Below, piece after piece: positions 1 through 64,000 of a DNA stretch of 64,000 bases (its first letter is position 1; every line of letters starts with the position of its first letter). The notes beneath the pieces are model-generated. The model had not been told where the DNA came from. It made no database searches and saw nothing but the letters and a program-made list of their open reading frames with translations. The translations under genes and the position numbers were made by a program. Origin of the DNA: Streptomyces sp. SID10853 (GTDB lineage Bacteria > Actinomycetota > Actinomycetes > Streptomycetales > Streptomycetaceae); contig NZ_JAAGLN010000003.1 of assembly GCF_010548145.1 (NCBI RefSeq), positions 1-64,000 on the forward strand, read 5' to 3'.

Positions 1-384
1 GTCCACCGGCTCGCCCGCAGGCTCGCACCCGGCCACCCGGCGGTCACCGGGCTCAGCACCGCCCGCACGCCGTCCCTGCGCCCCCTGCGGCCGGTCACCC
101 TGGGCGCACTCGGCGCGGTGCTCGACGTGTCGGACGAGGAGCTGGCGTACGGCGTCGTCTACGACGAGCTCCAGACGATCGCGGCCGCCGCGCTGAAACT
201 GCTGCCCGGCGACCCGCTCGACTCGGTGGCGTGGATCCTCGCCGCTGAGCCCGGGGCGGCCGCGGCGGTGGCCGAGGCCGTCGCCGTACGGACACCGGAC
301 GGACTGCCCGCCAGGGCGGGCCTGCTCACCGAAGGGTGGGCCCTCGAACACGACCGACGAGAACGGAGACTCTTCCTTGCCTGA
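1..384 (+). CDS. ureF: Urease accessory protein UreF, C-terminal part
   Basis: The frame is open from base 1 and ends at the TGA at 382-384, so the gene begins before the window and about 127 C-terminal residues are visible. The helical stretch with [16 protein letters not shown] resembles the C-terminal region of UreF. UreF works with UreD and UreG in the chaperone complex that inserts nickel into apo-urease. Its stop overlaps the TTG start of ureG, and ureD follows with a second overlap, which confirms a urease accessory operon. The structural ureABC genes are presumably just upstream of base 1. Family assignment rests mainly on the context plus this C-terminal segment. Confidence 0.88.
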
Positions 385-1183
385 GAACGCCCCCAGGTCC
401 CTGCCTTCCCTGCCTCCCCTGTCGGAGAACGCCCCCGGGACCCAGCCGCTCAACCAGCACTTCAACGAACCGCTCAACCAGCCGCGTGCCCTGCGCCTCG
501 GCGTCGCGGGCCCGGTCGGCACCGGTAAGAGCTCGATCCTGGCGACCCTCTGCCGTGCGCTCGCCGGTGAACTCTCCATGGCTGTGGTCACCAACGACAT
601 CTACACCGACGAGGACGCCCGCTTCCTGCGTTCTGCGGGTGTCCTGCCCACCGAGCGGATCCGCGCCGTGGAGACCGGCGCCTGCCCGCACACCGCGATA
701 CGCGACGACGTCAGCGCCAACCTCGACGCGGTCGAGGACCTCGAAGAGGCGTACGGGCCGCTCGACCTGGTGCTCATCGAGAGCGGCGGCGACAACCTCA
801 CCGCCACGTTCAGCCCGGCACTCGCCGACGCCCAGCTCTTCTGCATCGATGTGGCGGGCGGCGGCGACGTGGCCCGCAAGGGCGGCCCCGGCATCACCGG
901 GGCCGACCTGCTCGTCATCAACAAGACCGACCTCGCGCCGCACGTGGAGGTCGATGTCGCGGCCATGGTCGCCGACGCGGAGGCCGCACGCGACGGCCTC
1001 CGGGTCCTCGCGCTGTCCAAGCACGACGCGGCGTCCGTGGCCGAACTCGCCGACTGGGTCAGGGCGTTGCTCGTACGCCACCGCTCCGGCACCCATGTGC
1101 CGACCGACCCGGGCCCGATGGCCCCGCACAGCCACGGCCCCGGCCCCGGCCCCGGTGACGGCGAAGGCCACAGCCACCCATGA
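377..1183 (+). CDS. ureG: Urease accessory GTPase UreG
   Basis: SIMIBI-class GTPase that powers nickel delivery to urease. Visible motifs: Walker [10 protein letters not shown] (about residues 45-53), the metal-binding CPH (103-105), ESGGDNL (135-141) and the guanine-specificity NKTD (182-185). At 268 residues it is longer than the usual 205-230 because of a Pro-rich N-terminal extension of about 38 residues and a His/Gly/Pro-rich tail (from residue 251) that could hold Ni or Zn. The TTG start at 377 is chosen because GGAG lies 8 nt upstream (365-368) and the start overlaps the ureF stop; no better in-frame start precedes the P-loop. The stop overlaps ureD as ATGA. Confidence 0.95.
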
Positions 1184-1932
1184 CCGGATCCGACGACGGC
1201 GGCGCCGACCCCACGGCCGTCGCCGTCGAGCGCGACGCCGATGGCCGCCATATCGCCCGCGAACTGCGCCCCGGCGCCTTTCTCGCGCCCCGCCCGCTGA
1301 GTCCGGCGTCCGACGGACTGCACCTCGCCCTGGTCGGCACCCGCGCCGGGCTCCTGGCGGGCGACGCGCTGACCCTGCACCTCTCGGTCGGCCCCGGCGC
1401 CCGGCTGCACATCGTCGAACCCGCCGGGCTCGTCGCCTACGACCACCGCGGCGGCGCATCGGCCTGGCGCGCCACCGTCGACATCGCCGAGGGCGGCGAG
1501 CTGACCTGGGACGCACAGCCCTTCGTGGTCGCGTCAGGGGCGAACGTCCGGCGCACCATGGACATCGCGCTGGCCGCAGGCGCCCGGATGCTCTGGCGCG
1601 ACACCCTGGTCCTGGGGCGCTCAGGGGAACGGGGCGGCAGCATACGGGCGACGACCCGTGCCACGTACGACGGCCAGGACCTGCTGGCCGAGGACCTGGA
1701 CCTGCGCGATCCGGAGATCCGGGAGCTGCCGGGCATCCTCGGCGCCCACCGGGTCATCGGCTCGGTCACCGCCCTCGGCGCCACCCCCGGCGGCCCCCGC
1801 CACCCGTACCGCACGGACCTGGCGGGCCCTGGAGCGCAGGTACGGCTCCTCGACACGGTGGCCCCGGCGATCGAAGCGGAGCTCACCGGGGTGTGGGAGC
1901 AGTGGCGCGGCGAGCGGAGTCCCGGCGCGTGA
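1180..1932 (+). CDS. ureD: Urease accessory protein UreD
   Basis: UreD (UreH) binds apo-urease and recruits UreF and UreG for nickel insertion. The 250-residue protein has the family's beta-rich pattern, including [12 protein letters not shown] and [13 protein letters not shown] (central third), and a usual length. The ATG overlaps the ureG stop (ATGA at 1180-1183), so translation is probably coupled. The order ureF-ureG-ureD is the common actinobacterial one. It is the last urease gene; the next gene, recO, belongs to another process and begins 50 nt downstream. Confidence 0.92.
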
Positions 1933-1982
1933 CCCGGGGCTCCCTGCGTACCGGGCCCGGCGCGTACGGGACAATGGACCCC

Positions 1983-2729
1983 ATGAGTCTTTTCCGTGAC
2001 GACGGGGTCGTCCTGCGGACTCAGAAGCTGGGTGAGGCCGACCGCATCATCACGCTGCTGACCCGGGGCCACGGGCGGGTGCGCGCCGTCGCCCGTGGCG
2101 TGCGGCGTACGAAGTCCAAGTTCGGGGCGCGGCTCGAACCGTTCTCCCACGTCGACGTGCAGTTCTTCGCACGCGGCAGCGAGCTCATCGGACGCGGCCT
2201 CCCGCTGTGCACCCAGAGCGAGACCATCGCTCCGTACGGTGGCGGGATCGTCAGCGACTACGCCCGCTACACGGCCGGCACGGCCATGCTGGAGACGGCG
2301 GAGCGCTTCACCGACCACGAGGGCGAGCCGTCCGTCCAGCAGTATCTGCTGCTCATCGGCGGGCTGCGCACCCTCGCCCGCGGAGAGCACGCCCCGAATC
2401 TGATCCTCGACGCGTTCCTGCTGCGCTCGCTCGCCGTCAACGGCTACGCGCCTAGCTTCGAGGACTGTGCGAAGTGCGGCATGGAAGGGCCGAACCGGTT
2501 CTTCTCCGTGGCGGGCGGCGGGGCGGTGTGCGGCGACTGCCGGGTGCCCGGCAGCGTCGTACCCTCTGCGGAGGCCGTCGGGCTGCTCAGCGCACTGCTG
2601 ACGGGGGACTGGACGACGGCCGACGCGGCCGAGCCGCGGCACGTCAGGGAGGGCAGCGGGCTCGTATCGGCCTATCTGCACTGGCACTTGGAGCGCGGGC
2701 TGCGCTCGTTGCGGTACGTAGAGAAGTAG
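1983..2729 (+). CDS. recO: DNA repair protein RecO
   Basis: RecO acts in RecFOR recombinational repair, loading RecA onto SSB-coated DNA and annealing strands. The 248-residue product begins MSLFRDDGVVLRTQKLGEAD, a typical RecO OB-fold start, followed by a helical domain and a zinc-knuckle with CAKC (near residue 161) and CGDC (near residue 179). The frame is open far upstream, but the ATG at 1983 is where homology to the family begins. uppS follows after 18 nt on the same strand, so the two are probably co-transcribed. Confidence 0.95.
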   Translation: MSLFRDDGVVLRTQKLGEADRIITLLTRGHGRVRAVARGVRRTKSKFGARLEPFSHVDVQFFARGSELIGRGLPLCTQSETIAPYGGGIVSDYARYTAGTAMLETAERFTDHEGEPSVQQYLLLIGGLRTLARGEHAPNLILDAFLLRSLAVNGYAPSFEDCAKCGMEGPNRFFSVAGGGAVCGDCRVPGSVVPSAEAVGLLSALLTGDWTTADAAEPRHVREGSGLVSAYLHWHLERGLRSLRYVEK

Positions 2730-2747
2730 TGAGAGGGAGACGAGCAC

Positions 2748-3557
2748 ATGGCACGACGCGGGATTCTGGGGCGTAACAAGCAGGAGTACAAAACCCCCGA
2801 ACTGCACCCGTCGGGCGCCCGCCCGCCGAAGATTCCGGGCGAGCTGGTGCCGAACCACGTGGCGATCGTCATGGACGGCAACGGCCGCTGGGCCAAGGAC
2901 CGCGGGCTGCCGCGCACCGAGGGCCACAAGGTCGGCGAGTCCACCGTGCTCGAAGTGCTCAACGGCTGTATCGAGATGGGCGTCAAGAATCTCTCGCTGT
3001 ACGCCTTCTCGACCGAGAACTGGAAGCGCTCGCCCGAAGAGGTGCGCTTCCTGATGAACTTCAACCGTGACGTCATCAGGCGGCGCCGGGACGAGATGGA
3101 CGAGCTGGGGATCCGGATCCGCTGGGTGGGCCGGATGCCCAAGCTGTGGAAGTCGGTCGTCGAGGAACTCCAGGTCGCCCAGGAGCAGACCAAGGACAAC
3201 GACGCCATGACGCTGTACTTCTGCGTCAACTACGGCGGGCGCGCGGAGATCGCCGACGCGGCGCAGGCCATCGCCCGCGATGTGGCGGACGGCAAGCTGG
3301 ACCCGTCGAAGGTCAACGAGAAGACCTTCGCGAAGTACATCTACTACCCGGACATGCCGGACGTCGACCTGTTCCTGCGCCCCAGCGGCGAGCAGCGCAC
3401 GTCCAACTACCTGATCTGGCAGAGCGCGTACGCCGAGATGGTCTTCCAGGACGTCCTGTGGCCGGACTTCGACCGCCGTGACCTGTGGCGGGCCTGTCTC
3501 GAATTCGCCCAGCGGGACCGGCGGTTCGGCGGCGCGATCGAGGAGACGACCGGCTGA
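2748..3557 (+). CDS. uppS: Isoprenyl (undecaprenyl-type) diphosphate synthase
   Basis: cis-Prenyltransferase that extends farnesyl diphosphate with isopentenyl diphosphate to make the C50/C55 lipid carrier for cell-wall synthesis. The family signature [12 protein letters not shown] lies at residues 38-49, with the catalytic Asp at 43; the [12 protein letters not shown] and [19 protein letters not shown] motifs are intact. Length 269 is usual for actinobacteria. A GAGGGAGACGAG stretch 7 nt before the ATG is a good ribosome-binding site. It sits directly behind recO and converges on zur across a repeat-filled gap. Confidence 0.95.
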
Positions 3558-3594
3558 GGGAAGGCCGACCGGCCCTGCGCCGAGCGGCCGCCGG

Positions 3595-3738
3595 CGCAGG
3601 GCCCCGGCAGCGCAGGGCCCCGGCAGCGCAGGGCCCAGGCAGCGCAGGGCCCAGGCATGCGCAGGGCCCCGGCACCGCAAGGTCCAGGCATGCGCAGGGC
3701 CCCGACGACCCAGGGCCCCGACAACCCAGGGCCCCGGA
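3595..3738. repeat. Tandem repeat, 15-16 bp unit, about 9 copies
   Basis: The gap between the convergent uppS and zur genes is filled by degenerate copies of GCGCAGGGCCCCGGCA. The first four are nearly identical, then copies diverge (GCAAGGTCC..., CAGGGCCCCGACAACC). The unit is rich in GGGCCC self-complementary cores, so the transcript of either strand could fold into many small hairpins. It may act as a bidirectional transcription end, but no clean single terminator stem stands out. Confidence 0.85.
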
Positions 3739-3765
3739 CGCGCTGGGCGTTCCGGGGCCGGGGTC

Positions 3766-4185
3766 TCAGCTCTCCGCGGCGGATGCCGCGCACTCCGCGC
3801 AGGTCCCGAAGACCTCCACCGTGTGCGCGACGTTCACATAACCGTGCTGTGCCGCGATGGACTCCGCCCACTTCTCCACCGCGGGCCCCTCCACCTCGAC
3901 GGCCTTGCCGCAGGTGCGGCAGACCAGATGGTGGTGGTGCTCACCGGTCGAACACCGCCGGTACACCGACTCGCCGTCGCCCGTGCGCAGCACGTCGACC
4001 TCGCCCGCGTCGGCCAGCGACTGGAGCGTGCGGTAGACGGTGGTCAGCCCGACCGAGTCGCCCCGGTGCTTGAGCACGTCGTGCAGCTCCTGGGCACTGC
4101 GGAACTCGTCCACCTCGTCGAGCGCCGCGGCCACCGCGGCCCGCTGCCGTGTCGACCGGCCTCGTACTGGTGCTCCCGCAGTCAC
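3766..4185 (-). CDS. zur: Zinc uptake regulator, Fur family
   Basis: Zinc-responsive repressor of high-affinity zinc uptake. The 139-residue protein has a winged helix (about residues 10-80, with GLTTVYRTLQSLADAGEV as the recognition region), a metal-sensing GEHHHHLVCRTCGK segment with Cys89 and Cys92, and a second Cys pair (129 and 132) making the structural zinc site. It is the last gene of znuA-znuC-znuB-zur, 57 nt after znuB. That context and the His-rich sensing region favour Zur over Fur, PerR or Nur. Two Zur-like boxes in front of znuA suggest the operon, including zur, is autoregulated. Confidence 0.94.
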   Translation of the reverse strand: MTAGAPVRGRSTRQRAAVAAALDEVDEFRSAQELHDVLKHRGDSVGLTTVYRTLQSLADAGEVDVLRTGDGESVYRRCSTGEHHHHLVCRTCGKAVEVEGPAVEKWAESIAAQHGYVNVAHTVEVFGTCAECAASAAES

Positions 4186-4242
4186 AGGTGCCTCCTCGCC
4201 GTGCGTCGCCCGCCCATGTGTCGGGCCATTGTGCCAGCTCCG

Positions 4243-5136
4243 TCAGGCGCCGGCCGATTCCGCGGGCCGCCGCGCCGCCGGAAGGCCGGGCCCGCACTCC
4301 GCCTCGGCCGCCTCCGCGGCCCGTGCCCGCCGCCTCGCCAGCGGTGCGGCGAGCGCGGTCAGCGCCACGAAGACCGCGATGGCCAGCAGAACAATGGTCG
4401 CTCCGGGCGGCACGTCCTGGTAGTAGGACGTGACCGTACCGGCGAGCGTCACCGCGGTGCCGATCACCACGGCCACCACGAAGGTGACCGCGAACGACTT
4501 CGTCAGCTGCTGCGCCGCCGCGACCGGGACCACCATCAGCGCGCTCACCAGGAGCAGCCCGACCACCCGCATGGCGACGGTGACGGTGACGGCGGCCGTG
4601 ACCGCGATGAGCAGGTTCAGCACCCGCACCGGCAGCCCGGTGACCCGGGCGAACTCCTCGTCCTGGCTGACCGCGAAGAGCTGCCTGCGCAGCCCGAGCG
4701 TCACCAGGACCACGAAAGCGGCCAGGATGCAGATCGCGGTGACATCGCTCTGCGAGACGGTCGCGAGCGAGCCGAAGAGGTACGACGAGAGGTTGGCGTT
4801 GGAGCCGGTGGGGGAGAGGTTGATCAGCAGCACCCCGCCCGACATACCGCCGTAGAAGAGCATCGCCAGCGCCACGTCCCCGCGCATCCGGCCGTAGCTG
4901 CGGATCAGCTCCATCGAGACGGCGCCGACGACCGAGACCAGCGTCGCCATCCACACAGGGCTGGAATTGAGCAGAAAGCCGAGGCCGACCCCGGTCATGG
5001 CGATGTGGCCGATGCCGTCTCCCATCAGTGCCTGGCGGCGCTGGACGAGGTAGATGCCGATGGCGGGTGCGGTGATGCCGACCAGGACGGCGGCGAGCAG
5101 GGCCCGCTGCATCAGGGCGCTCTGGAGAAGTTCCAT
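4243..5136 (-). CDS. znuB: Zinc ABC transporter permease ZnuB
   Basis: Membrane subunit of the ZnuABC zinc importer (ABC-3 family). The 297-residue protein begins MELLQSALMQRALLAAVLVG and has about eight hydrophobic segments, with family motifs GDGIGHIAMTGVGLGF and ARVTGLPVRVLN. The frame extends upstream into znuC, but the ATG at 5136 lies 2 nt after the znuC stop and is where the family begins, so translational coupling with znuC is likely. zur follows downstream on the same strand. Confidence 0.93.
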   Translation of the reverse strand: MELLQSALMQRALLAAVLVGITAPAIGIYLVQRRQALMGDGIGHIAMTGVGLGFLLNSSPVWMATLVSVVGAVSMELIRSYGRMRGDVALAMLFYGGMSGGVLLINLSPTGSNANLSSYLFGSLATVSQSDVTAICILAAFVVLVTLGLRRQLFAVSQDEEFARVTGLPVRVLNLLIAVTAAVTVTVAMRVVGLLLVSALMVVPVAAAQQLTKSFAVTFVVAVVIGTAVTLAGTVTSYYQDVPPGATIVLLAIAVFVALTALAAPLARRRARAAEAAEAECGPGLPAARRPAESAGA

Positions 5137-5138
5137 GG

Positions 5139-5978
5139 TCAGCTCAGCAGTCCTGTCCTGGCCGGCTCGGCCGGCGCGTGCGGGTGTACGTGGTCGTGGC
5201 CTGGCAGGGAATGCTGGCCCAGCGCCTCGGGAGGCGGCCCGTCGTGTGTGACGCAGCCGTCGCGCAGCACGACGGCGCGGTCGATCAGCGGCTCCAGCGG
5301 CCCCAGCTCGTGCAGCACCAGCAGCACGGTCGTCCGGGCGGCCACCTGCTCGCGCAGGGTCGAGGCGAGGATCTCCTGGCTGGCCAGGTCGACCCCGGCC
5401 ATCGGCTCGTCCATGATCAGCAGTTCCGGTTCGGACGCCAGCGCCCGGGCGATCAGCACCCGCTGGTGCTGGCCGCCGGAGAGCGCGCTCACCGAGTCGC
5501 CCGCGCGGTCGCTGAGCCCGACCAGCTCGATGGCGCGGGCGACGGCCGCCCGGTCGGCCTTCGACGGCCACCGCAGCTTCGTACGGGCGAGCCTCCCGGA
5601 CGAGACGATCTCGCGCACCGTCGCCGGCACTCCGCCCGCCGCCGTGGTGCGCTGCGGTACGTAACCGATGCGTGCCCACTGCCGGAACCGGCCCAGCGGG
5701 CTGCCGAAGAGTTCGATCGAGCCGCCGGTGAGGGGGACCTGGCCGATCACCGCGCGTACGGCGGTCGACTTGCCCGAGCCGTTGGCGCCGAGCAGGGCGA
5801 CGACCTCGCCCCGGCCGACCCGGAGGTCGATACCGCGCAGCACGGGGCGCGAGCCGAGCGCGGCGGTGGCGCCGCGCACCGAGATGACGGGTTCCTGTTC
5901 CATGTCCATGGCGCGTGCCTCCGGTGCGGTCGCAGGTGCGGTCTCAGATGCGGACGGGCCTGTGCGGGGTGCGGTCAC
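5139..5978 (-). CDS. znuC: Zinc ABC transporter ATP-binding protein ZnuC
   Basis: ATPase of the zinc importer. Walker [10 protein letters not shown] (about residues 64-72), Q-loop IGYVPQR, signature ALSGGQHQR, Walker B ELLIMDEP and the switch His in VLHELG are all present. The C-terminus carries a His/Pro-rich tail ([10 protein letters not shown]) that could bind zinc. The GTG at 5978 overlaps the znuA stop (GTGA). The first 26 residues are low-complexity, and an in-frame ATG at residue 24 or 26 is an alternative start. Confidence 0.93.
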
Positions 5979-6940
5979 TTCGCGCCGAGGGCCTTCTGGA
6001 GCGCGACGAGGTTGGACCGCATGACCTGGATGTAGTCGCGGCCCCTGGACTTGTCCGTGATCCCTTCCAGCGGGTCCAGGACGTCGGTCTTCACATGCAG
6101 GTCGCCGGCGAGGGTCTTGGCCGTGTCGGGGTTCGCGATGGTCTCGAAGAAGACCGTGTTGACGTGGTGCTTCGCGGCGAGGCTGTGCAGGTCCTTCATG
6201 CGCGAGACGCTGGGCTCGCTCTCCGGGTCGATCCCGCTGATGGCCTCCTCGGTGAGGCCGTACCGCTCGGCGAGGTAGCCGAAGGCGGCGTGCGTGGTGA
6301 CGAAGGTGTCGGACGTGCGGTGCTTCAGCCCGTCCGCGTACTGCTTGTTGAGGGCGTCGAGCTTCTTCACCAAGGCGTCGGTGTTCCTGCGGTAGTCCGC
6401 CTTGTGCTTCGGGTCCGCCGCGGCGAGCGTCTTGTCCACGCCCTTGGCGACCTGGGCGTAGCGCACCGGGTCGAGCCAGATGTGCGGGTCGAGTCCGGCT
6501 TCGCTCTCCGAGTGGGAGTCGTTGTCACCGGTCGTGTGGTGCCGGCCGTCGACCTCGGTGCCGTGCTTTTCGAGCGTGGTCATCGAGGCGGCGTCGGCGG
6601 TGTACTTCACACCGGACTGCTTGATCGCCTCGTCGACGGCGGGCTGGAGGCCCTTCAGATAGACGATCGCGTCCACGTCGGAGAGGGCGACGGTCTGCTT
6701 CGGGCTGAGTTCCAGGTCGTGCGGCTCGACGCCGGGCTTCGTCAGGTTGGTGACGGAGACATGGTCGCCGCCTATCTGCTGCGTCAGGTACTGGAGTGGA
6801 TAGAACGACGCCACGACACGCAGCTTTCCGTCCTTGTGGTCGGCTGCGGAGGAGGAGGCGGAGCAGGCGGAGAGGGCGACCAGTCCGGCGGCGACCGCTG
6901 CGGAGACAGCTGTGGCGGGTATGAGGCGTCGTACGTTCAT
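5975..6940 (-). CDS. znuA: Zinc ABC transporter substrate-binding lipoprotein ZnuA
   Basis: Cluster A-I zinc-binding lipoprotein that captures Zn(II) outside the membrane. The signal peptide ends in the lipobox LSAC. The mature part has the ligand region with [11 protein letters not shown], the flexible acidic/His-rich loop ([13 protein letters not shown] to [15 protein letters not shown]) and the later His motif [14 protein letters not shown]. The ATG at 6940 gives a normal N-terminus; an ATG at 6949 and a TTG at 6955 are upstream alternatives. It is the first gene of the zinc operon. One of two Zur boxes overlaps this start and the other lies just upstream. Confidence 0.93.
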
Positions 6941-6976
6941 GACAGTCATTTTCAACGAAAGTGGAAACCATTGTCA
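6940..6976. promoter_or_regulatory. Two tandem Zur boxes before znuA
   Basis: Two 15-bp near-palindromes match the actinobacterial Zur consensus TGAAAATCATTTTCA: TGACAGTCATTTTCA at 6940-6954 (13 of 15) and TGGAAACCATTGTCA at 6962-6976 (12 of 15). Their centres are 22 bp apart, about two helical turns, so two dimers would bind the same DNA face. The proximal box overlaps the znuA start codon. The consensus is recalled, not computed. Confidence 0.8.
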
Positions 6977-7165
6977 ACAACGGTTCGGTGTGACCCTCCG
7001 GAACGGCTCGGTGCGACCCCTCCGGCGACCCCGCCGCCCGGCCGTCGTGAAGGGGATCTCCGGCCCATCCCGGCAGGAACCGGTAACCGATTTGATCCGG
7101 GGGGCCCAGCCGCCGGTAACCTGAGGTATTCCGCTGTTCGCAATCGTCGTAATGAAGAGAGCACC

Positions 7166-8548
7166 GTGGCCGCCGACAAGATCGACACCATCGTCAGCCT
7201 GAGCAAGCGCCGTGGCTTCGTCTACCCCTCCAGTGAGATCTACGGTGGTCAGCGTGCCGCCTGGGACTACGGGCCGCTGGGTGTCGAGCTGAAGGAGAAC
7301 CTGAAGCGCCAGTGGTGGCGTTACATGGTCACCGCGCGCGAGGACGTGGTCGGTCTCGACTCGTCGGTCATCCTGGCCTCGGAGACCTGGGAGGCGTCCG
7401 GTCACGTCGCGACCTTCTCCGACCCGCTGACCGAGTGCACCTCCTGCCACAAGCGCTTCCGCGCGGACCACCTGGAGGAGGCGTACGAGGAGAAGCACGG
7501 CCACGCGCCCGCGAACGGCCTCGCCGACCTCAACTGCCCCAACTGCGGCAACAAGGGCACCTTCACCGAGCCCAAGAACTTCTCGGGCCTGCTCTCCACC
7601 CACCTCGGCCCGACCCAGGACAGCGGCTCCATCGCCTACCTGCGGCCCGAGACGGCCCAGGGCATCTTCACCAACTTCGGCCAGGTGCAGCAGACTTCGC
7701 GCAAGAAGCCGCCGTTCGGCATCGCGCAGATGGGCAAGTCCTTCCGGAACGAGATCACTCCGGGCAACTTCATCTTCCGCACCCGCGAGTTCGAGCAGAT
7801 GGAGATGGAGTTCTTCGTCAAGCCGGGCGAGGACGAGCAGTGGCAGGAATACTGGATGGAGCAGCGCTGGAACTGGTACCGCGACCTCGGTATGCGCGAG
7901 GAGAACATGCGCTGGTTCGAGCACCCGAAGGAGAAGCTGTCCCACTACTCGAAGCGCACCGCCGACATCGAGTACCGCTTCCGCTTCGGCGGCAGTGAGT
8001 GGGGCGAGCTGGAGGGCGTCGCCAACCGCACGGACTACGACCTCGGCGCGCACTCCAAGGCATCCGGCACCGACCTCTCCTACTTCGACCAGGAGAAGGG
8101 CGAGCGCTGGACGCCGTACGTCATCGAGCCCGCGGCGGGTGTCGGCCGGGCCATGCTGGCCTTCATGCTCGACGCGTACATCGAGGACGAGGCGCCCAAC
8201 GCCAAGGGCGTCATGGAGAAGCGCACCGTGATGCGCCTCGACCCGCGCCTCGCGCCGGTCAAGGTCGCGGTCCTGCCGCTCTCCCGCAACCCGCAGCTGT
8301 CGCCGAAGGCCAAGGGCCTGGCGACCGACCTGCGCCGCAACTGGAACATCGAGTTCGACGACGCGGGCGCCATCGGCCGCCGCTACCGCCGCCAGGACGA
8401 GATCGGTACGCCCTTCTGCGTCACGGTGGACTTCGACACCCTCGACGACAACGCGGTGACGGTCCGCGAGCGCGACACGATGAAGCAGGAGCGTGTCTCG
8501 CTGGACCAGATCCAGTCGTACCTCGGCGGCCGGCTGCTGGGCTGCTGA
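7166..8548 (+). CDS. glyS: Glycyl-tRNA synthetase, dimeric type
   Basis: Class II synthetase charging tRNA-Gly. At 460 residues it is the homodimeric type found in actinobacteria, not the bacterial alpha2beta2 form. Class II motif 2 is visible in [19 protein letters not shown], motif 1 lies near the N-terminus, and an inserted CTSCHKRF...CPNCGNKG segment looks like a zinc ribbon. The long upstream frame is fortuitous; homology starts at the GTG at 7166 ([18 protein letters not shown]), preceded by GAAGAGAG. Transcription diverges from znuA. Direct repeats CCGGTAACC (7080-7088 and 7113-7121) lie in its promoter region. Confidence 0.96.
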
Positions 8549-8593
8549 CCCGGCGCGGTTACTGCTCCACCCCCGCGTCGTTCTGACGCGACA

Positions 8594-8627
8594 GGGCCCC
8601 GGTCCCGCTTCGGCGGGGGCGGGGCCC
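8594..8627 (+). terminator. Hairpin terminator after glyS
   Basis: GGGCCCCGGTCCCGC pairs with GCGGGGGCGGGGCCC around a TTCG loop, with one or two imperfections. It begins 45 nt after the glyS stop and is followed by TTCTGTTCTG. The stable stem and tetraloop suit an intrinsic terminator that isolates glyS from the hydantoin island. Confidence 0.8.
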
Positions 8628-8752
8628 TTCTGTTCTGCCCTGAATGTTCTGTGCTCTGTTCCGCGCTCTCTTTCCGCGCTGCGGTCGGCTCCGGCGGCCG
8701 GACGCCGGAGCGCCATGAGGAACCGCTCATTCCCTCTCGCGGTGCCGACCCA

Positions 8753-8818
8753 TTGACGCGAAATCCTTGCGCGCCCTACGCTGTTCGAGATTACAGACCA
8801 CGTCCGAAATCTCGAACA
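8753..8818 (+). promoter_or_regulatory. Promoter and 11-bp inverted-repeat operator of the hydantoin island
   Basis: A sigma70-type promoter is visible: TTGACG at 8753-8758, 18 bp, then TACGCT at 8777-8782. The left arm TGTTCGAGATT (8782-8792) starts at the last base of the -10 element, covering the expected start of transcription. Its perfect partner AATCTCGAACA lies at 8808-8818 after a 15-bp spacer. A protein bound here would block initiation; in RNA the arms could also form a hairpin next to the first ribosome-binding site. No regulator gene lies in the island. Confidence 0.72.
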
Positions 8819-8826
8819 GGACTTCC

Positions 8827-9774
8827 ATGGACAACACTCGAAGCTTTCTGCGGCAGCGCGGCCTGCTGCTGTCCGACGACGTGACGTTGCCGGCGAGCGA
8901 GGTGCGCTTCCCGGACGGCGGCCAGTACCGAGTCGAGATCCCGAGCGTCGAGGGGCCTGACGTCATGGCCGCCGTCATCGAGGAGGCGCAGCGGCGCGGC
9001 GTACCGCTGCACCGGCTCTCCCAGGGCAGCGGCGGTCTGCTGACCACCCAGGGCGAACTCGCCGACTTGGCCGGCATGGGGGCAGCACACTCGGTCGAGG
9101 TCTCCCTGTTCGTACGCCCGCTGGCCGGATGGGGGATCGGGGCCGGCGCCCTCGCACCCCTGGGGACGAGCGCGGCTCAGGCGCGGGGAGCGGATCAGCT
9201 CGTACACAACCTGGAAGACCTCCGCCGTATGACCGACGCCGGTCTCAGGGGGGCTCTGATCACCGACCTCGGTGTGCTGGAGGCCGCGGCGCTGATGCGC
9301 AGCGAAGGCGAACTGCCGCCGCGCGTGCGGTTCAAGGGCAGCGTCCAGATGGGCCTGTCCAATCCGGTGTCGATCGGCATGGGCGCACGCTGTGGTCTGG
9401 ACAGCTACAACGTCCCGCCGGATCTGACCGTCGCTCATCTCGCCGAGATCCGCGCCAGGACCGACATGCCACTGGACATCTACATCGAGTCCCCGGACGA
9501 CGTCGGCGGCTTCGTGCGCTACTACGAGATAGCGGAGATCGTGCGCGTCGCGGCCCCCGTCTACCTCAAGTTCGGCGTCCGCAACGCACCCGGCCTGTAC
9601 CCCAGCGGCGCACATCTGCGGGACACCGCGGTCGCGCTCGGGCGCGAGCGGGTCAGGCGGGCGGACATCGGCCTGGAATTCCTGCGGCGTTACTACCCGG
9701 ACGCGGTCGCGTCGGCGCCGGGAGCGCCGGATCTCGGGATTCCCGAGATCAGCGAGCGGGCGGTGGTCGCGTGA
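8827..9774 (+). CDS. Conserved protein of unknown function, possible U32-peptidase-like barrel
   Basis: First gene of the hydantoin island; I cannot assign it with confidence. The 315-residue product looks soluble, with alternating strand/helix segments as in a TIM barrel (ALITDLGVLEAAALM, RVRFKGSVQMGLSNP, MPLDIYIESPDDVGGF, VYLKFGVRNAPGLYP). The strand order and the YIES/KFG elements vaguely recall U32-peptidase or sugar-aldolase-type barrels, but no catalytic motif is clear. The ATG at 8827 is chosen because the frame upstream runs through the promoter and operator; AACAGGA lies about 5 nt before it. The stop overlaps the RidA gene (GTGA), so the two are translationally coupled. Confidence 0.75.
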   Translation: MDNTRSFLRQRGLLLSDDVTLPASEVRFPDGGQYRVEIPSVEGPDVMAAVIEEAQRRGVPLHRLSQGSGGLLTTQGELADLAGMGAAHSVEVSLFVRPLAGWGIGAGALAPLGTSAAQARGADQLVHNLEDLRRMTDAGLRGALITDLGVLEAAALMRSEGELPPRVRFKGSVQMGLSNPVSIGMGARCGLDSYNVPPDLTVAHLAEIRARTDMPLDIYIESPDDVGGFVRYYEIAEIVRVAAPVYLKFGVRNAPGLYPSGAHLRDTAVALGRERVRRADIGLEFLRRYYPDAVASAPGAPDLGIPEISERAVVA

Positions 9775-10277
9775 ACCCGGCTGCACGGCTGACCCCCGAA
9801 CGACTGCTGGCCGAAGGCGAATTGATTCTGCCCGCGGCGCCGGCGCCGTCCGGCCGCTACCGCCCGGCCAGACGGACGGGCGCGTTCCTCGATATCTCCG
9901 GGCAGGTTCCGCACCGTGACGGAGTGCTGACACGGACCGGCCGGGTGGGAGAGGACATCCACACCGACGAGGCCATCGCGCTGGCGCAGCTCTCCTGTCT
10001 GAACGCACTCGCGGTAGCACGCGCCGAGAACGGCACGCTGGACGGCGTCTTTGTCCACCGCGTCCGGGTGTTCGTGGCCTGCACGCCCGACTACGACGAG
10101 CAGCATCTCGTGGCGAACGGCGCGAGCGAGTTGCTGCTGGCGGTCTTCGGCGATGCGGGTGAACACGCCCGCACCGCGATAGGTGTCTGCGCGCTGCCGC
10201 TCGGTGCTCCGGTCGAAGTCGAGATCACGCTGGCTCTCGACGAGGTGAGCGCGGCGGAAGGCGCGGCGGCTTTATGA
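9771..10277 (+). CDS. RidA/YjgF/UK114-family protein
   Basis: Predicted enamine/imine deaminase-type protein. RidA proteins hydrolyse reactive 2-aminoacrylate and related enamines released by PLP enzymes. The 168-residue sequence has the family fold: LDISGQVPHRDG (strand 2), a helix with QLSCLNALAVARAENGTLDGV, VFVACTPDY, GEHARTAIGVCALPLGAPVEVEITL. The Arg in ARTAIGVC corresponds to the substrate-carboxylate Arg of active RidAs. It starts with GTG overlapping the previous stop. With a D-serine-dehydratase-like enzyme six genes downstream, enamine hydrolysis in the same pathway is a reasonable inference. Confidence 0.88.
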   Translation: MNPAARLTPERLLAEGELILPAAPAPSGRYRPARRTGAFLDISGQVPHRDGVLTRTGRVGEDIHTDEAIALAQLSCLNALAVARAENGTLDGVFVHRVRVFVACTPDYDEQHLVANGASELLLAVFGDAGEHARTAIGVCALPLGAPVEVEITLALDEVSAAEGAAAL

Positions 10278-10379
10278 GGCGTACCGGTGCCGGAATTTCT
10301 TGCAAACCTCTGAACGCGTCGCACCACAGCCACGCCGGACCGGCTGCGCACAGCGTTGTCACACTCCTCGGAGAGCAGC

Positions 10380-11849
10380 ATGAAAACAGACCCCACGCTC
10401 TACAGCGATGACTTGGCACCTGCGACCGACCGCAAGTGGAAGACTTTCGACCTGAGTTCGATGTGGATGTCCGTCATCCACAACCTGGGCACGTACACCC
10501 TTGCGGCCGGGCTCTACGTACTCGGCCTGACACCGGTGGAGATCTTCTTCGCGTACGTCGTCGCCTTCGCCATCACGCTGGTCGCGTGCAATGCGACCGG
10601 CCTCATCGGCCAGCGGCTCGGTGTGCCCTTCCCTGTCATCGCCAGGCTGAGTTTCGGGGTGTACGGGGCCCGGATCCCGGCGATGGTCCGTGGCGTCATC
10701 GCCATATTCTGGTACGGAATCCAGACGTATCTCGCCGCGATGGCATTGATATCCGTGCTGAAGGTGATGTCTCCCGGTATCAGCGGGTGGGAGGAGCGCA
10801 CACCGTCGTTCCTCGGTCTTTCGCTCCTCGGCTGGATCTGCTTTCTCGGGGTGTGGGGGGTCCAGCTGTTCGTGGTCACCCATGGCATCGAGCGCATCCG
10901 TAAGTTCCAGAATCTCGCCGGCCCCGCGATCTGGATCGTGATGCTCGCGCTTTCGATCACGCTGCTGGTTCAGGCCGGAGGCCGGATCTCGTGGACCGGG
11001 ACGACCGTGCCCGGACAGAGCGCGGGCGCGACTGTCAAGCTGTTCATGGTGGCTGTCTTCACCATCGTGGCATCACTGTCCACCCTCATTGTGAACGTCA
11101 GCGACTTCACGCGGTTCGCAGCGGACGAACGTTCCGTGAAGCGGGGTAACTTCTGGGGGCTGCCGATCAACGGCGCCATGTTCGGCGTCGTATCGGCCAT
11201 GTGTACCGCGGGTGCGATCGCCGTGTACGGAAAGGTGTTCACCGACCCCGCCCAGCTCATAGCTCAGCAGAACAACAAGATCCTGCTCGTCGTCGGCGCC
11301 GTGCTGTTCCTCGGCGCCACCATGGGAACCAATATCTCGGCCAATGTCGTATCGGCGGCCTACGACCTGGCCAATATGTTTCCGAAACGCCTCAACTTCA
11401 CTCGTGGTGCACTGGTGGCGTCCGGTATCGCCGTCGTGGTCCTGCCGTGGAAGATGTACTCGACCCCGGCGATCATCGTGTACTCGCTCGGAGGGATAGG
11501 TGCCTTTCTGGGCCCGCTCGTCGGAATCATTCTGTGGGATTACTACCGAGTGCGGAAAGGGGCGGTGGTCGTCGACGAGCTGTATGTGAGCGACGGTTCG
11601 TCCAGGTACCACTACAGCTCCGGCTACAACTGGGTGGCGCTCACGGCCTTCGCGGGAACATCCGCGGTCACGGCAGTCATCGCTCTGGTCCCCTTCTTCG
11701 ATGCTGTCTCCGCCTATTCCTGGCCTATGGGAGTGGTGCTCGGCGCCTGTGTCTATGCGGCAGCGCTCACGCTTCTCGATCGCCGTACGGGTGTTTCGGA
11801 GGAGAGAGCAGAAGAGGTCCCGGGCGGGACGCATGCGAAAACCCTGTAG
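10380..11849 (+). CDS. NCS1-family transporter (hydantoin/allantoin/nucleobase type)
   Basis: Nucleobase:cation symporter-1 family permease, 489 residues with about 12 transmembrane segments. Family features include the N-terminal WMSVIHNLGTYTLAAGLY (substrate-site helix 1), ARLSFGVYGARIPAMVRG, WYGIQTYLAA and SDFTRFAADERS. The homologue Mhp1 carries 5-substituted hydantoins, and with hydantoinase, carbamoylase and racemase immediately downstream this is the likely substrate class. The ATG at 10380 has GGAGAG 5 nt upstream; an in-frame start at 10356 is less likely. Confidence 0.92.
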   Translation: MKTDPTLYSDDLAPATDRKWKTFDLSSMWMSVIHNLGTYTLAAGLYVLGLTPVEIFFAYVVAFAITLVACNATGLIGQRLGVPFPVIARLSFGVYGARIPAMVRGVIAIFWYGIQTYLAAMALISVLKVMSPGISGWEERTPSFLGLSLLGWICFLGVWGVQLFVVTHGIERIRKFQNLAGPAIWIVMLALSITLLVQAGGRISWTGTTVPGQSAGATVKLFMVAVFTIVASLSTLIVNVSDFTRFAADERSVKRGNFWGLPINGAMFGVVSAMCTAGAIAVYGKVFTDPAQLIAQQNNKILLVVGAVLFLGATMGTNISANVVSAAYDLANMFPKRLNFTRGALVASGIAVVVLPWKMYSTPAIIVYSLGGIGAFLGPLVGIILWDYYRVRKGAVVVDELYVSDGSSRYHYSSGYNWVALTAFAGTSAVTAVIALVPFFDAVSAYSWPMGVVLGACVYAAALTLLDRRTGVSEERAEEVPGGTHAKTL

Positions 11850-11908
11850 GTCTGTCCCTCTGTCCCTGAGATCTTCCACTGTAGTAACGGCGATTGGCAG
11901 GTAACCCC

Positions 11909-12853
11909 GTGGCGCGGAAACTGATGGTGGCGGCGGCTCAGATGGGGCCCGTCCCGCTCAGCGAGAAGAAAGAGGAAACCGTCGGCCGGCTGATCGGCAT
12001 GCTGGTCGAGGCCGCCGCACGCGGCGCCAGGCTCGTGGTCTTTCCGGAAGCCGCGCTGACTCCCTTCTTCCCGCACTGGCTGATCGATGACGAGGCCGAG
12101 CTCGACAGTTACTACGAGACAGCCATGCCGAGTCCGGTGGTCGCCCCGCTGTTCGAGATGGCACGCGAGCTGCGGGTCGGCTTCTATCTGGGGTTCGCGG
12201 AACTCACCCCGGACGGCAGGCGGTTCAACACATCGATCCTGGTTTCGGAGCAGGGCGAAATCATAGGGAAGTACCGCAAGATCCATCTGCCGGGATATGC
12301 GACCCCCCGGCCGCACGAGCCGGTCCAGAATCTGGAGAAGCGGTACTTCGAGGTGGGCGACCTGGGATTTCCCGTATGGGACGGATTCGGCGGCAGAGTC
12401 GGTATGTGTATCTGCAACGACAGGCGATGGCCGGAAACCTACCGGGTGATGGGGCTGCAAGGGGTGGAACTCGTCATGGTGGGCTACAACAGCCTGCTGA
12501 ATGTCCCCGCCATGGCGGAAGTGGATCACCTGCAGTCGTTCCACAACCATCTGTCGATGCAGTCCAACGCCTATTTCAACGGCACCTGGGTGGTGGCGTC
12601 GGCACGGGCCGGTGTGGAGGAGGGAATTCCCCAGCTCGGCCAGAGCGTCATCATCGCCCCGTCCGGTGAGATCACCGCGCAGGCGTACACGAATGGCGAC
12701 GAGGTGATCGTCGGGTCGATCGACCTGGACGCGTGCAACATATTCAAGCGCTACATGTTCAATTTCAGGCAGCACAGGCGCCCCGAGCACTACGGGCTGA
12801 TCAGCGCGCCGGTCGAGCAGTCCTGGGATTCAGGCCCTTTGCTCGGAGACTGA
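11909..12853 (+). CDS. N-carbamoyl-D-amino acid hydrolase
   Basis: Nitrilase-superfamily amidase that converts N-carbamoyl-D-amino acids to D-amino acids, ammonia and CO2. The sequence closely resembles the well-studied Agrobacterium D-carbamoylase as I recall it: FPEAALTPFFPHW with catalytic Glu47, KYRKIHLPG with Lys124, and GMCICNDRRWPE with Cys169. DEAELDSYYETAMP, NLEKRYFEVGDLGFPV and FNFRQHRRPEHYGLI are further matches. The GTG at 11909 gives 314 residues and has GGCAGG 8 nt before it; a TTG at 11894 would add five residues. Placed between an NCS1 permease and D-hydantoinase, its role in hydantoin breakdown is well supported. Confidence 0.93.
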   Translation: MARKLMVAAAQMGPVPLSEKKEETVGRLIGMLVEAAARGARLVVFPEAALTPFFPHWLIDDEAELDSYYETAMPSPVVAPLFEMARELRVGFYLGFAELTPDGRRFNTSILVSEQGEIIGKYRKIHLPGYATPRPHEPVQNLEKRYFEVGDLGFPVWDGFGGRVGMCICNDRRWPETYRVMGLQGVELVMVGYNSLLNVPAMAEVDHLQSFHNHLSMQSNAYFNGTWVVASARAGVEEGIPQLGQSVIIAPSGEITAQAYTNGDEVIVGSIDLDACNIFKRYMFNFRQHRRPEHYGLISAPVEQSWDSGPLLGD

Positions 12854-12926
12854 TCCCTCGCATCTGCACCTGCCATGACGGCAGAGAAGCACACCGCACA
12901 TGACTGGAAGCAAGTGGAGGACAACA

Positions 12927-14300
12927 ATGGGCAGCTTGTTGCTCAAGGGCGGCACGGTCTGGACGTCCGAATCCGTCGTCGAGGCCGACGTCTTCGTCGA
13001 CGGGGGAATCGTACGGGCCATCGGCAGCGGGCTCTCCCAGCAGGCCGACAGGGAGATAGACGTAGCGGGCCGGATCCTGATTCCCGGCGGTGTGGACGTA
13101 CATACACATCTGGACGCGCCGGTCGGCGGCACCACAACGGCCGACGACTTCGAAAGCGGCACGACAGCCGCCGCCTGCGGCGGAACCACCACTATTGTCG
13201 ACTTCGCGACGCAGGCGAAAGGGCAGACCCTCCAGGAGACCGTCGACACATGGCACCGTAAAGCCACCGGAAAAGCCGTTGTGGATTTCGGGTTCCACTT
13301 GTCCATCACCGATCTCTACCGGGACGCGATCGCGGATCTCGGCACTGTTGTGCGCGGTGGTATCACCAGCTTCAAGGTGTTCATGGGCTATCCGGGAACA
13401 CTCATGCTGAACGACGGTGAGATCTACCGTGTGATGCAGGCGGGTGCACGTCACGGGGCTCAGGTGTGCGTCCACGCGGAGAACGGGTTCATCATCGACC
13501 GGATGGCCGAGGACCTGATGGCACAGGGCAAGCGGGGCCCCGAGTCGCACGCCCTGTCGCGGCCTCCGTCGACCGAGGCCGAAGCGGTCAGCCGCGCGAT
13601 CCGTATCGCCCGCATGGCCGACGCACCGCTGTACTTCGTGCACCTGTCGACCGAGAGCGCGGCGCTGGCGCTCAGCGAGGCTCAGGCCACCGGGATGCCC
13701 GTGGCGGGCGAGACCTGCACCCACTACCTCACCCTGGACGAGAGCCTGTACCGCGCACCGGGCTTCGAGGGGGGCAAGGCAGTGCTCACCCCGCCGCTGC
13801 GGGGAGCCGTCGACCGGGACGCTCTCTGGCGCGGTCTGCGGACCGGGTCGCTGAGCGTGGTCAGCTCGGACCACTGCCCGTTCTGCTTCGCCCAGAAGAA
13901 GGCCGGCATCGACGACTTCAGACTGATCCCCAACGGGGGACCGGGTATTGAGCACCGTCTGCAGCTCATGTACGCGGAAGGCGTCGTCAAGAAGCGGCTG
14001 ACGCCACAGCAGTTCGTCCATCTGACGTCGACATCGCCGGCCAAGGCATTCGGTCTGTACCCGGAGAAGGGCACCATCGCTGTCGGGTCGCATGCCGACA
14101 TCACCGTGCTGGACCCGGACGGCAGCACCGGTATCTCACGGGACACACACAACATGAACGTCGACTACAGCCTGTGGGAAGGCTGGAACCTGCCCGGACG
14201 CGTCGACCGGGTGTTCCTCCGGGGCGACGAGATCGTCCGGGACGGGAAATTCCGGGGCCGCGCCGGAAGCGGACAGTACCTGAGCCGGAAGACGGTGTAG
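12927..14300 (+). CDS. D-hydantoinase / dihydropyrimidinase
   Basis: Cyclic amidase of the amidohydrolase superfamily that opens 5-substituted hydantoins or dihydropyrimidines to N-carbamoyl amino acids. All binuclear-metal ligands are visible in the 457-residue protein: His59 and His61 in VDVHTHLD, carboxylated Lys150 in TSFKVFMGYPG, His183 in VCVHAENG, His239 in YFVHLST and Asp315 in SSDHCPF. The ATG at 12927 has GTGGAGG 6-8 nt upstream. The carbamoylase before it and racemase after it (5-nt gap) point to hydantoins rather than uracil catabolism. Confidence 0.94.
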   Translation: MGSLLLKGGTVWTSESVVEADVFVDGGIVRAIGSGLSQQADREIDVAGRILIPGGVDVHTHLDAPVGGTTTADDFESGTTAAACGGTTTIVDFATQAKGQTLQETVDTWHRKATGKAVVDFGFHLSITDLYRDAIADLGTVVRGGITSFKVFMGYPGTLMLNDGEIYRVMQAGARHGAQVCVHAENGFIIDRMAEDLMAQGKRGPESHALSRPPSTEAEAVSRAIRIARMADAPLYFVHLSTESAALALSEAQATGMPVAGETCTHYLTLDESLYRAPGFEGGKAVLTPPLRGAVDRDALWRGLRTGSLSVVSSDHCPFCFAQKKAGIDDFRLIPNGGPGIEHRLQLMYAEGVVKKRLTPQQFVHLTSTSPAKAFGLYPEKGTIAVGSHADITVLDPDGSTGISRDTHNMNVDYSLWEGWNLPGRVDRVFLRGDEIVRDGKFRGRAGSGQYLSRKTV

Positions 14301-14304
14301 ACGG

Positions 14305-15048
14305 ATGAGGATTCTGGTGGTCAATCCGAACACATCACCGTCGATGAGCGCCGCCATCGCGACGGAGTGCCGGGGAGCGGCGCGTGCGTCGACAACCGTC
14401 GATGTGCTGAACCCGCGCCGTGGCCCGCGCTCGATCGAGTCCTACACCGAGGACTGCCTCGCCTCTGCCGCGACCGTCGAACTGGTCATGGAGCACCGCG
14501 ACGCGTACGACGGCTATGTCGTGGCCTGTTTCGACGACCCGGCGGTGCGTGCGCTGCGCGAGCTGGTACGGGGCCCGGTGATCGGTATCGCTGAGGCGGC
14601 GGCCCACATGGCGTCGCTGGTCGCGGCGAAGTTCTCCGTCGTCACGGTGATGCGGCGCTCCAAGCCGCGCCTGGCCGAGTCCATCGAGCGGGCGGGGCTG
14701 GCCGGCCGGTGTGGTTCCGTACGGGCGGTCGACCTGTCGGTGCTGCAGATCGAGGAGGACCTCGACGCGACGAGGGCGATCATCGCGGCGGAGGCGCGGC
14801 GGGCCATGGAGGAGGACGACGCGGAGGCCATCTGTCTGGGCTGCGCGGGGCTCGGGCCACTCGACAAGTCCCTGCAGGCGGAGCTGGGAATCCCCGTTCT
14901 TGACGGTTGCGGATGCGCGGTCAAGCTGGTCGAGGCGTGTGTCGAATACGGCATCACGACCAGCAAGTACCTGTCCTACGCGGCCCCGCCGGAGAAGGAG
15001 TACGTGGACTGGCCGGTCTTCGACACGGCCGGGGCGGGGCAGCACTGA
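14305..15048 (+). CDS. Hydantoin racemase (Asp/Glu racemase superfamily)
   Basis: Cofactor-independent racemase that interconverts D- and L-5-substituted hydantoins so that both enantiomers can reach the D-specific hydantoinase/carbamoylase pair. The start MRILVVNPNTSPSM and the two catalytic cysteines, Cys75 in VVACFDDP and Cys180 in CLGCAGLGP, are as expected for hydantoin racemases; length 247 is normal. It begins 5 nt after the hydantoinase stop. Its stop codon is the first base triplet of a 14-bp tandem repeat. Allantoin racemase is the main alternative, but no allantoinase-type ring opener is nearby. Confidence 0.92.
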   Translation: MRILVVNPNTSPSMSAAIATECRGAARASTTVDVLNPRRGPRSIESYTEDCLASAATVELVMEHRDAYDGYVVACFDDPAVRALRELVRGPVIGIAEAAAHMASLVAAKFSVVTVMRRSKPRLAESIERAGLAGRCGSVRAVDLSVLQIEEDLDATRAIIAAEARRAMEEDDAEAICLGCAGLGPLDKSLQAELGIPVLDGCGCAVKLVEACVEYGITTSKYLSYAAPPEKEYVDWPVFDTAGAGQH

Positions 15049-15176
15049 CCGGACCGCGTTGACGGGACCGCACTGACGGGGCAGCACTGACGGGGCCGGG
15101 CCCGCCGTGACCCGCTGACGCGACTTGCTGACGCGGCCCGCCGAAGTGGCCCGCCGAAGGGCCCGCCGGAGTGGCC
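15046..15176. repeat. Stop-codon-derived 14-bp tandem repeat plus 13-bp repeat
   Basis: Starting exactly at the racemase TGA, the unit TGACGGGACCGCAC recurs with 14-bp spacing at 15046, 15060, 15074 and 15088 (partial). The unit preceding the stop, GGGGCAGCAC, is also copied at 15080. After a short spacer a second set, GGCCCGCCGAAGT, is repeated about three times (about 15136-15173). The block fills the 164-nt gap before the next gene. Confidence 0.8.
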
Positions 15177-15212
15177 TGCTGGGCAATCAAGTGACCTCAG
15201 GGTCGGAACGGA

Positions 15213-16493
15213 ATGGCGATCATGCAGGAATTCGAGGCCGGCGGCATGGGCGACGACCCGTGGGCAAGGGGCCGGGACGAGGCAGGCACCCTCGACGACT
15301 GGCGGGACCGCGGGCTGAACGTGACAGCCGGGGACCTCGGCTTCCCGGCTCTCGTGCTCAAGCGCAGGGAAGTCCTGCACAACATCGCCGCCATGGCGAA
15401 GTACTGCACCGCACAGGGCGTTTCGCTGAGCCCGCACGGCAAGACATCGATGATGCCCTGGCTGTTCCGCCGCCAGCTGGAGGCTGGGGCCTGGGCGATG
15501 ACCGCGGCGACCCCGGCCCACTGCAGGACGTACCGGAGGTTCGGGATACCGCGGATACTGCTGGCCAACGTGCTCGTCGACAAGGACGCGATCGCATGGG
15601 TGGCGGCCGAACTGGACCGGGACCCGGATTTCGGATTCCTCTGCTACGCCGACAGTGTGGAAGCGGTCCACCTCATGGAGCGCGTACTCGCCGAGGTGAA
15701 GCCCCGCCGTCCGGTCGAGGTCCTGGTCGAAATCGGTTACAGAGGAGGCAGGACAGGCTGCCGGTCGCTCGACGACGCGCTGGCGGTCGGATCCGCGGTC
15801 AACGAGGCACGGTTCCTGCGTCTCACCGGAGTCTCCGGCTTCGAGGGGTTCTTGTCCGGCGACGCGTCGGTGGACGTGACCGACCAGTGCCGGAGCTATC
15901 TGGGTGAGGTGGCCGACGCCGTGCGCGCCCTGCGGGCGAAGGACTTGTTCGAGTCCGCGGAAACCATTGTCTCGGCGGGCGGCAGCGCGTATTTCGACAC
16001 CGTGGTGGAGGTGCTGGGCCCCGACCGGTTCGACTTCCCCGTGCGCACCGTGCTGCGCAGCGGATGCTATGTGGCACACGACGAGGAGATGTACGGACCG
16101 ACATCGCCGCTGGCCGGCCGGAGCGACCGGGCGCCCGAAGACCGGCTGGCCCCCGCCCTGGAGCTGTGGGCGACCGTCTGGTCACGGCCTGAACCCGGCC
16201 TCGTGATAGCCGGTTTCGGCCGGCGCGACGCACCGTACGATTTCCGGCTGCCCCAGGTGAAATCGGTCCACAGCGCGGCGGGCCCGCCCCGGGACGTCAC
16301 GGGGCGTTTCCAGGTGACCGCCCTGAACGACCAGCACGCGTACGTACGGGTTCCCGAGGACGACTCCGTAGCGGTGGGCGACCAGTTGGTGTGCGGGATC
16401 AGCCATCCGTGCGGGGCGTTCGACCGCTGGCGCTGGATCCCCCTCGTCGATGACCGTTACGACGTGCTGGAAGGGCTCGGCACGTACTTCTAG
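15213..16493 (+). CDS. D-serine dehydratase / D-threonine aldolase-like PLP enzyme
   Basis: Fold-type III PLP enzyme of the alanine-racemase-like DSD1 family, whose members dehydrate D-serine-type substrates or cleave D-3-hydroxy amino acids. The PLP lysine is in SPHGKTSMMPW (Lys77). The C-terminal GISHPCGAFDRWRW carries the His-X-Cys pair that binds the metal in yeast Dsd1p and related enzymes. Length is 426 residues. ATG 15213 is used; ATG 15222, 9 nt after GGAACGGA, may be the true start. Following a D-specific hydantoin route, it would consume the D-amino acid made upstream. Dehydratase and aldolase cannot be told apart by eye. Confidence 0.87.
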   Translation: MAIMQEFEAGGMGDDPWARGRDEAGTLDDWRDRGLNVTAGDLGFPALVLKRREVLHNIAAMAKYCTAQGVSLSPHGKTSMMPWLFRRQLEAGAWAMTAATPAHCRTYRRFGIPRILLANVLVDKDAIAWVAAELDRDPDFGFLCYADSVEAVHLMERVLAEVKPRRPVEVLVEIGYRGGRTGCRSLDDALAVGSAVNEARFLRLTGVSGFEGFLSGDASVDVTDQCRSYLGEVADAVRALRAKDLFESAETIVSAGGSAYFDTVVEVLGPDRFDFPVRTVLRSGCYVAHDEEMYGPTSPLAGRSDRAPEDRLAPALELWATVWSRPEPGLVIAGFGRRDAPYDFRLPQVKSVHSAAGPPRDVTGRFQVTALNDQHAYVRVPEDDSVAVGDQLVCGISHPCGAFDRWRWIPLVDDRYDVLEGLGTYF

Positions 16494-16533
16494 GCCCGAC
16501 AGCGGCATTGATACCTGATGACGGAGGGGAAGA

Positions 16534-18066
16534 ATGACGACCGTAGTGTCCACCGATGCGCGCACCGGCGCGGTGACCCGGCTGGAAGTGACGGAGACCG
16601 GGGTGGGCGAGGTGGCATCGCTGACCGCCGCGGCGGCCCGCGCGCTGCCCTGGCTGGCCGAGCAGGGGCGGACGGGACGAGCCGCGCTGCTCGACGCCAT
16701 CGCGGACGGGCTGGAGGCCGACGCGGAGCGGATCACTGCCGCCGCCGACCGGGAGTCCGGCCTCGGGCTGCCCCGGCTGACCGGTGAACTGGCCAGAACC
16801 GCCTACCAGTTGCGGTTCCTGGGTGACGTCGTCAGGGACGGCGGGTATCTGGATGCCGTCATCGACCGACCGGTGGCGGAGACCCCGGCCGGCCCCCGCC
16901 CCGACCTGCGCCGGATGCTTGTCCCGCTCGGCCCGGTGGCGGTCTTCGGCGCGAGCAACTTCCCGCTGGCCTTCGGGGTGGCGGGTGGCGACACCGCGTC
17001 GGCACTGGCCGTGGGAGCCCCGGTCGTGGCCAAGGCGCATCCGGCGCACCCCGAGACCTGCCGGCTGGTGGGCGCGGTGATCGCCGCGGCGGTACGCGAA
17101 CGCGGCGGCCCCGCCGGTGTGTTCAGCCTGGTGTTCGGCCGGGACGAGGGAACCGCACTGGTCACCGACCCACGTATCACCGCGGTCGGGTTCACCGGCT
17201 CACTGCGCGGTGGCCGCGCCCTGTACGACCTGGCCTGCGCGCGTGAGACACCCGTACCGTTCTACGGGGAGCTGGGCGGGGTCAATCCGCTGGTCGTCAC
17301 AGCGGCTGCGGCCGCTGAACGCGGGCCGGAAATCGGCGGCGGACTGGCCGGCAGTGTGTTGCTGGGGCAGGGCCAGTTCTGCACCAAGCCCGGGCTGATC
17401 CTGTTGCCTGCGGGCGCGGACGGCACGGAGGCCGTCACGGCGCTCGCGGCGGCGGTACGGGCGGCGCGCCCCGGCCACCTGCTCACCGCGTCGATCGCGG
17501 CCGCCTTCGCCCGTGAGACGAAGGGCATCGGTGAACTGCCCGGGGTGACCGTACTGGCGGCGACCGAAGGCGCGGACGGCACGACGGGCGCGCTGGTGGT
17601 GGAGGCGGATCCGGAAGCGCTGCTGTCCGGTGGGTCCGAAGCCCTGCTCGCGGAGCACTTCGGGCCGTTTGCCGTGGTCGTCCGGTACGCCGACCAGGCG
17701 CAGCTGGCCGCCGTGCTGGCCGCTGTCCCGGCCGCGCTGACCGGGACGGTGCACGGCGCCACCGAGGCCACCGACCCGGACTTCGCGGCGGCATTCCGGA
17801 TGCTGGCGGCGCGGTCGGGCCGGGTCGTGGTGAACGGCTACCCCACCGGCGTCGCGGTGAGCTGGGCGATGCACCACGGAGGCGGCTACCCGGCGACCAC
17901 GGCTCCGGGCGAGACCTCGGTCGGCGCGGCGTCGGTACGCCGCTGGCTGCGGCCGGTGACCTTTCAGGACGCGCCACAGGCCCTGCTGCCTGCCGAACTC
18001 GCGGACGGGCCGGTGCCGGGGCTGCCCCGCCGCATCGACGGGGTGCTCACCATCGACGGGTGCTGA
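16534..18066 (+). CDS. NAD(P)-dependent aldehyde dehydrogenase, ketoglutarate-semialdehyde-dehydrogenase-like
   Basis: Aldehyde dehydrogenase superfamily, 510 residues. Seen are the N-terminal GPVAVFGASNFPLAFG cofactor segment, GFTGSLRGGRALYDLA, the catalytic Glu region GELGGVNPLVV and the catalytic Cys in GQGQFCTKPGL. The SLRGG/GQFCTKPG pattern resembles alpha-ketoglutaric semialdehyde dehydrogenases. As last gene of the hydantoin island it could oxidise an aldehyde released by a D-threonine-aldolase-type reaction, or handle a side-chain aldehyde. The start follows GGAGGGGAAG. The last codons and stop form part of a 17-bp tandem repeat. Confidence 0.9.
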   Translation: MTTVVSTDARTGAVTRLEVTETGVGEVASLTAAAARALPWLAEQGRTGRAALLDAIADGLEADAERITAAADRESGLGLPRLTGELARTAYQLRFLGDVVRDGGYLDAVIDRPVAETPAGPRPDLRRMLVPLGPVAVFGASNFPLAFGVAGGDTASALAVGAPVVAKAHPAHPETCRLVGAVIAAAVRERGGPAGVFSLVFGRDEGTALVTDPRITAVGFTGSLRGGRALYDLACARETPVPFYGELGGVNPLVVTAAAAAERGPEIGGGLAGSVLLGQGQFCTKPGLILLPAGADGTEAVTALAAAVRAARPGHLLTASIAAAFARETKGIGELPGVTVLAATEGADGTTGALVVEADPEALLSGGSEALLAEHFGPFAVVVRYADQAQLAAVLAAVPAALTGTVHGATEATDPDFAAAFRMLAARSGRVVVNGYPTGVAVSWAMHHGGGYPATTAPGETSVGAASVRRWLRPVTFQDAPQALLPAELADGPVPGLPRRIDGVLTIDGC

Positions 18067-18093
18067 CCATCGGTGGGAGCTGACCAGCGACGG
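18043..18093. repeat. 17-bp tandem repeat across the dehydrogenase stop codon
   Basis: Three copies: GTGCTCACCATCGACGG (18043-18059), GTGCTGACCATCGGTGG (18060-18076), GAGCTGACCAGCGACGG (18077-18093). The first copy encodes the end of the aldehyde dehydrogenase, the second contains its TGA stop, and the third is in the intergenic DNA. The repeat therefore looks like a duplication of the gene's terminal codons. Confidence 0.85.
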
Positions 18094-18167
18094 GGTGCTG
18101 CCCGTGTGGAATCCGGTGTTCTCCGAGGACATCGGGGGCCCGGACTCCGGCACCGGCCCTGCGGCGT

Positions 18168-19289
18168 TCAGAACGCCAGCCGGCTCCGTACGGTGGCTGC
18201 CAGCTCCCTGTCGGGCGGCAGGGGATGGTCCCGCAGCCCGGATTCAGCGACCTGGTCCAGGAGTCTGTCGAAGCCGAACAGGAACGACCTGTTTCCCAGG
18301 ACCCGGTCGAACTTCTCCGCATTGGCGATGGACGCGTCGAACAAATCCCCCGATGCGAGGTCGATCCGGGGGAACTCCGGATTGGCCTGGTCCTGCGAGA
18401 GCCATTCGATGTGGGTGTGCAGATGGCCCTGCCTGACGAATGACTCCATATAGGAATCGGACACATTCACTTCGGACTGTGTCGTATGTACGCGCACCCG
18501 CTCGTCCAACAGCTGGAGTACGTGGAGGTTCTTCAGAGCGAGGTGCGCGGAGTCCATCACCGGCCACGGCAGCCCCGAGTTCTTGATGAACGGCACCATG
18601 GAGAGGAACGCGATGTGATCGCACACGCACTCCTCGATGAGCGGGCTGGACGGTGTCAGCCCGTCCACGAATCCGCTCAGGTCGAAGAAGGAGGGGGTGT
18701 CGGCGGATCCCGCGGAGAACCTTCCTGCCCATTCCCGTACGACGTCGAGCGAGTCCTTGCTGCTCCAGCCCGGCCCGGCCTTTTCCCTCTCGTTGCGCAG
18801 CAGGATATGGCACACCTCGTGCGCGATGGTGAACAGCTCCTGCGCGAGCGCAAGGGTCCAGGTGGCCTTCGACGGCGCGGGGACGGGAGCGCAGCGGTCG
18901 CGCAGGATGTTCTGGGCGATGGAGATGTAGTACGCCGAGTCGAGATGGCCGGTGAGGTAGAGCCGGTGGCCCGTCAGCCGGTACAGACAGGCCAGGACCT
19001 GGTCGGGCTCCGCCTCGTTGAGCGCCAGGTTGGTCAGGGCGCTGAAGATCCGGCCGAGTTGCTGGTCGTAGACCACGTACTCCCCGGACGGGCTCACGAA
19101 GTGGGACGGCCGGGCGTGAAAGGAATCGACGACCACGAAGGGAGGCGCAGTGCTGTCCACCTGCAGCAGGTTTGCTTCTTCCTCCCAGAACAGATGGAAG
19201 TAGTTCTCGTAATTCTCCGACCAGGCGGGCAGCACCCTGTCGAAGCAGTCCGCCCCGTACAGGGTCTTCAGATAGGCGCTATCCATCAT
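18168..19289 (-). CDS. Putative zinc metallopeptidase-like protein of unknown role
   Basis: A 373-residue protein with a zincin-type motif: TIAHEVCHILL contains His157-Glu158-x-x-His161, and EECVCDHIAF (Glu220/Asp224) about 60 residues later could supply the third metal ligand. No signal peptide or membrane helix is evident, so it is probably cytosolic. Other recognisable domains are lacking. The ATG at 19289 lies inside the 3' end of the preceding small gene (11-nt overlap), so the two are surely co-translated. Seven residues before HEVCH are hydrophobic/helical as in minimal zincins. Function is unknown; a conflict or stress-response protease is one possibility. Confidence 0.8.
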   Translation of the reverse strand: MMDSAYLKTLYGADCFDRVLPAWSENYENYFHLFWEEEANLLQVDSTAPPFVVVDSFHARPSHFVSPSGEYVVYDQQLGRIFSALTNLALNEAEPDQVLACLYRLTGHRLYLTGHLDSAYYISIAQNILRDRCAPVPAPSKATWTLALAQELFTIAHEVCHILLRNEREKAGPGWSSKDSLDVVREWAGRFSAGSADTPSFFDLSGFVDGLTPSSPLIEECVCDHIAFLSMVPFIKNSGLPWPVMDSAHLALKNLHVLQLLDERVRVHTTQSEVNVSDSYMESFVRQGHLHTHIEWLSQDQANPEFPRIDLASGDLFDASIANAEKFDRVLGNRSFLFGFDRLLDQVAESGLRDHPLPPDRELAATVRSRLAF

Positions 19290-19620
19290 GGCCGGGCGCC
19301 CCTTCGGGGATCTCGGCGATTTTCCCCTGCACGCGGTCCAGGATCCGGTTCACTTCTTTCTCCGTGTAGCCGCTGAGTTCCAGGCCGTCGACCACGACTT
19401 TGGTCTCTTTCCGCTGATCGGCGCGTGAGCGGATCCACGTCCTGAAGTACGGGAAAGTGGCCACGCTCAGCGCGATGAGCATCTGGAGAGCCGCCTCGCC
19501 GTCGAACGGCCGCTGCTCCGTCCGTTCCCCAGCCGTGGTGATGCCGTGGGCAAGCACTTCGAGCTCGTCCGCGGCCTGCGGCTCATTGCTGTTGATGGCT
19601 ACAATGATGTGGATCGGCAT
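19279..19620 (-). CDS. Small protein with one hydrophobic helix, EACC1-like layout
   Basis: A 113-residue protein with two N-terminal strand-like segments (MPIHIIVAIN), a hydrophobic helix at about residues 44-60, a basic stretch WIRSRADQRKE, then a strand KVVVDGLEL and a terminal helix. This layout resembles the actinobacterial EACC1 (effector-associated constant component 1) proteins described next to diverse effectors in conflict systems; the resemblance is by eye only. GGAAGGG precedes the ATG. It overlaps the metallopeptidase-like gene by 11 nt. The 214-nt gap upstream (19621-19834) is its likely promoter region and shows no clear motif. Confidence 0.75.
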   Translation of the reverse strand: MPIHIIVAINSNEPQAADELEVLAHGITTAGERTEQRPFDGEAALQMLIALSVATFPYFRTWIRSRADQRKETKVVVDGLELSGYTEKEVNRILDRVQGKIAEIPEGAPGHDG

Positions 19621-19834
19621 GGATCCCTTCCGGGTGCGTTCGCGTCGGAGGTGACGTCAAGTCGGCGCCTGGGCAGGGTGGTTGGGCGCCGCAGCCAGAG
19701 TAGGCAGGTACGGGCCTCCGGGGCCGCGTCAGGCCGGGCCGTTCCCCCGCAGAGGTGAATCGGCGGCGAATTCGCGTGCGGGGCAAGGGCGGTGACCGAG
19801 CAGCGGAAAAGGGGGCGCCGCTTCGGCTCAGGGC

Positions 19835-22291
19835 TCAGCGGTCGAGTGTTCCGCGGCCGATGCCGGTGGTGCGGAGCGCGATGACGGAGAACGTCACGTA
19901 CAGCAGGGCCAGGCAGAGCGGGAAGACCCGGTCGCGGCCCAGGGAGTCGATTTCGTTGTGCAGGGACAACAGCGAGGTCGATGCCGCCACAGCGCCGATG
20001 AACGCCGGTCCGGCCATGGTGGCCCGCAGCCGGGCCGGTACCGCCTCCGCCAGGGCCGCCACCGCGCCGGGAAAGAGGACAGCGACCAGGACCGCATCGG
20101 CGCACCGCAGCACCATGGCCACCTGGTACGACGCAGGCGTGGTGAGGGACACGGCCACTTCCAGTGCGGCGAAGGCGCCGCCGCACACGGCGAGTACGAC
20201 GGGCCTTCGGCGGTCGGAGAGCCGTCCCAGCAGGGGAAACAGCAGGACCGCGAGCCCGGCGGGCAGCGAGGAGTGCCTGAGTTCTCCGGTGGAGGTGCGC
20301 ATGGTGGCGTCCAGCCCTGAGCTGACTGTCCATCCGGCTCCCAGGGCGAGGAACCCGACCAGGACCGACAGCCGCTGGTGGTGGCGGAACGGCTCGTAGA
20401 GTGCGCGCGGCGGCGCATCGGACTGCTCCGCGCTACGCGGCTCCCACAGCCTCCGCCGTAACGCCAGCCCCAACAGAGCCAGCACCACGGCGGCCACGGC
20501 CGGTGCATCCCGCAGACCGGTGCCCCGGGCTTCGGCTCCGGCGACGCCGGACAGCGCCTCCGCCGCGTACAGGCCGCCGAAGTACCAGCCGAACAGCGCG
20601 GCCCTTCGGCCGGGCGCCGCCGTCTCCGCCAACAGCGTCACGGTCACGCCGAGTTCACCCCCGACGGCCAGGGACATCAGTAATCCCGAGGGGATCAGGA
20701 CAACGAGCCCGGCCCCGGCCGTGAGCGGCAGAGCGGCGAGGGCGAGGAGCCCGGCCGTCAGCAGACCGGCCGGGCGACGACCCCAGCGGTCCGCGGCCGC
20801 GCCCGCGAGAACCGCACCCGACAACTGTGCGGGGATGCTCAGTTGCCACGGATATCCCGGCCCGTCTCCCGGCGCGGCGGGAGCGGCCGGGAGCAGCACG
20901 AGCATCAGCCCTTGCAGGGAACCGCACAGCAGGGCGGCCGCCAGTGCGCGCGCCCGCATCCGCCGGGTGGGCGACGATTCCTCGTCCGAGTGGAGCCCCA
21001 GCCGGGTGAGGACCGCGCGGAACCGCGTGTACAGCTGGAGCCTGATGTCCTCGCCGCCCCTGTCATGGAACCGGCCCGCGGTCTTCCTGAGATCCAGGGG
21101 GAGGAGGGAAGGCGTCCAGTCGTCGGCGAAGACCACCAGGGCCCGCAGGGGGTAGCCGTCGGCGTCCGTGCCCCGGCCCCGGCCCTCCGGCCCGGCCAGG
21201 TCGGGCAGGCGACGCCCTCCCGGCAGCAGGTGGTCGGCGACCTTGCGGAACTCGGCGTACTCCGCGGGGCTGGAGTAGACCAGCAGGACCAGTTCGGCCG
21301 GGTCCCGGCAGCACACCGCCTGTCCGAACTCCCAGAGCGTGCCGCGGGCCGGCCCGGTGCCCAGGACGACAAGCCGGGCCTGCCGCAGCAGAGCCAGGAC
21401 GGTCGGCTCCCAGTTGTTCCACGGCAGATAGACCCGGTCGGCACCGGGCGGCGGGAGCGCTTCCTCCGGGTGCCCGACCGCCAGCAGGCGACCGGCGTGC
21501 CGCACCGACCAGGACAGCAACTCCTCGACGGTCAGGGTCGATCCGGTCAGATTGAGATAGCGGGGCTTACGAGCGAGACCGACGGGATAGGACGCGATCG
21601 GATCGTCCTTCCCGAACGGGCGGAGATAGAGCACATACGGCTCGCCCAGGCAGGCGGACAGCGAGTCGGGGACACCCACCCGATGGCGCCGCCCGCGCCT
21701 CAGGAAGAACGGCGCGGCCGTCTGCGCACCGGCCGCGAGCAGCAGAAGCCCGGTCGCCTGCACCGCAGCCCCGACATCGGTGCCGAGACGGTACTGGGCC
21801 TGGAGCACCACCTGGGCCACCCGTCCGAGCCCCGCCGTGTACGCCGAGACCGCGAGGACATTCCACCCGACACCGGCGACGATGAGCGCTCTCCCCAGGA
21901 CCGGCCGCTGCCGGCGCCCCGGCCTCCCGAAGGCCGGGGTGTCACCGGCCGGGACAGCGAGGTCCGGCAGCTCGGGTGCGACGGGTGCGGGACCGGACGG
22001 GCGCACGACCGACATCACGTGACGGCGGTCGGCCCACCAGCCCACGTACCGCACGGCCAGGGCCACCGTCAGAGCACACACCGCGCCGAGTGCGGCGCGG
22101 GCCGGTAACGCCGCGGTGGCAGAGGTGGAGTCCAGGACCCTTCCGGTGCCGAGCGACCGTCGGGTGACCGGGTCGAGCAGCGGGGCGGTGACCGCGCCGA
22201 TGAAGATGTCCGTCACGCATACCACCCAGCAGCTCCACCGGATCAACCGCAGGACCACTCCGACGCCGAGCCACCCGGTCACAACCCCCAT
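19835..22291 (-). CDS. Fusion of a membrane-anchored unknown domain with an MFS transporter
   Basis: An 818-residue protein in three parts. Residues 1-200 hold about four hydrophobic segments. Residues 218-435 form a soluble domain with YLRPFGKDD, LTVEELLSWSVRHAGRLLAVG, RVYLPWNNWEPTVLALLRQARLVVLGTG and GTLWEFGQAV; similar LR(S/P)F-x-DD domains occur in many actinobacterial membrane proteins, and the alternating strand/helix order suggests a Rossmann-like or TIR-like fold. Residues about 445-818 are an MFS permease, with motif A in AAADRWGRRPAG and more than ten helices. The ATG at 22291 is chosen because the only upstream in-frame start, a TTG at 22366, lies inside the palindrome of the divergent tetR. 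The fusion is unusual; function is unknown. Confidence 0.82.
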   Translation of the reverse strand: MGVVTGWLGVGVVLRLIRWSCWVVCVTDIFIGAVTAPLLDPVTRRSLGTGRVLDSTSATAALPARAALGAVCALTVALAVRYVGWWADRRHVMSVVRPSGPAPVAPELPDLAVPAGDTPAFGRPGRRQRPVLGRALIVAGVGWNVLAVSAYTAGLGRVAQVVLQAQYRLGTDVGAAVQATGLLLLAAGAQTAAPFFLRRGRRHRVGVPDSLSACLGEPYVLYLRPFGKDDPIASYPVGLARKPRYLNLTGSTLTVEELLSWSVRHAGRLLAVGHPEEALPPPGADRVYLPWNNWEPTVLALLRQARLVVLGTGPARGTLWEFGQAVCCRDPAELVLLVYSSPAEYAEFRKVADHLLPGGRRLPDLAGPEGRGRGTDADGYPLRALVVFADDWTPSLLPLDLRKTAGRFHDRGGEDIRLQLYTRFRAVLTRLGLHSDEESSPTRRMRARALAAALLCGSLQGLMLVLLPAAPAAPGDGPGYPWQLSIPAQLSGAVLAGAAADRWGRRPAGLLTAGLLALAALPLTAGAGLVVLIPSGLLMSLAVGGELGVTVTLLAETAAPGRRAALFGWYFGGLYAAEALSGVAGAEARGTGLRDAPAVAAVVLALLGLALRRRLWEPRSAEQSDAPPRALYEPFRHHQRLSVLVGFLALGAGWTVSSGLDATMRTSTGELRHSSLPAGLAVLLFPLLGRLSDRRRPVVLAVCGGAFAALEVAVSLTTPASYQVAMVLRCADAVLVAVLFPGAVAALAEAVPARLRATMAGPAFIGAVAASTSLLSLHNEIDSLGRDRVFPLCLALLYVTFSVIALRTTGIGRGTLDR

Positions 22292-22356
22292 GGCTCCTCG
22301 ATACTCCGGGCACGGCACGACGTCCAGCCCCGGGGCGGGGGGAGGACAACGGCGAC

Positions 22357-22383
22357 CAATTTTCAATCACTGATTGAGAATTG
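22357..22383. promoter_or_regulatory. 27-bp palindromic operator, probable TetR site
   Basis: Left arm CAATTTTCAATCA, one central C, right arm TGATTGAGAATTG: an odd-centred palindrome with a single mismatched pair (position 6 of each arm). It lies 28 nt before the tetR ATG and 66 nt before the divergent MFS-fusion gene. The TCAATCA/TGATTGA core is typical of TetR-family sites, so self-repression and control of the downstream oxidoreductase are likely. Confidence 0.82.
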
Positions 22384-22410
22384 TCGTGAGCTGTGCTGTC
22401 ATGCGGTGCC

Positions 22411-23028
22411 ATGGCGACTGACACCACCCGGGCGCGACTGCTGGACGAAGCCGAACGGCTCTTCCTCGAACGGGGCTACGAGCTGGTCTCGATGCGCGCG
22501 GTCAACGCCGCCGCAGGCATGAATCCCGCCGCGGTCCACTACCACTTCGGCTCCAAGGAGGACCTGGTCGTGGCCCTGTTGCAGAGCCGTCTCGGTCCGC
22601 TGTGGGCCGACCGTCTCGCCGTCCTGACACGGCGCAGGGACGCCGGCTGGACCCCCGGCGCGGCCGAACTCGTCGACGTCGTCGTCCGCCCGCTGGCCGA
22701 ACTGGCCGCCCGCCCCGAAGGGCGCATGCTGCTCCACCTGCTGGCCCGCACGGTGCTCCGCGACCGCGACCTGCCGTTCGACGACCCGTGGTTCCGGCAC
22801 CAGCCCTATCGCGATCTGCTCGCCGCGGCCCGGCCTGACCTGCCGGCCCAACAGGTCGCCGACCGCTGGCGCCTCGCCTTCGATCTGCTGCTGCAGCTGT
22901 ACGGAGAGCCCGCGGCGAACGTCGCCGACCTCGGCGCGGCACAGCCCCCGCCGGTCACCACGGTGATCGCGTTCATCACCGCCGGCCTGGACGCCCCGTC
23001 GGCCGGTCCCGAACCTCACGAAGGGTGA
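22411..23028 (+). CDS. TetR-family transcriptional regulator
   Basis: Repressor-type regulator, 205 residues. The N-terminal helix-turn-helix is clear: RARLLDEAERLFLERGYELVSMRAVNAAAGM followed by NPAAVHYHFGSKEDLV. The C-terminal ligand domain is helical and non-specific. The ATG at 22411 is preferred over an upstream GTG at 22393 because the domain starts there. It overlaps or abuts the flavin oxidoreductase gene downstream and sits next to a 27-bp palindrome, so it probably represses its own operon in response to an electrophilic or enone-type ligand. Confidence 0.93.
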   Translation: MATDTTRARLLDEAERLFLERGYELVSMRAVNAAAGMNPAAVHYHFGSKEDLVVALLQSRLGPLWADRLAVLTRRRDAGWTPGAAELVDVVVRPLAELAARPEGRMLLHLLARTVLRDRDLPFDDPWFRHQPYRDLLAAARPDLPAQQVADRWRLAFDLLLQLYGEPAANVADLGAAQPPPVTTVIAFITAGLDAPSAGPEPHEG

Positions 23029-23033
23029 TCCCC

Positions 23034-24218
23034 ATGGCCAAGCCCCTTCCCCACCAGGCGCCGGACGTTCTCGCCCCGGCCGAGCTCGGTCCGCTCACGT
23101 TACGCAACCGGATCATCAAGGCGGCCACCTTCGAGGGCTGCACCCCCGACGCCCTGGTCACCGACGAGTTGATCGAGTACCACCGTCGGCCGGCCGCAGG
23201 CGGCGTCGGCATGACGACGGTCGCCTACTGCGCCGTGGCGCCTGAGGGGCGCACCGAACGTGGCCAGATCTGGATGCGGCCGGAAGCGATACCGGGGCTG
23301 CGGAGGCTGACCGACGCGGTCCACGCCGAAGGCGCGGCCGTCTCCGCCCAGATGGGCCACGCCGGACCGGTCGCCGACGCCAAGTCCACCGGGCTGCCCG
23401 CGCTGGCGCCCGGCCGCCTGTTCAATCCGCTCAGCATGCGGATGACCAGGCCCGCGACCCCGCACGACATCGACCGCGTGACCCGGGCCCACGCCGAGGC
23501 CGCGCGTATCGCCGTCGAGTCCGGCTTCGACGCCGTGGAGATCCACTTCGGCCACAACTACCTGGCCAGTTCCTTCCTCAGCCCGAAGATCAACCGGCGC
23601 AAGGACGATTACGGCGGCAGCCTCGACCACCGGGCCAGGGTGGCTTGGGGCATCGCACGGGCCGTACGCGACGAGGTCGGCGACCGGATCGCGATCACCG
23701 CCAAGCTCAACATGAAGGACGGCGTCCGCGGCGGCTTCGGCATCGAGGAGAGCATTCAGGTCGCCCGGCGGCTCCAGGACGACGGCTCTGTCGACGCGCT
23801 CCAGCTCACCGCGGGCAGCTCGCTGCTGAACCCGATGTACCTCTTCCGCGGCGACGCCCCGGTCAAGGAGTTCGCGGCGCAGTTCCCGCAGCCGCAGCGG
23901 CTGGGCATTCGGCTGGCCGGCAAACAGGTCCTGCGCGCCTACCCGTACCGGGAGGCGTACCTGCTGGAGTTCGCCCAGCGCTTCCGTGCCGCCCTCGACC
24001 TGCCGCTGATCCTGCTCGGCGGCATCACCCACCGGGAGACGATGGACCTGGCCATGGCCGAGGGCTTCCAGTTCGTCGCCATGGCCCGGGCCCTGCTGCG
24101 CGAGCCGGACCTGATCGCCCGGATCACGGCCGCCCCCGACACCGCCTCGCAGTGCACCCACTGCAACCTCTGCATGCCCACCATCTACACGGGTACGCAC
24201 TGCCCGTTGGTGCCCTGA
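23034..24218 (+). CDS. Old-yellow-enzyme-family NADH:flavin oxidoreductase
   Basis: FMN-binding TIM-barrel oxidoreductase, 394 residues. Seen are LGPLTLRNRIIKAATFEG, SAQMGHAGPVA, the active-site HFGHNYLASSFLSPKINRRKDDYGGS and, at the end, GGITHRETMDLAMAEGFQFVAMARALLREPDL. Near the C-terminus CTHCNLC plus a later Cys (10 residues on) looks like the iron-sulfur motif of 2,4-dienoyl-CoA reductases, although the protein stops there and lacks their second flavin domain. The ATG at 23034 is used; a GTG at 23025 overlapping the tetR stop is the alternative. Probably reduces activated alkenes. Confidence 0.9.
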   Translation: MAKPLPHQAPDVLAPAELGPLTLRNRIIKAATFEGCTPDALVTDELIEYHRRPAAGGVGMTTVAYCAVAPEGRTERGQIWMRPEAIPGLRRLTDAVHAEGAAVSAQMGHAGPVADAKSTGLPALAPGRLFNPLSMRMTRPATPHDIDRVTRAHAEAARIAVESGFDAVEIHFGHNYLASSFLSPKINRRKDDYGGSLDHRARVAWGIARAVRDEVGDRIAITAKLNMKDGVRGGFGIEESIQVARRLQDDGSVDALQLTAGSSLLNPMYLFRGDAPVKEFAAQFPQPQRLGIRLAGKQVLRAYPYREAYLLEFAQRFRAALDLPLILLGGITHRETMDLAMAEGFQFVAMARALLREPDLIARITAAPDTASQCTHCNLCMPTIYTGTHCPLVP

Positions 24219-24235
24219 CCCGGCTGCCTGTCGGG

Positions 24236-25417
24236 TCAGGCAGCCGCAGGCGTATCCCGGTGGACCGCGACCTCCAGATGCTTCAGGCCCCGCAGCCCGT
24301 TGTTGATCAGTGGTGTCGAGCTGAGGGTCTCGAAGCGGGCCACCTGGTCGGCAAGGCGCTCCAGGAGCGTGCTGAGTTCGAGCCGCGCCAGGTGCATGCC
24401 GACGCACACGTGCTCTCCGCGTCCGAAGGCCAGGTGGTCAGAGGGGCGGCGGGTGATGTCGAACCGGGCCGGGTCGGGATAGTGGCGCCCGTCGCGGTTG
24501 GCAGAGCCGTAGAGCAGGGCGACCCGGGAGCCTGCCGCGAGAGGGATCCCGTCTATCTCGTGGTTCTCCGTGAGCACCCGGCTGAACTGCGGGACCGGGG
24601 ACTCAAGGCGCAAGGATTCGTTGATCGCGTGCGGGATCAACGACCGGTCGGCCCGCAGCAGCCCCCACTGGTCAGGGTGTTCCGCGAAGAGCGCGATCAT
24701 GTTCGTGATCGCCAGGATCGTCGTGTCGAGGCTCGGAGTGACGTAGTCGAGCATCAGCGCCGGGCACGTCTCCTTGGATATCTCACCACGGTCGGCGGCC
24801 TGATAGAGATGAGCGGCCCAGCCGCCGGGGTCAATTTTCCCCGGCACCGCGTCATTCGCGGCGAACGCGAGGAACTCCTCGACCACCGGCATCGCTTCCG
24901 TGAACCGTGTGTTGGCCGGCCCCTGCACGTTCCAGATGGCCGCGGCCCACTCCAGCATCTTGGTGCGCCCCCGGTCGGGGAGACCGACCAGGTCGGACAC
25001 GACGGTCATCGGCAGATGCTCGGCCAACTCCGTGGCGGCGTCGAACCGTCCGCGCTCCACCAGTTCTGTGACGACGCGGTCGGCCTCCGCCTCAAGCCGT
25101 GGCGTGACGTCGCGCATACGGTCCTGACGCAGGGGCCGGCCCAGTACCGACCGCAGCGCCGTGTGGTCGGGAGGGTCGCTGCACAGCGTGATGCCTTCGA
25201 GTTGGGCATTCATCAGCGGGTCGACGAATACGCTCCGCGCCGACGAGAAGGTCTGCCAGTTCGTGAGAGCCGCCCGCACGTCGTCGTAACGCGGCAGCGC
25301 GTAGAGGTCGTAGCGGGGCAGGTACACCACCGCTCCCGTCTCGCGGAGTTCCTCGTATATCGGGTACGGATCAACGCGCGCCTCTTCGGTATAGAGGTCG
25401 ACATCACTGACTGGCAT
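24236..25417 (-). CDS. Cytochrome P450
   Basis: Soluble bacterial P450, 393 residues. The heme-binding loop is FGRGEHVCVGMH (Cys338), the ExxR is ESLR (267-270), and the I-helix has TPSLDTT (227-233), in which the usual Ala-Gly before Asp-Thr is replaced by Ser-Leu; this may affect oxygen activation. The ATG at 25417 gives the usual P450 N-terminus (MPVSDVDLYTEEARVDPYPIYEEL), with AGGAG about 14 nt upstream; an ATG at 25507 would add a basic 30-residue tail. No ferredoxin gene is adjacent. Substrate unknown; closest neighbour is the convergent OYE gene 17 nt away. Confidence 0.93.
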   Translation of the reverse strand: MPVSDVDLYTEEARVDPYPIYEELRETGAVVYLPRYDLYALPRYDDVRAALTNWQTFSSARSVFVDPLMNAQLEGITLCSDPPDHTALRSVLGRPLRQDRMRDVTPRLEAEADRVVTELVERGRFDAATELAEHLPMTVVSDLVGLPDRGRTKMLEWAAAIWNVQGPANTRFTEAMPVVEEFLAFAANDAVPGKIDPGGWAAHLYQAADRGEISKETCPALMLDYVTPSLDTTILAITNMIALFAEHPDQWGLLRADRSLIPHAINESLRLESPVPQFSRVLTENHEIDGIPLAAGSRVALLYGSANRDGRHYPDPARFDITRRPSDHLAFGRGEHVCVGMHLARLELSTLLERLADQVARFETLSSTPLINNGLRGLKHLEVAVHRDTPAAA

Positions 25418-25522
25418 CGCGGACAAGGCATCTCCTGGGTACGGTCGGCTCCGAGGCCGGAGGCGACGGTTTCTCGGCTGTCTCGGCTGTCTCCGGTTTG
25501 ATGACATCCGCGGTGTGTTGGT

Positions 25523-26104
25523 TCACCGGCAAGGGGGCGGCGGCGGATCGGCGGTCTGCCGAGCCGCGATGCCGTCCCAGGCGACCTCGTAGTACTTGAC
25601 CCGCTCGTCCTGCCCGGTCAGCGTCATGCCGACGGCAGTCATCACGCGGTGGGACGCGGCGTTCTCGTGGTCGGCGTCCCCCTTCACTCGGGTGAAGCCC
25701 CTTGCTCGGGCGGAGTTGAGCACCGCCCGGACCGCCTCGGACGCGTACCCCTTGCCCTGCGCGGCCGGGACCAGGCCGTACCCGATGGTCAGGCTGCCCT
25801 CTTCGTCGGGCGGGCCGTGGAAATCCACACCTCCGATCGCGTATGCGTCGCCGCGCCGCCGGATCTCGTACGCGCCCGGGTGCGGAGCCCCACCCGCCGC
25901 GCAGGCGGCGAGGAACCGCCGGGCCGCGGAGATGTCCCCTGCCGTGGGGTATGCGGCTGCCCACCGGTCGCCCTCGGCCGCTCTGCCCGCCACCAGCCGC
26001 TCGGCTTCGTCGACGGTCAGCGGATGCAGCACGAGCCGCGCCGTCACAAGGTCCCCGGTGGAGGGGGACACACCGCCGTGACGGTCGAGTTCAGCGGCTG
26101 CCAT
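25523..26104 (-). CDS. GNAT-family N-acetyltransferase, RimJ/RimL-like
   Basis: Predicted acetyl-CoA-dependent N-acetyltransferase of 193 residues. The RimJ/L pattern is visible: TARLVLHPLTVDEAERL at the start, IGGVDFHGPPDEEGSLTIGYGLVPAAQGKGYASEAVRAVLN with the acetyl-CoA-binding Q-x-x-G-x-G/A (QGKGYA), and NAASHRVMTAVGMTLTG. Its ATG lies inside the 3' end of the DUF397 gene (14-nt overlap), so the two are co-expressed. Substrate unknown. Confidence 0.88.
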   Translation of the reverse strand: MAAAELDRHGGVSPSTGDLVTARLVLHPLTVDEAERLVAGRAAEGDRWAAAYPTAGDISAARRFLAACAAGGAPHPGAYEIRRRGDAYAIGGVDFHGPPDEEGSLTIGYGLVPAAQGKGYASEAVRAVLNSARARGFTRVKGDADHENAASHRVMTAVGMTLTGQDERVKYYEVAWDGIAARQTADPPPPPCR

Positions 26105-26297
26105 CGGCCTTCATTGCCGCGAGGAAGGCGGTCCAGGCGGTGGGGGAGTGGTACGTGGTGCCGTACGCGGGGCGTTTGCTGTCCCGGACGGCGCGGCTGC
26201 CGTCGAGCGCCCCGGCCGCCTCCGCGCACTCTTGCCCGTCCGTGGACGAGCGGAAGGAGCACGTCCTGACAGGTGTCGCGATTCGCTTGTCGGCCAT
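26091..26297 (-). CDS. DUF397 protein, orphan
   Basis: A 68-residue protein with the DUF397 pattern: CSFRSSTDGQECAEAAG, then AVRDSKRPAYGTTYHSPTAWTAFLAAMK. DUF397 genes in Streptomyces usually sit beside an XRE-type regulator (the WhiJ/BldB-like toxin-antitoxin-related pairs). Here no such regulator is next to it; the neighbour is a GNAT gene overlapping by 14 nt. It may act with a distant regulator. The upstream 366-nt gap is its promoter region. Confidence 0.85.
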   Translation of the reverse strand: MADKRIATPVRTCSFRSSTDGQECAEAAGALDGSRAVRDSKRPAYGTTYHSPTAWTAFLAAMKADGSR

Positions 26298-26374
26298 GGC
26301 GTTTCGGCTTCCTCGGGGATGCTGTTCAGCCTCTTCCGCGCGAATTCTATGGTCTGCGCGGGAGCCGGAGCAGT

Positions 26375-26406
26375 GGAACGGTGGAACGGTGGAACGGTGG
26401 AACGGA
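26375..26406. repeat. 8-bp tandem repeat, four copies
   Basis: GGAACGGT is repeated at 26375, 26383 and 26391, followed by GGAACGGA at 26399. The array is perfect apart from the final base, which suggests recent slippage expansion. It lies about 80 nt upstream of the DUF397 start. Confidence 0.9.
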
Positions 26407-26598
26407 GAGTCTCGAACGGTTCCGGTGAACCTTGGCGGACGGCATGGGGCCGGTGGGCGCGGATTCCCGCATCACCGCAGCGAAGCGGGTCCTGGCACCC
26501 GGAGAGCTTCTCGCATCGGTGATCGATCCCGTGGCTACCCACCAGCCCCGACCGCGCGCCGGCAGCCCCGGGCCTGGAGCAGGGGCCGCAGGGAAGTA

Positions 26599-26613
26599 AG
26601 GTAACCCTAACTG
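26599..26613. promoter_or_regulatory. Weak iron box before the PPOX gene
   Basis: AGGTAACCCTAACTG aligns with the core AGGTTAGSCTAACCT of the DmdR/IdeR consensus at 10 of 15 positions; the right half CCTAAC is intact. It lies about 50 nt before the proposed PPOX start. The neighbouring fec operon has a much better box, which raises the chance that this one is real. Confidence 0.5.
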
Positions 26614-26663
26614 GCTGGTCAGTGTCCCGCTGTGGCAGCCCTCTCACGGTACGGAGCACCCCC

Positions 26664-27281
26664 TTGTCGTACGTCGCGTCCCCGCCCGCCTCGCAGGCAG
26701 CGGTCCCCACCGCCTCGCCGGCCGCCGGCCGCACCGCCCTGGATTCGCTCGCCGGGGCCGTGCCCGTGCGGTCGGCCGATGAGCTGCGCGGCATCCTCGG
26801 TGTGCCCCACCCCATCGTCATCGACAAGGTGCACGACCGGCTCATCGACGAGGATCTGGACCTGCTGGCGCGTTCGCCCCTCTGCGCCCTCTCCACCTGC
26901 GACGCGGCGGGGAACTGCGATGTCTCCCCGCGCGGTGACGCCGCCGGTTTCACCCACGTACTCGACGACCGCACTCTCGTCCTGCCCGACCGCCCGGGCA
27001 ACCGGCGGGGCGACAGCTTCCACAACGTCCTGTCCAACCCGCATGTGGGCCTGCTCTATCTGATACCCGGCGTGATGGACGTCCTGCGCGTCAACGGCCG
27101 CGCCCAACTCCTCAGGGACGCGCCGTTCTTCGACGCGATGACCGTGAAGGGGCGGCGGCCCGAACTCGCGCTGGTGGTCGAGATCGAGGAGATCTTCCGG
27201 CACTGCCCGGCATCGCTCCGCCGCTCGGGCGTGTGGTCGCCGGAGACCTGGGAGCGCGCCACCGGGACCGCGTCCGACTGA
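26664..27281 (+). CDS. FMN-dependent PPOX-type flavoprotein (DR2398-like)
   Basis: Pyridoxamine-phosphate-oxidase-fold flavoprotein of about 205 residues. The conserved stretch LCALSTCDAAGNCDVSPRGDAAGFTHVLDD...LVLPDRPGNRRGDSFHNVL and LIPGVMDVLRVNGRAQLL matches the DR2398-like PPOX group; EIFRHCPASLRRSGVWSPE ends the family domain. Substrate unknown. An iron-box-like sequence upstream and the convergent iron-siderophore operon suggest a role in ferric-siderophore or heme metabolism. TTG 26664 has GGAG 7 nt upstream and is preferred; a GTG at 26622 would add 14 residues. Confidence 0.85.
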   Translation: MSYVASPPASQAAVPTASPAAGRTALDSLAGAVPVRSADELRGILGVPHPIVIDKVHDRLIDEDLDLLARSPLCALSTCDAAGNCDVSPRGDAAGFTHVLDDRTLVLPDRPGNRRGDSFHNVLSNPHVGLLYLIPGVMDVLRVNGRAQLLRDAPFFDAMTVKGRRPELALVVEIEEIFRHCPASLRRSGVWSPETWERATGTASD

Positions 27282-27343
27282 CGCCCGCCCCTCTACCTGA
27301 CGCGCCCCCCTCGCGCCGCTACCCCCTCGCCGCCGTTCCCCCG

Positions 27344-29482
27344 CTACCTCTCCCCCCTCGCCCGCCACAGCAGCCACCCGAAGTACGGGGCGCCGATCAC
27401 CGCGGTGACGACCCCCACGGGGATCTGCGCGGGCGCGATCACCGTGCGGCCGACCATGTCCGCCACCACCACCAGCAGGGCGCCCATCAGCGCGGCCACC
27501 GGAAGGACCCGGGCGTGCCGCTGGCCCACCAGGGCGCGTGCCGCGTGCGGGGCCACGAGGCCGACGAAACCGATGACACCGACCGCGGCCACCGCCGCCG
27601 CGGTGAGCACCACGGACACCCCGAGCAGCGCCAGGCGCGTGGTGCCGAGCCGGATCCCGAGCAGGCGCGGTGTGTCGCCGTCCAGACCGATGATGTCGAG
27701 GTCGCGCCGCAGCACCGCGAGGACCGGCAGGCAGACGACGAGAGCGCCGAGCACCGGAAGGACCTCGGGGAACGTACGCCCGTACGTCGAGCCGGAGAGC
27801 CACACGAGCGCCTTGGTCCCGTTGTTCGGATCGGTCAGCACGATCAGCAGGCTGACCAGCGCGGCGGCCCCCGCGGACACCCCGATACCGATCAGCACCA
27901 GCCGGTTCTGCTCCAGGCCGTGCCGGGCCGCGAGCCCGAAGACCAGCGCGGTGGCGGCCGCAGCCCCGGCCAGCGCGGACCCGCTGATCAGCCAGAAGCT
28001 CGCGAGCGGCACGGCCGTCAGCGTGATGACGGCGCCCACCCCGGCCCCGCCGACCACGCCGAGGATGCCCGGTTCGGCGAGCGGGTTGCGCGAGACGGCC
28101 TGCACCACTGTGCCCGCCGTGGCGAGCGCGGCCCCGGCGAGCAGCGCCGCGGCGATCCGCGGCACCCGGGTGTCGAGCACGAACGTGACGAGCCGTCCGG
28201 ACCGGCCGGTGAGCCAGTTCCCCACGTCGCCGAGCAGCAGGGTGGTGTCGCCGACGAGGGTCGCCGCGACCACCGCGGCGACGAGAGCGACGGCCGTCAC
28301 CGCGAGGGTCAGGACGAAGGCGCGGCGGCCGCGCAGCCGGGCGAAGGCCGCGTCGGGACGGGTGGAGCCGCCGTCCCGGGACCGGTACGCCAGGAAGACG
28401 AGCACCACGGCGCCGAAGAAGCTGGTCACGATGCCGGTCGGTACGGCCGTGCCCGCCTGGGCCCCGAAGAGGGCGCGCAGCAGGACATCCGCGCCGAGCA
28501 CGACGAATACGCCCGCCAGCGCGGACGCGGGGATGAACACCCGGTGGCGCAGGAGCGCCGGTACGCGGGCACCGATGAGCCGTACGATCGCGGGCGCGCA
28601 CAGCCCGACGAAGCCGATGGGCCCGGCGACGGTGACCGAGACGGCGGAGAGGACCACGGCGAGGACGACGGCGACGGTCCTGGTCAGGCGCGGGTTGACG
28701 CCGACCACTTGGGCCTCGTCGTCACCGAGCCCGAGGATGTCGAGCCGCCTGCCGAGCGCGATCAGCCCGAGCAGCGCCACGAGTGCGACCGGGGTGAGCG
28801 GGCCGATGGTCTGCATACCGATCTGCGCGAGCGAGCCGTTGCCCCACGCGTAGAGGCCGCTGGTCTGCTGGGTGCGCAGCAGGAGCAGCATCTGGCTCAG
28901 ACCGCTGAACCCGAGCGTGAGGGCCGAGCCCGCCAGGACGAGCCGGGTGGAGCCGGTCCCTGTCCGGGCGAGGCCCAGCACGATGGCCGCCGCGAGCAGC
29001 CCGCCGACCAGCGCCGTCCCGCCCGCCGGGAAGGCGGGCAGGGTGACACCGAACGCGGCCACGGCGACGACCGCCAGATACGCGCCCGCGTTCACGGCGA
29101 GCGTGTCGGGCGAGGCCAGGACGTTGCGCGACACCGACTGCAGTACGGCTCCGGCGGCCCCCAGGGTGCAGCCCACGACCAGCCCGGCGGCGAGCCGCGG
29201 CAGCCGGGAGGCCACCAGCACGGCGTCCGCCCGGTCCGTACTGCCGTTGCCGGTCCACAGGGTGGTGACGGCGTGCCAGAGGGCGTCGGGCCCGACGGCC
29301 GCCGTGCCCTGACCGATGTGCACGACCGCCAGGGCGAGCAGCGCGAGGAGTGCCCCGAGCGCGAGCAGGACGAGAGTGCCCCGGTGCGCGGGCCGTCGGC
29401 CGGTCCCGGGGGATGACGGCTCCTGCACCGGGGCGCTCGACGGCGTACGTACGGTCTCCGCCGGGCGAGTGGACACGTTCAC
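27344..29482 (-). CDS. Fused FecCD-type iron-siderophore ABC permease (two permease halves)
   Basis: Single 712-residue protein made of two homologous FecCD/BtuC permeases in tandem. The first half (about residues 35-370) has AGAVLQSVSRNVLASPDTLAVN, the second (about 385-712) has AGTVVQAVSRNPLAEPGILGV, each followed by the coupling region GDDEAQVVGVNPRLTR or DGDTPRLLGIRLGTTR and GPIGFVGLCAPAIVRL or GVIGFVGLVAPHAARAL. It would supply both transmembrane subunits of a siderophore importer, as FhuB does. The GTG at 29482 overlaps the stop of the binding-protein gene (GTGA); FecE lies further upstream. Confidence 0.95.
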   Translation of the reverse strand: MNVSTRPAETVRTPSSAPVQEPSSPGTGRRPAHRGTLVLLALGALLALLALAVVHIGQGTAAVGPDALWHAVTTLWTGNGSTDRADAVLVASRLPRLAAGLVVGCTLGAAGAVLQSVSRNVLASPDTLAVNAGAYLAVVAVAAFGVTLPAFPAGGTALVGGLLAAAIVLGLARTGTGSTRLVLAGSALTLGFSGLSQMLLLLRTQQTSGLYAWGNGSLAQIGMQTIGPLTPVALVALLGLIALGRRLDILGLGDDEAQVVGVNPRLTRTVAVVLAVVLSAVSVTVAGPIGFVGLCAPAIVRLIGARVPALLRHRVFIPASALAGVFVVLGADVLLRALFGAQAGTAVPTGIVTSFFGAVVLVFLAYRSRDGGSTRPDAAFARLRGRRAFVLTLAVTAVALVAAVVAATLVGDTTLLLGDVGNWLTGRSGRLVTFVLDTRVPRIAAALLAGAALATAGTVVQAVSRNPLAEPGILGVVGGAGVGAVITLTAVPLASFWLISGSALAGAAAATALVFGLAARHGLEQNRLVLIGIGVSAGAAALVSLLIVLTDPNNGTKALVWLSGSTYGRTFPEVLPVLGALVVCLPVLAVLRRDLDIIGLDGDTPRLLGIRLGTTRLALLGVSVVLTAAAVAAVGVIGFVGLVAPHAARALVGQRHARVLPVAALMGALLVVVADMVGRTVIAPAQIPVGVVTAVIGAPYFGWLLWRARGER

Positions 29483-30498
29483 TTGGTCAGCGCGTGCACG
29501 ACGGCGTCGACGTACTGCGTCATCGACGCCGTACCGCCGAACATCCAGATGCCGTCCGGGAGGCGGTGGACGTCGCCCTTCTTGACGAAGGGCAGTGACT
29601 TCCACACCGCGTTGTCCTTGAGCCCGTCCGCGAACGGGTCCTCGCCGTCAGTGGTGTTGGTGATGTAGAGGAACTGGGCGTCGCCGATCCTGGTGAGGCC
29701 CTCCACGTCCGTCGCCGCCAGGCCGTAGCCCTTGTCGCCCTTCATGGTCCACGGGCTGACCAGGCCGAGTTCGGTGTTGATGTCGGTGAGCAGCGAGCCC
29801 TTCACATAGGGGCGCACCGAGACCTGGCTGCCTTCCTTCCACCCGTCGGCGAAGGCGACCTTCTCGCCCTTGAGCCCGGCGGCGGCGAGTTCCTTGCGGC
29901 CCGCGGCGATCTTGCCGCGGAAGGCGGCGAGTTCTGTCCTGGCCCGGTCCTCGGTCCCGGTGGCCTTGGCGATGAGGTTGACGTTGTCGGTCAGCTGGTC
30001 GATCTGGCGGCTCGCGTCCGCAGCCCGTACCACGATGAGGGGTGCCACCTTGGAGAGCTGCTTGATGGCCGAGTCCGACAGGTCGTTCGTCGCGACGATC
30101 AGGTCGGGTTTGAGGGCGGCGACGGTGTCCACGCTGGGCTCGCCGCGGGTGCCTATGTCCTTGACGCCGCTGGGCAGCGGCGCGGCGGTGTCGTACGCCT
30201 TGTACCCCTTCACATCGGCGGCGCCGACCGGGGCGACCCCCAGCGAGACGAGCGATTCGACGACGTCCCATTCGGTGCCGACGACGCGCTTGGCCGGTCC
30301 GTCGAGTGTCACCTTCTTGCCGCGTGAGTCGGTGAGCGTCAGCTTGGCGGCGGACGCGGACTCCTTCTTGGGCGCCTCGGATGTGCCGCAGCCGACGAGG
30401 GAGATCGCAGCGGTCCCGACGAGCAGGGACCATGCCCAGCGCTTTGCTGTCGGGGGCTTGGTCGCCAGGGGCTCGGCCGTTGTGGGCTTGGTCGTCAT
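29479..30498 (-). CDS. Iron-siderophore ABC transporter substrate-binding lipoprotein
   Basis: Periplasmic-binding-protein-like lipoprotein of 339 residues, FecB/FepB type. Signal peptide with lipobox LVGC (Cys at about residue 37), followed by KVTLDGPAKRVVGTEWDVVESLVSLGVAPVGAADVKGY and a C-terminal lobe with GKGDVHRLPDGIWMFGGTASMTQYVDAV-like segments. It would capture a ferric siderophore outside the membrane. It sits between the ATPase (8-nt gap) and the fused permease (overlap). An iron box upstream of the ATPase suggests control by DmdR/IdeR. Confidence 0.93.
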   Translation of the reverse strand: MTTKPTTAEPLATKPPTAKRWAWSLLVGTAAISLVGCGTSEAPKKESASAAKLTLTDSRGKKVTLDGPAKRVVGTEWDVVESLVSLGVAPVGAADVKGYKAYDTAAPLPSGVKDIGTRGEPSVDTVAALKPDLIVATNDLSDSAIKQLSKVAPLIVVRAADASRQIDQLTDNVNLIAKATGTEDRARTELAAFRGKIAAGRKELAAAGLKGEKVAFADGWKEGSQVSVRPYVKGSLLTDINTELGLVSPWTMKGDKGYGLAATDVEGLTRIGDAQFLYITNTTDGEDPFADGLKDNAVWKSLPFVKKGDVHRLPDGIWMFGGTASMTQYVDAVVHALTK

Positions 30499-30506
30499 GA
30501 GGTGTT

Positions 30507-31484
30507 TCAGGGCCTTTCGGGGCGAAGGTGGTGTCTTCCCACCGCGCGGGTGCGGGGGATACCGGTGGCGGGGTCGGGTTCGACCTCGATACGGATGCCG
30601 TAGGTGTCGGTGAGCAACTCGGCGTCGTACACCTGGGCTGGGGTCCCGGCCGCGGCGACGCGGCCCGAGGAGAGCAGGACGACCTGGTCCGCCACGGCGG
30701 CTGCCTGGTCCAGGTCGTGCAGGACGACGCCGATGGTCACGCCGTGCGTGTCGGCGAGTTCCCGGACGAGGTCCAGGATCTCCACCTGGTAGCGCAGGTC
30801 GAGATAGGTCGTCGGTTCGTCGAGGAGCAGCACCTCGGTGTCCTGCGCCAGGCAGCAGGCGAACCAGACGCGTTGGAGCTGTCCTCCGGAGAGGCTCTCG
30901 ACGCCCCGGTCGGCGAGTTCGGTGGTGTTGGTGACGGCCAGGGCGTGCTCGACGAGCCGCGCGCCGTCCGGGTCGCTTCCCCGCAGCCGGCTGCGGTACG
31001 GATGCCGCCCGAAGCCGACCACTTCGCGGACGCTGAGACCGGCCGGGGTGGTACGGCTCTGGGCGAGCAGCGTGATGCGCCGGGCGAAGTCCGTACGGGA
31101 GAGGGCGAGCGCGTCGATGCCGGTCTCGCTGTCGGCGCCCAGGGCCACCTGACCGGCGCGGGCCCGGTGCAGGCGGGCGACGGCCCTCAACAGGGTTGAC
31201 TTTCCACTGCCGTTCGGGCCGATGAGCGCGGTGACCCGGCCGGGCGGCAGGCGGAGGTCCGCTCCGTGTACGACATCGGCGCCGTCGTAGGCGACCGTGA
31301 TGCCGGTGGCGGCGAGGCCGGACGGCGTGCGGGTGCCTTCAGTGCGCACGGCGGACGTGGCGCTCTCGGCGCTCTCGGCGGGCGTGGCGGAACTCTCGGC
31401 AGACGTGGCAGACGTGGCGCGGGCATCTGCCGTGGCGCGTCGGGGCCGTTGGGTGTCTTCTCGGTCGGGTGCAGTCGCGGTCAC
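30507..31484 (-). CDS. Iron-siderophore ABC transporter ATP-binding protein
   Basis: FecE/FepC-type ATPase, 325 residues. Walker A GPNGSGKST, signature LSGGQLQRVW, Walker B EVLLLDEPTTYLDL and switch His VVLHDLDQ are present, with the FepC-type GFGRHPYRSRLRG. The first 50 residues are an Ala/Ser/Thr/Glu repeat (ATSATSAESS...) unlike usual members and probably disordered; it arises from short DNA repeats at 31360-31430. First gene of the iron operon, immediately behind a strong iron box. Confidence 0.94.
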   Translation of the reverse strand: MTATAPDREDTQRPRRATADARATSATSAESSATPAESAESATSAVRTEGTRTPSGLAATGITVAYDGADVVHGADLRLPPGRVTALIGPNGSGKSTLLRAVARLHRARAGQVALGADSETGIDALALSRTDFARRITLLAQSRTTPAGLSVREVVGFGRHPYRSRLRGSDPDGARLVEHALAVTNTTELADRGVESLSGGQLQRVWFACCLAQDTEVLLLDEPTTYLDLRYQVEILDLVRELADTHGVTIGVVLHDLDQAAAVADQVVLLSSGRVAAAGTPAQVYDAELLTDTYGIRIEVEPDPATGIPRTRAVGRHHLRPERP

Positions 31485-31490
31485 CCGGTG

Positions 31491-31508
31491 AAGGTTAGCC
31501 TAACCTAA
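31491..31508. promoter_or_regulatory. Iron box (DmdR/IdeR site) of the siderophore transport operon
   Basis: AAGGTTAGCCTAACCTAA contains the perfect odd-centred palindrome AGGTTAG-C-CTAACCT and extends to AA on one side. It matches the consensus TTAGGTTAGSCTAACCTAA at all but two outer positions. It lies 6 bp before the ATPase start codon on the minus strand, overlapping the promoter or leader. This indicates repression by a ferrous-iron-loaded DmdR/IdeR-type regulator. Confidence 0.9.
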
Positions 31509-31706
31509 GTGATGGTCGACAGTCGGCCCCGATCCAGGCGCGATGGCCGGAAATAGACCCGGTGGGAAGGCGGACTCGCCTTCCCACCGGGTGCGCCGCG
31601 CCCCGGCCGACGGGCGCAGGGCGCGCGCTCAGGGTGCGCGCTCAGAGCGCGTGCGCAGGGCGCGTGTGCCGAGCGCGTGCTCAGGTTGCATGTTCAGGTT
31701 GCACGT

Positions 31707-33020
31707 TCAGAGTGCGGGCTCCGTGTTCGGCCGGGGCTCCGGGGTGGTGGCCGGCGGTGCGGTCGGCAGATCGCGGGAGCGGCGGATCGGGGAGAACCAG
31801 AGGAGTGAGGCGGCGAGGGGGATCCCGGCGATGGTGATCCACAGGGCGGTACGCGTCCCGAGCCCCTCGCCGAGCGCGCCGCCGATGACCGCCCCGAGCG
31901 GGATGGTGCCGTAGTTGAGAAACGCGGCCGAGGCGGAGATCCGGCCGAGCATCTCCTTGGGGCAGTACTGCTGGCGGAAGGTCGAGGCGAGGATGTTCCC
32001 GGCGATCACCCCGAAGGACACCGAGGTGTAGCCGGTCACGAAGAGCACGAGGCCGAACCCGGCCGTGGTCAGCGGGATCAGGAGTGCGAGCGAGGGCACT
32101 GCCACCTGGAAGAAGATCAGGGCGCGGGCGCTGCCCATCCGGGCGGCCACCCGGCGGGCCGCGAAGGCGCCGATGATGCCGCCGATGCCGCCTCCGGTCA
32201 TCAGCGCGCCGATGACCCCCGACGAGAGGTGAACCTCGCGGACCAGGAAGACCACGAGGATCGACTGATACGCCATCAGCGCCAGATTGGAGGCGCCGCC
32301 CGCGACGGCCATGGCGCGCAGATACGGGTCGCCGAAGGTCAGCCGCAGGCCCGTACGGATCTCCCGGCCGAGCGCTCCGCGCGAACGCACCGTCACCGGG
32401 CCGCGCTCCTCGCGGTGGGTGATGCGCAGGACGCAGAGGAAGGACACCGCGAACGTCGCCGCGTTCACGAACAGCCCGTTGGCCGCGCCGAGCGCCTGCA
32501 CCAGGAAGCCGCCCGAGCCGTTGCCGGCGAGCTGGGCCGCCGACTCGCTGCCGTGGAGCTTGGAGTTGCCCTCGGCCTGGTCCTCGGGGGCGACGAGGTG
32601 CGGGAGCAGCGCGGTGTACGCGGTCTGGAAGAAGACGGACGCCGTGCCGGCCAGCACCGCTGTGACCAGCAGATAGCCGATCGAGAGCAGCCCCAGCCAG
32701 GCGGCGACCGGTACCCCGGCGAAGAGCAGCAGCGCGGCGGCGTCGGCGGTGAGCATCACCGGGCGGCGCGGCAGCCGGTCCACCCAGGCACCCGCGGGCA
32801 GGCCGATGAGCAGCCAGGGCAGCCAGCTCGCGGCGGTGAGCAGGCCCACCTGGAGAGTGGAGGCGTGCAGCAGGGTGACCGCGAGCAGAGGCAGGGCGAC
32901 GGAGGTGACCGAGGCCCCGTACTTCCCGGTGGTCGACCCCGTCCAGAGGAGGCGGAAGTCGCGGTTGCGCAGCAGGAGGCTGCGAGGGGTGGAGCGCGCT
33001 GGCGTACCCGGAGTCGGCAT
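31707..33020 (-). CDS. MFS exporter, EntS-like (MFS_3)
   Basis: Major-facilitator permease of 437 residues with about 12 helices. RNRDFRLLWTGSTTGKYGASVTSVALPLLAV is the typical opening of the EntS/MFS_3 group, and WVDRLPRRPVML is motif A. The group exports siderophores or small drugs. It is the second gene after the ArsR-type regulator (94-nt gap) and lies 15 bp downstream of a nested palindrome, so control by that regulator is very likely. The iron operon converges on its 3' side, but no iron box lies before it. Confidence 0.92.
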   Translation of the reverse strand: MPTPGTPARSTPRSLLLRNRDFRLLWTGSTTGKYGASVTSVALPLLAVTLLHASTLQVGLLTAASWLPWLLIGLPAGAWVDRLPRRPVMLTADAAALLLFAGVPVAAWLGLLSIGYLLVTAVLAGTASVFFQTAYTALLPHLVAPEDQAEGNSKLHGSESAAQLAGNGSGGFLVQALGAANGLFVNAATFAVSFLCVLRITHREERGPVTVRSRGALGREIRTGLRLTFGDPYLRAMAVAGGASNLALMAYQSILVVFLVREVHLSSGVIGALMTGGGIGGIIGAFAARRVAARMGSARALIFFQVAVPSLALLIPLTTAGFGLVLFVTGYTSVSFGVIAGNILASTFRQQYCPKEMLGRISASAAFLNYGTIPLGAVIGGALGEGLGTRTALWITIAGIPLAASLLWFSPIRRSRDLPTAPPATTPEPRPNTEPAL

Positions 33021-33035
33021 GCGTATGAAGATAGC

Positions 33036-33081
33036 TTGCAGAGAACTCTCTGCAAAGGGGTTTGCAGAGAGTTCTCTGCAA
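33036..33081. promoter_or_regulatory. Nested double palindrome, probable ArsR operator
   Basis: TTGCAGAGAACTCTCTGCAA (33036-33055), then AGGGGT, then TTGCAGAGAGTTCTCTGCAA (33062-33081). Each 20-mer is itself palindromic apart from its central bases, and the second is the exact reverse complement of the first. Two dimers could bind side by side, centres 26 bp apart. The site sits between the ArsR-type gene and the MFS gene, 15 bp before the MFS start. Confidence 0.88.
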
Positions 33082-33114
33082 TATGAAGAGCTGCTGGGGG
33101 CCGCGCTTACGGCC

Positions 33115-33696
33115 TCAACTCCTGCCCTCGTGGCGGGCGAAGGACTGGAGCTGCACGCTGACCGGCAGCGATCCCGGTGCGGCGGCCTCGCCCTCCGCCG
33201 GGTAGTACTTGTCGATCACGGCCATCAGCTCGTCGTTCAGCTCCCGCAGCCGCGTGGGAGTCAGCCGCAGATCGTCCCAGTTGGCGATGGTGCCCGCGCT
33301 CTCCCACTCGGCGGGCCACTCCTGCGCGGCGTACGCGGACGCCCGCTGGAAGTAGAGCTGGATGAGCTCCTGGACATACGCGTCCACGGCGACCCGCGCC
33401 GAGGGGTCCTCCTTGCTCAACTGCGCGGTGTGCAGCACCTGTCGGTCCTCCACTGCCCGCCACCAGCGCTCCCGCTTGGTGCCCCGCTCCACGTCCTCCT
33501 CGATGAAACGGTGCTCGGCGAGCTGCCGCAGATGCCAGCTCACGGTGCCGGTGCTCTCGCCGAACTCCCCGGCCAGCGTGGTGGACGTCGCGGGTCCGTC
33601 GCGGCGCAGCGACTCCATGATGCGCACCCGCAGCGGGTGCGCGAGGGCGCGCAGACTTCGGGCGTCGATGGTCCGTACGGGCTTGTGGCTGGCCAT
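33115..33696 (-). CDS. ArsR-type winged-helix regulator
   Basis: Helix-turn-helix regulator of 193 residues. IDARSLRALAHPLRVRIMESLRRDGPATSTTLAGEFGESTGTVSWHLRQLAEHRFIEE is a classic ArsR/HTH_20 DNA-binding domain (residues 8-65); the helical C-terminus has no Cys-based metal site, so a metal ligand is unlikely. The ATG at 33696 marks the start of the domain. The MFS exporter follows, with the nested palindrome between, suggesting regulation of the exporter and possibly of itself. Confidence 0.92.
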   Translation of the reverse strand: MASHKPVRTIDARSLRALAHPLRVRIMESLRRDGPATSTTLAGEFGESTGTVSWHLRQLAEHRFIEEDVERGTKRERWWRAVEDRQVLHTAQLSKEDPSARVAVDAYVQELIQLYFQRASAYAAQEWPAEWESAGTIANWDDLRLTPTRLRELNDELMAVIDKYYPAEGEAAAPGSLPVSVQLQSFARHEGRS

Positions 33697-33890
33697 ACCG
33701 GCAGCGTAACCGGCCCGGCGCGCGGCCCTGCCGGGTGCTGGGTGGCGCCGCAACCGCCGTCGCCCTCGCGGCCCCCGCCCAAGGAGGCGGGCCTCTCGGC
33801 GGGCCCCTCGGTGAGCACCTTGCTGAGCCGCTCGATGAGCCCCTCGATGAGAACTTCGGCGGGTTCCCTCGGAGAGCCGGCGAGCTTCGC

Positions 33891-34484
33891 TCAGCGGGCC
33901 CTGAGTCCGCTCAGCAGCAGGTTTCGTACGGCGGCGAAGTCGTCCTCGATGCCGGGGCGGCCCCACTCCGTCGCGTACGCCGGGTCGTGGAAGCGGCCCG
34001 TGGCCTGGAAGACCGCGCGGGCAGTCGTCGTGAAGTCGGTTGCGGGCGGGGTGAATTCGCCCTGGCCGCAGCCGTCCTCGATGATCCGGGCGAGTTGTGC
34101 GGTCAGTGCCTCGATGTGGCTGTCGACGACTCCGCTGTTCTCCTCGGCCAGCACGTCGAAGGTCGCGAACAGCTCGGGGTCGTCGCCCGCCTTGTGGCGC
34201 TTCGCCGAGAAGAGGGCGGCGAGCCAGTCCTCGAGACGGGCGGTCGCGGAGCCGGCCCGGTCGTCGGCGAACCGGGCCAGCTCGGTCTCCGACCGGTCAA
34301 GCCAGCGCTGGGTGACGGCCTCGCGCAGCGCCGCCTTGGTGCGGAAGTGGCGGTAGACGCTGCCGTGGCTGACCCCGAGCACCCGTGCCACGTCGACCAC
34401 CGTGGCCTTGGCCGGCCCGTACCGGCGCAGCACGTCCTCGGTCGCCTCAAGAATGCGCTCGGGTGTCAGGGCTTCGGGCGTCAT
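33891..34484 (-). CDS. TetR-family transcriptional regulator
   Basis: TetR-type regulator, 197 residues. The DNA-binding domain reads RILEATEDVLRRYGPAKATVVDVARVLGVSHGSVYRHFRTKAALREAV; the C-terminal domain is of the TetR_C type with EFTPPATDFTTTARAVFQATGRFHDP. It lies 90 nt after the aldo/keto reductase gene on the same strand. A long perfect inverted repeat upstream of that reductase (35655-35696) is a candidate site. Confidence 0.93.
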   Translation of the reverse strand: MTPEALTPERILEATEDVLRRYGPAKATVVDVARVLGVSHGSVYRHFRTKAALREAVTQRWLDRSETELARFADDRAGSATARLEDWLAALFSAKRHKAGDDPELFATFDVLAEENSGVVDSHIEALTAQLARIIEDGCGQGEFTPPATDFTTTARAVFQATGRFHDPAYATEWGRPGIEDDFAAVRNLLLSGLRAR

Positions 34485-34574
34485 CGCGTCTGCGCTGCCT
34501 TTCGGTGCTGCGCTGCCTTTCGGAGGACGCGCTGCCGTGCGGGGGAGTGGAGCGCCCCCGACGGTACCGGGGAG

Positions 34575-35594
34575 TCAGCGCTCGCTGTCCAGGTGGGCCA
34601 TCTGATCGGCCGCGTAGCGCTCGCCCGCGGCGGATCCGGCCGGGACGGCCTCCTCGATGGCGGCGATGTCGGCTGCGTCCAGCGTGACATCGAGGGACCC
34701 GATGGCCTCGGCCAGCCGGTCGCGGGTACGGGCGCCGATCAGCGGGACGATGTCGTCGCCCTGTGCCGACACCCAGGCGATCGCGGTCTGAGCGACGGTG
34801 GCGCCCTTCTGGGCGGCGACCTTCCGCAGTGCGTCGGTCAGTTCGAGGTTGTGCCGGAGGTTGTCGCCCTGGAAGCGGGGGCTCATGCTCCGGAAGTCGC
34901 CGGGGCCCAGCTCCTGGTCCCGGGTGAAGTGCCCGCCGAGCAGACCGCGGGAGAGCACCCCGTACGCGGTGATACCGATGCCCAGCTCGCGGGTGGTGGG
35001 CAGGATCTTCGACTCGATGCCCCGGGAGATCAGCGAGTACTCGATCTGGAGGTCCGTGACCGGCGCGGTGGCGGCGGCCCTGCGGATGGTCTCGGCGCCC
35101 ACTTCGGAGAGCCCCACATACCGCACATGGCCCGCTTCGATCAGTTCGGCGATGGCGCCGACGGTCTCCTCGATCGGCACGTCCGGGTCGACACGGGCGA
35201 TCCGGTAGATGTCGATGTGGTCGGTGCCGAGCCGCTGGAGTGAGTACGCGGCGAAGTTCTTGACCGCGTCCGGGCGGCCGTCGTAACCGGTGAAGGCCCC
35301 CTCGGGAGTCCGCAGCGCGCCGAACTTGACGCTGGTGAGGGCCTGTTCGCGGCAGGAGGCGGGGGCAGTGCGCAGGGCTTCGCCGATCAGCAGCTCGTTG
35401 TGGCCCATGCCGTAGAAGTCGCCGGTGTCGAGCAGAGTGACCCCGGCGTCGAGGGCCGCGTGGATGGTCGCGATCGACTCGGCGCGGTCGGGGGTGCCGT
35501 ACACCGGGGACATCCCCATGCAGCCGAGGCCGAGGGTGGAGGTCAGCGGTCCTGCGGTGCCCAGCGTGCGGGCGGGAACGGGAGTGGCGGCCAT
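34575..35594 (-). CDS. Aldo/keto reductase
   Basis: NADPH-dependent oxidoreductase of the AKR superfamily (AKR13/YakC-like), 339 residues. Motifs: LGLGCMGMSPVYG, the catalytic DTGDFYGMGHNELLIGEAL (Asp and Tyr), and SVKFGALRTPEGAF with the catalytic Lys; CGLSEVGAETIRRA-like and IPLIGAR-type cofactor segments follow (VPLIGARTRDRLAEA). The ATG at 35594 has GGAG just upstream; an in-frame start at 35687 would run through the operator-like repeat. The substrate is unknown; the TetR gene downstream is its likely regulator. Confidence 0.93.
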   Translation of the reverse strand: MAATPVPARTLGTAGPLTSTLGLGCMGMSPVYGTPDRAESIATIHAALDAGVTLLDTGDFYGMGHNELLIGEALRTAPASCREQALTSVKFGALRTPEGAFTGYDGRPDAVKNFAAYSLQRLGTDHIDIYRIARVDPDVPIEETVGAIAELIEAGHVRYVGLSEVGAETIRRAAATAPVTDLQIEYSLISRGIESKILPTTRELGIGITAYGVLSRGLLGGHFTRDQELGPGDFRSMSPRFQGDNLRHNLELTDALRKVAAQKGATVAQTAIAWVSAQGDDIVPLIGARTRDRLAEAIGSLDVTLDAADIAAIEEAVPAGSAAGERYAADQMAHLDSER

Positions 35595-35654
35595 TGAGGG
35601 CTCCTTCGCCGGAAACGGAAGCTGGCTGACGGAAGTCGGCGCACGGCGACTATG

Positions 35655-35696
35655 GCATGACGAATGACAGATTTCAACATCTGTCATTCGTCATGC
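35655..35696. promoter_or_regulatory. Perfect 18-bp inverted repeat upstream of the aldo/keto reductase
   Basis: GCATGACGAATGACAGAT (35655-35672), spacer TTCAAC, ATCTGTCATTCGTCATGC (35679-35696): both arms match at all 18 positions. It begins 60 bp before the reductase ATG, the normal place for an operator. The length suits two overlapping TetR-type dimers, and the repeat could also form a cruciform. Confidence 0.88.
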
Positions 35697-35791
35697 GTTC
35701 GTCCGTCGTGGTCGCTTCCGGCCTCCTCCGGCTTCCGGCCTCCTCCGGTACTTCCCGTGCTTCCGGCACCTCTCGTCCCGGGCGGTGCGGC

Positions 35792-36247
35792 CTAAGTGGG
35801 TGAGCCCGAGCTGAACCGGCGTACCAGCGGCGACAGTACGAGGACGGACTTGGTGCGTTCGACGAACGGCTCGCCCGCGATGCGCTCCAGCACCCGCTCG
35901 AAATGGCGTACGTCCTCGGCGTAGATCTGGATGACCGCGTCCGCGTCGCCGGTGACGGTCGACGCGGACGCCACCTCCGGATACCGCGCCATGCCGCGGC
36001 GGATGTCGTCGGGTGAGGTGTTGTGGCGGCAGTGGATCTCGACGAACGCCTCGGTCTCCCAGCCCAGTGCGGCGGGATCCACCCGCACGGTGAAGCCGGT
36101 GATGGCGCCGGATGCGAGGAGCCGGTCGACTCGGCGTTTGACGGCGGGCGCGGACAGGCCGACCCGGGTGCCGATGTCGGCGTAGGAGCGGCGGGCGTCC
36201 TCGGCGAGGGCGTGGACGATGCGTTCGTCGAGATCGTTCAGTCGCAA
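35792..36247 (-). CDS. Lrp/AsnC-family transcriptional regulator
   Basis: Feast/famine regulator, 151 residues. The N-terminal HTH is LNDLDERIVHALAEDARRSYADIGTRVGLSAPAVKRRVDRLLASGAI; the C-terminal RAM-type ligand domain has AFVEIHCR, VASASTVTGDADAVIQIYA. It lies downstream of the amino-acid permease on the same strand, which suggests control of amino-acid transport. Its promoter region (36248-36390) is replaced by a tandem repeat array. Confidence 0.93.
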   Translation of the reverse strand: MRLNDLDERIVHALAEDARRSYADIGTRVGLSAPAVKRRVDRLLASGAITGFTVRVDPAALGWETEAFVEIHCRHNTSPDDIRRGMARYPEVASASTVTGDADAVIQIYAEDVRHFERVLERIAGEPFVERTKSVLVLSPLVRRFSSGSPT

Positions 36248-36267
36248 GGCGGGTGGATCACACTTCT

Positions 36268-36405
36268 TCTCGGGCGGTCACTTGGCGGGCGGCCACTTGT
36301 CTGGCGGTCACTTCTCCGGCGGGCACTTCTCCGGCGGTCGCTCCGTGGTCAGTTCTCCGCGGTCGCTTTCCCGTGGTCACTTCTCCGCGGTCACTTCTCC
36401 GCCGG
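36268..36405. repeat. 14/15-bp tandem repeat derived from the permease 3' end
   Basis: About nine degenerate copies of CACTTCTCCGGCGGT (15 bp, left) and CACTTCTCCGCGGT (14 bp, right). The rightmost copy overlaps the end of the amino-acid permease gene, where TCA CTT CTC CGC CGG is the complement of Pro-Ala-Glu-Lys-stop. The array therefore looks like repeated copies of the gene's last codons. On the minus strand each copy carries GGAGAAGTGA, close to a ribosome-binding site and stop. Confidence 0.88.
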
Positions 36406-37920
36406 CGAGGCTTCGCGGGCGAGCTGGGAGCGGCGCATGCCGTAGCCGAAGTACAGCACGAGCCCGGCGGCCATCCAGATACCGAACCACACCCATGTCT
36501 GCGGGCCGAGGCTCGTCATCATCCACAGGCACAGCGCGAAGCCGATGGCAGGAGTCACCGGCGAGAACGCCACCCGGAAGTTCCGCGGCATGTCTGGCCG
36601 GGTCCGGCGGAGCACGATGACCGCCACATTGACCAGGGCGAACGCGAAGAGGGTGCCGATGCTGGTGGCGTTGGCCAGCTCGCCCAGCGGGACGACAGCC
36701 GCGAGGACCCCGCAGAACAGCGAGACGATCAGCGTGTTGGCGACCGGGGCGCCGGTCCGCGGGCCGACCTTGGCGAACACCTTGGGCACCAGCCCGTCGC
36801 GGGCCATCGAGAACAGGATGCGGGTCTGCCCGTAGAGCACCGTCAGCACCACACTGGCGATGGCGATGACCGCCCCGGCGGCGAGCAGCACGGCCCAGAA
36901 GCTCTGGCCGGTGACGTCGCGCATGATCTGGGCGAGGGCGGCGTCCGCGTTGTGGAAGTCCTGCCACGGCATCGCGCCGACGGCGATCAGGGCCACCAGG
37001 CAGTAGAGGGCGGTGACGATCAGCAGTGACAGCATGATCGCGCGCGGCATGTCGCGCTTGGGGTTGCTGGCCTCCTCGCCGGCGGTGGAGGCCGCGTCGA
37101 AGCCGATGTACGAGAAGAAGAGGCTGGCGCCGGCCGCGCTCACGCCGGTCATGCCGAGCGGCATGAACGGCTTGTAGTTGCCCGCCTTGATGCCCGAGGC
37201 CGCCACCGCGCAGAACAGGATCAGCGAGGCGATCTTGACGACCACCATGATCGTGTTGGCGCGGGCGCTCTCCTTGGCGCCGCCCAGCAGGAAGGCCATC
37301 GCCAGCAGGACGACGAGCAGCGCGGGGATGTTGACGATGCCGCCGTCGCCGGGTGGCGCGGACAGCGCGGTGGGGATCGTGACCCCGATCGTGCCGTCCA
37401 GGAACTCGTTGAGGTACTGGCCCCAGCCGACGGCCACCGCCGCCACGGACACGCCGTACTCCAGCATCAGACACCAGCCGCAGATCCAGGCGACGAATTC
37501 GCCCATCGTGGCGTAGGTGTACGAGTACGAGGAGCCGGCGACCGGAATGGTGCCCGCCAGTTCCGCGTACGACAGCGCGGAGAAGAGGGCGGTGAGCCCG
37601 GCGATCACGAAGGAGATGACGACGGCGGGCCCGGCCTTGGGGACCGCCTCGCCGAGCACCACGAAAATGCCGGTGCCCAGGGTGGCCCCGATGCTGATCA
37701 TGGTCAGCTGCCACATGCCCAGCGAACGCCTGAGCCGGCCGCCCTCGCCCTGCCCGCCCTCGGCGATCAGCCGCTCGACGGGCTTGCGGCGCATCAGCCG
37801 GGAGCCGATACCGGGACCGACACCCCCGCCGCCGCCCTTGCCCCCGCCACCGCCGGACCCGGGACCGCCGCCCGGGCCGGCCCGGTCCCGGGTGTTCGGC
37901 GCTGCGTCAGGTCGTGCCAC
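36391..37920 (-). CDS. Cationic amino-acid transporter-type APC permease
   Basis: Amino acid/polyamine/organocation permease of 509 residues with about 12-14 helices. After a Gly-rich N-terminus (GGGPGSGGGGGKGGGGG, disordered) come GMWQLTMISIGATLGTGIFVVLG (helix 1, CAT-type), AELAGTIPVAGSSYSYTY and SYIGFDAASTAGEEASNPKRDMPRAI, hallmarks of the CAT family. Substrates are probably basic amino acids. It starts with GTG at 37920. lrp follows downstream on the same strand. The last five codons take part in the 14/15-bp repeat. Confidence 0.93.
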   Translation of the reverse strand: MARPDAAPNTRDRAGPGGGPGSGGGGGKGGGGGVGPGIGSRLMRRKPVERLIAEGGQGEGGRLRRSLGMWQLTMISIGATLGTGIFVVLGEAVPKAGPAVVISFVIAGLTALFSALSYAELAGTIPVAGSSYSYTYATMGEFVAWICGWCLMLEYGVSVAAVAVGWGQYLNEFLDGTIGVTIPTALSAPPGDGGIVNIPALLVVLLAMAFLLGGAKESARANTIMVVVKIASLILFCAVAASGIKAGNYKPFMPLGMTGVSAAGASLFFSYIGFDAASTAGEEASNPKRDMPRAIMLSLLIVTALYCLVALIAVGAMPWQDFHNADAALAQIMRDVTGQSFWAVLLAAGAVIAIASVVLTVLYGQTRILFSMARDGLVPKVFAKVGPRTGAPVANTLIVSLFCGVLAAVVPLGELANATSIGTLFAFALVNVAVIVLRRTRPDMPRNFRVAFSPVTPAIGFALCLWMMTSLGPQTWVWFGIWMAAGLVLYFGYGMRRSQLAREASPAEK

Positions 37921-38259
37921 GGTGAGGCTCCTTCATCGCTGCCTGCTCCGGTGGCGGGGACCCGCGCGGACGGCACCGTTCCGCGCGTGCGCGTCCCGGC
38001 GCACAGCAGGAGGGGACCGCCGAGCCTGGGGTCTCCACCGCTCCACGTACAGGGCAGAACACTACGAGGCGCGCGTAGCGGCCCGTAATGCAGGTTCCTT
38101 GTCCATCTGCGGCGATTCATTGCGCGCATCGAGGGGGAACGGTTGATCGTGTACGCGTCGGCTGCGCGCCCCGTACGCACCCCGTACGCGTCGGCCGTAG
38201 CCCGGAGCGCCCCGAAAACCCGCTGCACCCGCAGCGACGCGCCCGGTACTCTGACCGGC

Positions 38260-38457
38260 ATGGCAAAGAGTCGCAACAACCTTCTTGGCGTGGGCGGGCA
38301 GCGCAAGAAGATGCCCCGCTCCGGAGCACAGAGTTCGGCCGCCGCAGGCGCCGAGGACCGCAGGTCGGCAGCGGACCAGAAGCAGGAGCTGCTGCAGAAG
38401 ATGCGTGAGCGGGCGGCGGGGACCGAAGCCGCCGGAACCCCCGACGCCGAGGGCTGA
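38260..38457 (+). CDS. Small basic protein, DUF6243-like
   Basis: A 65-residue hydrophilic protein: MAKSRNNLLGVGGQRKKMPR at the start, then an Ala-rich stretch and a charged helix AADQKQELLQKMRERA. I recognise this as a Streptomyces conserved small protein (DUF6243 type); its function is unknown. The open frame extends upstream to 38143, but the conserved start is the ATG at 38260. It stands alone on the plus strand between two minus-strand transport genes and ends before a 21-bp duplication and a strong bidirectional terminator. Confidence 0.8.
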   Translation: MAKSRNNLLGVGGQRKKMPRSGAQSSAAAGAEDRRSAADQKQELLQKMRERAAGTEAAGTPDAEG

Positions 38458-38474
38458 CACCCGACGGGCGGACC

Positions 38475-38516
38475 AGAGCAAGAGCGCGACCCGGCAGAGC
38501 AAGAGCGCGACCCGGC
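38475..38516. repeat. 21-bp direct tandem duplication
   Basis: Two identical copies of a 21-bp unit starting AGAGCAAGAGCGCGACCC lie at 38475-38495 and 38496-38516, directly behind the small DUF6243-like gene. The exact identity suggests a recent slippage event. Confidence 0.92.
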
Positions 38517-38580
38517 GCACAGCATGTACGCAGTCCGGCACAGCAACCGCGCGCGCAAACCGCGCGCACCGCACGCAGCA

Positions 38581-38626
38581 CGGTGGGCCCGGACCGTCTC
38601 CCTCACGAGACGGTCCGGGCCCACCG
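38581..38626. terminator. Bidirectional hairpin terminator
   Basis: Two perfectly complementary 20-bp arms (38581-38600 and 38607-38626; core GGGCCCGGACCGTCTC) flank a 6-nt loop CCTCAC. It lies between the convergent DUF6243-like gene and the MFS gene and is followed by no strong T-run, as is common in Streptomyces. It should end transcripts from both sides. Confidence 0.9.
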
Positions 38627-38651
38627 CCATGTCCGGGCCCCCGGGGCCCGC

Positions 38652-40100
38652 CTACCGCACCGTGCGGGGCAGCCGCAGGCTGAGCAGTGCCGTCACGGCG
38701 ACCGCGGCCAGCTGCAGCAGCAGGGTCACCGCCAGCGCCTCCCGCATCCCCAGGGACGTGGTCAGTGACAGGAAGAGCGTGCCCAGTGTGGCCACCCCCA
38801 GCGCGAGCGACGCCTGCTGCGTCGTGGTCATCACGCCGCCGCCGACCCCGGCCCGCTCCGCCGGTACGTCGGAGAGCACGATCCGGAACAGCACCGGCAA
38901 CTGGAGCCCCTGGCCGAACCCGGCCAGCGCGGTACCGGGCGCGAGGGCCGCGATGCCGAGCCCGTGCCAGCCCCACCACACGGTCGCCGCGAGCACCGCG
39001 ACACCCACGGCCTGGATCACGCCGCCCGCGGTCACGACCCGGCTCGCGTACCGGCCGACCAGCCGGGGCCCGGCCAGGGACGCGGTGAAGAACGCCGCCG
39101 CCATCGGTACGAGCGCGAGCCCCGCCGTCACCGGGCCCATCCGCAGCCCCTGCTGGAGCGCGACCGCGATGACGAACATGAATCCGCCGAAGCCGATCGA
39201 GAACGGCACCACCAGCGTGAGCCCGCGCCGCAGCGAGTCGAGCCGCAGCAGACTCGGCGGCACCAGCGGCACGTCGCCCCTGCGGTCGGCCGCCCGCTCC
39301 GTGAGGTAGAAGGCCGCCGCGGCGAACGGGAAGACCGCCAGCGAGACCCAGGTCCACAGTGGCCACCCGGCGGCCCGTCCCTCGGTCAGCGGCGCGAGGA
39401 GCGTCACCAGCGAGAGGGCGAGCAGCAGGGTGCCGGGTATGTCGACGGGGGCGGGCTTCTCCGACCGGGTCTCCGGCACGGAGCGGACCGCCAGCACCAG
39501 GCCGAGCAGCGCCACCGGCACATTGACCAGGAAGATCGACCGCCAGCCGGTGCCTGCCACATCGGCCGCTACCAGGACCCCGCCGAGGATCTGCCCGGCC
39601 ACCATGGAGAGCCCGGCCGTCGCCCCGTAGAGCCCCATCGCCTTCGCCCGCCGCGGCCCCGCCGTGGTGGCCTGGATGGTGGCGAGCACCTGCGGGAGCA
39701 TCAGCGCCGACGAAGCGCCCTGCGCCACCCGCGCGCCGACCAGCGTCCAGGCGTCGGGCGAGAGCCCGCAGGCCAGCGAGGTCAGGCCGAAAGCGGCCAT
39801 GCCGAGCAGGAAGAGCTTGCGCCGCCCGGCCATGTCCCCGAGCCGCCCGCCGAGTACGAGCAGCACCGCGTAGGCGACGCCGTACCCCGCGACGACCAGC
39901 TCCAGCATCGCGGGGCCCGCGGCCAGGTCGTGGTCGATGGTGGGCAGGGCGACGTTCACGATGAAGAAGTCGATCAGCGGCAGGGCCGCCCCCAGCAGCA
40001 CCGTGAACAGCCCCAGCGTGCCGAGCACCGGGGTGGGGTGGTCGTGCCGGTGGACCGTACCGGGGAGGGCGGACGGAGTCCGTACCGTCGTAGCCGTCAT
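38652..40100 (-). CDS. MFS drug exporter, DHA2 (EmrB/QacA) type
   Basis: Fourteen-helix multidrug exporter, about 482 residues. ALPLIDFFIVNVALPTIDHDL is the DHA2 motif D1, GRLGDMAGRRKLFLLG is motif A, and RVAQGASSALMLPQVLATIQ and GQILGGVLVAADVAGTGWRSIFLVNVP (motif C region) follow. The ATG at 40100 is selected; the frame further upstream encodes a repeat (VSNSVSSSVSNS) from a 12-bp DNA array and crosses the operator region. The divergent XRE-type regulator presumably controls it. Confidence 0.92.
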   Translation of the reverse strand: MTATTVRTPSALPGTVHRHDHPTPVLGTLGLFTVLLGAALPLIDFFIVNVALPTIDHDLAAGPAMLELVVAGYGVAYAVLLVLGGRLGDMAGRRKLFLLGMAAFGLTSLACGLSPDAWTLVGARVAQGASSALMLPQVLATIQATTAGPRRAKAMGLYGATAGLSMVAGQILGGVLVAADVAGTGWRSIFLVNVPVALLGLVLAVRSVPETRSEKPAPVDIPGTLLLALSLVTLLAPLTEGRAAGWPLWTWVSLAVFPFAAAAFYLTERAADRRGDVPLVPPSLLRLDSLRRGLTLVVPFSIGFGGFMFVIAVALQQGLRMGPVTAGLALVPMAAAFFTASLAGPRLVGRYASRVVTAGGVIQAVGVAVLAATVWWGWHGLGIAALAPGTALAGFGQGLQLPVLFRIVLSDVPAERAGVGGGVMTTTQQASLALGVATLGTLFLSLTTSLGMREALAVTLLLQLAAVAVTALLSLRLPRTVR

Positions 40101-40134
40101 GGCCGTCGTGACTTTCGTGCCTGTCGTATCGCTC

Positions 40135-40178
40135 ACGGAGTTACTTACGGAACTACTCACGGAATTGCTCACGGAGTC
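40135..40178. repeat. 12-bp tandem repeat in the leader of the MFS gene
   Basis: ACGGAGTTACTT (40135), ACGGAACTACTC (40147), ACGGAATTGCTC (40159), ACGGAGTC (40171, partial). The copies are degenerate, and on the MFS strand they read as GAGCAATTCCGT-like units between the operator and the start codon, within the likely 5' leader. Confidence 0.85.
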
Positions 40179-40199
40179 GAGAGTCCTCCGCCGCTCAGC

Positions 40200-40238
40200 C
40201 TGGTACCAGAGTCTCCTTATCCTGGTACTAGGAGTACC
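40200..40238. promoter_or_regulatory. Operator cluster between divergent MFS and XRE genes
   Basis: CTGGTACCAG (40200-40209) is a perfect palindrome, and GGTACT-AGG-AGTACC (40224-40238) is a second inverted repeat; both share the CTGGTAC half-site, at a centre spacing of about 26 bp. They lie 100 bp before the MFS start and 36 bp before the regulator start, as expected for a regulator controlling both genes. Confidence 0.75.
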
Positions 40239-40273
40239 TGGCAATGGGCTGCCCGGTACGGCACTCTGGAAGC

Positions 40274-41128
40274 ATGACCACAGTGGCGCCGGAGACCGAC
40301 GTACGCCGACACGAACTGGCCGACTTCCTGCGCAGCCGCCGCGAGCGCATCACACCCGAGCAGGCGGGGCTGCCGCGCGGGGCCAGACGCCGGACTCCGG
40401 GGCTGCGCCGCGAGGAGGTCGCCCAGCTCTCCGCGGTGGGCGTCACCTGGTACACGTGGCTGGAGCAGGCCCGCGACATCACCGTCTCCCCGCAGGTGCT
40501 CGACGCCATCGCCCGCACGCTCCTGCTCGATCTGCACGAGCGCGCGCACCTCTTCTCGCTGGCCGGTGCGGTCGACCCGTCGCCCGGCGCGATCTGCCCC
40601 TCCATCACCCCGGCGCTCTCGTCGCTGATCGAGCAGCTGGACCCGTTCCCGGCCTGCATCCAGAACAGCCGCTACGACATCCTCGCGTACAACAGGACGT
40701 ACGGGCGGCTGCTCTGCGACCTCGACGCCGTAGCCCCCGAGGACCGCAACTGCATGCTGCTCTCCTACACGAACGAGGACTGGCGGTCGTCGGTCGTCGA
40801 CCTCGACGCCATGTGCCGGGTGATGGCCGCCAAGTTCCGCGCATCGATGGCCGGGCACCTCGCAGAGCCCGCCTGGAAGACGCTGCTCAAGCGGCTGGAA
40901 GCGGCTTCGCCCGAGTTCCGCGAGATCTGGGCACGGCACGAGATCGTCGGCCCCGGCAGCCGGACGAAGCGGTTCCACAACCGGCACGTCGGGGCGCTGC
41001 TCCTGGACCACACCGACCTCTGGCTCGGCCCGGCGGCCGGCCCCCGCCTGGTCTCGTACGTACCGGCCAACGACGAGTCCAGGGAACGGCTTGAGCAGCT
41101 CTACGCGTTGGCGTCCGCCACCGTCTGA
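40274..41128 (+). CDS. XRE-family regulator with MmyB-like ligand domain
   Basis: Helix-turn-helix regulator of 284 residues. ELADFLRSRRERITPEQAGL...RRTPGLRREEVAQLSAVGVTWYTWLEQARDITVSPQVLDAIARTL is the Streptomyces MmyB-type HTH, and CIQNSRYDILAYNRTYGRLL with LLSYTNEDWRSSV is the PAS-like MmyB ligand domain, suggested to bind fatty-acyl ligands. The ATG at 40274 follows CTGGAAGC. The gene is divergent from the MFS exporter across the operator cluster. Its 3' end overlaps the next, convergent MFS gene by 28 nt. Confidence 0.93.
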   Translation: MTTVAPETDVRRHELADFLRSRRERITPEQAGLPRGARRRTPGLRREEVAQLSAVGVTWYTWLEQARDITVSPQVLDAIARTLLLDLHERAHLFSLAGAVDPSPGAICPSITPALSSLIEQLDPFPACIQNSRYDILAYNRTYGRLLCDLDAVAPEDRNCMLLSYTNEDWRSSVVDLDAMCRVMAAKFRASMAGHLAEPAWKTLLKRLEAASPEFREIWARHEIVGPGSRTKRFHNRHVGALLLDHTDLWLGPAAGPRLVSYVPANDESRERLEQLYALASATV

Positions 41129-42555
41129 GCCGTCTCGGGTGCGTCGAGCCGCTCCGCGGTACGCCGCGCCGAGCGCTGCGCCCACTTCCCGCTGGTCAGC
41201 AGCCCGAAGACGAGGACGGCCAGCCCGCAGCCCGTGATGATCCACCAGGCGGTACGGCTGGCTGCGGCGAAGCCCGCCGTGTGCGTGGAGCCGCTCACTC
41301 CCGAGGCCAGCACGGCGCCGATCACGGCGACCCCGAGCGTCGAGCCGATCTGCCGGCTGGTCGACGCGACGGCCGCCGCCACCCCGGCCTGTGCGCGGGG
41401 CATCCCGGAGACGGCGGTGTTGGTGATCGGCGCGTTCACCATGCCGAAGCCGATACCGAACAGCACATAGCCGGCGAAGAGCAGCGCCGTGTGCTTCTCC
41501 GCGTCGAGCACCGCGAAGACCAGACCGCTCAGCGCCATCGCCACACCCGCGACCAGCAGCGAGATCCGCGGACCGCGGTTGCCCACCAGCCGTCCCGACA
41601 GCGGGGCGCAGAGGAAGGTCAGCACCGCCATCGGCAGCATGTACAGACCGGCGTGCAGCGCGGACAGACCGCGGACGTCCTGGAGGTAGAGCGTGTTCAG
41701 GAAGAGGAAGCCGCCGAGCGCAGCGAAGCCGCACACCGCGATGACGGTGGCCCCGCTGAAGGGCGCGCTGCGGAAGAAGCGCAGGTCGATCAGTGGTTCG
41801 GCGCGCCTGGGTTCGTACAGCAGCAGTCCCGCGAGCGCCAGCAGGGCCACCCCGGCGAAGGAGAGGATCAGCGGTGAGGTCCACCCGGACGACGGCGCCT
41901 CGATGATCGCGTACGTCACCGAGCCGAGCAGCGCGATGACGAGCAGCTGGCCGACCGGGTCCGGCCTGCGGCCCTTCGGGGCCCGCGACTCCGGTACGTA
42001 ACGCCAGGTGAGCAGCAGCGCGGCCAGGCCCACCGGCAGATTGATCCAGAAGATCGAGCGCCAGCCGACCGAGTCCACCAGGAGACCGCCGACGATCGGC
42101 CCCGCCGCCATCGAGATCCCGACGACGCCGCCCCAGACACCGATGGCGCGGGCGCGTTCCCGCGGCTCGGTGAAGGTGTTGGTGATGATCGACATCGCCA
42201 CCGGGTTGAGCATCGAGCCGCCGATGGCCTGCACCATCCGGAAGACGACCAGCGACTCCAGATTCGGCGCGATGGAGCAGAGCGCGGAGCCGAGGGTGAA
42301 TATCACCAGCCCCGCCATGAAGACTCTGCGCCGGCCGATCCGGTCGGCCGTCGACCCGGCGAGCATCAGCAGCGAGGCCAGGACCAGGGTGTAGGCGTCG
42401 ATCGTCCACTGGAGTCCGGAGACCGACGCGTGCAGCTCCTTCTGCATCGAAGGGAGGGCGACGTTCAGGACGGTGTTGTCGAGGCTGACGATCAGCAGAC
42501 TCATGCAGCAGATCGCGAGCACCAGCATCCGCCGGCGGTGGTTGAGCTCGGGCAT
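41101..42555 (-). CDS. MFS drug exporter, DHA2 (EmrB/QacA) type
   Basis: Fourteen-helix exporter of 484 residues. SLLIVSLDNTVLNVALPSMQKEL is motif D1, GSTADRIGRRRVFMAG motif A, and GPIVGGLLVDSVGWRSIFWINLPVG motif C. It is a separate paralogue of the exporter at 38652-40100. Transcription diverges from dus; the AT-rich promoter region contains GTTAGTTAACCGTACTA on its coding strand. Its last 28 nt overlap the convergent XRE gene, so the two transcripts are complementary at their ends. Confidence 0.93.
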   Translation of the reverse strand: MPELNHRRRMLVLAICCMSLLIVSLDNTVLNVALPSMQKELHASVSGLQWTIDAYTLVLASLLMLAGSTADRIGRRRVFMAGLVIFTLGSALCSIAPNLESLVVFRMVQAIGGSMLNPVAMSIITNTFTEPRERARAIGVWGGVVGISMAAGPIVGGLLVDSVGWRSIFWINLPVGLAALLLTWRYVPESRAPKGRRPDPVGQLLVIALLGSVTYAIIEAPSSGWTSPLILSFAGVALLALAGLLLYEPRRAEPLIDLRFFRSAPFSGATVIAVCGFAALGGFLFLNTLYLQDVRGLSALHAGLYMLPMAVLTFLCAPLSGRLVGNRGPRISLLVAGVAMALSGLVFAVLDAEKHTALLFAGYVLFGIGFGMVNAPITNTAVSGMPRAQAGVAAAVASTSRQIGSTLGVAVIGAVLASGVSGSTHTAGFAAASRTAWWIITGCGLAVLVFGLLTSGKWAQRSARRTAERLDAPETAQTVADANA

Positions 42556-42634
42556 ATATGAATAGTACGGTTAACTAACGACTTCGGTGTACGCGGCAAG
42601 CTGTCCAGGGCGAGTCGTACGCGACAATGGGTCC

Positions 42635-43762
42635 ATGACCACGCTCTCCATCGGCCCGCACTCCGTGCAGCCGCCCGTCGTGCTCGCCCCCATGGCGGGT
42701 ATCACCAACGCCCCCTTCCGTACGCTCTGCCGTGAATTCAGCGGTGGGAAGGGCCTGTTCGTGAGCGAGATGATCACGACACGGGCGCTGGTGGAGCGCA
42801 ACGCCAAGACCATGCAGCTGATCCACTTCGACAAGACCGAGACGCCGCGCTCGATCCAGCTGTACGGAGTGGATCCGGTCACGGTCGGCAAGGCCGTCCG
42901 CATGATCGTGGACGAGGACCTCGCCGACCACATCGACCTGAACTTCGGTTGCCCGGTCCCCAAGGTCACCCGCAAGGGCGGCGGCTCGGCGCTCCCGTTC
43001 AAGCGGCCGCTGCTGCGCGCGATCCTGCACGAGGCGGTCTCCAACGCGGGCGCGCTCCCCGTCACCATCAAGATGCGCAAGGGCATCAACGACGACCACC
43101 TCACCTATCTCGACGCGGGCCGGATAGCGGTGGACGAGGGCGTCACTGCCGTCGCACTGCACGGCAGGACCGCGGCCCAGCACTACGGCGGGACGGCCGA
43201 CTGGGACGCCATCGCCCGGCTCAAGGAGCACGTCCCGGAGATCCCCGTCCTCGGCAACGGCGACATCTGGTGCGCGGACGACGCGCTGCGGATGATGCGC
43301 GAGACCGGCTGCGACGGTGTGGTCGTGGGGCGCGGCTGCCTGGGCCGGCCCTGGCTCTTCGCCGACCTGGTGAGCGGCTTCGAGGGGACACCGGTCCGGC
43401 AGGCGCCGCCGCTGCGCGAGGTCGCGGCGGTCATGCTGCGGCACGCGACGCTGCTGGGGGAGTGGATCGGCGACGAGAAGCGTGGCGTGATCGACTTCCG
43501 CAAGCATGTGGCCTGGTATCTGAAGGGGTTCTCGGTCGGCTCCGAGATGCGCAAGCGGCTCGCCGTCACCTCCTCGCTGGACGAGCTGGGCAGCCAGCTG
43601 GACGAGCTGAACCTGGACCAGCCGTGGCCGGACGGCGCGGACGGGCCGCGCGGGCGGACTTCGGGCAACAACCGGGTCGTGCTTCCCGACGGCTGGCTGA
43701 AGGACCCGTACGACTGCTCGGGCGTGAGCGCGGACGCCGAACTCGACACGTCGGGCGGCTGA
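42635..43762 (+). CDS. dusB: tRNA-dihydrouridine synthase, DusB type
   Basis: FMN- and NADPH-dependent enzyme that reduces specific uridines of tRNA to dihydrouridine. The 375-residue protein has LAPMAGITNAPFRTLCREFSGG, catalytic Cys106 in LNFGCPVPKVTRKGGGSAL, TIKMRKGIND and GNGDIWCADDALRMM, then the helical C-terminal domain. The ATG at 42635 is chosen because the family starts there. A strong terminator begins 41 nt after the stop. Actinobacterial Dus proteins are commonly named DusB; the exact tRNA position cannot be read from the sequence. Confidence 0.93.
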   Translation: MTTLSIGPHSVQPPVVLAPMAGITNAPFRTLCREFSGGKGLFVSEMITTRALVERNAKTMQLIHFDKTETPRSIQLYGVDPVTVGKAVRMIVDEDLADHIDLNFGCPVPKVTRKGGGSALPFKRPLLRAILHEAVSNAGALPVTIKMRKGINDDHLTYLDAGRIAVDEGVTAVALHGRTAAQHYGGTADWDAIARLKEHVPEIPVLGNGDIWCADDALRMMRETGCDGVVVGRGCLGRPWLFADLVSGFEGTPVRQAPPLREVAAVMLRHATLLGEWIGDEKRGVIDFRKHVAWYLKGFSVGSEMRKRLAVTSSLDELGSQLDELNLDQPWPDGADGPRGRTSGNNRVVLPDGWLKDPYDCSGVSADAELDTSGG

Positions 43763-43802
43763 GGCCGCCGGCTCACCACTGCATCTCCTGCATCTCCTGG
43801 AT

Positions 43803-43857
43803 CTCCGCCCCTCGCCCCTCCCGCTCATAAGAGCACGGGCGAGGGGCGGAGGTCTTT
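43803..43857 (+). terminator. Rho-independent terminator after dusB
   Basis: CTCCGCCCCTCGCCC (43803-43817) pairs perfectly with GGGCGAGGGGCGGAG (43837-43851) around a 19-nt loop; GTCTTTTCC follows. The 15-bp GC-rich stem plus T-run is a strong intrinsic terminator. Confidence 0.92.
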
Positions 43858-44340
43858 TCCCAGCGGAGAGCGCGAATCCGCGGCCTGTGCCCCGATGCAG
43901 GCGCGGCACTGAGTGCACGCTGCGCCGTTTTCCGGTGAGGTGTGTCCGCCTGGCGGTGCGGAGGGGTCCGCATAGTGGCCTCAGGACCGGGCGAGTGGCG
44001 TGATTCTCGCCACCTCTGATCGCGGTGTTGCTCAGATGAGCGATTAAACCCGGGGTGTACTTCTCAAAGGCTGGCACTGGGTGCCAGTCGTCAATCGTTC
44101 CCGCAGTGAACCCGATATCGCCAAGCGTGGCCGAAACTGTGCACAAGCGGCTACATACAGCTGTGATGCCTTCAAGAGTTGAACTAACGGCCTGTTGAAG
44201 GCACCTCTCGCGATCGCTTTCGATCTGCTGGCAGACGAGTGGTTACGGCCGTACGACGACCAGGTGGACGTACCCAGGAGCCTTCGATCTGGGTATGTTC
44301 CTCGCCGTCAGGGCAGCCAGTCCGCGAGGAGTCGAGTCCC
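43858..44340. other. Long untranslated region before ppdK with two inverted repeats
   Basis: No convincing gene lies in these 483 nt. CTGGCAC-TGG-GTGCCAG (44071-44087) is a perfect 7-bp inverted repeat of operator type. TGCCTTCAA (44167-44175) pairs with TTGAAGGCA (44195-44203) over 19 nt and could be an operator or an RNA hairpin. The region is less GC-rich than the flanking genes. It probably holds the ppdK promoter, and the leader could be long. Confidence 0.65.
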
Positions 44341-47085
44341 GTGCCGGAATCGAAGAACGCAGAACCCCACGTAACTCAGGCGCAAGCGCCGCAGAAGTTC
44401 GTTTATGACTTCACCGAAGGCAACCGCAACCTCAAGGACCTGCTCGGCGGGAAGGGTGCGAACCTCGCCGAGATGACCAACCTCGGTCTGCCCGTCCCTC
44501 CGGGCTTCACCATCACCACCGAGGCGTGCAAGACCTACCTCGACAGCGGTGACGAGCCCGTCGAACTCCGCGACGAGGTCAGTGCGCACCTCGCCGCCCT
44601 GGAGAAGACGATGGGCAAGAAGCTCGGCCAGGCCGACAACCCGCTGCTCGTCTCGGTCCGTTCGGGCGCCAAGTTCTCCATGCCCGGCATGATGGACACC
44701 GTTCTGAACATCGGCCTCTCGGACAAGTCCGTGACCGGTCTCACCAAGCAGTCCGGCGACGAGCGCTTCGCCTGGGACTCCTACCGCCGCCTCATCCAGA
44801 TGTTCGGCAAGACCGTCCTCGACGTCGACGGCGAACTCTTCGAGGAGGCCCTGGAGGCCGCGAAGAAGGCCAAGAAGGTCAGTGTCGACACCGACCTGGA
44901 AGCCGGCGACCTGAAGAAGCTGGTCACCCGCTTCAAGAAGATCGTCAAGGAGTCCGCCGGCCGGGACTTCCCGCAGGACCCCCGCGAGCAGATGGACCTC
45001 GCCATAAGGGCCGTCTTCGAGTCGTGGAACACCGACCGCGCCAAGCTCTACCGTCGCCAGGAGCGCATCCCCGGTGACCTCGGCACCGCGGTCAACATCT
45101 GCTCGATGGTCTTCGGCAACCTCGGCCCCGACTCCGGTACGGGGGTCGCCTTCACCCGCGACCCGGCCAGCGGGCACCAGGGCGTCTACGGCGACTACCT
45201 GCAGAACGCGCAGGGCGAGGACGTCGTCGCGGGGATCCGCAACACCGTGGCCCTCGCCGATCTGGAGCAGATCGACAAGAAGTCGTACGCCCAGCTCATG
45301 CAGATCATGGAGACCCTGGAGACCCACTACAAGGATCTCTGCGACATCGAATTCACCATTGAGCGCGGGCAGTTGTGGATGCTCCAGACCCGGGTCGGCA
45401 AGCGCACCGCGGGCGCCGCGTTCCGGATCGCCACCCAGCTCGTCGACCAGGGACTCATCGACGAGGCCGAGGCGCTCCAGCGGGTCAACGGGGCGCAGCT
45501 CGCCCAGCTGATGTTCCCGCGCTTCGACGACACCGCGAAGGTCGACAGGATCGGGCGCGGCATCGCGGCGTCGCCGGGCGCGGCCGTCGGCAAGGCGGTC
45601 TTCGACTCGTACACCGCGATCAAGTGGTCGCGCTCGGGCGAGAAGGTCATCCTGATCCGCCGCGAGACCAACCCGGACGACCTCGACGGCATGATCGCGG
45701 CCGAGGGCATCCTCACCTCGCGCGGCGGCAAGACGTCGCACGCGGCCGTGGTGGCGCGCGGCATGGGCAAGACCTGTGTCTGCGGCGCCGAGGAGATCGA
45801 GGTCGACACCAAGCGCCGCCGCCTGACCGCGCCGAACGGTGTGGTCATCGAGGAGGGCGACGTCGTCTCGATCGACGGCTCGTCGGGCAAGGTGTACGCG
45901 GGCGAGGTGCCGGTCGTCCCGTCGCCGGTCGTCGAGTACTTCGAGGGCCGGATGCACGCGGGCGCCGACGACGCGGACGAACTGGTCGAGGCCGTCCACC
46001 GGATCATGGCGTACGCGGACCGGCGCCGCCGGCTGCGGGTGCGGGCCAACGCGGACAACGCCGAGGACGCCCTGCGCGCCCGGCGGTTCGGCGCCCAGGG
46101 CATCGGGCTCTGCCGCACCGAGCACATGTTCCTCGGCGAGCGCCGTGAGCTGGTCGAGCGACTGATCCTGGCCGACACGGACGACGAGCGCGAGAAGGCG
46201 CTCGGCGCGCTGCTGCCGCTCCAGAAGAAGGACTTCATCGAGCTGTTCGAGGCGATGGACGGGCTCCCCGTCACGGTCCGGCTCCTCGACCCGCCGCTGC
46301 ACGAGTTCCTCCCGGACATCACCGAACTGTCGGTGCGCGTCGCCCTCGCCGAGTCCCGCAAGGACGCCAACGAGAACGACCTGCGCCTCCTCCAGGCCGT
46401 GCACAAACTCCACGAGCAGAACCCGATGCTGGGGCTGCGCGGGGTGCGTCTCGGCCTGGTCATCCCGGGTCTGTTCGCCATGCAGGTACGGGCCATCGCC
46501 GAGGCGGCGGCCGCCCGCAAGGCGGCCAAGGGCGACCCGCGCGCGGAGATCATGATTCCGCTGGTGGGCACGGTCCAGGAGCTGGAGATCGTCCGCGAGG
46601 AGGCCGACCGGGTCATCGCGGAGGTGGAGGCCGCCACGGGCACGGAGCTGATACTGACCATCGGCACCATGATCGAACTGCCGCGTGCCGCACTGACGGC
46701 GGGTCAGATCGCCGAGGCCGCGCAGTTCTTCTCGTTCGGCACGAACGACCTCACCCAGACGGTCTGGGGCTTCTCACGCGACGACGTGGAGGCGTCGTTC
46801 TTCACCGCGTACCTGGAGAAGGGCATCTTCGGTGTCTCCCCGTTCGAGACGATCGACCGTGACGGTGTCGGCTCCCTGGTCCGCAGCGCCTGCGAAGCGG
46901 GCCGTGCGACCCGCCCCGACCTCAAACTGGGGGTCTGCGGCGAACACGGCGGCGACCCGGAGTCGGTGCACTTCTTCCACCAGGTGGGCCTGGACTACGT
47001 CTCGTGCTCACCGTTCCGCATCCCGGTGGCGAGGCTGGAAGCGGGCCGGGCCGCGGCCCAGTCGGACGGCAGCGACAGCCGCTGA
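44341..47085 (+). CDS. ppdK: Pyruvate, phosphate dikinase
   Basis: Reversibly converts pyruvate, ATP and phosphate to phosphoenolpyruvate, AMP and diphosphate. The 914-residue protein has the N-terminal ATP-grasp domain (KDLLGGKGANLAEMTNLGLPVPPGFTITTE), the phosphohistidine domain with His467 in GGKTSHAAVVARGMGKTCVCGAEE, and the C-terminal PEP-binding barrel with QGIGLCRTEHMF, FSFGTNDLTQ and catalytic Cys866 in GVCGEHGGDPES. The GTG at 44341 is preceded at 9 nt by GAGGAG; an in-frame GTG at 44239 is possible but has no family support. A terminator follows 70 nt after the stop. Confidence 0.96.
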   Translation: MPESKNAEPHVTQAQAPQKFVYDFTEGNRNLKDLLGGKGANLAEMTNLGLPVPPGFTITTEACKTYLDSGDEPVELRDEVSAHLAALEKTMGKKLGQADNPLLVSVRSGAKFSMPGMMDTVLNIGLSDKSVTGLTKQSGDERFAWDSYRRLIQMFGKTVLDVDGELFEEALEAAKKAKKVSVDTDLEAGDLKKLVTRFKKIVKESAGRDFPQDPREQMDLAIRAVFESWNTDRAKLYRRQERIPGDLGTAVNICSMVFGNLGPDSGTGVAFTRDPASGHQGVYGDYLQNAQGEDVVAGIRNTVALADLEQIDKKSYAQLMQIMETLETHYKDLCDIEFTIERGQLWMLQTRVGKRTAGAAFRIATQLVDQGLIDEAEALQRVNGAQLAQLMFPRFDDTAKVDRIGRGIAASPGAAVGKAVFDSYTAIKWSRSGEKVILIRRETNPDDLDGMIAAEGILTSRGGKTSHAAVVARGMGKTCVCGAEEIEVDTKRRRLTAPNGVVIEEGDVVSIDGSSGKVYAGEVPVVPSPVVEYFEGRMHAGADDADELVEAVHRIMAYADRRRRLRVRANADNAEDALRARRFGAQGIGLCRTEHMFLGERRELVERLILADTDDEREKALGALLPLQKKDFIELFEAMDGLPVTVRLLDPPLHEFLPDITELSVRVALAESRKDANENDLRLLQAVHKLHEQNPMLGLRGVRLGLVIPGLFAMQVRAIAEAAAARKAAKGDPRAEIMIPLVGTVQELEIVREEADRVIAEVEAATGTELILTIGTMIELPRAALTAGQIAEAAQFFSFGTNDLTQTVWGFSRDDVEASFFTAYLEKGIFGVSPFETIDRDGVGSLVRSACEAGRATRPDLKLGVCGEHGGDPESVHFFHQVGLDYVSCSPFRIPVARLEAGRAAAQSDGSDSR

Positions 47086-47154
47086 ACCCCCCAGGCCGCC
47101 GTCGGGTTCACCCTGACCCTCACCGACCCCGCCGACGGCCCGGGCGCAACAACG

Positions 47155-47190
47155 GAAGGGGCGGCACCCGTGCGGGGATGCCGCCCCTTC
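47155..47190 (+). terminator. Hairpin terminator after ppdK
   Basis: GAAGGGGCGGCA (47155-47166) pairs perfectly with TGCCGCCCCTTC (47179-47190) around a 12-nt loop, followed by TGGGGTGTG. A 12-bp GC-rich stem 70 nt behind the ppdK stop. Confidence 0.87.
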
Positions 47191-47212
47191 TGGGGTGTGC
47201 GGGGCACGCGTG

Positions 47213-47407
47213 TCAGAGGTCGTCGCAGTCGGCCTCAGCGGGCTCAGCTCCGTAGGCGGCGAGCCTGCGACCCCGGCTCTCGGCGACCCGGAGGACGTCG
47301 CGGAGCGATTCAGTCAGCCGGGCGGCCAGGTAGCGGAACTCGTCGGCGGATACGCCCTGTTCGGCGACCAAGGCGCGTGCGTGGCCGAGGAGCGGCTTCC
47401 TCTGTAT
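47213..47407 (-). CDS. Small helical protein, ORF beginning at ATA behind an 8-bp repeat
   Basis: A 64-residue frame with protein-like composition: QRKPLLGHARALVAEQGVS, then ADEFRYLAARLTESLRDVL, then RVAESRGRRLAAYG and an acidic end ADCDDL. It would form two amphipathic helices. No ATG, GTG or CTG precedes it in frame nearby; the best aligned start is ATA at 47405-47407, and an internal TTG would give about 52 residues. Three copies of GGGGCAAT lie immediately upstream, each carrying an ATG in other frames. It follows the GntR gene (57 nt). It may be a real small gene with a non-standard start or a frameshifted remnant. Confidence 0.45.
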   Translation of the reverse strand: MQRKPLLGHARALVAEQGVSADEFRYLAARLTESLRDVLRVAESRGRRLAAYGAEPAEADCDDL

Positions 47408-47429
47408 TGCCCCATTGCCCCATTGCCCC
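47406..47429. repeat. 8-bp tandem repeat, three copies, before the small ORF
   Basis: ATTGCCCC is repeated at 47406, 47414 and 47422 (GGGGCAAT on the minus strand). Each junction makes an ATG on the minus strand. Copies are exact. As 8 is not a multiple of 3, a change in copy number shifts which ATG is in frame with the downstream small ORF. Confidence 0.9.
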
Positions 47430-47464
47430 GCAGAGGGTGACGCCTGTTCGGTTGTACGTGCGGA

Positions 47465-48202
47465 TCAGCTGTCGAAGTCGTACTGGAGCACGTACGCCGC
47501 GGTGTCCAGCAGCATCCGGTTCAGTTCCACGGGGCGGTGCGCCGCGTCCCTGGCAGTGCGGCAGATCTCGACGACCGGTGTGCCCGTGAGCAGCGCCAGC
47601 TGCTCCGCTTCCTCCGGGGTGGGCATCCGTGCGCGCAGCTCCTCGGTGAACTCGGCGGGGCCGGCCCCGATCTCCGCGAGCCGGGCGTACGTTCCCCCAG
47701 GGCCCGGGTCCGGTTGCGCGATGCGCGTTTCTCGTACGAGCTCGGCCGGAAGGTAGGACGTGGCGAGCTGGACCGGCTTCTCGTCCACGAAATACCGGCG
47801 GCTGCGCACCAGTACCGCCGCGCCATCGTCCAGGTTCAGGCCCTGGGAGACCCATCGAGGTGCCGGAATCTCGTACACCTCGATGTCGCGGACCTCTGCC
47901 GTGCGACCGGTCGTCTCGGCTGCCCAGACGGACTGCCCCGAGGCCCAACCGGGGCGGGACAGCCGCTGGTTCGCCACGCGGCGGATCGGCTGAAAGTCCC
48001 GCACGTACGTACCGGATCCGGGGCGTGCGTAGGCGATGCCCTCCGCGATCAACAGCTTCAGTGCGCCTCCTGCGGTCATTTTGGCAACGCCGTACTGCTG
48101 GACAAGAGCAGGCTCTCCCGGCAACCGGGAACCGGCCCCGAACTCCCCGGAGCTGATGCGTGCCCGCAGGTCGTCAGCGATCTGGCGGGCTGTCTGGGGC
48201 AT
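47465..48202 (-). CDS. GntR-family regulator, HutC/UTRA type
   Basis: Regulator of 245 residues. The winged HTH is ARQIADDLRARISSGEFGAGSRLPGEPALVQQYGVAKMTAGGALKLLIAEGIAYARPGSGTYV, followed by a UTRA ligand-binding domain with AVLVRSRRYFVDEKPVQLATSYLPAELV and TPEEAEQLALLTGTPVVEICRTARD. It resembles KorSA-like GntR regulators of integrative elements, but no element genes are near. An inverted repeat 25 bp upstream is a likely self-binding site. A small ORF follows downstream. Confidence 0.92.
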   Translation of the reverse strand: MPQTARQIADDLRARISSGEFGAGSRLPGEPALVQQYGVAKMTAGGALKLLIAEGIAYARPGSGTYVRDFQPIRRVANQRLSRPGWASGQSVWAAETTGRTAEVRDIEVYEIPAPRWVSQGLNLDDGAAVLVRSRRYFVDEKPVQLATSYLPAELVRETRIAQPDPGPGGTYARLAEIGAGPAEFTEELRARMPTPEEAEQLALLTGTPVVEICRTARDAAHRPVELNRMLLDTAAYVLQYDFDS

Positions 48203-48226
48203 CGCGCGTTCTCCGGTATCTCCCTG

Positions 48227-48248
48227 GGGTGTCTACGCCCAGACACCC
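48227..48248. promoter_or_regulatory. Inverted repeat upstream of gntR
   Basis: GGGTGTCT (48227-48234), spacer ACGCCC, AGACACCC (48241-48248): perfect 8-bp arms, 25 bp before the gntR start. Its position suits autoregulation by the GntR protein. Confidence 0.72.
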
Positions 48249-48331
48249 TAACTTCCGGCCCGCTACTCCGGCCGGCGTCCCTGCACACCCCACGGTGGAA
48301 AGGTCTGATCGGTCGGCGCGACGGAGCGACG

Positions 48332-49249
48332 TCAGCCGTGCGCCTTCGCCATCGCCGCGACCGCCTTGATGACCACATCCGGGCGGTCGGTCGGGATCTC
48401 GTGTGAGCTGCCCTTCGCGACGGTGTACGTCCGGTTGGCGGCGGCCTTCGCGAACCGGGTCTGGGCGTTCCGCCACAGCTGGGCGTCCTCGGGGGTGTCG
48501 AAGGGGGTCTTCGACGACGCGATCACCGTTGCGGGGACGCTCTCCGGCCAGGAGATCCGGTGGTAGGCGTGGTGCATCGGGCCGTAGTTGTCCGCCGTGG
48601 CCAACAGCTGGCGGACGGGCTTCGTCGAGACCTGGCCGTCCAGCTGGGCCACCTGCGCCTGGTTGGCGGCCTCGATCCGCGCCGTTTCGCTGTCCGTGTA
48701 GAAGTCCGGCAGGCTGGCGTCGACCAGGACGGCGCCCGCGAGCCACTTCGGGTGCTTCTTCGCGAAGTACGTGGCGACCTCGCCCGCCTGGGAGTGCGAG
48801 ACGAGAACCACGTCATGGGTGGCGCCCAGCTTGGTGAGGCCGGCCTCCAGGTCGGAAGCGGCGTTCTCCGCGTTCCAGGCGCCGACGACCTCGTCGCTCT
48901 TCCCGATGCCGGCCCGGTCGTACGTGATGATCTCGGATCCGGTCTTCTTGGCCAGGGCAGGCGCGATCTTCTGCCACTGCGACGAGTCCTCACCGCCGCC
49001 CGCATCCAGGACGATGGCCGGCAGGTGGCCGGGCGTGACGTGGAAGGCCAGCTTGTGGCCGTTGTTCGTAATCATGTGGAGCGAAGAACCCGCGGCGGCG
49101 GTGGCCGCCGGCCGGCTCGACGCGGTCGGCGCGTCCGCGGCGGAGGCGGTGGAGTTCCCGCAGGCCACCAGGGCTCCGGTCACGACCGTGGCCAGGGCCG
49201 CTGTCGCGAACACTGCCGTACGGCGGCGCGGTGTCGTGCGTGCACTCAT
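48332..49249 (-). CDS. Secreted lipoprotein alpha/beta hydrolase
   Basis: A 305-residue serine hydrolase anchored as a lipoprotein. The signal peptide ends with the lipobox LVAC (Cys near residue 31). The hydrolase fold shows IVLDAGGGEDSSQWQKIAPALA (oxyanion region), EIITYDRAGIGKSD, the nucleophile elbow VSHSQAGEVA, Asp in VLVDASLPDFY or later, and a late His in KGSSHEIPTDRP. The ATG at 49249 gives a proper signal peptide; the upstream frame is not signal-like. Substrate unknown, perhaps an ester or peptide. It stands between GntR and the sugar-type ABC operon. Confidence 0.9.
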   Translation of the reverse strand: MSARTTPRRRTAVFATAALATVVTGALVACGNSTASAADAPTASSRPAATAAAGSSLHMITNNGHKLAFHVTPGHLPAIVLDAGGGEDSSQWQKIAPALAKKTGSEIITYDRAGIGKSDEVVGAWNAENAASDLEAGLTKLGATHDVVLVSHSQAGEVATYFAKKHPKWLAGAVLVDASLPDFYTDSETARIEAANQAQVAQLDGQVSTKPVRQLLATADNYGPMHHAYHRISWPESVPATVIASSKTPFDTPEDAQLWRNAQTRFAKAAANRTYTVAKGSSHEIPTDRPDVVIKAVAAMAKAHG

Positions 49250-49451
49250 GAGCTGGCTCCTGAAGGGTGAGTACCGTGCGCCGGCCGGCTCGGCACCGGC
49301 TATCGGCTCTTTCGGCGGGTTCTGGTGAACGCCTTCAGTCTTGTCGGACCCCCGCCGCCGGGCGATGGGGCTGCCGGGTGAGTGCGGGTGTACCTGGACC
49401 CGGAACACAGGTGGTGCTGGCCCCCCGGCGGAGGGGGCCGGAACCGCCCGG

Positions 49452-50423
49452 TCAGTCGTCGATCCCCGACCGCTCCACGCCCGCCACGATGTGCCGCTGG
49501 AGCAGCAGGAACACCAGCAGCAGCGGCACGATCGACACCGCTGCCGCGATGAACAGCTCGTGGATATTGACCACTTGACCGGTCGTGAATGTCGAAAGCG
49601 CCACCTGCACCGTCCACGCGCTCTTGTCCTGGCCGATGACCAGCGGCCAGAGGAAGGCGTTCCACGCGCCGATGAAGACGATCGTGCCGACCGCCGCGAA
49701 GACCGGGGCCGAGTTCGGGACGACGATGCGCCAGTACGTACGCCAGTAGCCGAGGCCGTCGACCTTCGCCGCGTCCTCCAGCTCCTGCGGGAAGCCCAGG
49801 AAGTACTGGCGGAAGATGAAGCACGCGAACGCCGAGAACAGCGTCGGGATGATCAGGCCGCGCAGGGTGGAGATCCAGCCGAGCGTGGAGACCAGGACGA
49901 AGCTCGGTACGAACGTCACCGCCGCCGGGACCATCAGGGTGCCCAGGATCGCGTAGAACACCTTGTTCGCGTGGCGGTACGGGATACGGGCCAGGCCGTA
50001 CCCGGCCAGTGACGCCAGCAGGACCGTGCCGAGGGTGGTGGTCACCGCGATCAGGGCCGAGTTCAGCAGGGAGCGGGCCATCGGGACCGCCGGGTCGTCG
50101 AACAGCTCGCGGAGGTTCGACCACTGGAGGTGGGACGGGAAGAACGTCCACGCGGGTGAGGTGATGTCCTGCTCGGTGGAGAGCCCGTTGCGCAGCAGCA
50201 GATAGAACGGGATGAGGAAGAGCGCCGCCAGCGCGATCAGCAGCACGGTGCGCAGCGCGCGCCCCGCCCTGACCAGGGCATCGTCGCGGCGGGTCGTTCG
50301 GGCCGTGCCGGTGCGGATGCGGGCGCCTGCTCCGGTGCCGGTGCGGCGGGACGTACCTGTGCTGGTGCCGGTGCCGGTGCCAGTCCCTGCTCCGGTGTCT
50401 GCGCCGGTTCGGGTGCGGGGCAT
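49452..50423 (-). CDS. Carbohydrate ABC transporter permease, MalG type
   Basis: Inner-membrane subunit of a CUT1-type importer, 323 residues. After a Thr/Gly-rich repeat (GTGTGTGTSTGTS, from a GGTGCC-like DNA repeat at about 50330-50400) come six helices and the EAA loop ELEDAAKVDGLGYWRTYWRIVVPN, which contacts the ATPase. It starts 1 nt after the MalF-type permease gene. No ATPase gene is in the cluster; in Streptomyces such systems commonly share MsiK, which is probably the case here. Substrate unknown. Confidence 0.92.
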   Translation of the reverse strand: MPRTRTGADTGAGTGTGTGTSTGTSRRTGTGAGARIRTGTARTTRRDDALVRAGRALRTVLLIALAALFLIPFYLLLRNGLSTEQDITSPAWTFFPSHLQWSNLRELFDDPAVPMARSLLNSALIAVTTTLGTVLLASLAGYGLARIPYRHANKVFYAILGTLMVPAAVTFVPSFVLVSTLGWISTLRGLIIPTLFSAFACFIFRQYFLGFPQELEDAAKVDGLGYWRTYWRIVVPNSAPVFAAVGTIVFIGAWNAFLWPLVIGQDKSAWTVQVALSTFTTGQVVNIHELFIAAAVSIVPLLLVFLLLQRHIVAGVERSGIDD

Positions 50424-50424
50424 G

Positions 50425-51318
50425 TCAGTCCTCCGTCCTGCCGAGCCCGAACCACCGGGCCTGGACGATCGTCACCACCGCGATGATCAGGGCGAGAATG
50501 ACCGCCCCCGCACTGCCCAGACCGAGGTTCTGGCCCTGCCCGAGCGCCGTGTAGTAGAGGTACACGAGCGGTGGCCGCGCGTACGGCGGATAGCCCCTGG
50601 CATCACTCAGCAGGTTGTAGAACTCGTCGAACGCCTGGAACGCGTTGATCACGAGCAGCAGCACCACCGCGACCGATGTCGCCCGCAGCTGTGGGAACGT
50701 GATGTGCCGGAAGACCTGCCAGCCCGGCCGCGCACCGTCGACGGCGGCAGCCTCGTACAACTGCGGTGCGATCCGCTGGAGTCCGGCGAGGAACAGCACC
50801 ATGTAGAAGCCCGCCTGGAGCCAGAGCCGCAGGGTCACGATCACCAGCCAGTACCAGGGCGGATGGGTGGTCGAGAGCCATGCGGTCTGGTCGGTGCCGA
50901 ACCAGCCGAGCACGGTGTTGGCCAGCCCGAACCTGACCCCGTTGAAGACCGAGAGCTTCCAGATCATCGACGCCACCACATACGAGCAGGCGGCCGGGAG
51001 GAAGAAGACCGAGCGGAAGAAGGACTGCGCGAACCGCAGCCGGTTCACCATCAGGGCCAGGGCGAGCGACAGCGCGTACGTCGCCGGGACGATGAACAGT
51101 GAGAAGACCGCGAACGTCCACAGGCTGGAGGTGAACGCGCCGTCGGTCAGCATCGACGTGTAGTTGTCGAGACCCACGAAGTCCGTCGGCGAGACCGTGT
51201 TGTGGGCGTCGAAGAAGCTCAGATAGAGGCTCCACAGCAACGGTACGTACGTGAAGAGCGCGAGGCCGGCGGCGAAGGGGCCGACGAAGACCCAGAACCA
51301 GAGCGTGCGGTGTCTCAC
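50425..51318 (-). CDS. Carbohydrate ABC transporter permease, MalF type
   Basis: Second membrane subunit of the CUT1 importer, 297 residues with six helices. The opening WFWVFVGPFAAGLALFTYVPLLWSLYLSFFD and the EAA loop ELYEAAAVDGARPGWQVFRHITFPQLRA are typical. It lies 7 nt downstream of the solute-binding-protein gene and 1 nt upstream of the MalG-type gene, so the three form an operon. Confidence 0.93.
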   Translation of the reverse strand: MRHRTLWFWVFVGPFAAGLALFTYVPLLWSLYLSFFDAHNTVSPTDFVGLDNYTSMLTDGAFTSSLWTFAVFSLFIVPATYALSLALALMVNRLRFAQSFFRSVFFLPAACSYVVASMIWKLSVFNGVRFGLANTVLGWFGTDQTAWLSTTHPPWYWLVIVTLRLWLQAGFYMVLFLAGLQRIAPQLYEAAAVDGARPGWQVFRHITFPQLRATSVAVVLLLVINAFQAFDEFYNLLSDARGYPPYARPPLVYLYYTALGQGQNLGLGSAGAVILALIIAVVTIVQARWFGLGRTED

Positions 51319-51325
51319 TGATCCC

Positions 51326-52594
51326 TCACGACTTCTTCTGTACCCGCTGGAGTTCGCTGTTGGTCTTGCGTACGACCGCCCTCACCTCGGTCTCCGCGTT
51401 GGCGCCGTCCTTGATGATCCGGTTGAGGGCGTCCTGGTACGCGACCTGGCAGGCGGGCGTCCACAGCAGCGGCTGGGCCCAGCCGCTGTCGGTCGCGTAC
51501 CTGACCGCGTCCGCCGCCGCCCCCTCCCGCAGCTTCGCCGCCTTCTTCGCGAGGGAGATCCGGGCCGGGATGTGGAACCCGTAGGACAGCGCGAAGTCCT
51601 CCTGGTACGCGGTCCGGTCGATCCACAGCCACTTGGCGAACGCCTTGGCGTCGGCGCGGTGCTTGCTGCGCGCGCTGACCGCCGAGCTGTACGCCCCGAC
51701 CGGGACCGATGGCTTGCCGGCCGCGCCGTCCTTCGGGAAGGGCAGGACACCGAAGTCGTCGCCCAGCGCCTTCTTGACCGCCGGGAGCGCCCACAGGCCG
51801 CACCACTGCATGGCGGTGAGGCCCTGGACGAGCGCCGACGGGTCGGACCAGTCGGCCGGCGCGCCGAGCAGCAGTGACTTGTCGGCGTACAACCGGTGGA
51901 ACTTGGCCAGGGTGCGGGCCGCCGCCGGGTCGTCGAAGCCGGTCTTCCCGTCCTCGGTGACAAGGCTGAGCCCGGCCGCGTAGAGCGGGGTGCCGCCGAG
52001 GACGCCCGCGCCGCCGTCGTTGCCGAGGAACAGGCCCTTGACCTTCTTGTCGGTCAACGCCTTCGCCGTGTCGACCAGTTCGTCGAGGGTGCGAGGCGGC
52101 TGGACGTTCGCGTCCTTGAGCAGGCTCTTGCGGTAGTAGAGGAGCTGGGTGTCGATGGTCTGCGGGATGCCCCAGATCTTCCCGCCGTACGTCTTCGGCG
52201 CGAGCACCGCCTGGTTGAAGTCGGCCTTCACCCCGTCGAAGAGGTCGGTCAGATCGGTGACCTGGCCGCCCTGGATCTGGTCCAGGGTGGGGCCGTTGAC
52301 CTCGAAGACGTCCGGGCCCGACGAGGACAGCAGCGCGGCGGCGGTCTGCTGGTCGTAATTGCCGGGCCGCCACTGGATCTTGACGGTCGCCTTGCGGTAG
52401 GCGTCCGCGTACCGCCGTACGGCCTGCTCGGTCCCGGCCTCGCCGTACTGGTGGTACCACTGCTGGAGTGTGGGCCCGCTGCCGCCCGAAGCCCCGCCGT
52501 CCCGGCCGGTGTTGGATCCGCACGCGGCGGCGAGCGCCCCGGTCAGTGCGAGGCTGCCACTGGTGGCGAGCAGTCGCCTGCGGCTGATGGTCAT
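51326..52594 (-). CDS. Extracellular sugar-type solute-binding lipoprotein, Tat signal
   Basis: Family 1 binding protein of the CUT1 importer, 422 residues. The N-terminus MTISRRRLLATSGSLALTGALAAACG has a twin-arginine motif and a lipobox LAAAC, so it is probably exported folded and then lipidated. The mature part has LQQWYHQYGEAGTEQAVRRYADAYRKATVKIQWRPG and GPDVFEVNGPTLDQIQ, typical of the MalE-like family. The ATG at 52594 has GGGGGAC just upstream. First gene of the operon with the two permeases. Ligand unknown. Confidence 0.93.
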   Translation of the reverse strand: MTISRRRLLATSGSLALTGALAAACGSNTGRDGGASGGSGPTLQQWYHQYGEAGTEQAVRRYADAYRKATVKIQWRPGNYDQQTAAALLSSSGPDVFEVNGPTLDQIQGGQVTDLTDLFDGVKADFNQAVLAPKTYGGKIWGIPQTIDTQLLYYRKSLLKDANVQPPRTLDELVDTAKALTDKKVKGLFLGNDGGAGVLGGTPLYAAGLSLVTEDGKTGFDDPAAARTLAKFHRLYADKSLLLGAPADWSDPSALVQGLTAMQWCGLWALPAVKKALGDDFGVLPFPKDGAAGKPSVPVGAYSSAVSARSKHRADAKAFAKWLWIDRTAYQEDFALSYGFHIPARISLAKKAAKLREGAAADAVRYATDSGWAQPLLWTPACQVAYQDALNRIIKDGANAETEVRAVVRKTNSELQRVQKKS

Positions 52595-52916
52595 GGTGGG
52601 TCCCCCTGGCTCCGGTCGGGCGTCGTTCGTCGGATCTCCCGTTGTACGCCCCAACGATCAACCATGGTGCGGGATTGCGACAGGGGTGTTGCGCGGGGAT
52701 GTCGGCCCGGCCGGGGCGGTTTTCCGTACGGCTTTCCGTACGGTTCGCCGTGGGCCCCTCCGCGCGCCCCCGTGCGCCCCTCCCGTACGCCCGTCCGTAC
52801 GCCCCCCCGTGCGACTTTCCGTGCGGCCGATGAGTTCGCGGTCGGCCGGACGTCTACACCTCCGAAGGGCGCGCCGTAGGGCGGGCCACCGGACCGCTAC
52901 GAGAGAAGAGCCCGTA
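52595..52916. other. Intergenic region with CCGTACG-type repeats
   Basis: This 322-nt gap separates the divergent binding-protein gene and VOC gene. Between 52721 and 52826 the motif CCGTACG or CCGTGCG recurs about seven times, including TTTCCGTACGG at 52721-52731 and again at 52733-52743. Open frames across it are repetitive and have no family features. Promoters of both flanking genes should lie here; none stands out. Confidence 0.65.
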
Positions 52917-53321
52917 ATGCCTCAGATGATCTTCGTCAATCTGCCGGTCAAGGACCTTGAGGTCTCCAAGTCTTTCTTCACCGCGCTCGGCTACACGATC
53001 AACCCGCAGTTCACCGATGAGAACGCGGCCTGTGTCGTGATCAGCGACTCGATCTTCGCGATGCTGATCACGGAACCGTTCTTCAAGCAGTTCACCAGGA
53101 AGGAGATCGCCGACGCGAGCAGGACCACCGAGGTGCTGGTCTGTCTCAGCGCCGAGAGCAGAGAGGATGTCGACCGGCTGGTCGACACCGCGCTGGCCTC
53201 CGGCGGCTCGCCCGCGAACGAGCCCCAGGACCAGGGCCCGATGTACGGGCGCTCCTTCCAGGACCCGGACGGCCACATCTGGGAGGTCATGTGGATGGAC
53301 CCGGCCGCGATCCAGGGCTGA
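52917..53321 (+). CDS. VOC-family (glyoxalase/bleomycin-resistance fold) protein
   Basis: A 134-residue protein with the VOC two-module fold: FVNLPVKDLEVSKSFFTALGYTINPQFTDENAACVVISDSIFAMLI at the start and GRSFQDPDGHIWEVMWMDP at the end, with the second-module His and Glu metal-ligand positions (GHIWEV). It most resembles the group of lactoylglutathione-lyase-like proteins with unknown substrates. The ATG at 52917 is preceded by GAGAGAAG. It stands alone on the plus strand. Confidence 0.9.
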   Translation: MPQMIFVNLPVKDLEVSKSFFTALGYTINPQFTDENAACVVISDSIFAMLITEPFFKQFTRKEIADASRTTEVLVCLSAESREDVDRLVDTALASGGSPANEPQDQGPMYGRSFQDPDGHIWEVMWMDPAAIQG

Positions 53322-53342
53322 CGGACGCGGACAGCGGACGAC

Positions 53343-53385
53343 GGGGCCTGACCGCGCCCGGACGGCGGGGCCTGACCGCGCCCGG
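53343..53385. repeat. 24-bp-spaced direct repeat after the VOC gene
   Basis: GGGGCCTGACCGCGCCCGG occurs at 53343-53361 and again, identical, at 53367-53385. A purine-rich low-complexity stretch (GGCGGAGGCGGGGGG-like) follows to about 53450. The block lies between the convergent VOC and SDR genes. Confidence 0.88.
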
Positions 53386-53449
53386 GGGAGGGGCGACGGG
53401 CGGCGGAGGCGGGGGGCGACGGGCGGAGGTGGGGGGGAAGAGGCCGCGG

Positions 53450-54412
53450 TCAGGCTCCGCCGCCCCCTGTTGCGCCCGCGCCCAGGGTGTCGAGGCCCGC
53501 GTACGTCACGCCGGTGAGCTGCTCGGACGCCGTCCAGAGCCGCTCGCCCGCCACATCGTTCGTCGTCCACTTCGCCCGCCAGGAAGGCCCCGGGCCCCCG
53601 CGCCAGCCGAGGAACCTGGGGCCGGTGAAGGAGTCGGGCAGGACGCAGGGTGCGGTGGCCGCGTAGAGCGTGGGCAGCGCACCTGTCTCGGCGGACTGGG
53701 CGAACACGCGGTTCCCCAGCTCCACCGCCCGCTCCGCCCCCGTGCGGCCCTCCATCCGCACCCCCGCCGTCTGGAGATTGGTGGCCGCGTAACCGGGGTG
53801 CGAAGCGGCCGCGACCAGGCCGGACCCCGCGGTGACGAGGCGCCGCGTCAGCTCATGGACGAAGAGCAGATTCGCGGTCTTGGAGCGGCCGTAGGCGACC
53901 CAACGGCGGTAGTTCCGCTCGCTGTTGAGGTCGTTGATGTCGATATTGGAGATGACGTGGAGCCCGCTGGACACACTCACCACCCGGGCGTCCGGGGTGT
54001 TCAGCAGCTTCGGGACGAGCAGCCCGGTCAGGGCGAAGTGCCCGAGGTGGTTCACGCCGAACTGTGTCTCGAACCCGTCGGCGGTCGTGCCGTACGGCAG
54101 GGCCATGACGCCCGCGTTGTTGATGAGCAGATCGAGCCGCTCGGCCCGGACGGCCGACACGAACTCCCGCACGGACGACAGGTCCGCGAGATCCAGCCGT
54201 ACGAACTCGACGTCCGCGTCGGGTACGTCGGCCCGGATCGTGGCTTCCGCCTCTCTGCCCCGGGTCTCACTGCGGCAGGCGAGGATCACCCGGGCACCGC
54301 GCCGGGCCAGCTCGCGGGCGGTCACGAGGCCGATGCCGCTGTTGGCCCCGGTGACCACTGCCGTACGCCCGCTCTGATCGGGAATGTCGCTCGTGTTCCA
54401 GATCTTGGTCAT
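53450..54412 (-). CDS. Short-chain dehydrogenase/reductase
   Basis: NAD(P)-dependent oxidoreductase of the classical/retinol-dehydrogenase-like SDR group, 320 residues. TAVVTGANSGIGLVTARELARRGARVILACRS is the cofactor motif (TGxxxGIG), DLLINNAGVMA follows, and the active site is VVSVSSGLH...VAYGRSKTANLLF with Ser, Tyr and Lys. Extra C-terminal residues beyond 300 are Gly/Ala-rich. Substrate unknown. It is downstream of, and on the same strand as, the orphan solute-binding protein but 104 nt away. Confidence 0.92.
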   Translation of the reverse strand: MTKIWNTSDIPDQSGRTAVVTGANSGIGLVTARELARRGARVILACRSETRGREAEATIRADVPDADVEFVRLDLADLSSVREFVSAVRAERLDLLINNAGVMALPYGTTADGFETQFGVNHLGHFALTGLLVPKLLNTPDARVVSVSSGLHVISNIDINDLNSERNYRRWVAYGRSKTANLLFVHELTRRLVTAGSGLVAAASHPGYAATNLQTAGVRMEGRTGAERAVELGNRVFAQSAETGALPTLYAATAPCVLPDSFTGPRFLGWRGGPGPSWRAKWTTNDVAGERLWTASEQLTGVTYAGLDTLGAGATGGGGA

Positions 54413-54516
54413 GGTTCCAGCGTACGACCGGAGGCGAGGGGCGGGGCCGGCCTGCGTACATGCCTGCGCACCTGTCCGCGTACGACCGGAGCGGCGTCAG
54501 GCGGCCGCGCCTCCGC

Positions 54517-55239
54517 CTACGCCGGCGGGGCGACCAGCGTGGCCGACTGGTGTGCGCGCCGCAGTGCGTCCGCGACGAATCCGCGGGCCTTCAGCTCCTC
54601 GACGAGGCCGCGCAGGAACCGGACCGTCTCCGGCCCGCGGGTCCTGGTCGTGCCCACCGCCTGCCTGATCTCCATGAACCGGTCCTCGATCAGCCGGACT
54701 TCGGGGTGGCCCGCGACGTATTCGGTCATCGGCTGCCTGATGCCGGCCGCTGCCTCCAGGTCCTGGGCGCGGAACGTGTCGACCCCTTCGTCTCCCCGTA
54801 CGACGCCCGCGTGCCGGAGGGTCCTGGTGAGGAAGAGGTCGTAGGCGGAGCCGCGCTTCACGCCGATACGCACGCCCGCCCGGTCGACGTCGGCGGGGGT
54901 GACCAGAGGCGAATCGCGCGGTACGGCGAAGACGCCCTCGATCACGACGTACGGGGCGGTGAAGGCGACTTCGGCCTCCCTGGCGGGTTCCACGGCCAGG
55001 AAACAGATGTCGGCGTGGCCCGCAGCCATCGCCTCGTACGACTTCCGCGCCGCGTCAAAGCAGAGCAGCTCCACCGGCACGCCGAGCCGGGCGCCGATCT
55101 CCCGCGCGATGTCCACCGTGACCCCGGACGGCGCGGCCGGCAGGCCCTGGGCCAGTACCGGATTGCCCAGATTGATCGAGGCCCGCAGGGTGCCGGTGGG
55201 CGCCAGGTCCCGGGTGACGGCAGCGGTGGCGATGGTCAT
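54517..55239 (-). CDS. Orphan family 3 solute-binding protein without a signal peptide
   Basis: Resembles bacterial amino-acid-binding proteins (SBP family 3), 240 residues: LRASINLGNPVLAQG...GVTVDIAREIGARLGVPVELLCFDAARKSYEAMAAGHADICFLAVEPAREAEVAFTAPYVVIEGVFAV, then the hinge and the second lobe. The N-terminus has no signal peptide or lipobox, and no ABC permease or ATPase is nearby. It may be cytosolic and serve as a sensor or enzyme-like domain. The ATG at 55239 is the only good start; the upstream DNA is the SoxR-like promoter of the divergent reductase. Confidence 0.85.
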   Translation of the reverse strand: MTIATAAVTRDLAPTGTLRASINLGNPVLAQGLPAAPSGVTVDIAREIGARLGVPVELLCFDAARKSYEAMAAGHADICFLAVEPAREAEVAFTAPYVVIEGVFAVPRDSPLVTPADVDRAGVRIGVKRGSAYDLFLTRTLRHAGVVRGDEGVDTFRAQDLEAAAGIRQPMTEYVAGHPEVRLIEDRFMEIRQAVGTTRTRGPETVRFLRGLVEELKARGFVADALRRAHQSATLVAPPA

Positions 55240-55276
55240 GCGGCGGAGTGTAGGGCACGTCCGCCGGAACCCACGC

Positions 55277-55299
55277 TTGACCTCAACCGCGCTTGATGT
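55277..55299 (+). promoter_or_regulatory. SoxR-like box in the promoter of the FMN reductase
   Basis: ACCTCAA (55280-55286), spacer CCGCGC, TTGATGT (55293-55299): a dyad with one mismatch, overlapping a TTGACC -35 element at 55277. The left half TTGACCTCAA matches the SoxR box exactly. The downstream gene resembles a known SoxR target of S. coelicolor. The start codon lies 15 nt further on. Confidence 0.78.
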
Positions 55300-55313
55300 A
55301 TGACGCTCTGGCC

Positions 55314-55904
55314 ATGGACATCACCACGCACCCCTTGAAACTGACCGTCGTCATCGCCAGCAACCGCACCGGCCGTTTCGGCCCCACCGTCGCCGACTGG
55401 TTCCTCTCCCGCGCCCGGCTCCGTACCGACCTCGCCGTCGATGTGGTCGACCTCGCCGAAGTCGAACTGCCCACCGCGCTCTCCTACGATCCGCCGCCCG
55501 CGGTGCGCGAAGTGCTCGGCCAGGTCACCCCGCGGCTGGACTCGGCCGACGCCTTCGTCGTCCTGACCCCCGAGTACAACCACTCCTTCCCCGCGGCGCT
55601 CAAGAACCTCATCGACTGGCACTACGGCCAGTGGCAGGCCAAGCCCGTCGCGTTCGTCTCGTACGGCGGGATCTCCGGCGGGCTGCGCGCGGTCGAGCAG
55701 CTGCGGCAGGTGTTCGCCGAGCTCCACGCGGTCACCGTCCGCGACACGGTGAGCTTCCACAACGCGCACGGCCACTTCGACGAGGACGGTACGCACAAGG
55801 ACCCCGAAGCGCCGGACGGGGCGGCCAAGGTCATGCTCGACCAGCTCGTCTGGTGGGGGCTGGCACTGCGGGAGGCGAAGACGGTCCGCCCGTACGGCGG
55901 CTGA
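55314..55904 (+). CDS. NADPH-dependent FMN reductase, SoxR-regulon type
   Basis: Flavodoxin-like oxidoreductase of 196 residues. LTVVIASNRTGRFGPTVADWF is the FMN phosphate loop, and VVLTPEYNHSFPAALKNLIDWHYGQWQAKPVAFVSYGG is the family's PEYNxSxP active-site region. Such enzymes reduce quinones, FMN or redox-cycling compounds with NADPH. The gene follows a SoxR-like box. From memory an equivalent gene (near SCO2478) belongs to the S. coelicolor SoxR regulon, which responds to redox-active antibiotics; this was not checked. The ATG at 55314 starts the fold; a TTG at 55293 is possible. Confidence 0.92.
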   Translation: MDITTHPLKLTVVIASNRTGRFGPTVADWFLSRARLRTDLAVDVVDLAEVELPTALSYDPPPAVREVLGQVTPRLDSADAFVVLTPEYNHSFPAALKNLIDWHYGQWQAKPVAFVSYGGISGGLRAVEQLRQVFAELHAVTVRDTVSFHNAHGHFDEDGTHKDPEAPDGAAKVMLDQLVWWGLALREAKTVRPYGG

Positions 55905-55995
55905 CCCGGGCGGTCCGCCGGTGGGGGCCGCGCCGGCGGGCGGGTGCCGAGCGTGTACCGGCCGTCGGCGCGGTCGCGGTCGCCGGCCGGTTCTG

Positions 55996-56754
55996 TCAGC
56001 GGTCGCCCAGGGCCCGCGCGACGCCGTTCTCGTGGGGGCCGAGGAAGTGCGGGTCCGGCTTGAACACGGCGTCCAGGGCCGCCTTCCCGGCCGCCAGGAC
56101 TTCGCGGGCGCCGCCGTAGTACCAGGTCACATCGTGGGTGTCGGTCGCGCCGACGCCGTACGACTCGATACCGGCCGACCGGCAGAGCGCGATGGCCCTG
56201 CGGATGTGGAAACCCTGGCTGACCAGGACGGCCCGGCGTACCCCGAACACCTTCCTGGCCCGTACGCACGAGTCCCAGGTGTCGAAGCCGGCGTAGTCGC
56301 TGACCACTCCGGCGTCCGGCACCCCGTGCCGGACGAGGTAGGCCCGCATCGCGTCCGGCTCGTCGTAACCGGTCCGGCTGTTGTCGCCGGTCACCAGCAC
56401 CACCTTCACCGTGCCCGCCCGGTACAGGCCGGCGGCCGTGTCGAGCCGGTGCGCCAGATACGGGGACGGCTTGCCCTGCCACAGGCCCGCGCCGAAGACC
56501 ACGGCCACATCGGCGGCCGGGACATCGGCCGTCGTCCGTATCCGGTCACCCGCGACGGCGAACATCCAGGTCGCGGGGGTGAGCGCCAGTACACAGCCGA
56601 GCATGACGGCCTGCACGGCGAGGCGCCGGCCGCGCCGGGTCCTGGGCAGCCGCGGCTTCGACAGCGGCCACCTCGACAGCGGCCACCTCGGCAGCCGCAC
56701 CTGTGGAAGCCGCGGCCGCACCCGTCGTGGGCGGGGCAGCGCGGGTCTGTGCAT
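55996..56754 (-). CDS. SanA/YdcF-like DUF218 membrane protein
   Basis: A 252-residue protein with a long basic, Pro-rich N-terminus (RPALPRPRRVRPRLPQ...), a single membrane helix at about residues 47-67 and an extracytoplasmic DUF218 domain: ADVAVVFGAGLWQGKPSPYLAHRLDTAAGLYRAGTVKVVLVTGDNSRTGYDEPDAMRAYLVRHGVPDAGVVSDYAGFDTWDSCVRARKVF. SanA affects vancomycin sensitivity and envelope integrity in enteric bacteria; the role here is unknown. The N-terminal WPLSRWPLS duplication comes from a 15-bp DNA repeat (56660-56689). The ATG at 56754 is chosen because the family's cytoplasmic start follows. Confidence 0.9.
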   Translation of the reverse strand: MHRPALPRPRRVRPRLPQVRLPRWPLSRWPLSKPRLPRTRRGRRLAVQAVMLGCVLALTPATWMFAVAGDRIRTTADVPAADVAVVFGAGLWQGKPSPYLAHRLDTAAGLYRAGTVKVVLVTGDNSRTGYDEPDAMRAYLVRHGVPDAGVVSDYAGFDTWDSCVRARKVFGVRRAVLVSQGFHIRRAIALCRSAGIESYGVGATDTHDVTWYYGGAREVLAAGKAALDAVFKPDPHFLGPHENGVARALGDR

Positions 56755-56843
56755 GGAGGGGCCTCCCGACGCCGAGTGCGGCCGAGTCTGGCCGGATGTG
56801 TCTGTCGGAAGGTCGGACGCACAAAAGGAGACGTCCGGTTCGC

Positions 56844-57431
56844 TCACCGCAGCGTGTACGTCAGATGCGTCACGCCGTCCCCCTCGGTCACCGTGGGCCC
56901 CTCCAGCGCGCGCGGCACGCTCTGCAGGTTGTCGAGGAAGCGCACACCAGCGCCGAGCAGCAGCGGCACCAGGTCGATCTGCAGCTCGTCCAGCAGCCCG
57001 GCGTTGATGCACTGCTGGGTCAGCTCCGCGCTGCCGATGGTGACCGTCTTCCCGCCCGCGGTCGCCCTGGCCTGCGCGATGGCGCTCTCCAGGCCGTCGG
57101 TGACGAAGGTCAGCGGGGTGTCCGCGCGGGGCCAGCCGTCCGGGATGCTGTGGCTGACGACGATCACCGGCTTGCCCATGGGATGGCCGCCGATCCAGCC
57201 ACCCGAGTCCTCGAACGTACGCCGTCCATAGACCAGCACCCCGATCTCCTCCATGGCGCGGTTCAGCCGCTGCGCGCTGGCCTCCGACACCTGGAAGGTC
57301 ATGTCGGGGTCGGCGGTCCTGACCGTGACGTCCCCGCCGCCGTACCAGCGGAACAGCTGGTCGATCCCGTCGGAGGGATGGGAGACGAACCCGTCCAGAG
57401 ACATGGACATGTTGGCGGTCACCTTGGCCAT
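56844..57431 (-). CDS. RibD C-terminal/dihydrofolate-reductase-like protein
   Basis: DHFR-like reductase-fold protein, 195 residues. VTANMSMSLDGFVSHPSDGIDQLF at the start, GVLVYGRRTFEDSGGWIG, PVIVVSHSIPDGW and the C-terminal TVTIGSAELTQQCINAGLLDELQIDLVPLLLGAGVRFL are typical of the RibD-C/YyaP group. Such proteins are predicted NADPH-dependent reductases of unknown substrate. The ATG at 57431 is chosen over upstream starts because the fold begins there. Confidence 0.9.
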   Translation of the reverse strand: MAKVTANMSMSLDGFVSHPSDGIDQLFRWYGGGDVTVRTADPDMTFQVSEASAQRLNRAMEEIGVLVYGRRTFEDSGGWIGGHPMGKPVIVVSHSIPDGWPRADTPLTFVTDGLESAIAQARATAGGKTVTIGSAELTQQCINAGLLDELQIDLVPLLLGAGVRFLDNLQSVPRALEGPTVTEGDGVTHLTYTLR

Positions 57432-57726
57432 CGGTTCTCTCCGCTCTGCTCGGCCGTCCTGGCTCCACATCGTTCCCACGCGTCCTGAGTCCTGCGCCCT
57501 GCGTTCTGCATTCTGCGTCCCGTGTCCCGTGTCTCTCGTCCTGCGCCCTGGGCCCCGCGCATCTCTCGTCCCCCGTCCCTCGTTCCACGGTCCTCCGATA
57601 CCGGCCGTCCGGCGACCCGGAGCCTCCGCACGTACCTCCGCACGTACCCCCTGACCGGCCGCCTCCTGAACCGCCGCCTGGCGGGCCCGGCCGCGTCCGG
57701 GGCCCGTGACTCAGTACTGTCGGAGC
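57432..57726. other. Intergenic region with pyrimidine-rich microrepeats
   Basis: Between the divergent RibD-like and dgt genes, 57484-57570 is a run of degenerate 7-bp copies such as CCTGCGC, TTCTGCA, TCTGCGT, CCCGTGT. Frames through it translate to repetitive Arg/Thr-rich peptides and are not genes. The dgt promoter should lie in the right half; no motif is clear. Confidence 0.65.
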
Positions 57727-59046
57727 ATGGAAGGCACCACGTACACCCCGACCGACTGCGAGCGCTGGGACACCGAGCCGGACAAGAGGCCGGGCCGTAC
57801 TGCCTTCCAGCGCGATCGCGCACGCGTGCTGCACTCCGGTGCGCTGCGCCGGCTCGCGGGCAAGACCCAGGTGGTCACCCCCGGCTCGTTCCCGCAAGCG
57901 GGCGGCGGCGTCCGGGCGGGGGAGACCGCGTTCCAGATCTGGGACTCGAGCCCGCGCACCCGGCTCACACACTCCCTGGAATGCGCCCAGGTCGGAAGGG
58001 AACTCGGCGCCGCGCTCGGCTGCGACCCCGATCTCGTCGAGACCGCCTGCCTCGCCCACGACCTGGGCCACCCGCCGTTCGGACACAACGGCGAACTGGC
58101 CCTCAACGACTTCGCCGCGGACTGCGGCGGCTTCGAGGGCAACGCCCAGTCGCTGCGCCTGCTCACCCGTATCGAACCCAAACGGTTCGTCCGGTCGCCG
58201 GAGACCGGCGAGCAGGTCAGCGTCGGACTGAACCTCACCCGCGCCGCCCTCGACGCGGCCACCAAGTACCCGTGGCCGCGCGGTGCCCACCCCACCGAGC
58301 CGGGCTCGGTGAAATTCGGGGTGTACGAGGACGACCTGCCCGTCTTCGACTGGGCCAGGAGCGGCGCCCCGGCCCACCGCAAGTGCTTCGAGGCCCAGGT
58401 CATGGACTGGTCCGACGACGTCGCGTACTCCGTGCACGACGTCGAGGACGGGCTGCACGCCGGACACATCGACCCCCGCTGTCTGACCTCGGGGCCCGAG
58501 CGGGACGCCATCATGGCGGTGGCAATCGGACGTTACGTACCGGCCGACACCGATCCCGCCGAGCTCACCGGCGCACTCGACGGCCTCCTCGCCCAGGAGT
58601 GGTGGCCGCACGGCTACGACGGGAGCGCCGTCGCGCAGGCCCGGCTGAAGGACGCCACCAGCCAGCTCATCGGCCGTTTCTGTCTGGCGGCCGAGAGCGC
58701 CACCCGCGCCTCGTACGGCGCGGGACCGCTCACCAGATACGCGGCGGAACTCGTCGTGCCACGCCGGGCGCGGCTGGAGTGCGCCGTCCTCAAGGCCGTC
58801 GCCGACCGCTATGTGATGCAGCGCGAGGAGCAGGAGCGGCTCCGCATCGACCAGCGTGTCGTGCTCGCCGAACTGGCCGGTGCGCTCACGGCCCGTGCAC
58901 CCGAAGGGCTCGACCCGCAGTTCCGGGCCCTGTTCGAAGCGGCATCCGGCGAACGCGGACGCAAACGTGTGATCGTCGACCAGATCGCCTCACTCACGGA
59001 CACCGCCGCGCGTTCGCTGCACGCGCGGCTGACCATCCGTCACTGA
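57727..59046 (+). CDS. dgt: dNTP triphosphohydrolase, dGTPase-like
   Basis: HD-domain enzyme that hydrolyses dGTP (or other dNTPs) to the nucleoside and triphosphate. The 439-residue protein has [26 protein letters not shown] (metal ligand His82) and the HD core [16 protein letters not shown] (His111, Asp112, with His115 and His120). The ATG at 57727 precedes the family start. Length fits the actinobacterial class. It is followed by an FAD oxidoreductase and dnaG, all on the plus strand; link to dnaG suggests a role in nucleotide pools for replication. Confidence 0.94.
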
Positions 59047-59245
59047 GGATGACCGCACGCAGTACGCCCGCACCGCCCCCGCGGTACGCCCTGCCGCCCG
59101 CCGCACGGGCACCGGTCCCGCGGGGCATGCCATCATGACCGGCCATTCCTGACCGTGCGTGAGCCTCAACACCTCACACCTCTTCCCCCATCACACTCCG
59201 TGCGGGACGCTCGCAAGTGGCGCCAGCACTACAAGGAGGCATCAA

Positions 59246-60508
59246 GTGGTCGACGCACATCTGACGTTCGTCATCATCGGCGGCGGGCTCGCGGGGGCGA
59301 AGGCCGCCGAAACCCTCCGGACCGAAGGGTTCGCGGGCCGCGTGATTCTCATCGGCGACGAACGCGACCACCCCTACGAACGCCCGCCCCTGTCCAAGGG
59401 CTTCCTGTCCGGCAAGGAAGAGCGCGACAGCGTCTACGTCCACGAGACGGCCTGGTACGCGCAGGCGGACATCGAGCTCCACCTGGGCCAGACCGTCGTC
59501 TCCATCGACCGCGAGGTCAAGGTCGTACGCCTCGGCGACGACACCGCCATCCACTACGACAAGCTGCTCCTCGCGACCGGCGCCGAGCCGCACCGCCTGG
59601 ACATCCCCGGCACCGACCTCGCGGGCGTACACCACCTGCGCCGTCTCGCCCACGCGGACCGGCTGCGGAACGTCCTGGCCTCACTCGGCCGGGACAACGG
59701 CCATCTGGTGATCGCCGGAGCCGGCTGGATCGGGCTCGAGGTCGCCGCCGCGGCGCGCGGTTACGGGGCCGAGGTCACCGTCGTCGAAGCCCAGCAGACC
59801 CCGCTGCACTCGGTCATCGGTCCCGAACTCGGCCAGATCTTCACCGATCTGCACGCCGAGCACGGCGTCCGCTTCCACTTCGGCGCCCGCCTCACCGAGA
59901 TCACCGGCCAGGACGGCATGGTCCTGGCCGTCCAGACCGACGACGGCGAGGAGCACCCGGCGCACGACGTCCTCGCGGCGATCGGCGCCGCGCCCCGCGT
60001 CTCGCTCGCCGAGGCCGCGGGTCTCGAACTGGTCGACCGGGCGGCCGGCGGCGGTATCGCCGTCGACTCATCGCTGCGCACCTCCGACCCCGACATCTAC
60101 GCGGCGGGCGACGTCGCGGCCGCCCGGCACCCGCTGCTGGGCAGCCGGCTGCGCGTCGAGCACTGGGCGAACGCGCTCAACGGCGGCCCGGCGGCGGCCC
60201 GCGCGATGCTCGGCCAGGGCGTGGCGTACGACCGGATCCCGTACTTCTTCTCCGACCAGTACGACCTGGGCCTGGAGTACTCGGGCTGGGCGCCGCCCGG
60301 CTCGTACGACCAGGTGCTCATCAGGGGCGACGCGGGGAAGCGGCAGTTCATCGCCTTCTGGATGAAGGACGGCCGGCTGCTGGCCGGGATGAACGTCAAT
60401 GTGTGGGACGTCACCGAGCAGCTCCAGCGGCTGATCCGCTCCGGCGCGACGCTGGACCCCGAGGCGCTCTCGGACCCGTCGGTCGACCTGGCCACGCTGG
60501 GCACCTGA
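59246..60508 (+). CDS. FAD-dependent ferredoxin-reductase-like oxidoreductase
   Basis: NAD(P)H:FAD oxidoreductase of the ferredoxin/rubredoxin reductase (BphA4-like) family, 420 residues. FVIIGGGLAGAKAAETLR is the FAD Rossmann motif, ERPPLSKGFLSG a family signature, VIAGAGWIGLEVAAAARGYGAEVTVVEA the NAD(P) motif, and PDIYAAGDVAAAR ends the FAD site. The GTG at 59246 has AAGGAGG 7 nt upstream. No ferredoxin gene is adjacent; it might serve P450s elsewhere, including the one at 24236-25417. Confidence 0.94.
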   Translation: MVDAHLTFVIIGGGLAGAKAAETLRTEGFAGRVILIGDERDHPYERPPLSKGFLSGKEERDSVYVHETAWYAQADIELHLGQTVVSIDREVKVVRLGDDTAIHYDKLLLATGAEPHRLDIPGTDLAGVHHLRRLAHADRLRNVLASLGRDNGHLVIAGAGWIGLEVAAAARGYGAEVTVVEAQQTPLHSVIGPELGQIFTDLHAEHGVRFHFGARLTEITGQDGMVLAVQTDDGEEHPAHDVLAAIGAAPRVSLAEAAGLELVDRAAGGGIAVDSSLRTSDPDIYAAGDVAAARHPLLGSRLRVEHWANALNGGPAAARAMLGQGVAYDRIPYFFSDQYDLGLEYSGWAPPGSYDQVLIRGDAGKRQFIAFWMKDGRLLAGMNVNVWDVTEQLQRLIRSGATLDPEALSDPSVDLATLGT

Positions 60509-60544
60509 GGTCCCGCCGTCGCGATCGGGCCGGGCGGGTCCGCC

Positions 60545-60574
60545 CCCGGGACAGCCCGGGACAGCCCGGGACAG
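60545..60574. repeat. 10-bp tandem repeat, three copies
   Basis: CCCGGGACAG is repeated exactly at 60545, 60555 and 60565, followed by a CCCCGGGC stretch. It lies between the oxidoreductase stop and dnaG, and its CCCGGG cores can pair with one another. Confidence 0.92.
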
Positions 60575-60664
60575 CCCCGGGCCGGACCGCCCGGGGGCCT
60601 GCCCGGCGAGTGTCCCGTCGGCTGTCCCGTACGGAGTGTCCGAGCAGGACCGTAGACTTCACCC

Positions 60665-62569
60665 GTGGCAGGCAGGATCAACGATGACGACGTGAAGGCG
60701 GTCCGGGACGCGGTCCCGATCGACGCCGTCGTGTCCGAGTACCTCCAGCTGCGGAACGCGGGCGGCGGGAATCTGAAGGGGCTCTGCCCCTTCCACGACG
60801 AGAAGTCCCCCTCCTTCCAGGTGAGCCCGGGCAAGGGCCTCTTCCACTGCTTCGGCTGCCAGGAGGGCGGGGACACCCTCGCCTTCATCATGAAGATCGA
60901 CCATCTCTCCTTCACCGAGGCGGTCGAGCGGCTCGCGGGCACCGCGGGCATCACCCTCCGGTACGAGGAGGGCGGCTACACCCCCAACAGCCAGCGCGGC
61001 GAGCGCATCCGGCTGGTCGAGGCGCACAAGGCGGCCGCCCAGTTCTACATCGAGCAGCTCGACAGCGCCGAGGCCGAGATCGGCCGGAAGTTCCTCGCCG
61101 AGCGAGGTTTCGACCAGGCCGCCGCCACCCACTTCAGCGTCGGCTACAGCCCGGCGGGCTGGGACCATCTGACCCGCTACCTGCGCGGCAAGGGCTTCAC
61201 CGACAAGGAGCTCATCACCTCCGGGCTCTCCCAGGAGGCCCGCGGCGGCAAGCCCATCGACCGCTTCCGCGGCCGGCTGATGTGGCCGATCCGGGACATC
61301 AGCGGCGAGGTCGTCGGCTTCGGCGCGCGCAAGCTCCGCGACGACGACAACGGGCCGAAGTACCTCAACACCCCCGAGACGTCGATCTACAAGAAGTCCC
61401 AGGTGCTCTACGGCATCGACCTGGCCAAGAAGGAGATCGCCAAGTCCAGCAGAGCCGTCGTCGTCGAGGGGTACACCGACGTCATGGCCTGCCACCTGGC
61501 CGGGGTGACCACCGCCGTCGCCACCTGCGGCACAGCCTTCGGCACCGACCACATCAAGATCCTCCGCCGGCTGCTGATGGACAACGGCAGCGCCCGCGTG
61601 ATCTTCACCTTCGACGGCGACGCGGCCGGCCAGAAGGCCGCGCTGCGGGCCTTCGAGGACGACCAGAAATTCGCGGCCGAGACCTATATCGCCATCGCCC
61701 CCGACGGGATGGACCCCTGCGACCTGCGGCTCGCCCAGGGCGACGAATCGGTGCGCGGCCTGGTCGAACCGCGCACCCCGCTCTTCGAGTTCGCGCTCCG
61801 CCAGATCATCTCGCGCTACGACCTGGAGACCCCGGCGGGCCGGGCGACGGCACTCGACGAAGCGGCGCCCGTGGTGGCCCGGATCAAGAACAGCGCCTCG
61901 CAGCACGAAGTGGCCGTCCAGCTGGCCGGCATGGTCGGCATCCTCGACACCCAGTTCGTGGTCAAGCGCATCAGCCAGCTCGCCCAGTGGGCCCGCGGCC
62001 GGGGCAACGCACCGGCGCCCTCGCGCGGCGGCCGCCCCCCGCAGCAGCAGGCCGAGGCCCCACGCCCCCCGTCGAGCGGCCCGGCGCTCCACCTCCGCAG
62101 CCCCGCCCACCGCACCGAACGCGAACTGCTGAAGCTGGCTCTGCAACGCCCCGAGCTGGTCTCCCCGGCCTTCGACGCCTACGGGGCCGACGAGTTCACC
62201 GCCCCGCCGTACGCCGCCGTACGCGAGGCGATCATGGAGGCGGGCGGCGCCGACGAGGGCATCACCGACTCCTTCGAGTACCTCACCCGGGTCCGCGCCG
62301 CCGCGCCGAACGACACGGTCAGAGCCGTGGTCACCGAGCTGGCCGTGGAGCCGATCATGCGCCGTACGGTCGACGAGCTGTACGCGGGCGAGCAACTGGT
62401 CCACGTCAGGCTGCGCGCCGTCGACCGGCGGATCGCGGACGTCCAGGGCACGCTGGCGCGGGCCTCCACACAGGGCGACGCGGAGCAGTACGCGGCAGTG
62501 CAGAGCGAGTTGTGGACCCTCCAGCAGTACGGCCAGTCCCTGCGCAACCACGGCGCGGCCGCGCTCTGA
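60665..62569 (+). CDS. dnaG: DNA primase
   Basis: Makes RNA primers for lagging-strand replication. The 634-residue protein has the CHC2 zinc finger GLCPFHDEKSPSF...LFHCFGCQEGGD (Cys41, His44, Cys62, Cys65), the core with FRGRLMWPIRDISGEVVGFGAR, the TOPRIM motifs VVVEGYTDVMA (near residue 263) and FTFDGDAAGQKAA, and a C-terminal DnaB-binding region. A GTG start at 60665 follows GTAGACTTCACCC. A sigma gene lies downstream, an arrangement recalling the rpsU-dnaG-rpoD unit of other bacteria. Confidence 0.96.
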   Translation: MAGRINDDDVKAVRDAVPIDAVVSEYLQLRNAGGGNLKGLCPFHDEKSPSFQVSPGKGLFHCFGCQEGGDTLAFIMKIDHLSFTEAVERLAGTAGITLRYEEGGYTPNSQRGERIRLVEAHKAAAQFYIEQLDSAEAEIGRKFLAERGFDQAAATHFSVGYSPAGWDHLTRYLRGKGFTDKELITSGLSQEARGGKPIDRFRGRLMWPIRDISGEVVGFGARKLRDDDNGPKYLNTPETSIYKKSQVLYGIDLAKKEIAKSSRAVVVEGYTDVMACHLAGVTTAVATCGTAFGTDHIKILRRLLMDNGSARVIFTFDGDAAGQKAALRAFEDDQKFAAETYIAIAPDGMDPCDLRLAQGDESVRGLVEPRTPLFEFALRQIISRYDLETPAGRATALDEAAPVVARIKNSASQHEVAVQLAGMVGILDTQFVVKRISQLAQWARGRGNAPAPSRGGRPPQQQAEAPRPPSSGPALHLRSPAHRTERELLKLALQRPELVSPAFDAYGADEFTAPPYAAVREAIMEAGGADEGITDSFEYLTRVRAAAPNDTVRAVVTELAVEPIMRRTVDELYAGEQLVHVRLRAVDRRIADVQGTLARASTQGDAEQYAAVQSELWTLQQYGQSLRNHGAAAL

Positions 62570-62944
62570 GCCGCCCAGGGCGCCGCACTGGTCAGAGGCC
62601 GTCGGCGCTGGGCTCAGCCGATCACCGGTGGCGGGCGGAGCCGGCAGCCGGCGCGGCTCCGAGCAGAGGCTGTCGGTGCTCCCGGTCGCCCGCCGGTGGC
62701 GTTCCCGTAACCGCCGGGTCACGGACCGGACTCAGAAAGTCACCGCACACCCCTCGTGGGCGGGCTGTGTCGTGCCCCACACTGGACTGCGGTGCACTGG
62801 ACCGCGGTGCCTCGGAACTGCGGTGTCGCGGACCGACCGGCAACACCGGGGGCGGCGTCGCGGGTCCGGTGCGCGTATCTGTGGCGTTGCCGTCACCGAC
62901 CGGCCGTGGGCCCCCGATCCGGCAGTCACTCTGGAGGCCGTCCC
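62570..62944. other. Intergenic region between dnaG and the sigma gene
   Basis: No gene is seen in these 375 nt. A degenerate 15/16-bp repeat (CTGGACTGCGGTGCA, CTGGACCGCGGTGCCT, CGGAACTGCGGTGTCG) lies at about 62782-62830. The promoter of the downstream sigma gene is expected here; ACGGACCGGACTCAG and other candidates are too weak to name. Confidence 0.6.
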
Positions 62945-64000
62945 GTGCAGACCCGGACCCTGACCGAAACCGATGTGGCCCCGGCCGTCCCCCAGCAGGG
63001 CCTGCCCCCCGGCCACCCCGAGACCGTCCCCGGCCCGGGACCGGCCGTACCCAGGGCCGTCGTCGAGTACCCGGACGAGGAGCCCCCACCCGCCGCGCGC
63101 ACCCGAGCGGGGGCGGACACCGCAGGACCGTCGTCCGACCTCTTCCGCCAGTACTTACGGGAGATCGGCCGTATCCCGCTGCTCACGGCGGCCGACGAGG
63201 TGGAGCTCGCACGCCGCGTCGAGGCCGGCCTCTTCGCCGAGGAACGGCTGGGGAGTTCACCCGACCCGGACTCCGGCCTCGCCGTGGACCTGGACCGTCT
63301 GGTGGTGCTCGGCCGGATGGCCAAACGCCGGCTGATCGAGTCCAACCTGCGTCTGGTGGTGTCCGTCGCCAAGCGGTACGTGGGCCGCGGGCTGACCATG
63401 CTCGACCTGGTCCAGGAGGGAAACCTCGGCCTGATCCGGGCGGTCGAGAAGTTCGACTACACCCGGGGCTACAAGTTCTCCACGTACGCGACCTGGTGGA
63501 TCCGCCAGGCGATGTCCCGGGCCCTGGCCGACCAGGCCCGGACGATACGGGTGCCGGTCCATGTGGTCGAGCTGATCAACCGGGTGGTACGGGTCCAGCG
63601 CCGGATGCTCCAGGAACACGGCTGCGAACCGACCCCGGAAGAGGTCGCCGCCCAGCTCGAACTCACCCCGGAACGCGTGGGGGAGGTGCTGCGGCTGGCC
63701 CAGGAACCGGTGTCCCTGCACGCCCCGGTGGGCGAGGAGGACGAGGTGGCGCTGGGCGACCTGATCGAGGACGGCGACGCGGCGTCCCCGGTGGAGTCGG
63801 CCGCGTTCCTGCTGCTGCGCCAGCACCTGGAGGCGGTGCTCTCCACACTGGGCGAACGCGAACGCAAGGTCGTCCAGCTCCGCTACGGCCTGGCGGACGG
63901 CAGACCCCGCACACTGGAGGAGATAGGACGGATATTCGGGGTGACACGGGAACGGATCCGCCAGATCGAATCCAAAACCCTGAACAAACTCCGCGACCAC
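62945..64000 (+). CDS. hrdA: Principal-type sigma factor, HrdA-like, N-terminal part (runs off the window)
   Basis: RNA polymerase sigma factor of the sigma70 group. About 352 residues are visible, ending inside region 4 at base 64000. A Pro-rich, divergent N-terminus is followed by [16 protein letters not shown] (region 1.2), [39 protein letters not shown] (2.1-2.3), [27 protein letters not shown] (2.4) and [20 protein letters not shown] (4.2). Region 1.1 is short, as in non-essential Hrd proteins, and dnaG adjacency recalls S. coelicolor hrdA; hence the symbol. It starts with GTG at 62945. hrdC or hrdD are alternatives that only a comparison could exclude. Confidence 0.85.

Follow-up and report, generated by a model that had tools for sequence, protein, structure and literature searches.

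An eight-gene hydantoinase operon in Streptomyces whose downstream half is best read as sugar-acid metabolism, and a candidate route for sugar-derived hydantoins

What does a hydantoin-degrading operon accomplish when it carries enzymes beyond those that release a D-amino acid? The question is raised by positions 8827-18066 of the 64,000-nucleotide stretch of Streptomyces sp. SID10853 DNA analyzed here (the window). The initial annotation described an island with a racemase, a D-hydantoinase, a D-carbamoylase and an NCS1 permease, ending with a D-serine-dehydratase-like PLP enzyme (DSD), an aldehyde dehydrogenase (ALDH) and RidA. In substance that observation holds, and it is confirmed in part. 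All seven functions are encoded in frame, on the + strand, among eight co-directional genes (nine had been counted) in the order U32-like protein, RidA, NCS1 permease, D-carbamoylase, D-hydantoinase, racemase, DSD and ALDH, with intergenic gaps of -4, 102, 59, 73, 4, 164 and 40 bp. The three enzymes said to end the island are all there, but RidA is the second gene, and the first gene, encoding the U32-like protein, was missing from the list. The carbamoylase, hydantoinase, racemase, DSD, ALDH and RidA proteins were checked for the motifs expected at their catalytic sites, and each of the six has them.

The proposed route from racemic hydantoins to free D-amino acids, with a permease for uptake, is supported at the level of sequence. 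The permease (10380..11849; 489 aa) probably belongs to the NCS1 family (PF02133, 306.7 bits, cut-off 23.5), scores 305.1 bits against the curated TIGR00800 ncs1 model, below its cut-off of 353.1, and both solved sequences that it matches are the Mhp1 hydantoin permease (92.5 bits). The next gene (11909..12853; 314 aa, GTG start) is predicted to encode an N-carbamoyl-D-amino acid hydrolase of the nitrilase family, by full-length similarity to a solved D-carbamoylase (382.5 bits across residues 1-300 of 314) and by the motifs FPEA, KYRKIH and CICND at residues 45, 121 and 167, which we take to be the Glu-Lys-Cys catalytic motifs. The 457-aa product of 12927..14300 is a predicted D-hydantoinase/dihydropyrimidinase, passing the curated cut-off of TIGR02033 (588.1 bits, cut-off 393.25), scoring 458 bits to a solved D-hydantoinase and carrying HTHLD, FKVFM, VHAENG, FVHLS and SSDHCP, presumably the metal-ligand motifs. 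The Asp/Glu/hydantoin racemase family protein (14305..15048; 247 aa; PF01177, 176.6 bits) has two Cys motifs and is nearest to hydantoin and allantoin racemases, with 171.5 bits to 3qvj (putative hydantoin racemase) and 169.7 to 5lfd (allantoin racemase).

The suggestion that the released D-amino acid is a beta-hydroxy one gains support, again from sequence, because the PLP enzyme is a member of the D-amino-acid deaminase/dehydratase family. The DSD (15213..16493; 426 aa) falls in the D-serine dehydratase-like fold-III PLP family PF14031 (60.3 bits, cut-off 22) and is predicted to be a deaminase; HGKTS at residue 75 and ISHPC at 396 are presumably its PLP lysine and HxC zinc motifs. Its best solved relative is 3gwq, 'D-serine deaminase' (252 bits), and the aldolase matches are weak (64 bits to the top D-threonine aldolase, and 34 bits), so that retro-aldol cleavage to glycine and an aldehyde, the D-threonine-aldolase chemistry first considered, fits less well than deamination; it would also leave the U32-like protein unexplained. 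Assignment as the 3-hydroxy-D-aspartate aldolase BhcC was likewise rejected (curated model, 55.7 of 690 bits). The RidA/YjgF-family protein (9771..10277; 168 aa), whose GTG start overlaps the stop of the U32-like gene, is proposed to be an enamine/imine deaminase; it scores above the cut-offs of PF14588 (53.5 bits) and PF01042 (44.1 bits), has the motif ARTAIG at residue 133 and misses the cut-off for RidA proper (TIGR00004, 25.9 bits, cut-off 106.25).

Among 20 loci with DSD relatives, ten also carry RidA and nine carry D-aminoacylase-like amidohydrolases. The genome's own DSD paralogue (44% identity) lies beside such an amidohydrolase, a GntP permease and a PfkB kinase closest to KDG kinases, the cut-off being missed. 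In the ong cluster, as reported (PMC9537276), OngC converts D-glucosaminate to 2-keto-3-deoxygluconate and deaminates D-serine and D-threonine as well, and the RidA protein OngD is required for growth. The same source has OngC making KDG and ammonia in vitro without the RidA protein, whose role its authors call unknown; this counts against the reading that we propose below. An annotated Pseudoalteromonas locus (L245) shows the ong layout; its OngC is 33% identical to the window DSD and lies on a long branch outside the latter's clade. DSDs from two tree groups are linked to D-carbamoylase, those of the window and its Homoserinimonas counterpart (L083) and those of Shinella and Aureimonas. In the sequence covered, the Shinella and Aureimonas clusters hold no U32-like gene and no ALDH of this kind, and DSD with carbamoylase can therefore serve simpler substrates.

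The U32-like protein (8827..9774; 315 aa) has no solved relative by single-sequence search at E up to 0.1, and a profile search of solved sequences gave only hits at E 0.1 and worse, the best being a tagatose-bisphosphate aldolase. A structure predicted from two sequences is barrel-like and of low confidence (pLDDT 59); with this model Foldseek returned 516 matches at E up to 0.001 to many kinds of barrel enzymes, with query TM of 0.37-0.49 for the best 50 of them, and no function was drawn from these. Since the Pfam score is below cut-off (PF01136, 19.7 bits against 22.4, over residues 132-220) and the fold model is poor, its chemistry is argued from genome context. Among 40 homologous loci, drawn from 38 genomes of which many are closely related, 30 carry an MR- or IlvD-type sugar-acid dehydratase gene, and the protein may thus act after a 2-keto-3-deoxy sugar acid; 14 carry an ALDH of the operon's type, and 10, including all four distant loci (L049-L052), have neither dehydratase type. 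Six loci (L216-L221) bring together U32, dehydratase, Zn-dehydrogenase, ALDH and SMP-30, and the U32s of the hydantoin operons nest among theirs (support 100/99).

The last gene (16534..18066; 510 aa; PF00171, 127.2 bits; 356 bits to 3v4c) encodes an ALDH of the kind found in these sugar clusters. It groups with the sugar-cluster ALDHs of L036, L039, L042 and L230 (99/99), and the Homoserinimonas ALDH groups with those of L216-L221 (98/96); the ALDHs of the two operons thus branch with different sugar-cluster ALDHs. Against two curated models for alpha-ketoglutaric semialdehyde dehydrogenase it scores below cut-off, with 70.8 of 770 bits (GucD) and 69.9 of 750 (2,5-dioxovalerate).

Upstream of the operon, an operator-like inverted repeat, CTGTTCGAGATT-N15-AATCTCGAACAG (8781..8819), lies 7 bases before the ATG of the U32-like gene, its start overlapped by a possible promoter (8753..8782, + strand; TTGACG, 18-bp spacer, TACGCT) recognized by resemblance on reading the sequence. 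Its longest perfect arm is 12; when the 278 bases upstream were shuffled 300 times by mononucleotide, none gave an arm above 11. The single other zero-mismatch site in the 7.77-Mb draft genome is upstream of an IclR gene on contig C110. This IclR is 50% identical to one encoded upstream in the Homoserinimonas locus, and its orthologues (79-80%) share a contig with the U32 sugar gene, 2.7-22.9 kb away, in all four genus genomes tested. The operator match in the Homoserinimonas locus is weaker (25 of 37 bases match, with 23 at the next best place there, and 4 of the 19 fixed positions are changed), and in many sugar clusters the operator was not found. A check of 19.9 kb of C110 found no sugar dehydratase. 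From its operator, the operon is probably switched by this IclR, a regulator of an oxidative-sugar regulon that is encoded elsewhere, on C110.

The search for the same gene order elsewhere, proposed with the initial annotation, gave one other case: all eight genes recur in Homoserinimonas sp. OAct 916, identically ordered and at 46-73% identity, which puts the arrangement beyond chance. It is the sole eight-gene match in the 80 carbamoylase loci, many of which are short, that were kept from 115 confirmed relatives; two genomes carry the operon in the searches made, in which the contig protein scan uses short exact peptides and therefore finds close relatives only. Among 394 genomes of the class, the window's own included, one other has a carbamoylase at E up to 1e-50 (G297, 66%), at a contig end with no further island gene in the preceding 4 kb. 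Carbamoylase was found in three of the 115 genomes of family f36 (G921, G955 and G908) and in none of the 296 of family f25. The first of the three is the Homoserinimonas operon again (L241, its DNA inside L083) and is counted once; the loci of the other two have ordinary layouts.

The downstream half of the operon is best read as sugar-acid metabolism, and we give about even chances to the operon serving catabolism of a hydantoin whose side chain is polyhydroxylated. Such a compound would be a D-amino acid derived from a sugar (a 2-amino-2-deoxyaldonate), in its hydantoin or N-carbamoyl form. Its reactions, substrate and regulation we infer as follows. The permease would import the hydantoin, the racemase would equilibrate C5, ring opening by the D-hydantoinase would yield the N-carbamoyl D-amino acid, and the D-carbamoylase would release the 2-amino-2-deoxyaldonate with loss of NH3 and CO2. 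The DSD would then eliminate the beta-hydroxyl as water, with RidA assisting enamine/imine hydrolysis to a 2-keto-3-deoxyaldonate and NH3. The U32-like protein could dehydrate this product, a pentonate giving alpha-ketoglutaric semialdehyde, or could cleave it to pyruvate and glycolaldehyde or glyceraldehyde; the ALDH would oxidize whichever aldehyde is formed, giving 2-oxoglutarate, glycolate or glycerate. A locus elsewhere (L246) with DSD, RidA, an HpaI-type aldolase and a semialdehyde dehydrogenase inside about 5 kb may, by analogy, follow a parallel logic.

The substrates first suggested, 5-(hydroxymethyl)- and 5-(1-hydroxyethyl)hydantoin, would give D-serine and D-threonine, and a simple 5-(1-hydroxyalkyl)hydantoin yielding such a beta-hydroxy D-amino acid, cleaved or dehydrated by the PLP enzyme with the ALDH clearing the aldehyde, seems to us unlikely as the natural substrate. 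D-threonine aldolases and 3-hydroxyaspartate enzymes are related to the DSD, the substrate range of OngC (PMC9537276) extends to both amino acids, and the U32-free Shinella and Aureimonas clusters suit such substrates. Against this, the aldolase match is weak, and the U32-like protein, the sugar-cluster ALDH and the sugar-regulon IclR operator are left unaccounted for; dehydration of D-serine or D-threonine would leave the ALDH without an aldehyde to oxidize. We are similarly doubtful that the operon is a composite, in which a hydantoin module for broad nitrogen scavenging (permease, racemase, hydantoinase, carbamoylase, DSD and RidA) shares one promoter with an unrelated sugar module (U32 and ALDH). 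Hydantoin modules without sugar genes do exist (L242, hydantoinase-FAD oxidoreductase-racemase-carbamoylase; L243, carbamoylase-hydantoinase-NCS1), and the different branching of the two ALDHs would suit such a composite; however, U32 and ALDH flank the hydantoin genes, one at each end, and two families keep this order, the identical placement of ALDHs of two origins suggests selection, and the feeding enzymes (sugar dehydrogenase, lactonase and dehydratase) are missing from the eight genes. Salvage of allantoin or dihydropyrimidines mistaken for a D-hydantoin route is rejected as very improbable: the racemase is equally close to 5lfd and 3qvj, the permease has sub-threshold matches to allantoin-permease models and one model covers D-hydantoinases and dihydropyrimidinases, but the curated cut-offs are missed for allantoinase (270.9 of 357.85 and 275.5 of 631 bits) and allantoin permease (278.4 of 620), the amidase scores 382.5 bits to a D-carbamoylase and no more than 76.5 to solved entries named beta-ureidopropionase, and no operon gene is known for handling ureidoglycine or beta-amino acids.

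Taken further, the polyhydroxyalkyl-hydantoin reading becomes a proposal that we make tentatively, at somewhat less than even confidence: a dedicated pathway would join D-hydantoinase chemistry to non-phosphorylative sugar-acid oxidation, the cysteine-poor U32-like barrel with invariant lysines would be a 2-keto-3-deoxyaldonate dehydratase or aldolase of a new kind that actinobacterial sugar clusters use as well, and that sugar regulon's IclR would control the entire pathway. In the open-access literature we found no description of a natural polyhydroxyalkyl hydantoin or of a hydantoinase together with deaminase, RidA and ALDH, and, among the matches listed, no paper placing U32 in sugar-acid pathways. 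If the proposal is true, hydantoin-degrading enzymes gain a concrete natural substrate class with each step predicted, and the U32-like family, present in 69 of the 394 class genomes (own genome included; E up to 1e-20), gains a predicted function. Both predictions are checkable with purified proteins.

Four known systems come closest. Peptidase family U32 includes TrhP, RlhA and UbiU/V, the last with a four-cysteine iron-sulphur (4Fe-4S) site. The window protein resembles the family in its weak PF01136 match and its barrel-like model; it differs in falling under the Pfam cut-off and in its single cysteine (residue 189), which makes a UbiU/V-type site impossible. D-hydantoin utilization (hyu) operons share hydantoinase, D-carbamoylase, racemase and permease with this operon, and the carbamoylase-before-hydantoinase order, called unusual, is reported also for Aminobacter and Arthrobacter crystallopoietes (PMC3546935). 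In contrast, this operon adds DSD, RidA, U32 and ALDH, where the ordinary layout of L242 has an FAD-dependent oxidoreductase, identified by eye. The ong cluster for oxidized chitin (OngB deacetylase, OngC deaminase, OngD RidA, KdgK; L245 and PMC9537276) likewise groups RidA and a fold-III PLP D-amino-acid deaminase with an N-deblocking amidase; here hydantoinase and carbamoylase together make up the amidase pair, and U32 and ALDH replace the kinase and aldolase, no KDG kinase being present in the operon. With non-phosphorylative sugar oxidation (Weimberg and Dahms; Routes I and II of PMC6336799), the link is through actinobacterial clusters that have the same kinds of U32 and ALDH and, partly, the operator. 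Genes for a dehydrogenase, a lactonase and a sugar-acid dehydratase are present in those clusters; the operon is without these three upstream sugar enzymes, and its DSD would instead start from an amino acid to form the 2-keto-3-deoxy acid.

Between 8827 and 18066, eight forward-strand genes separated by short gaps encode, in order, a U32-like protein, a RidA-family protein, an NCS1 permease, an N-carbamoyl-D-amino acid hydrolase, a D-hydantoinase, an Asp/Glu/hydantoin racemase, a D-serine-dehydratase-like PLP enzyme (DSD) and an aldehyde dehydrogenase (ALDH). The initial annotation named its genes correctly and omitted the U32-like gene; it also counted nine genes where the operon has eight, and placed RidA, the second gene, at the end. 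Families were assigned using Pfam, NCBIfam and solved structures. The D-hydantoinase exceeds its NCBIfam model by a wide margin (588.1 bits, cut-off 393.25) and the carbamoylase matches a solved D-carbamoylase at 382.5 bits. The two solved sequences that match the permease are both Mhp1, and it does not reach the curated ncs1 model (305.1 bits vs. a cut-off of 353.1). All six enzymes examined have the motifs expected at their active sites. Convergent with the operon, at 18168-19289 on the reverse strand, lies a gene whose 373-aa product carries an HEVCH (HExxH) motif and by eye is zinc-peptidase-like.

Taken together, gene contexts, trees and regulation point to a hydantoin with a polyhydroxylated side chain, and we give an even chance to the reading that the operon breaks down such a compound by a sugar-acid route. 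The racemase, hydantoinase and carbamoylase would convert a polyhydroxyalkyl hydantoin to a 2-amino-2-deoxyaldonate, DSD with RidA would turn this into a 2-keto-3-deoxyaldonate, and the U32-like protein, as a dehydratase or aldolase, would together with ALDH bring that product into central metabolism. Carbamoylated amino-sugar acids and urea-dicarbonyl condensation are conceivable sources of the hydantoin as chemical possibilities.

The complete operon, in the same order and direction, was present in one of 80 carbamoylase loci retained after scanning genome contigs, that of Homoserinimonas sp. OAct 916 (L083), with identities in gene order of 62, 48, 55, 73, 70, 71, 54 and 46%. At E up to 1e-6 the remaining 79 loci, many of them short, held hydantoinase homologues in 13 cases, DSD homologues in three (one at 28%) and U32, NCS1 or ALDH homologues in none. 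Across 248 other genomes of the window's family, the top carbamoylase match is 38% identical and scores 109 bits, vs. 722 for the window gene itself. Since the operon is rarely found, spread by lateral transfer is suggested. The G+C content of the permease (0.62), carbamoylase (0.63) and hydantoinase (0.66) compares with 0.71, the median over the rest of the window's genes as predicted by a simple gene caller, spurious frames included. At L083:1817-6235, two transposase-like genes (by eye) flank an IclR gene, one of them between it and the Homoserinimonas operon; they are a possible trace of movement. Two further loci of the Homoserinimonas family have ordinary layouts, one with a hydantoinase, an FAD-dependent oxidoreductase (by eye), a racemase and a carbamoylase (L242) and one with a carbamoylase, a hydantoinase and an NCS1 permease (L243), so the unusual part of the operon is no general feature of D-hydantoin operons.

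The U32-like protein falls below the Pfam U32 cut-off (19.7 of 22.4 bits), has no solved relative by sequence search, contains one cysteine and is predicted, at low confidence, to fold as a barrel; Lys170, Lys248, Glu37, Arg63, Asp147, Asp199, Asp217 and Arg231 are invariant across 31 aligned homologues. The operon copy is the only one found in its draft genome. Counting that genome, 40 of 150 family genomes (E up to 0.001) and 69 of 394 class genomes (E up to 1e-20) carry a homologue. We sampled 40 loci from 38 genomes, mainly high-scoring with four distant ones and many closely related, as stretches of 13.5-20 kb; an enolase-superfamily or IlvD-type sugar-acid dehydratase gene is present in 30, one cut at the stretch edge, and a window-type ALDH in 14 (both at E up to 1e-10). 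In the closest relatives (L216-L221, 62-68%), U32 stands with an enolase-type dehydratase, a Zn-dehydrogenase, an ALDH and an SMP-30 lactonase, joined in L220 by xylose isomerase and a xylulokinase-like gene and in L216 by GalK/GalT-like genes (by eye). Outside the class, an annotated Thermomicrobium roseum locus (L244) combines U32 (60%), a dehydratase of this kind (67%) and an IclR regulator (57%). Non-phosphorylative pathways, as outlined in PMC6336799, proceed by sugar oxidation, lactone opening and acid dehydration; the resulting 2-keto-3-deoxy acid then undergoes cleavage, dehydration or dehydrogenation. Guilt by association makes the U32-like protein the natural candidate for the lyase step. 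On an Enterobacter plasmid (L249:5980-12909), a distant homologue (28%) accompanies an aminotransferase, an iron-containing redox enzyme, an M14 peptidase and an MFS transporter, possibly for small-molecule biosynthesis.

In the U32 tree, the window and L083 (93/88) join L216-L221, the set of eight being supported at 100/99. In the ALDH tree, the window groups at 99/99 with L230 and three sugar clusters of its own family (L036, L039 and L042), and L083, on a long branch, groups with L216-L221 at 98/96. It seems that two sugar-cluster sources have supplied the ALDH gene at this one operon position, whether by filling it or by replacement.

Located 7 bases 5' of the operon's first ATG is a perfect inverted repeat whose arms are 12 bp long. 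The pattern TGTTCGNGAT-N16-AATCTCGAAC has only two sites with zero mismatches in the whole draft genome, this promoter and that of an IclR gene on another contig (C110; L255:9785-10588), where the site lies 27 bases 5' of the ATG and shares 28 of 37 bases with the window. This IclR protein is probably a regulator of the hydantoin operon, encoded on a different contig; with the IclR encoded upstream of the Homoserinimonas operon it shares 50% identity, against 33% for the runner-up in the window's genome. Its orthologues (79-80%) lie 2.7-22.9 kb from the U32 sugar gene in all four genus genomes tested, and IclRs 52-83% identical to it occur in 11 of the 40 U32 loci. Within the family, sites with up to four mismatches precede the IclR gene in three of eight loci (L038, L041, L042) and the dehydratase in four of 13 (L038, L040, L041, L048), against a background of 2 in 400 random 200-bp stretches from those loci; in L038 one site is common to divergent genes, and the other family U32 loci tested had none at this threshold. 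The U32 promoter of L083 holds the best match in its locus (25 of 37 bases, next 23; four mismatches to the pattern). L216-L219 instead carry a LacI-type palindrome, AATGTTAGCGCTAACATT, upstream of the U32 sugar operon. By eye, L216 also has a divergently oriented gene for a LacI-type regulator.

DSD scores 252 bits against the solved 'D-serine deaminase' 3gwq vs. 64 and 34 bits against D-threonine aldolases, and does not reach the BhcC aldolase model cut-off (55.7 of 690 bits). In 20 DSD loci, mostly high-ranked among 142 genomes with a match, RidA homologues occur in 10, D-aminoacylase-like amidohydrolases in nine and PfkB kinases in six (one, at a distance of 4.7 kb, matches weakly at 23%), some query proteins having been taken from those same loci. 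In the DSD tree (27 rows), the window and L083 pair at 100/100, and across an 89/92 fork Shinella L143 and Aureimonas L134 pair at 100/100. The Shinella genes are, partly by eye, IclR, carbamoylase, ABC transporter, hydantoinase, racemase, DSD and a second carbamoylase truncated by the locus end. With carbamoylase-linked pairs on opposite sides of the fork, the association of DSD with D-carbamoylase seems to have arisen more than once. Side-chain length cannot be read from DSD alone. RidA adjoins DSD in L193 and L195; L193 also has TRAP transporter and M20-type peptidase genes nearby (by eye), the latter perhaps another kind of N-deblocking partner.

The front half of the operon is of a known kind; for its link to a sugar-acid pathway and for the predicted U32 function, we found no precedent among the matches listed from the open-access literature. 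A second DSD in the window's genome (44%) neighbours a D-aminoacylase-like amidohydrolase, a GntP permease, an IclR gene (by eye) and a PfkB kinase whose top NCBIfam model is KDG/KDGal kinase (165 of 400 bits, below the cut-off), a neighbourhood resembling the ong cluster for oxidised-chitin breakdown, whose layout is also displayed by the annotation of a Pseudoalteromonas megaplasmid (L245). According to PMC9537276, OngC converts D-glucosaminate to 2-keto-3-deoxygluconate (KDG) and also deaminates D-serine and D-threonine; growth requires the RidA protein OngD, in vitro OngC yields KDG and ammonia without it, and the authors there describe the role of OngD as unknown. On an Agrobacterium larrymoorei plasmid (L246:4101-9221), DSD, RidA, an HpaI-type aldolase that does not reach the curated aldolase-model cut-offs and a semialdehyde dehydrogenase lie within ~5 kb; this cluster looks like another beta-hydroxy or sugar amino acid pathway and parallels the logic proposed for the operon.
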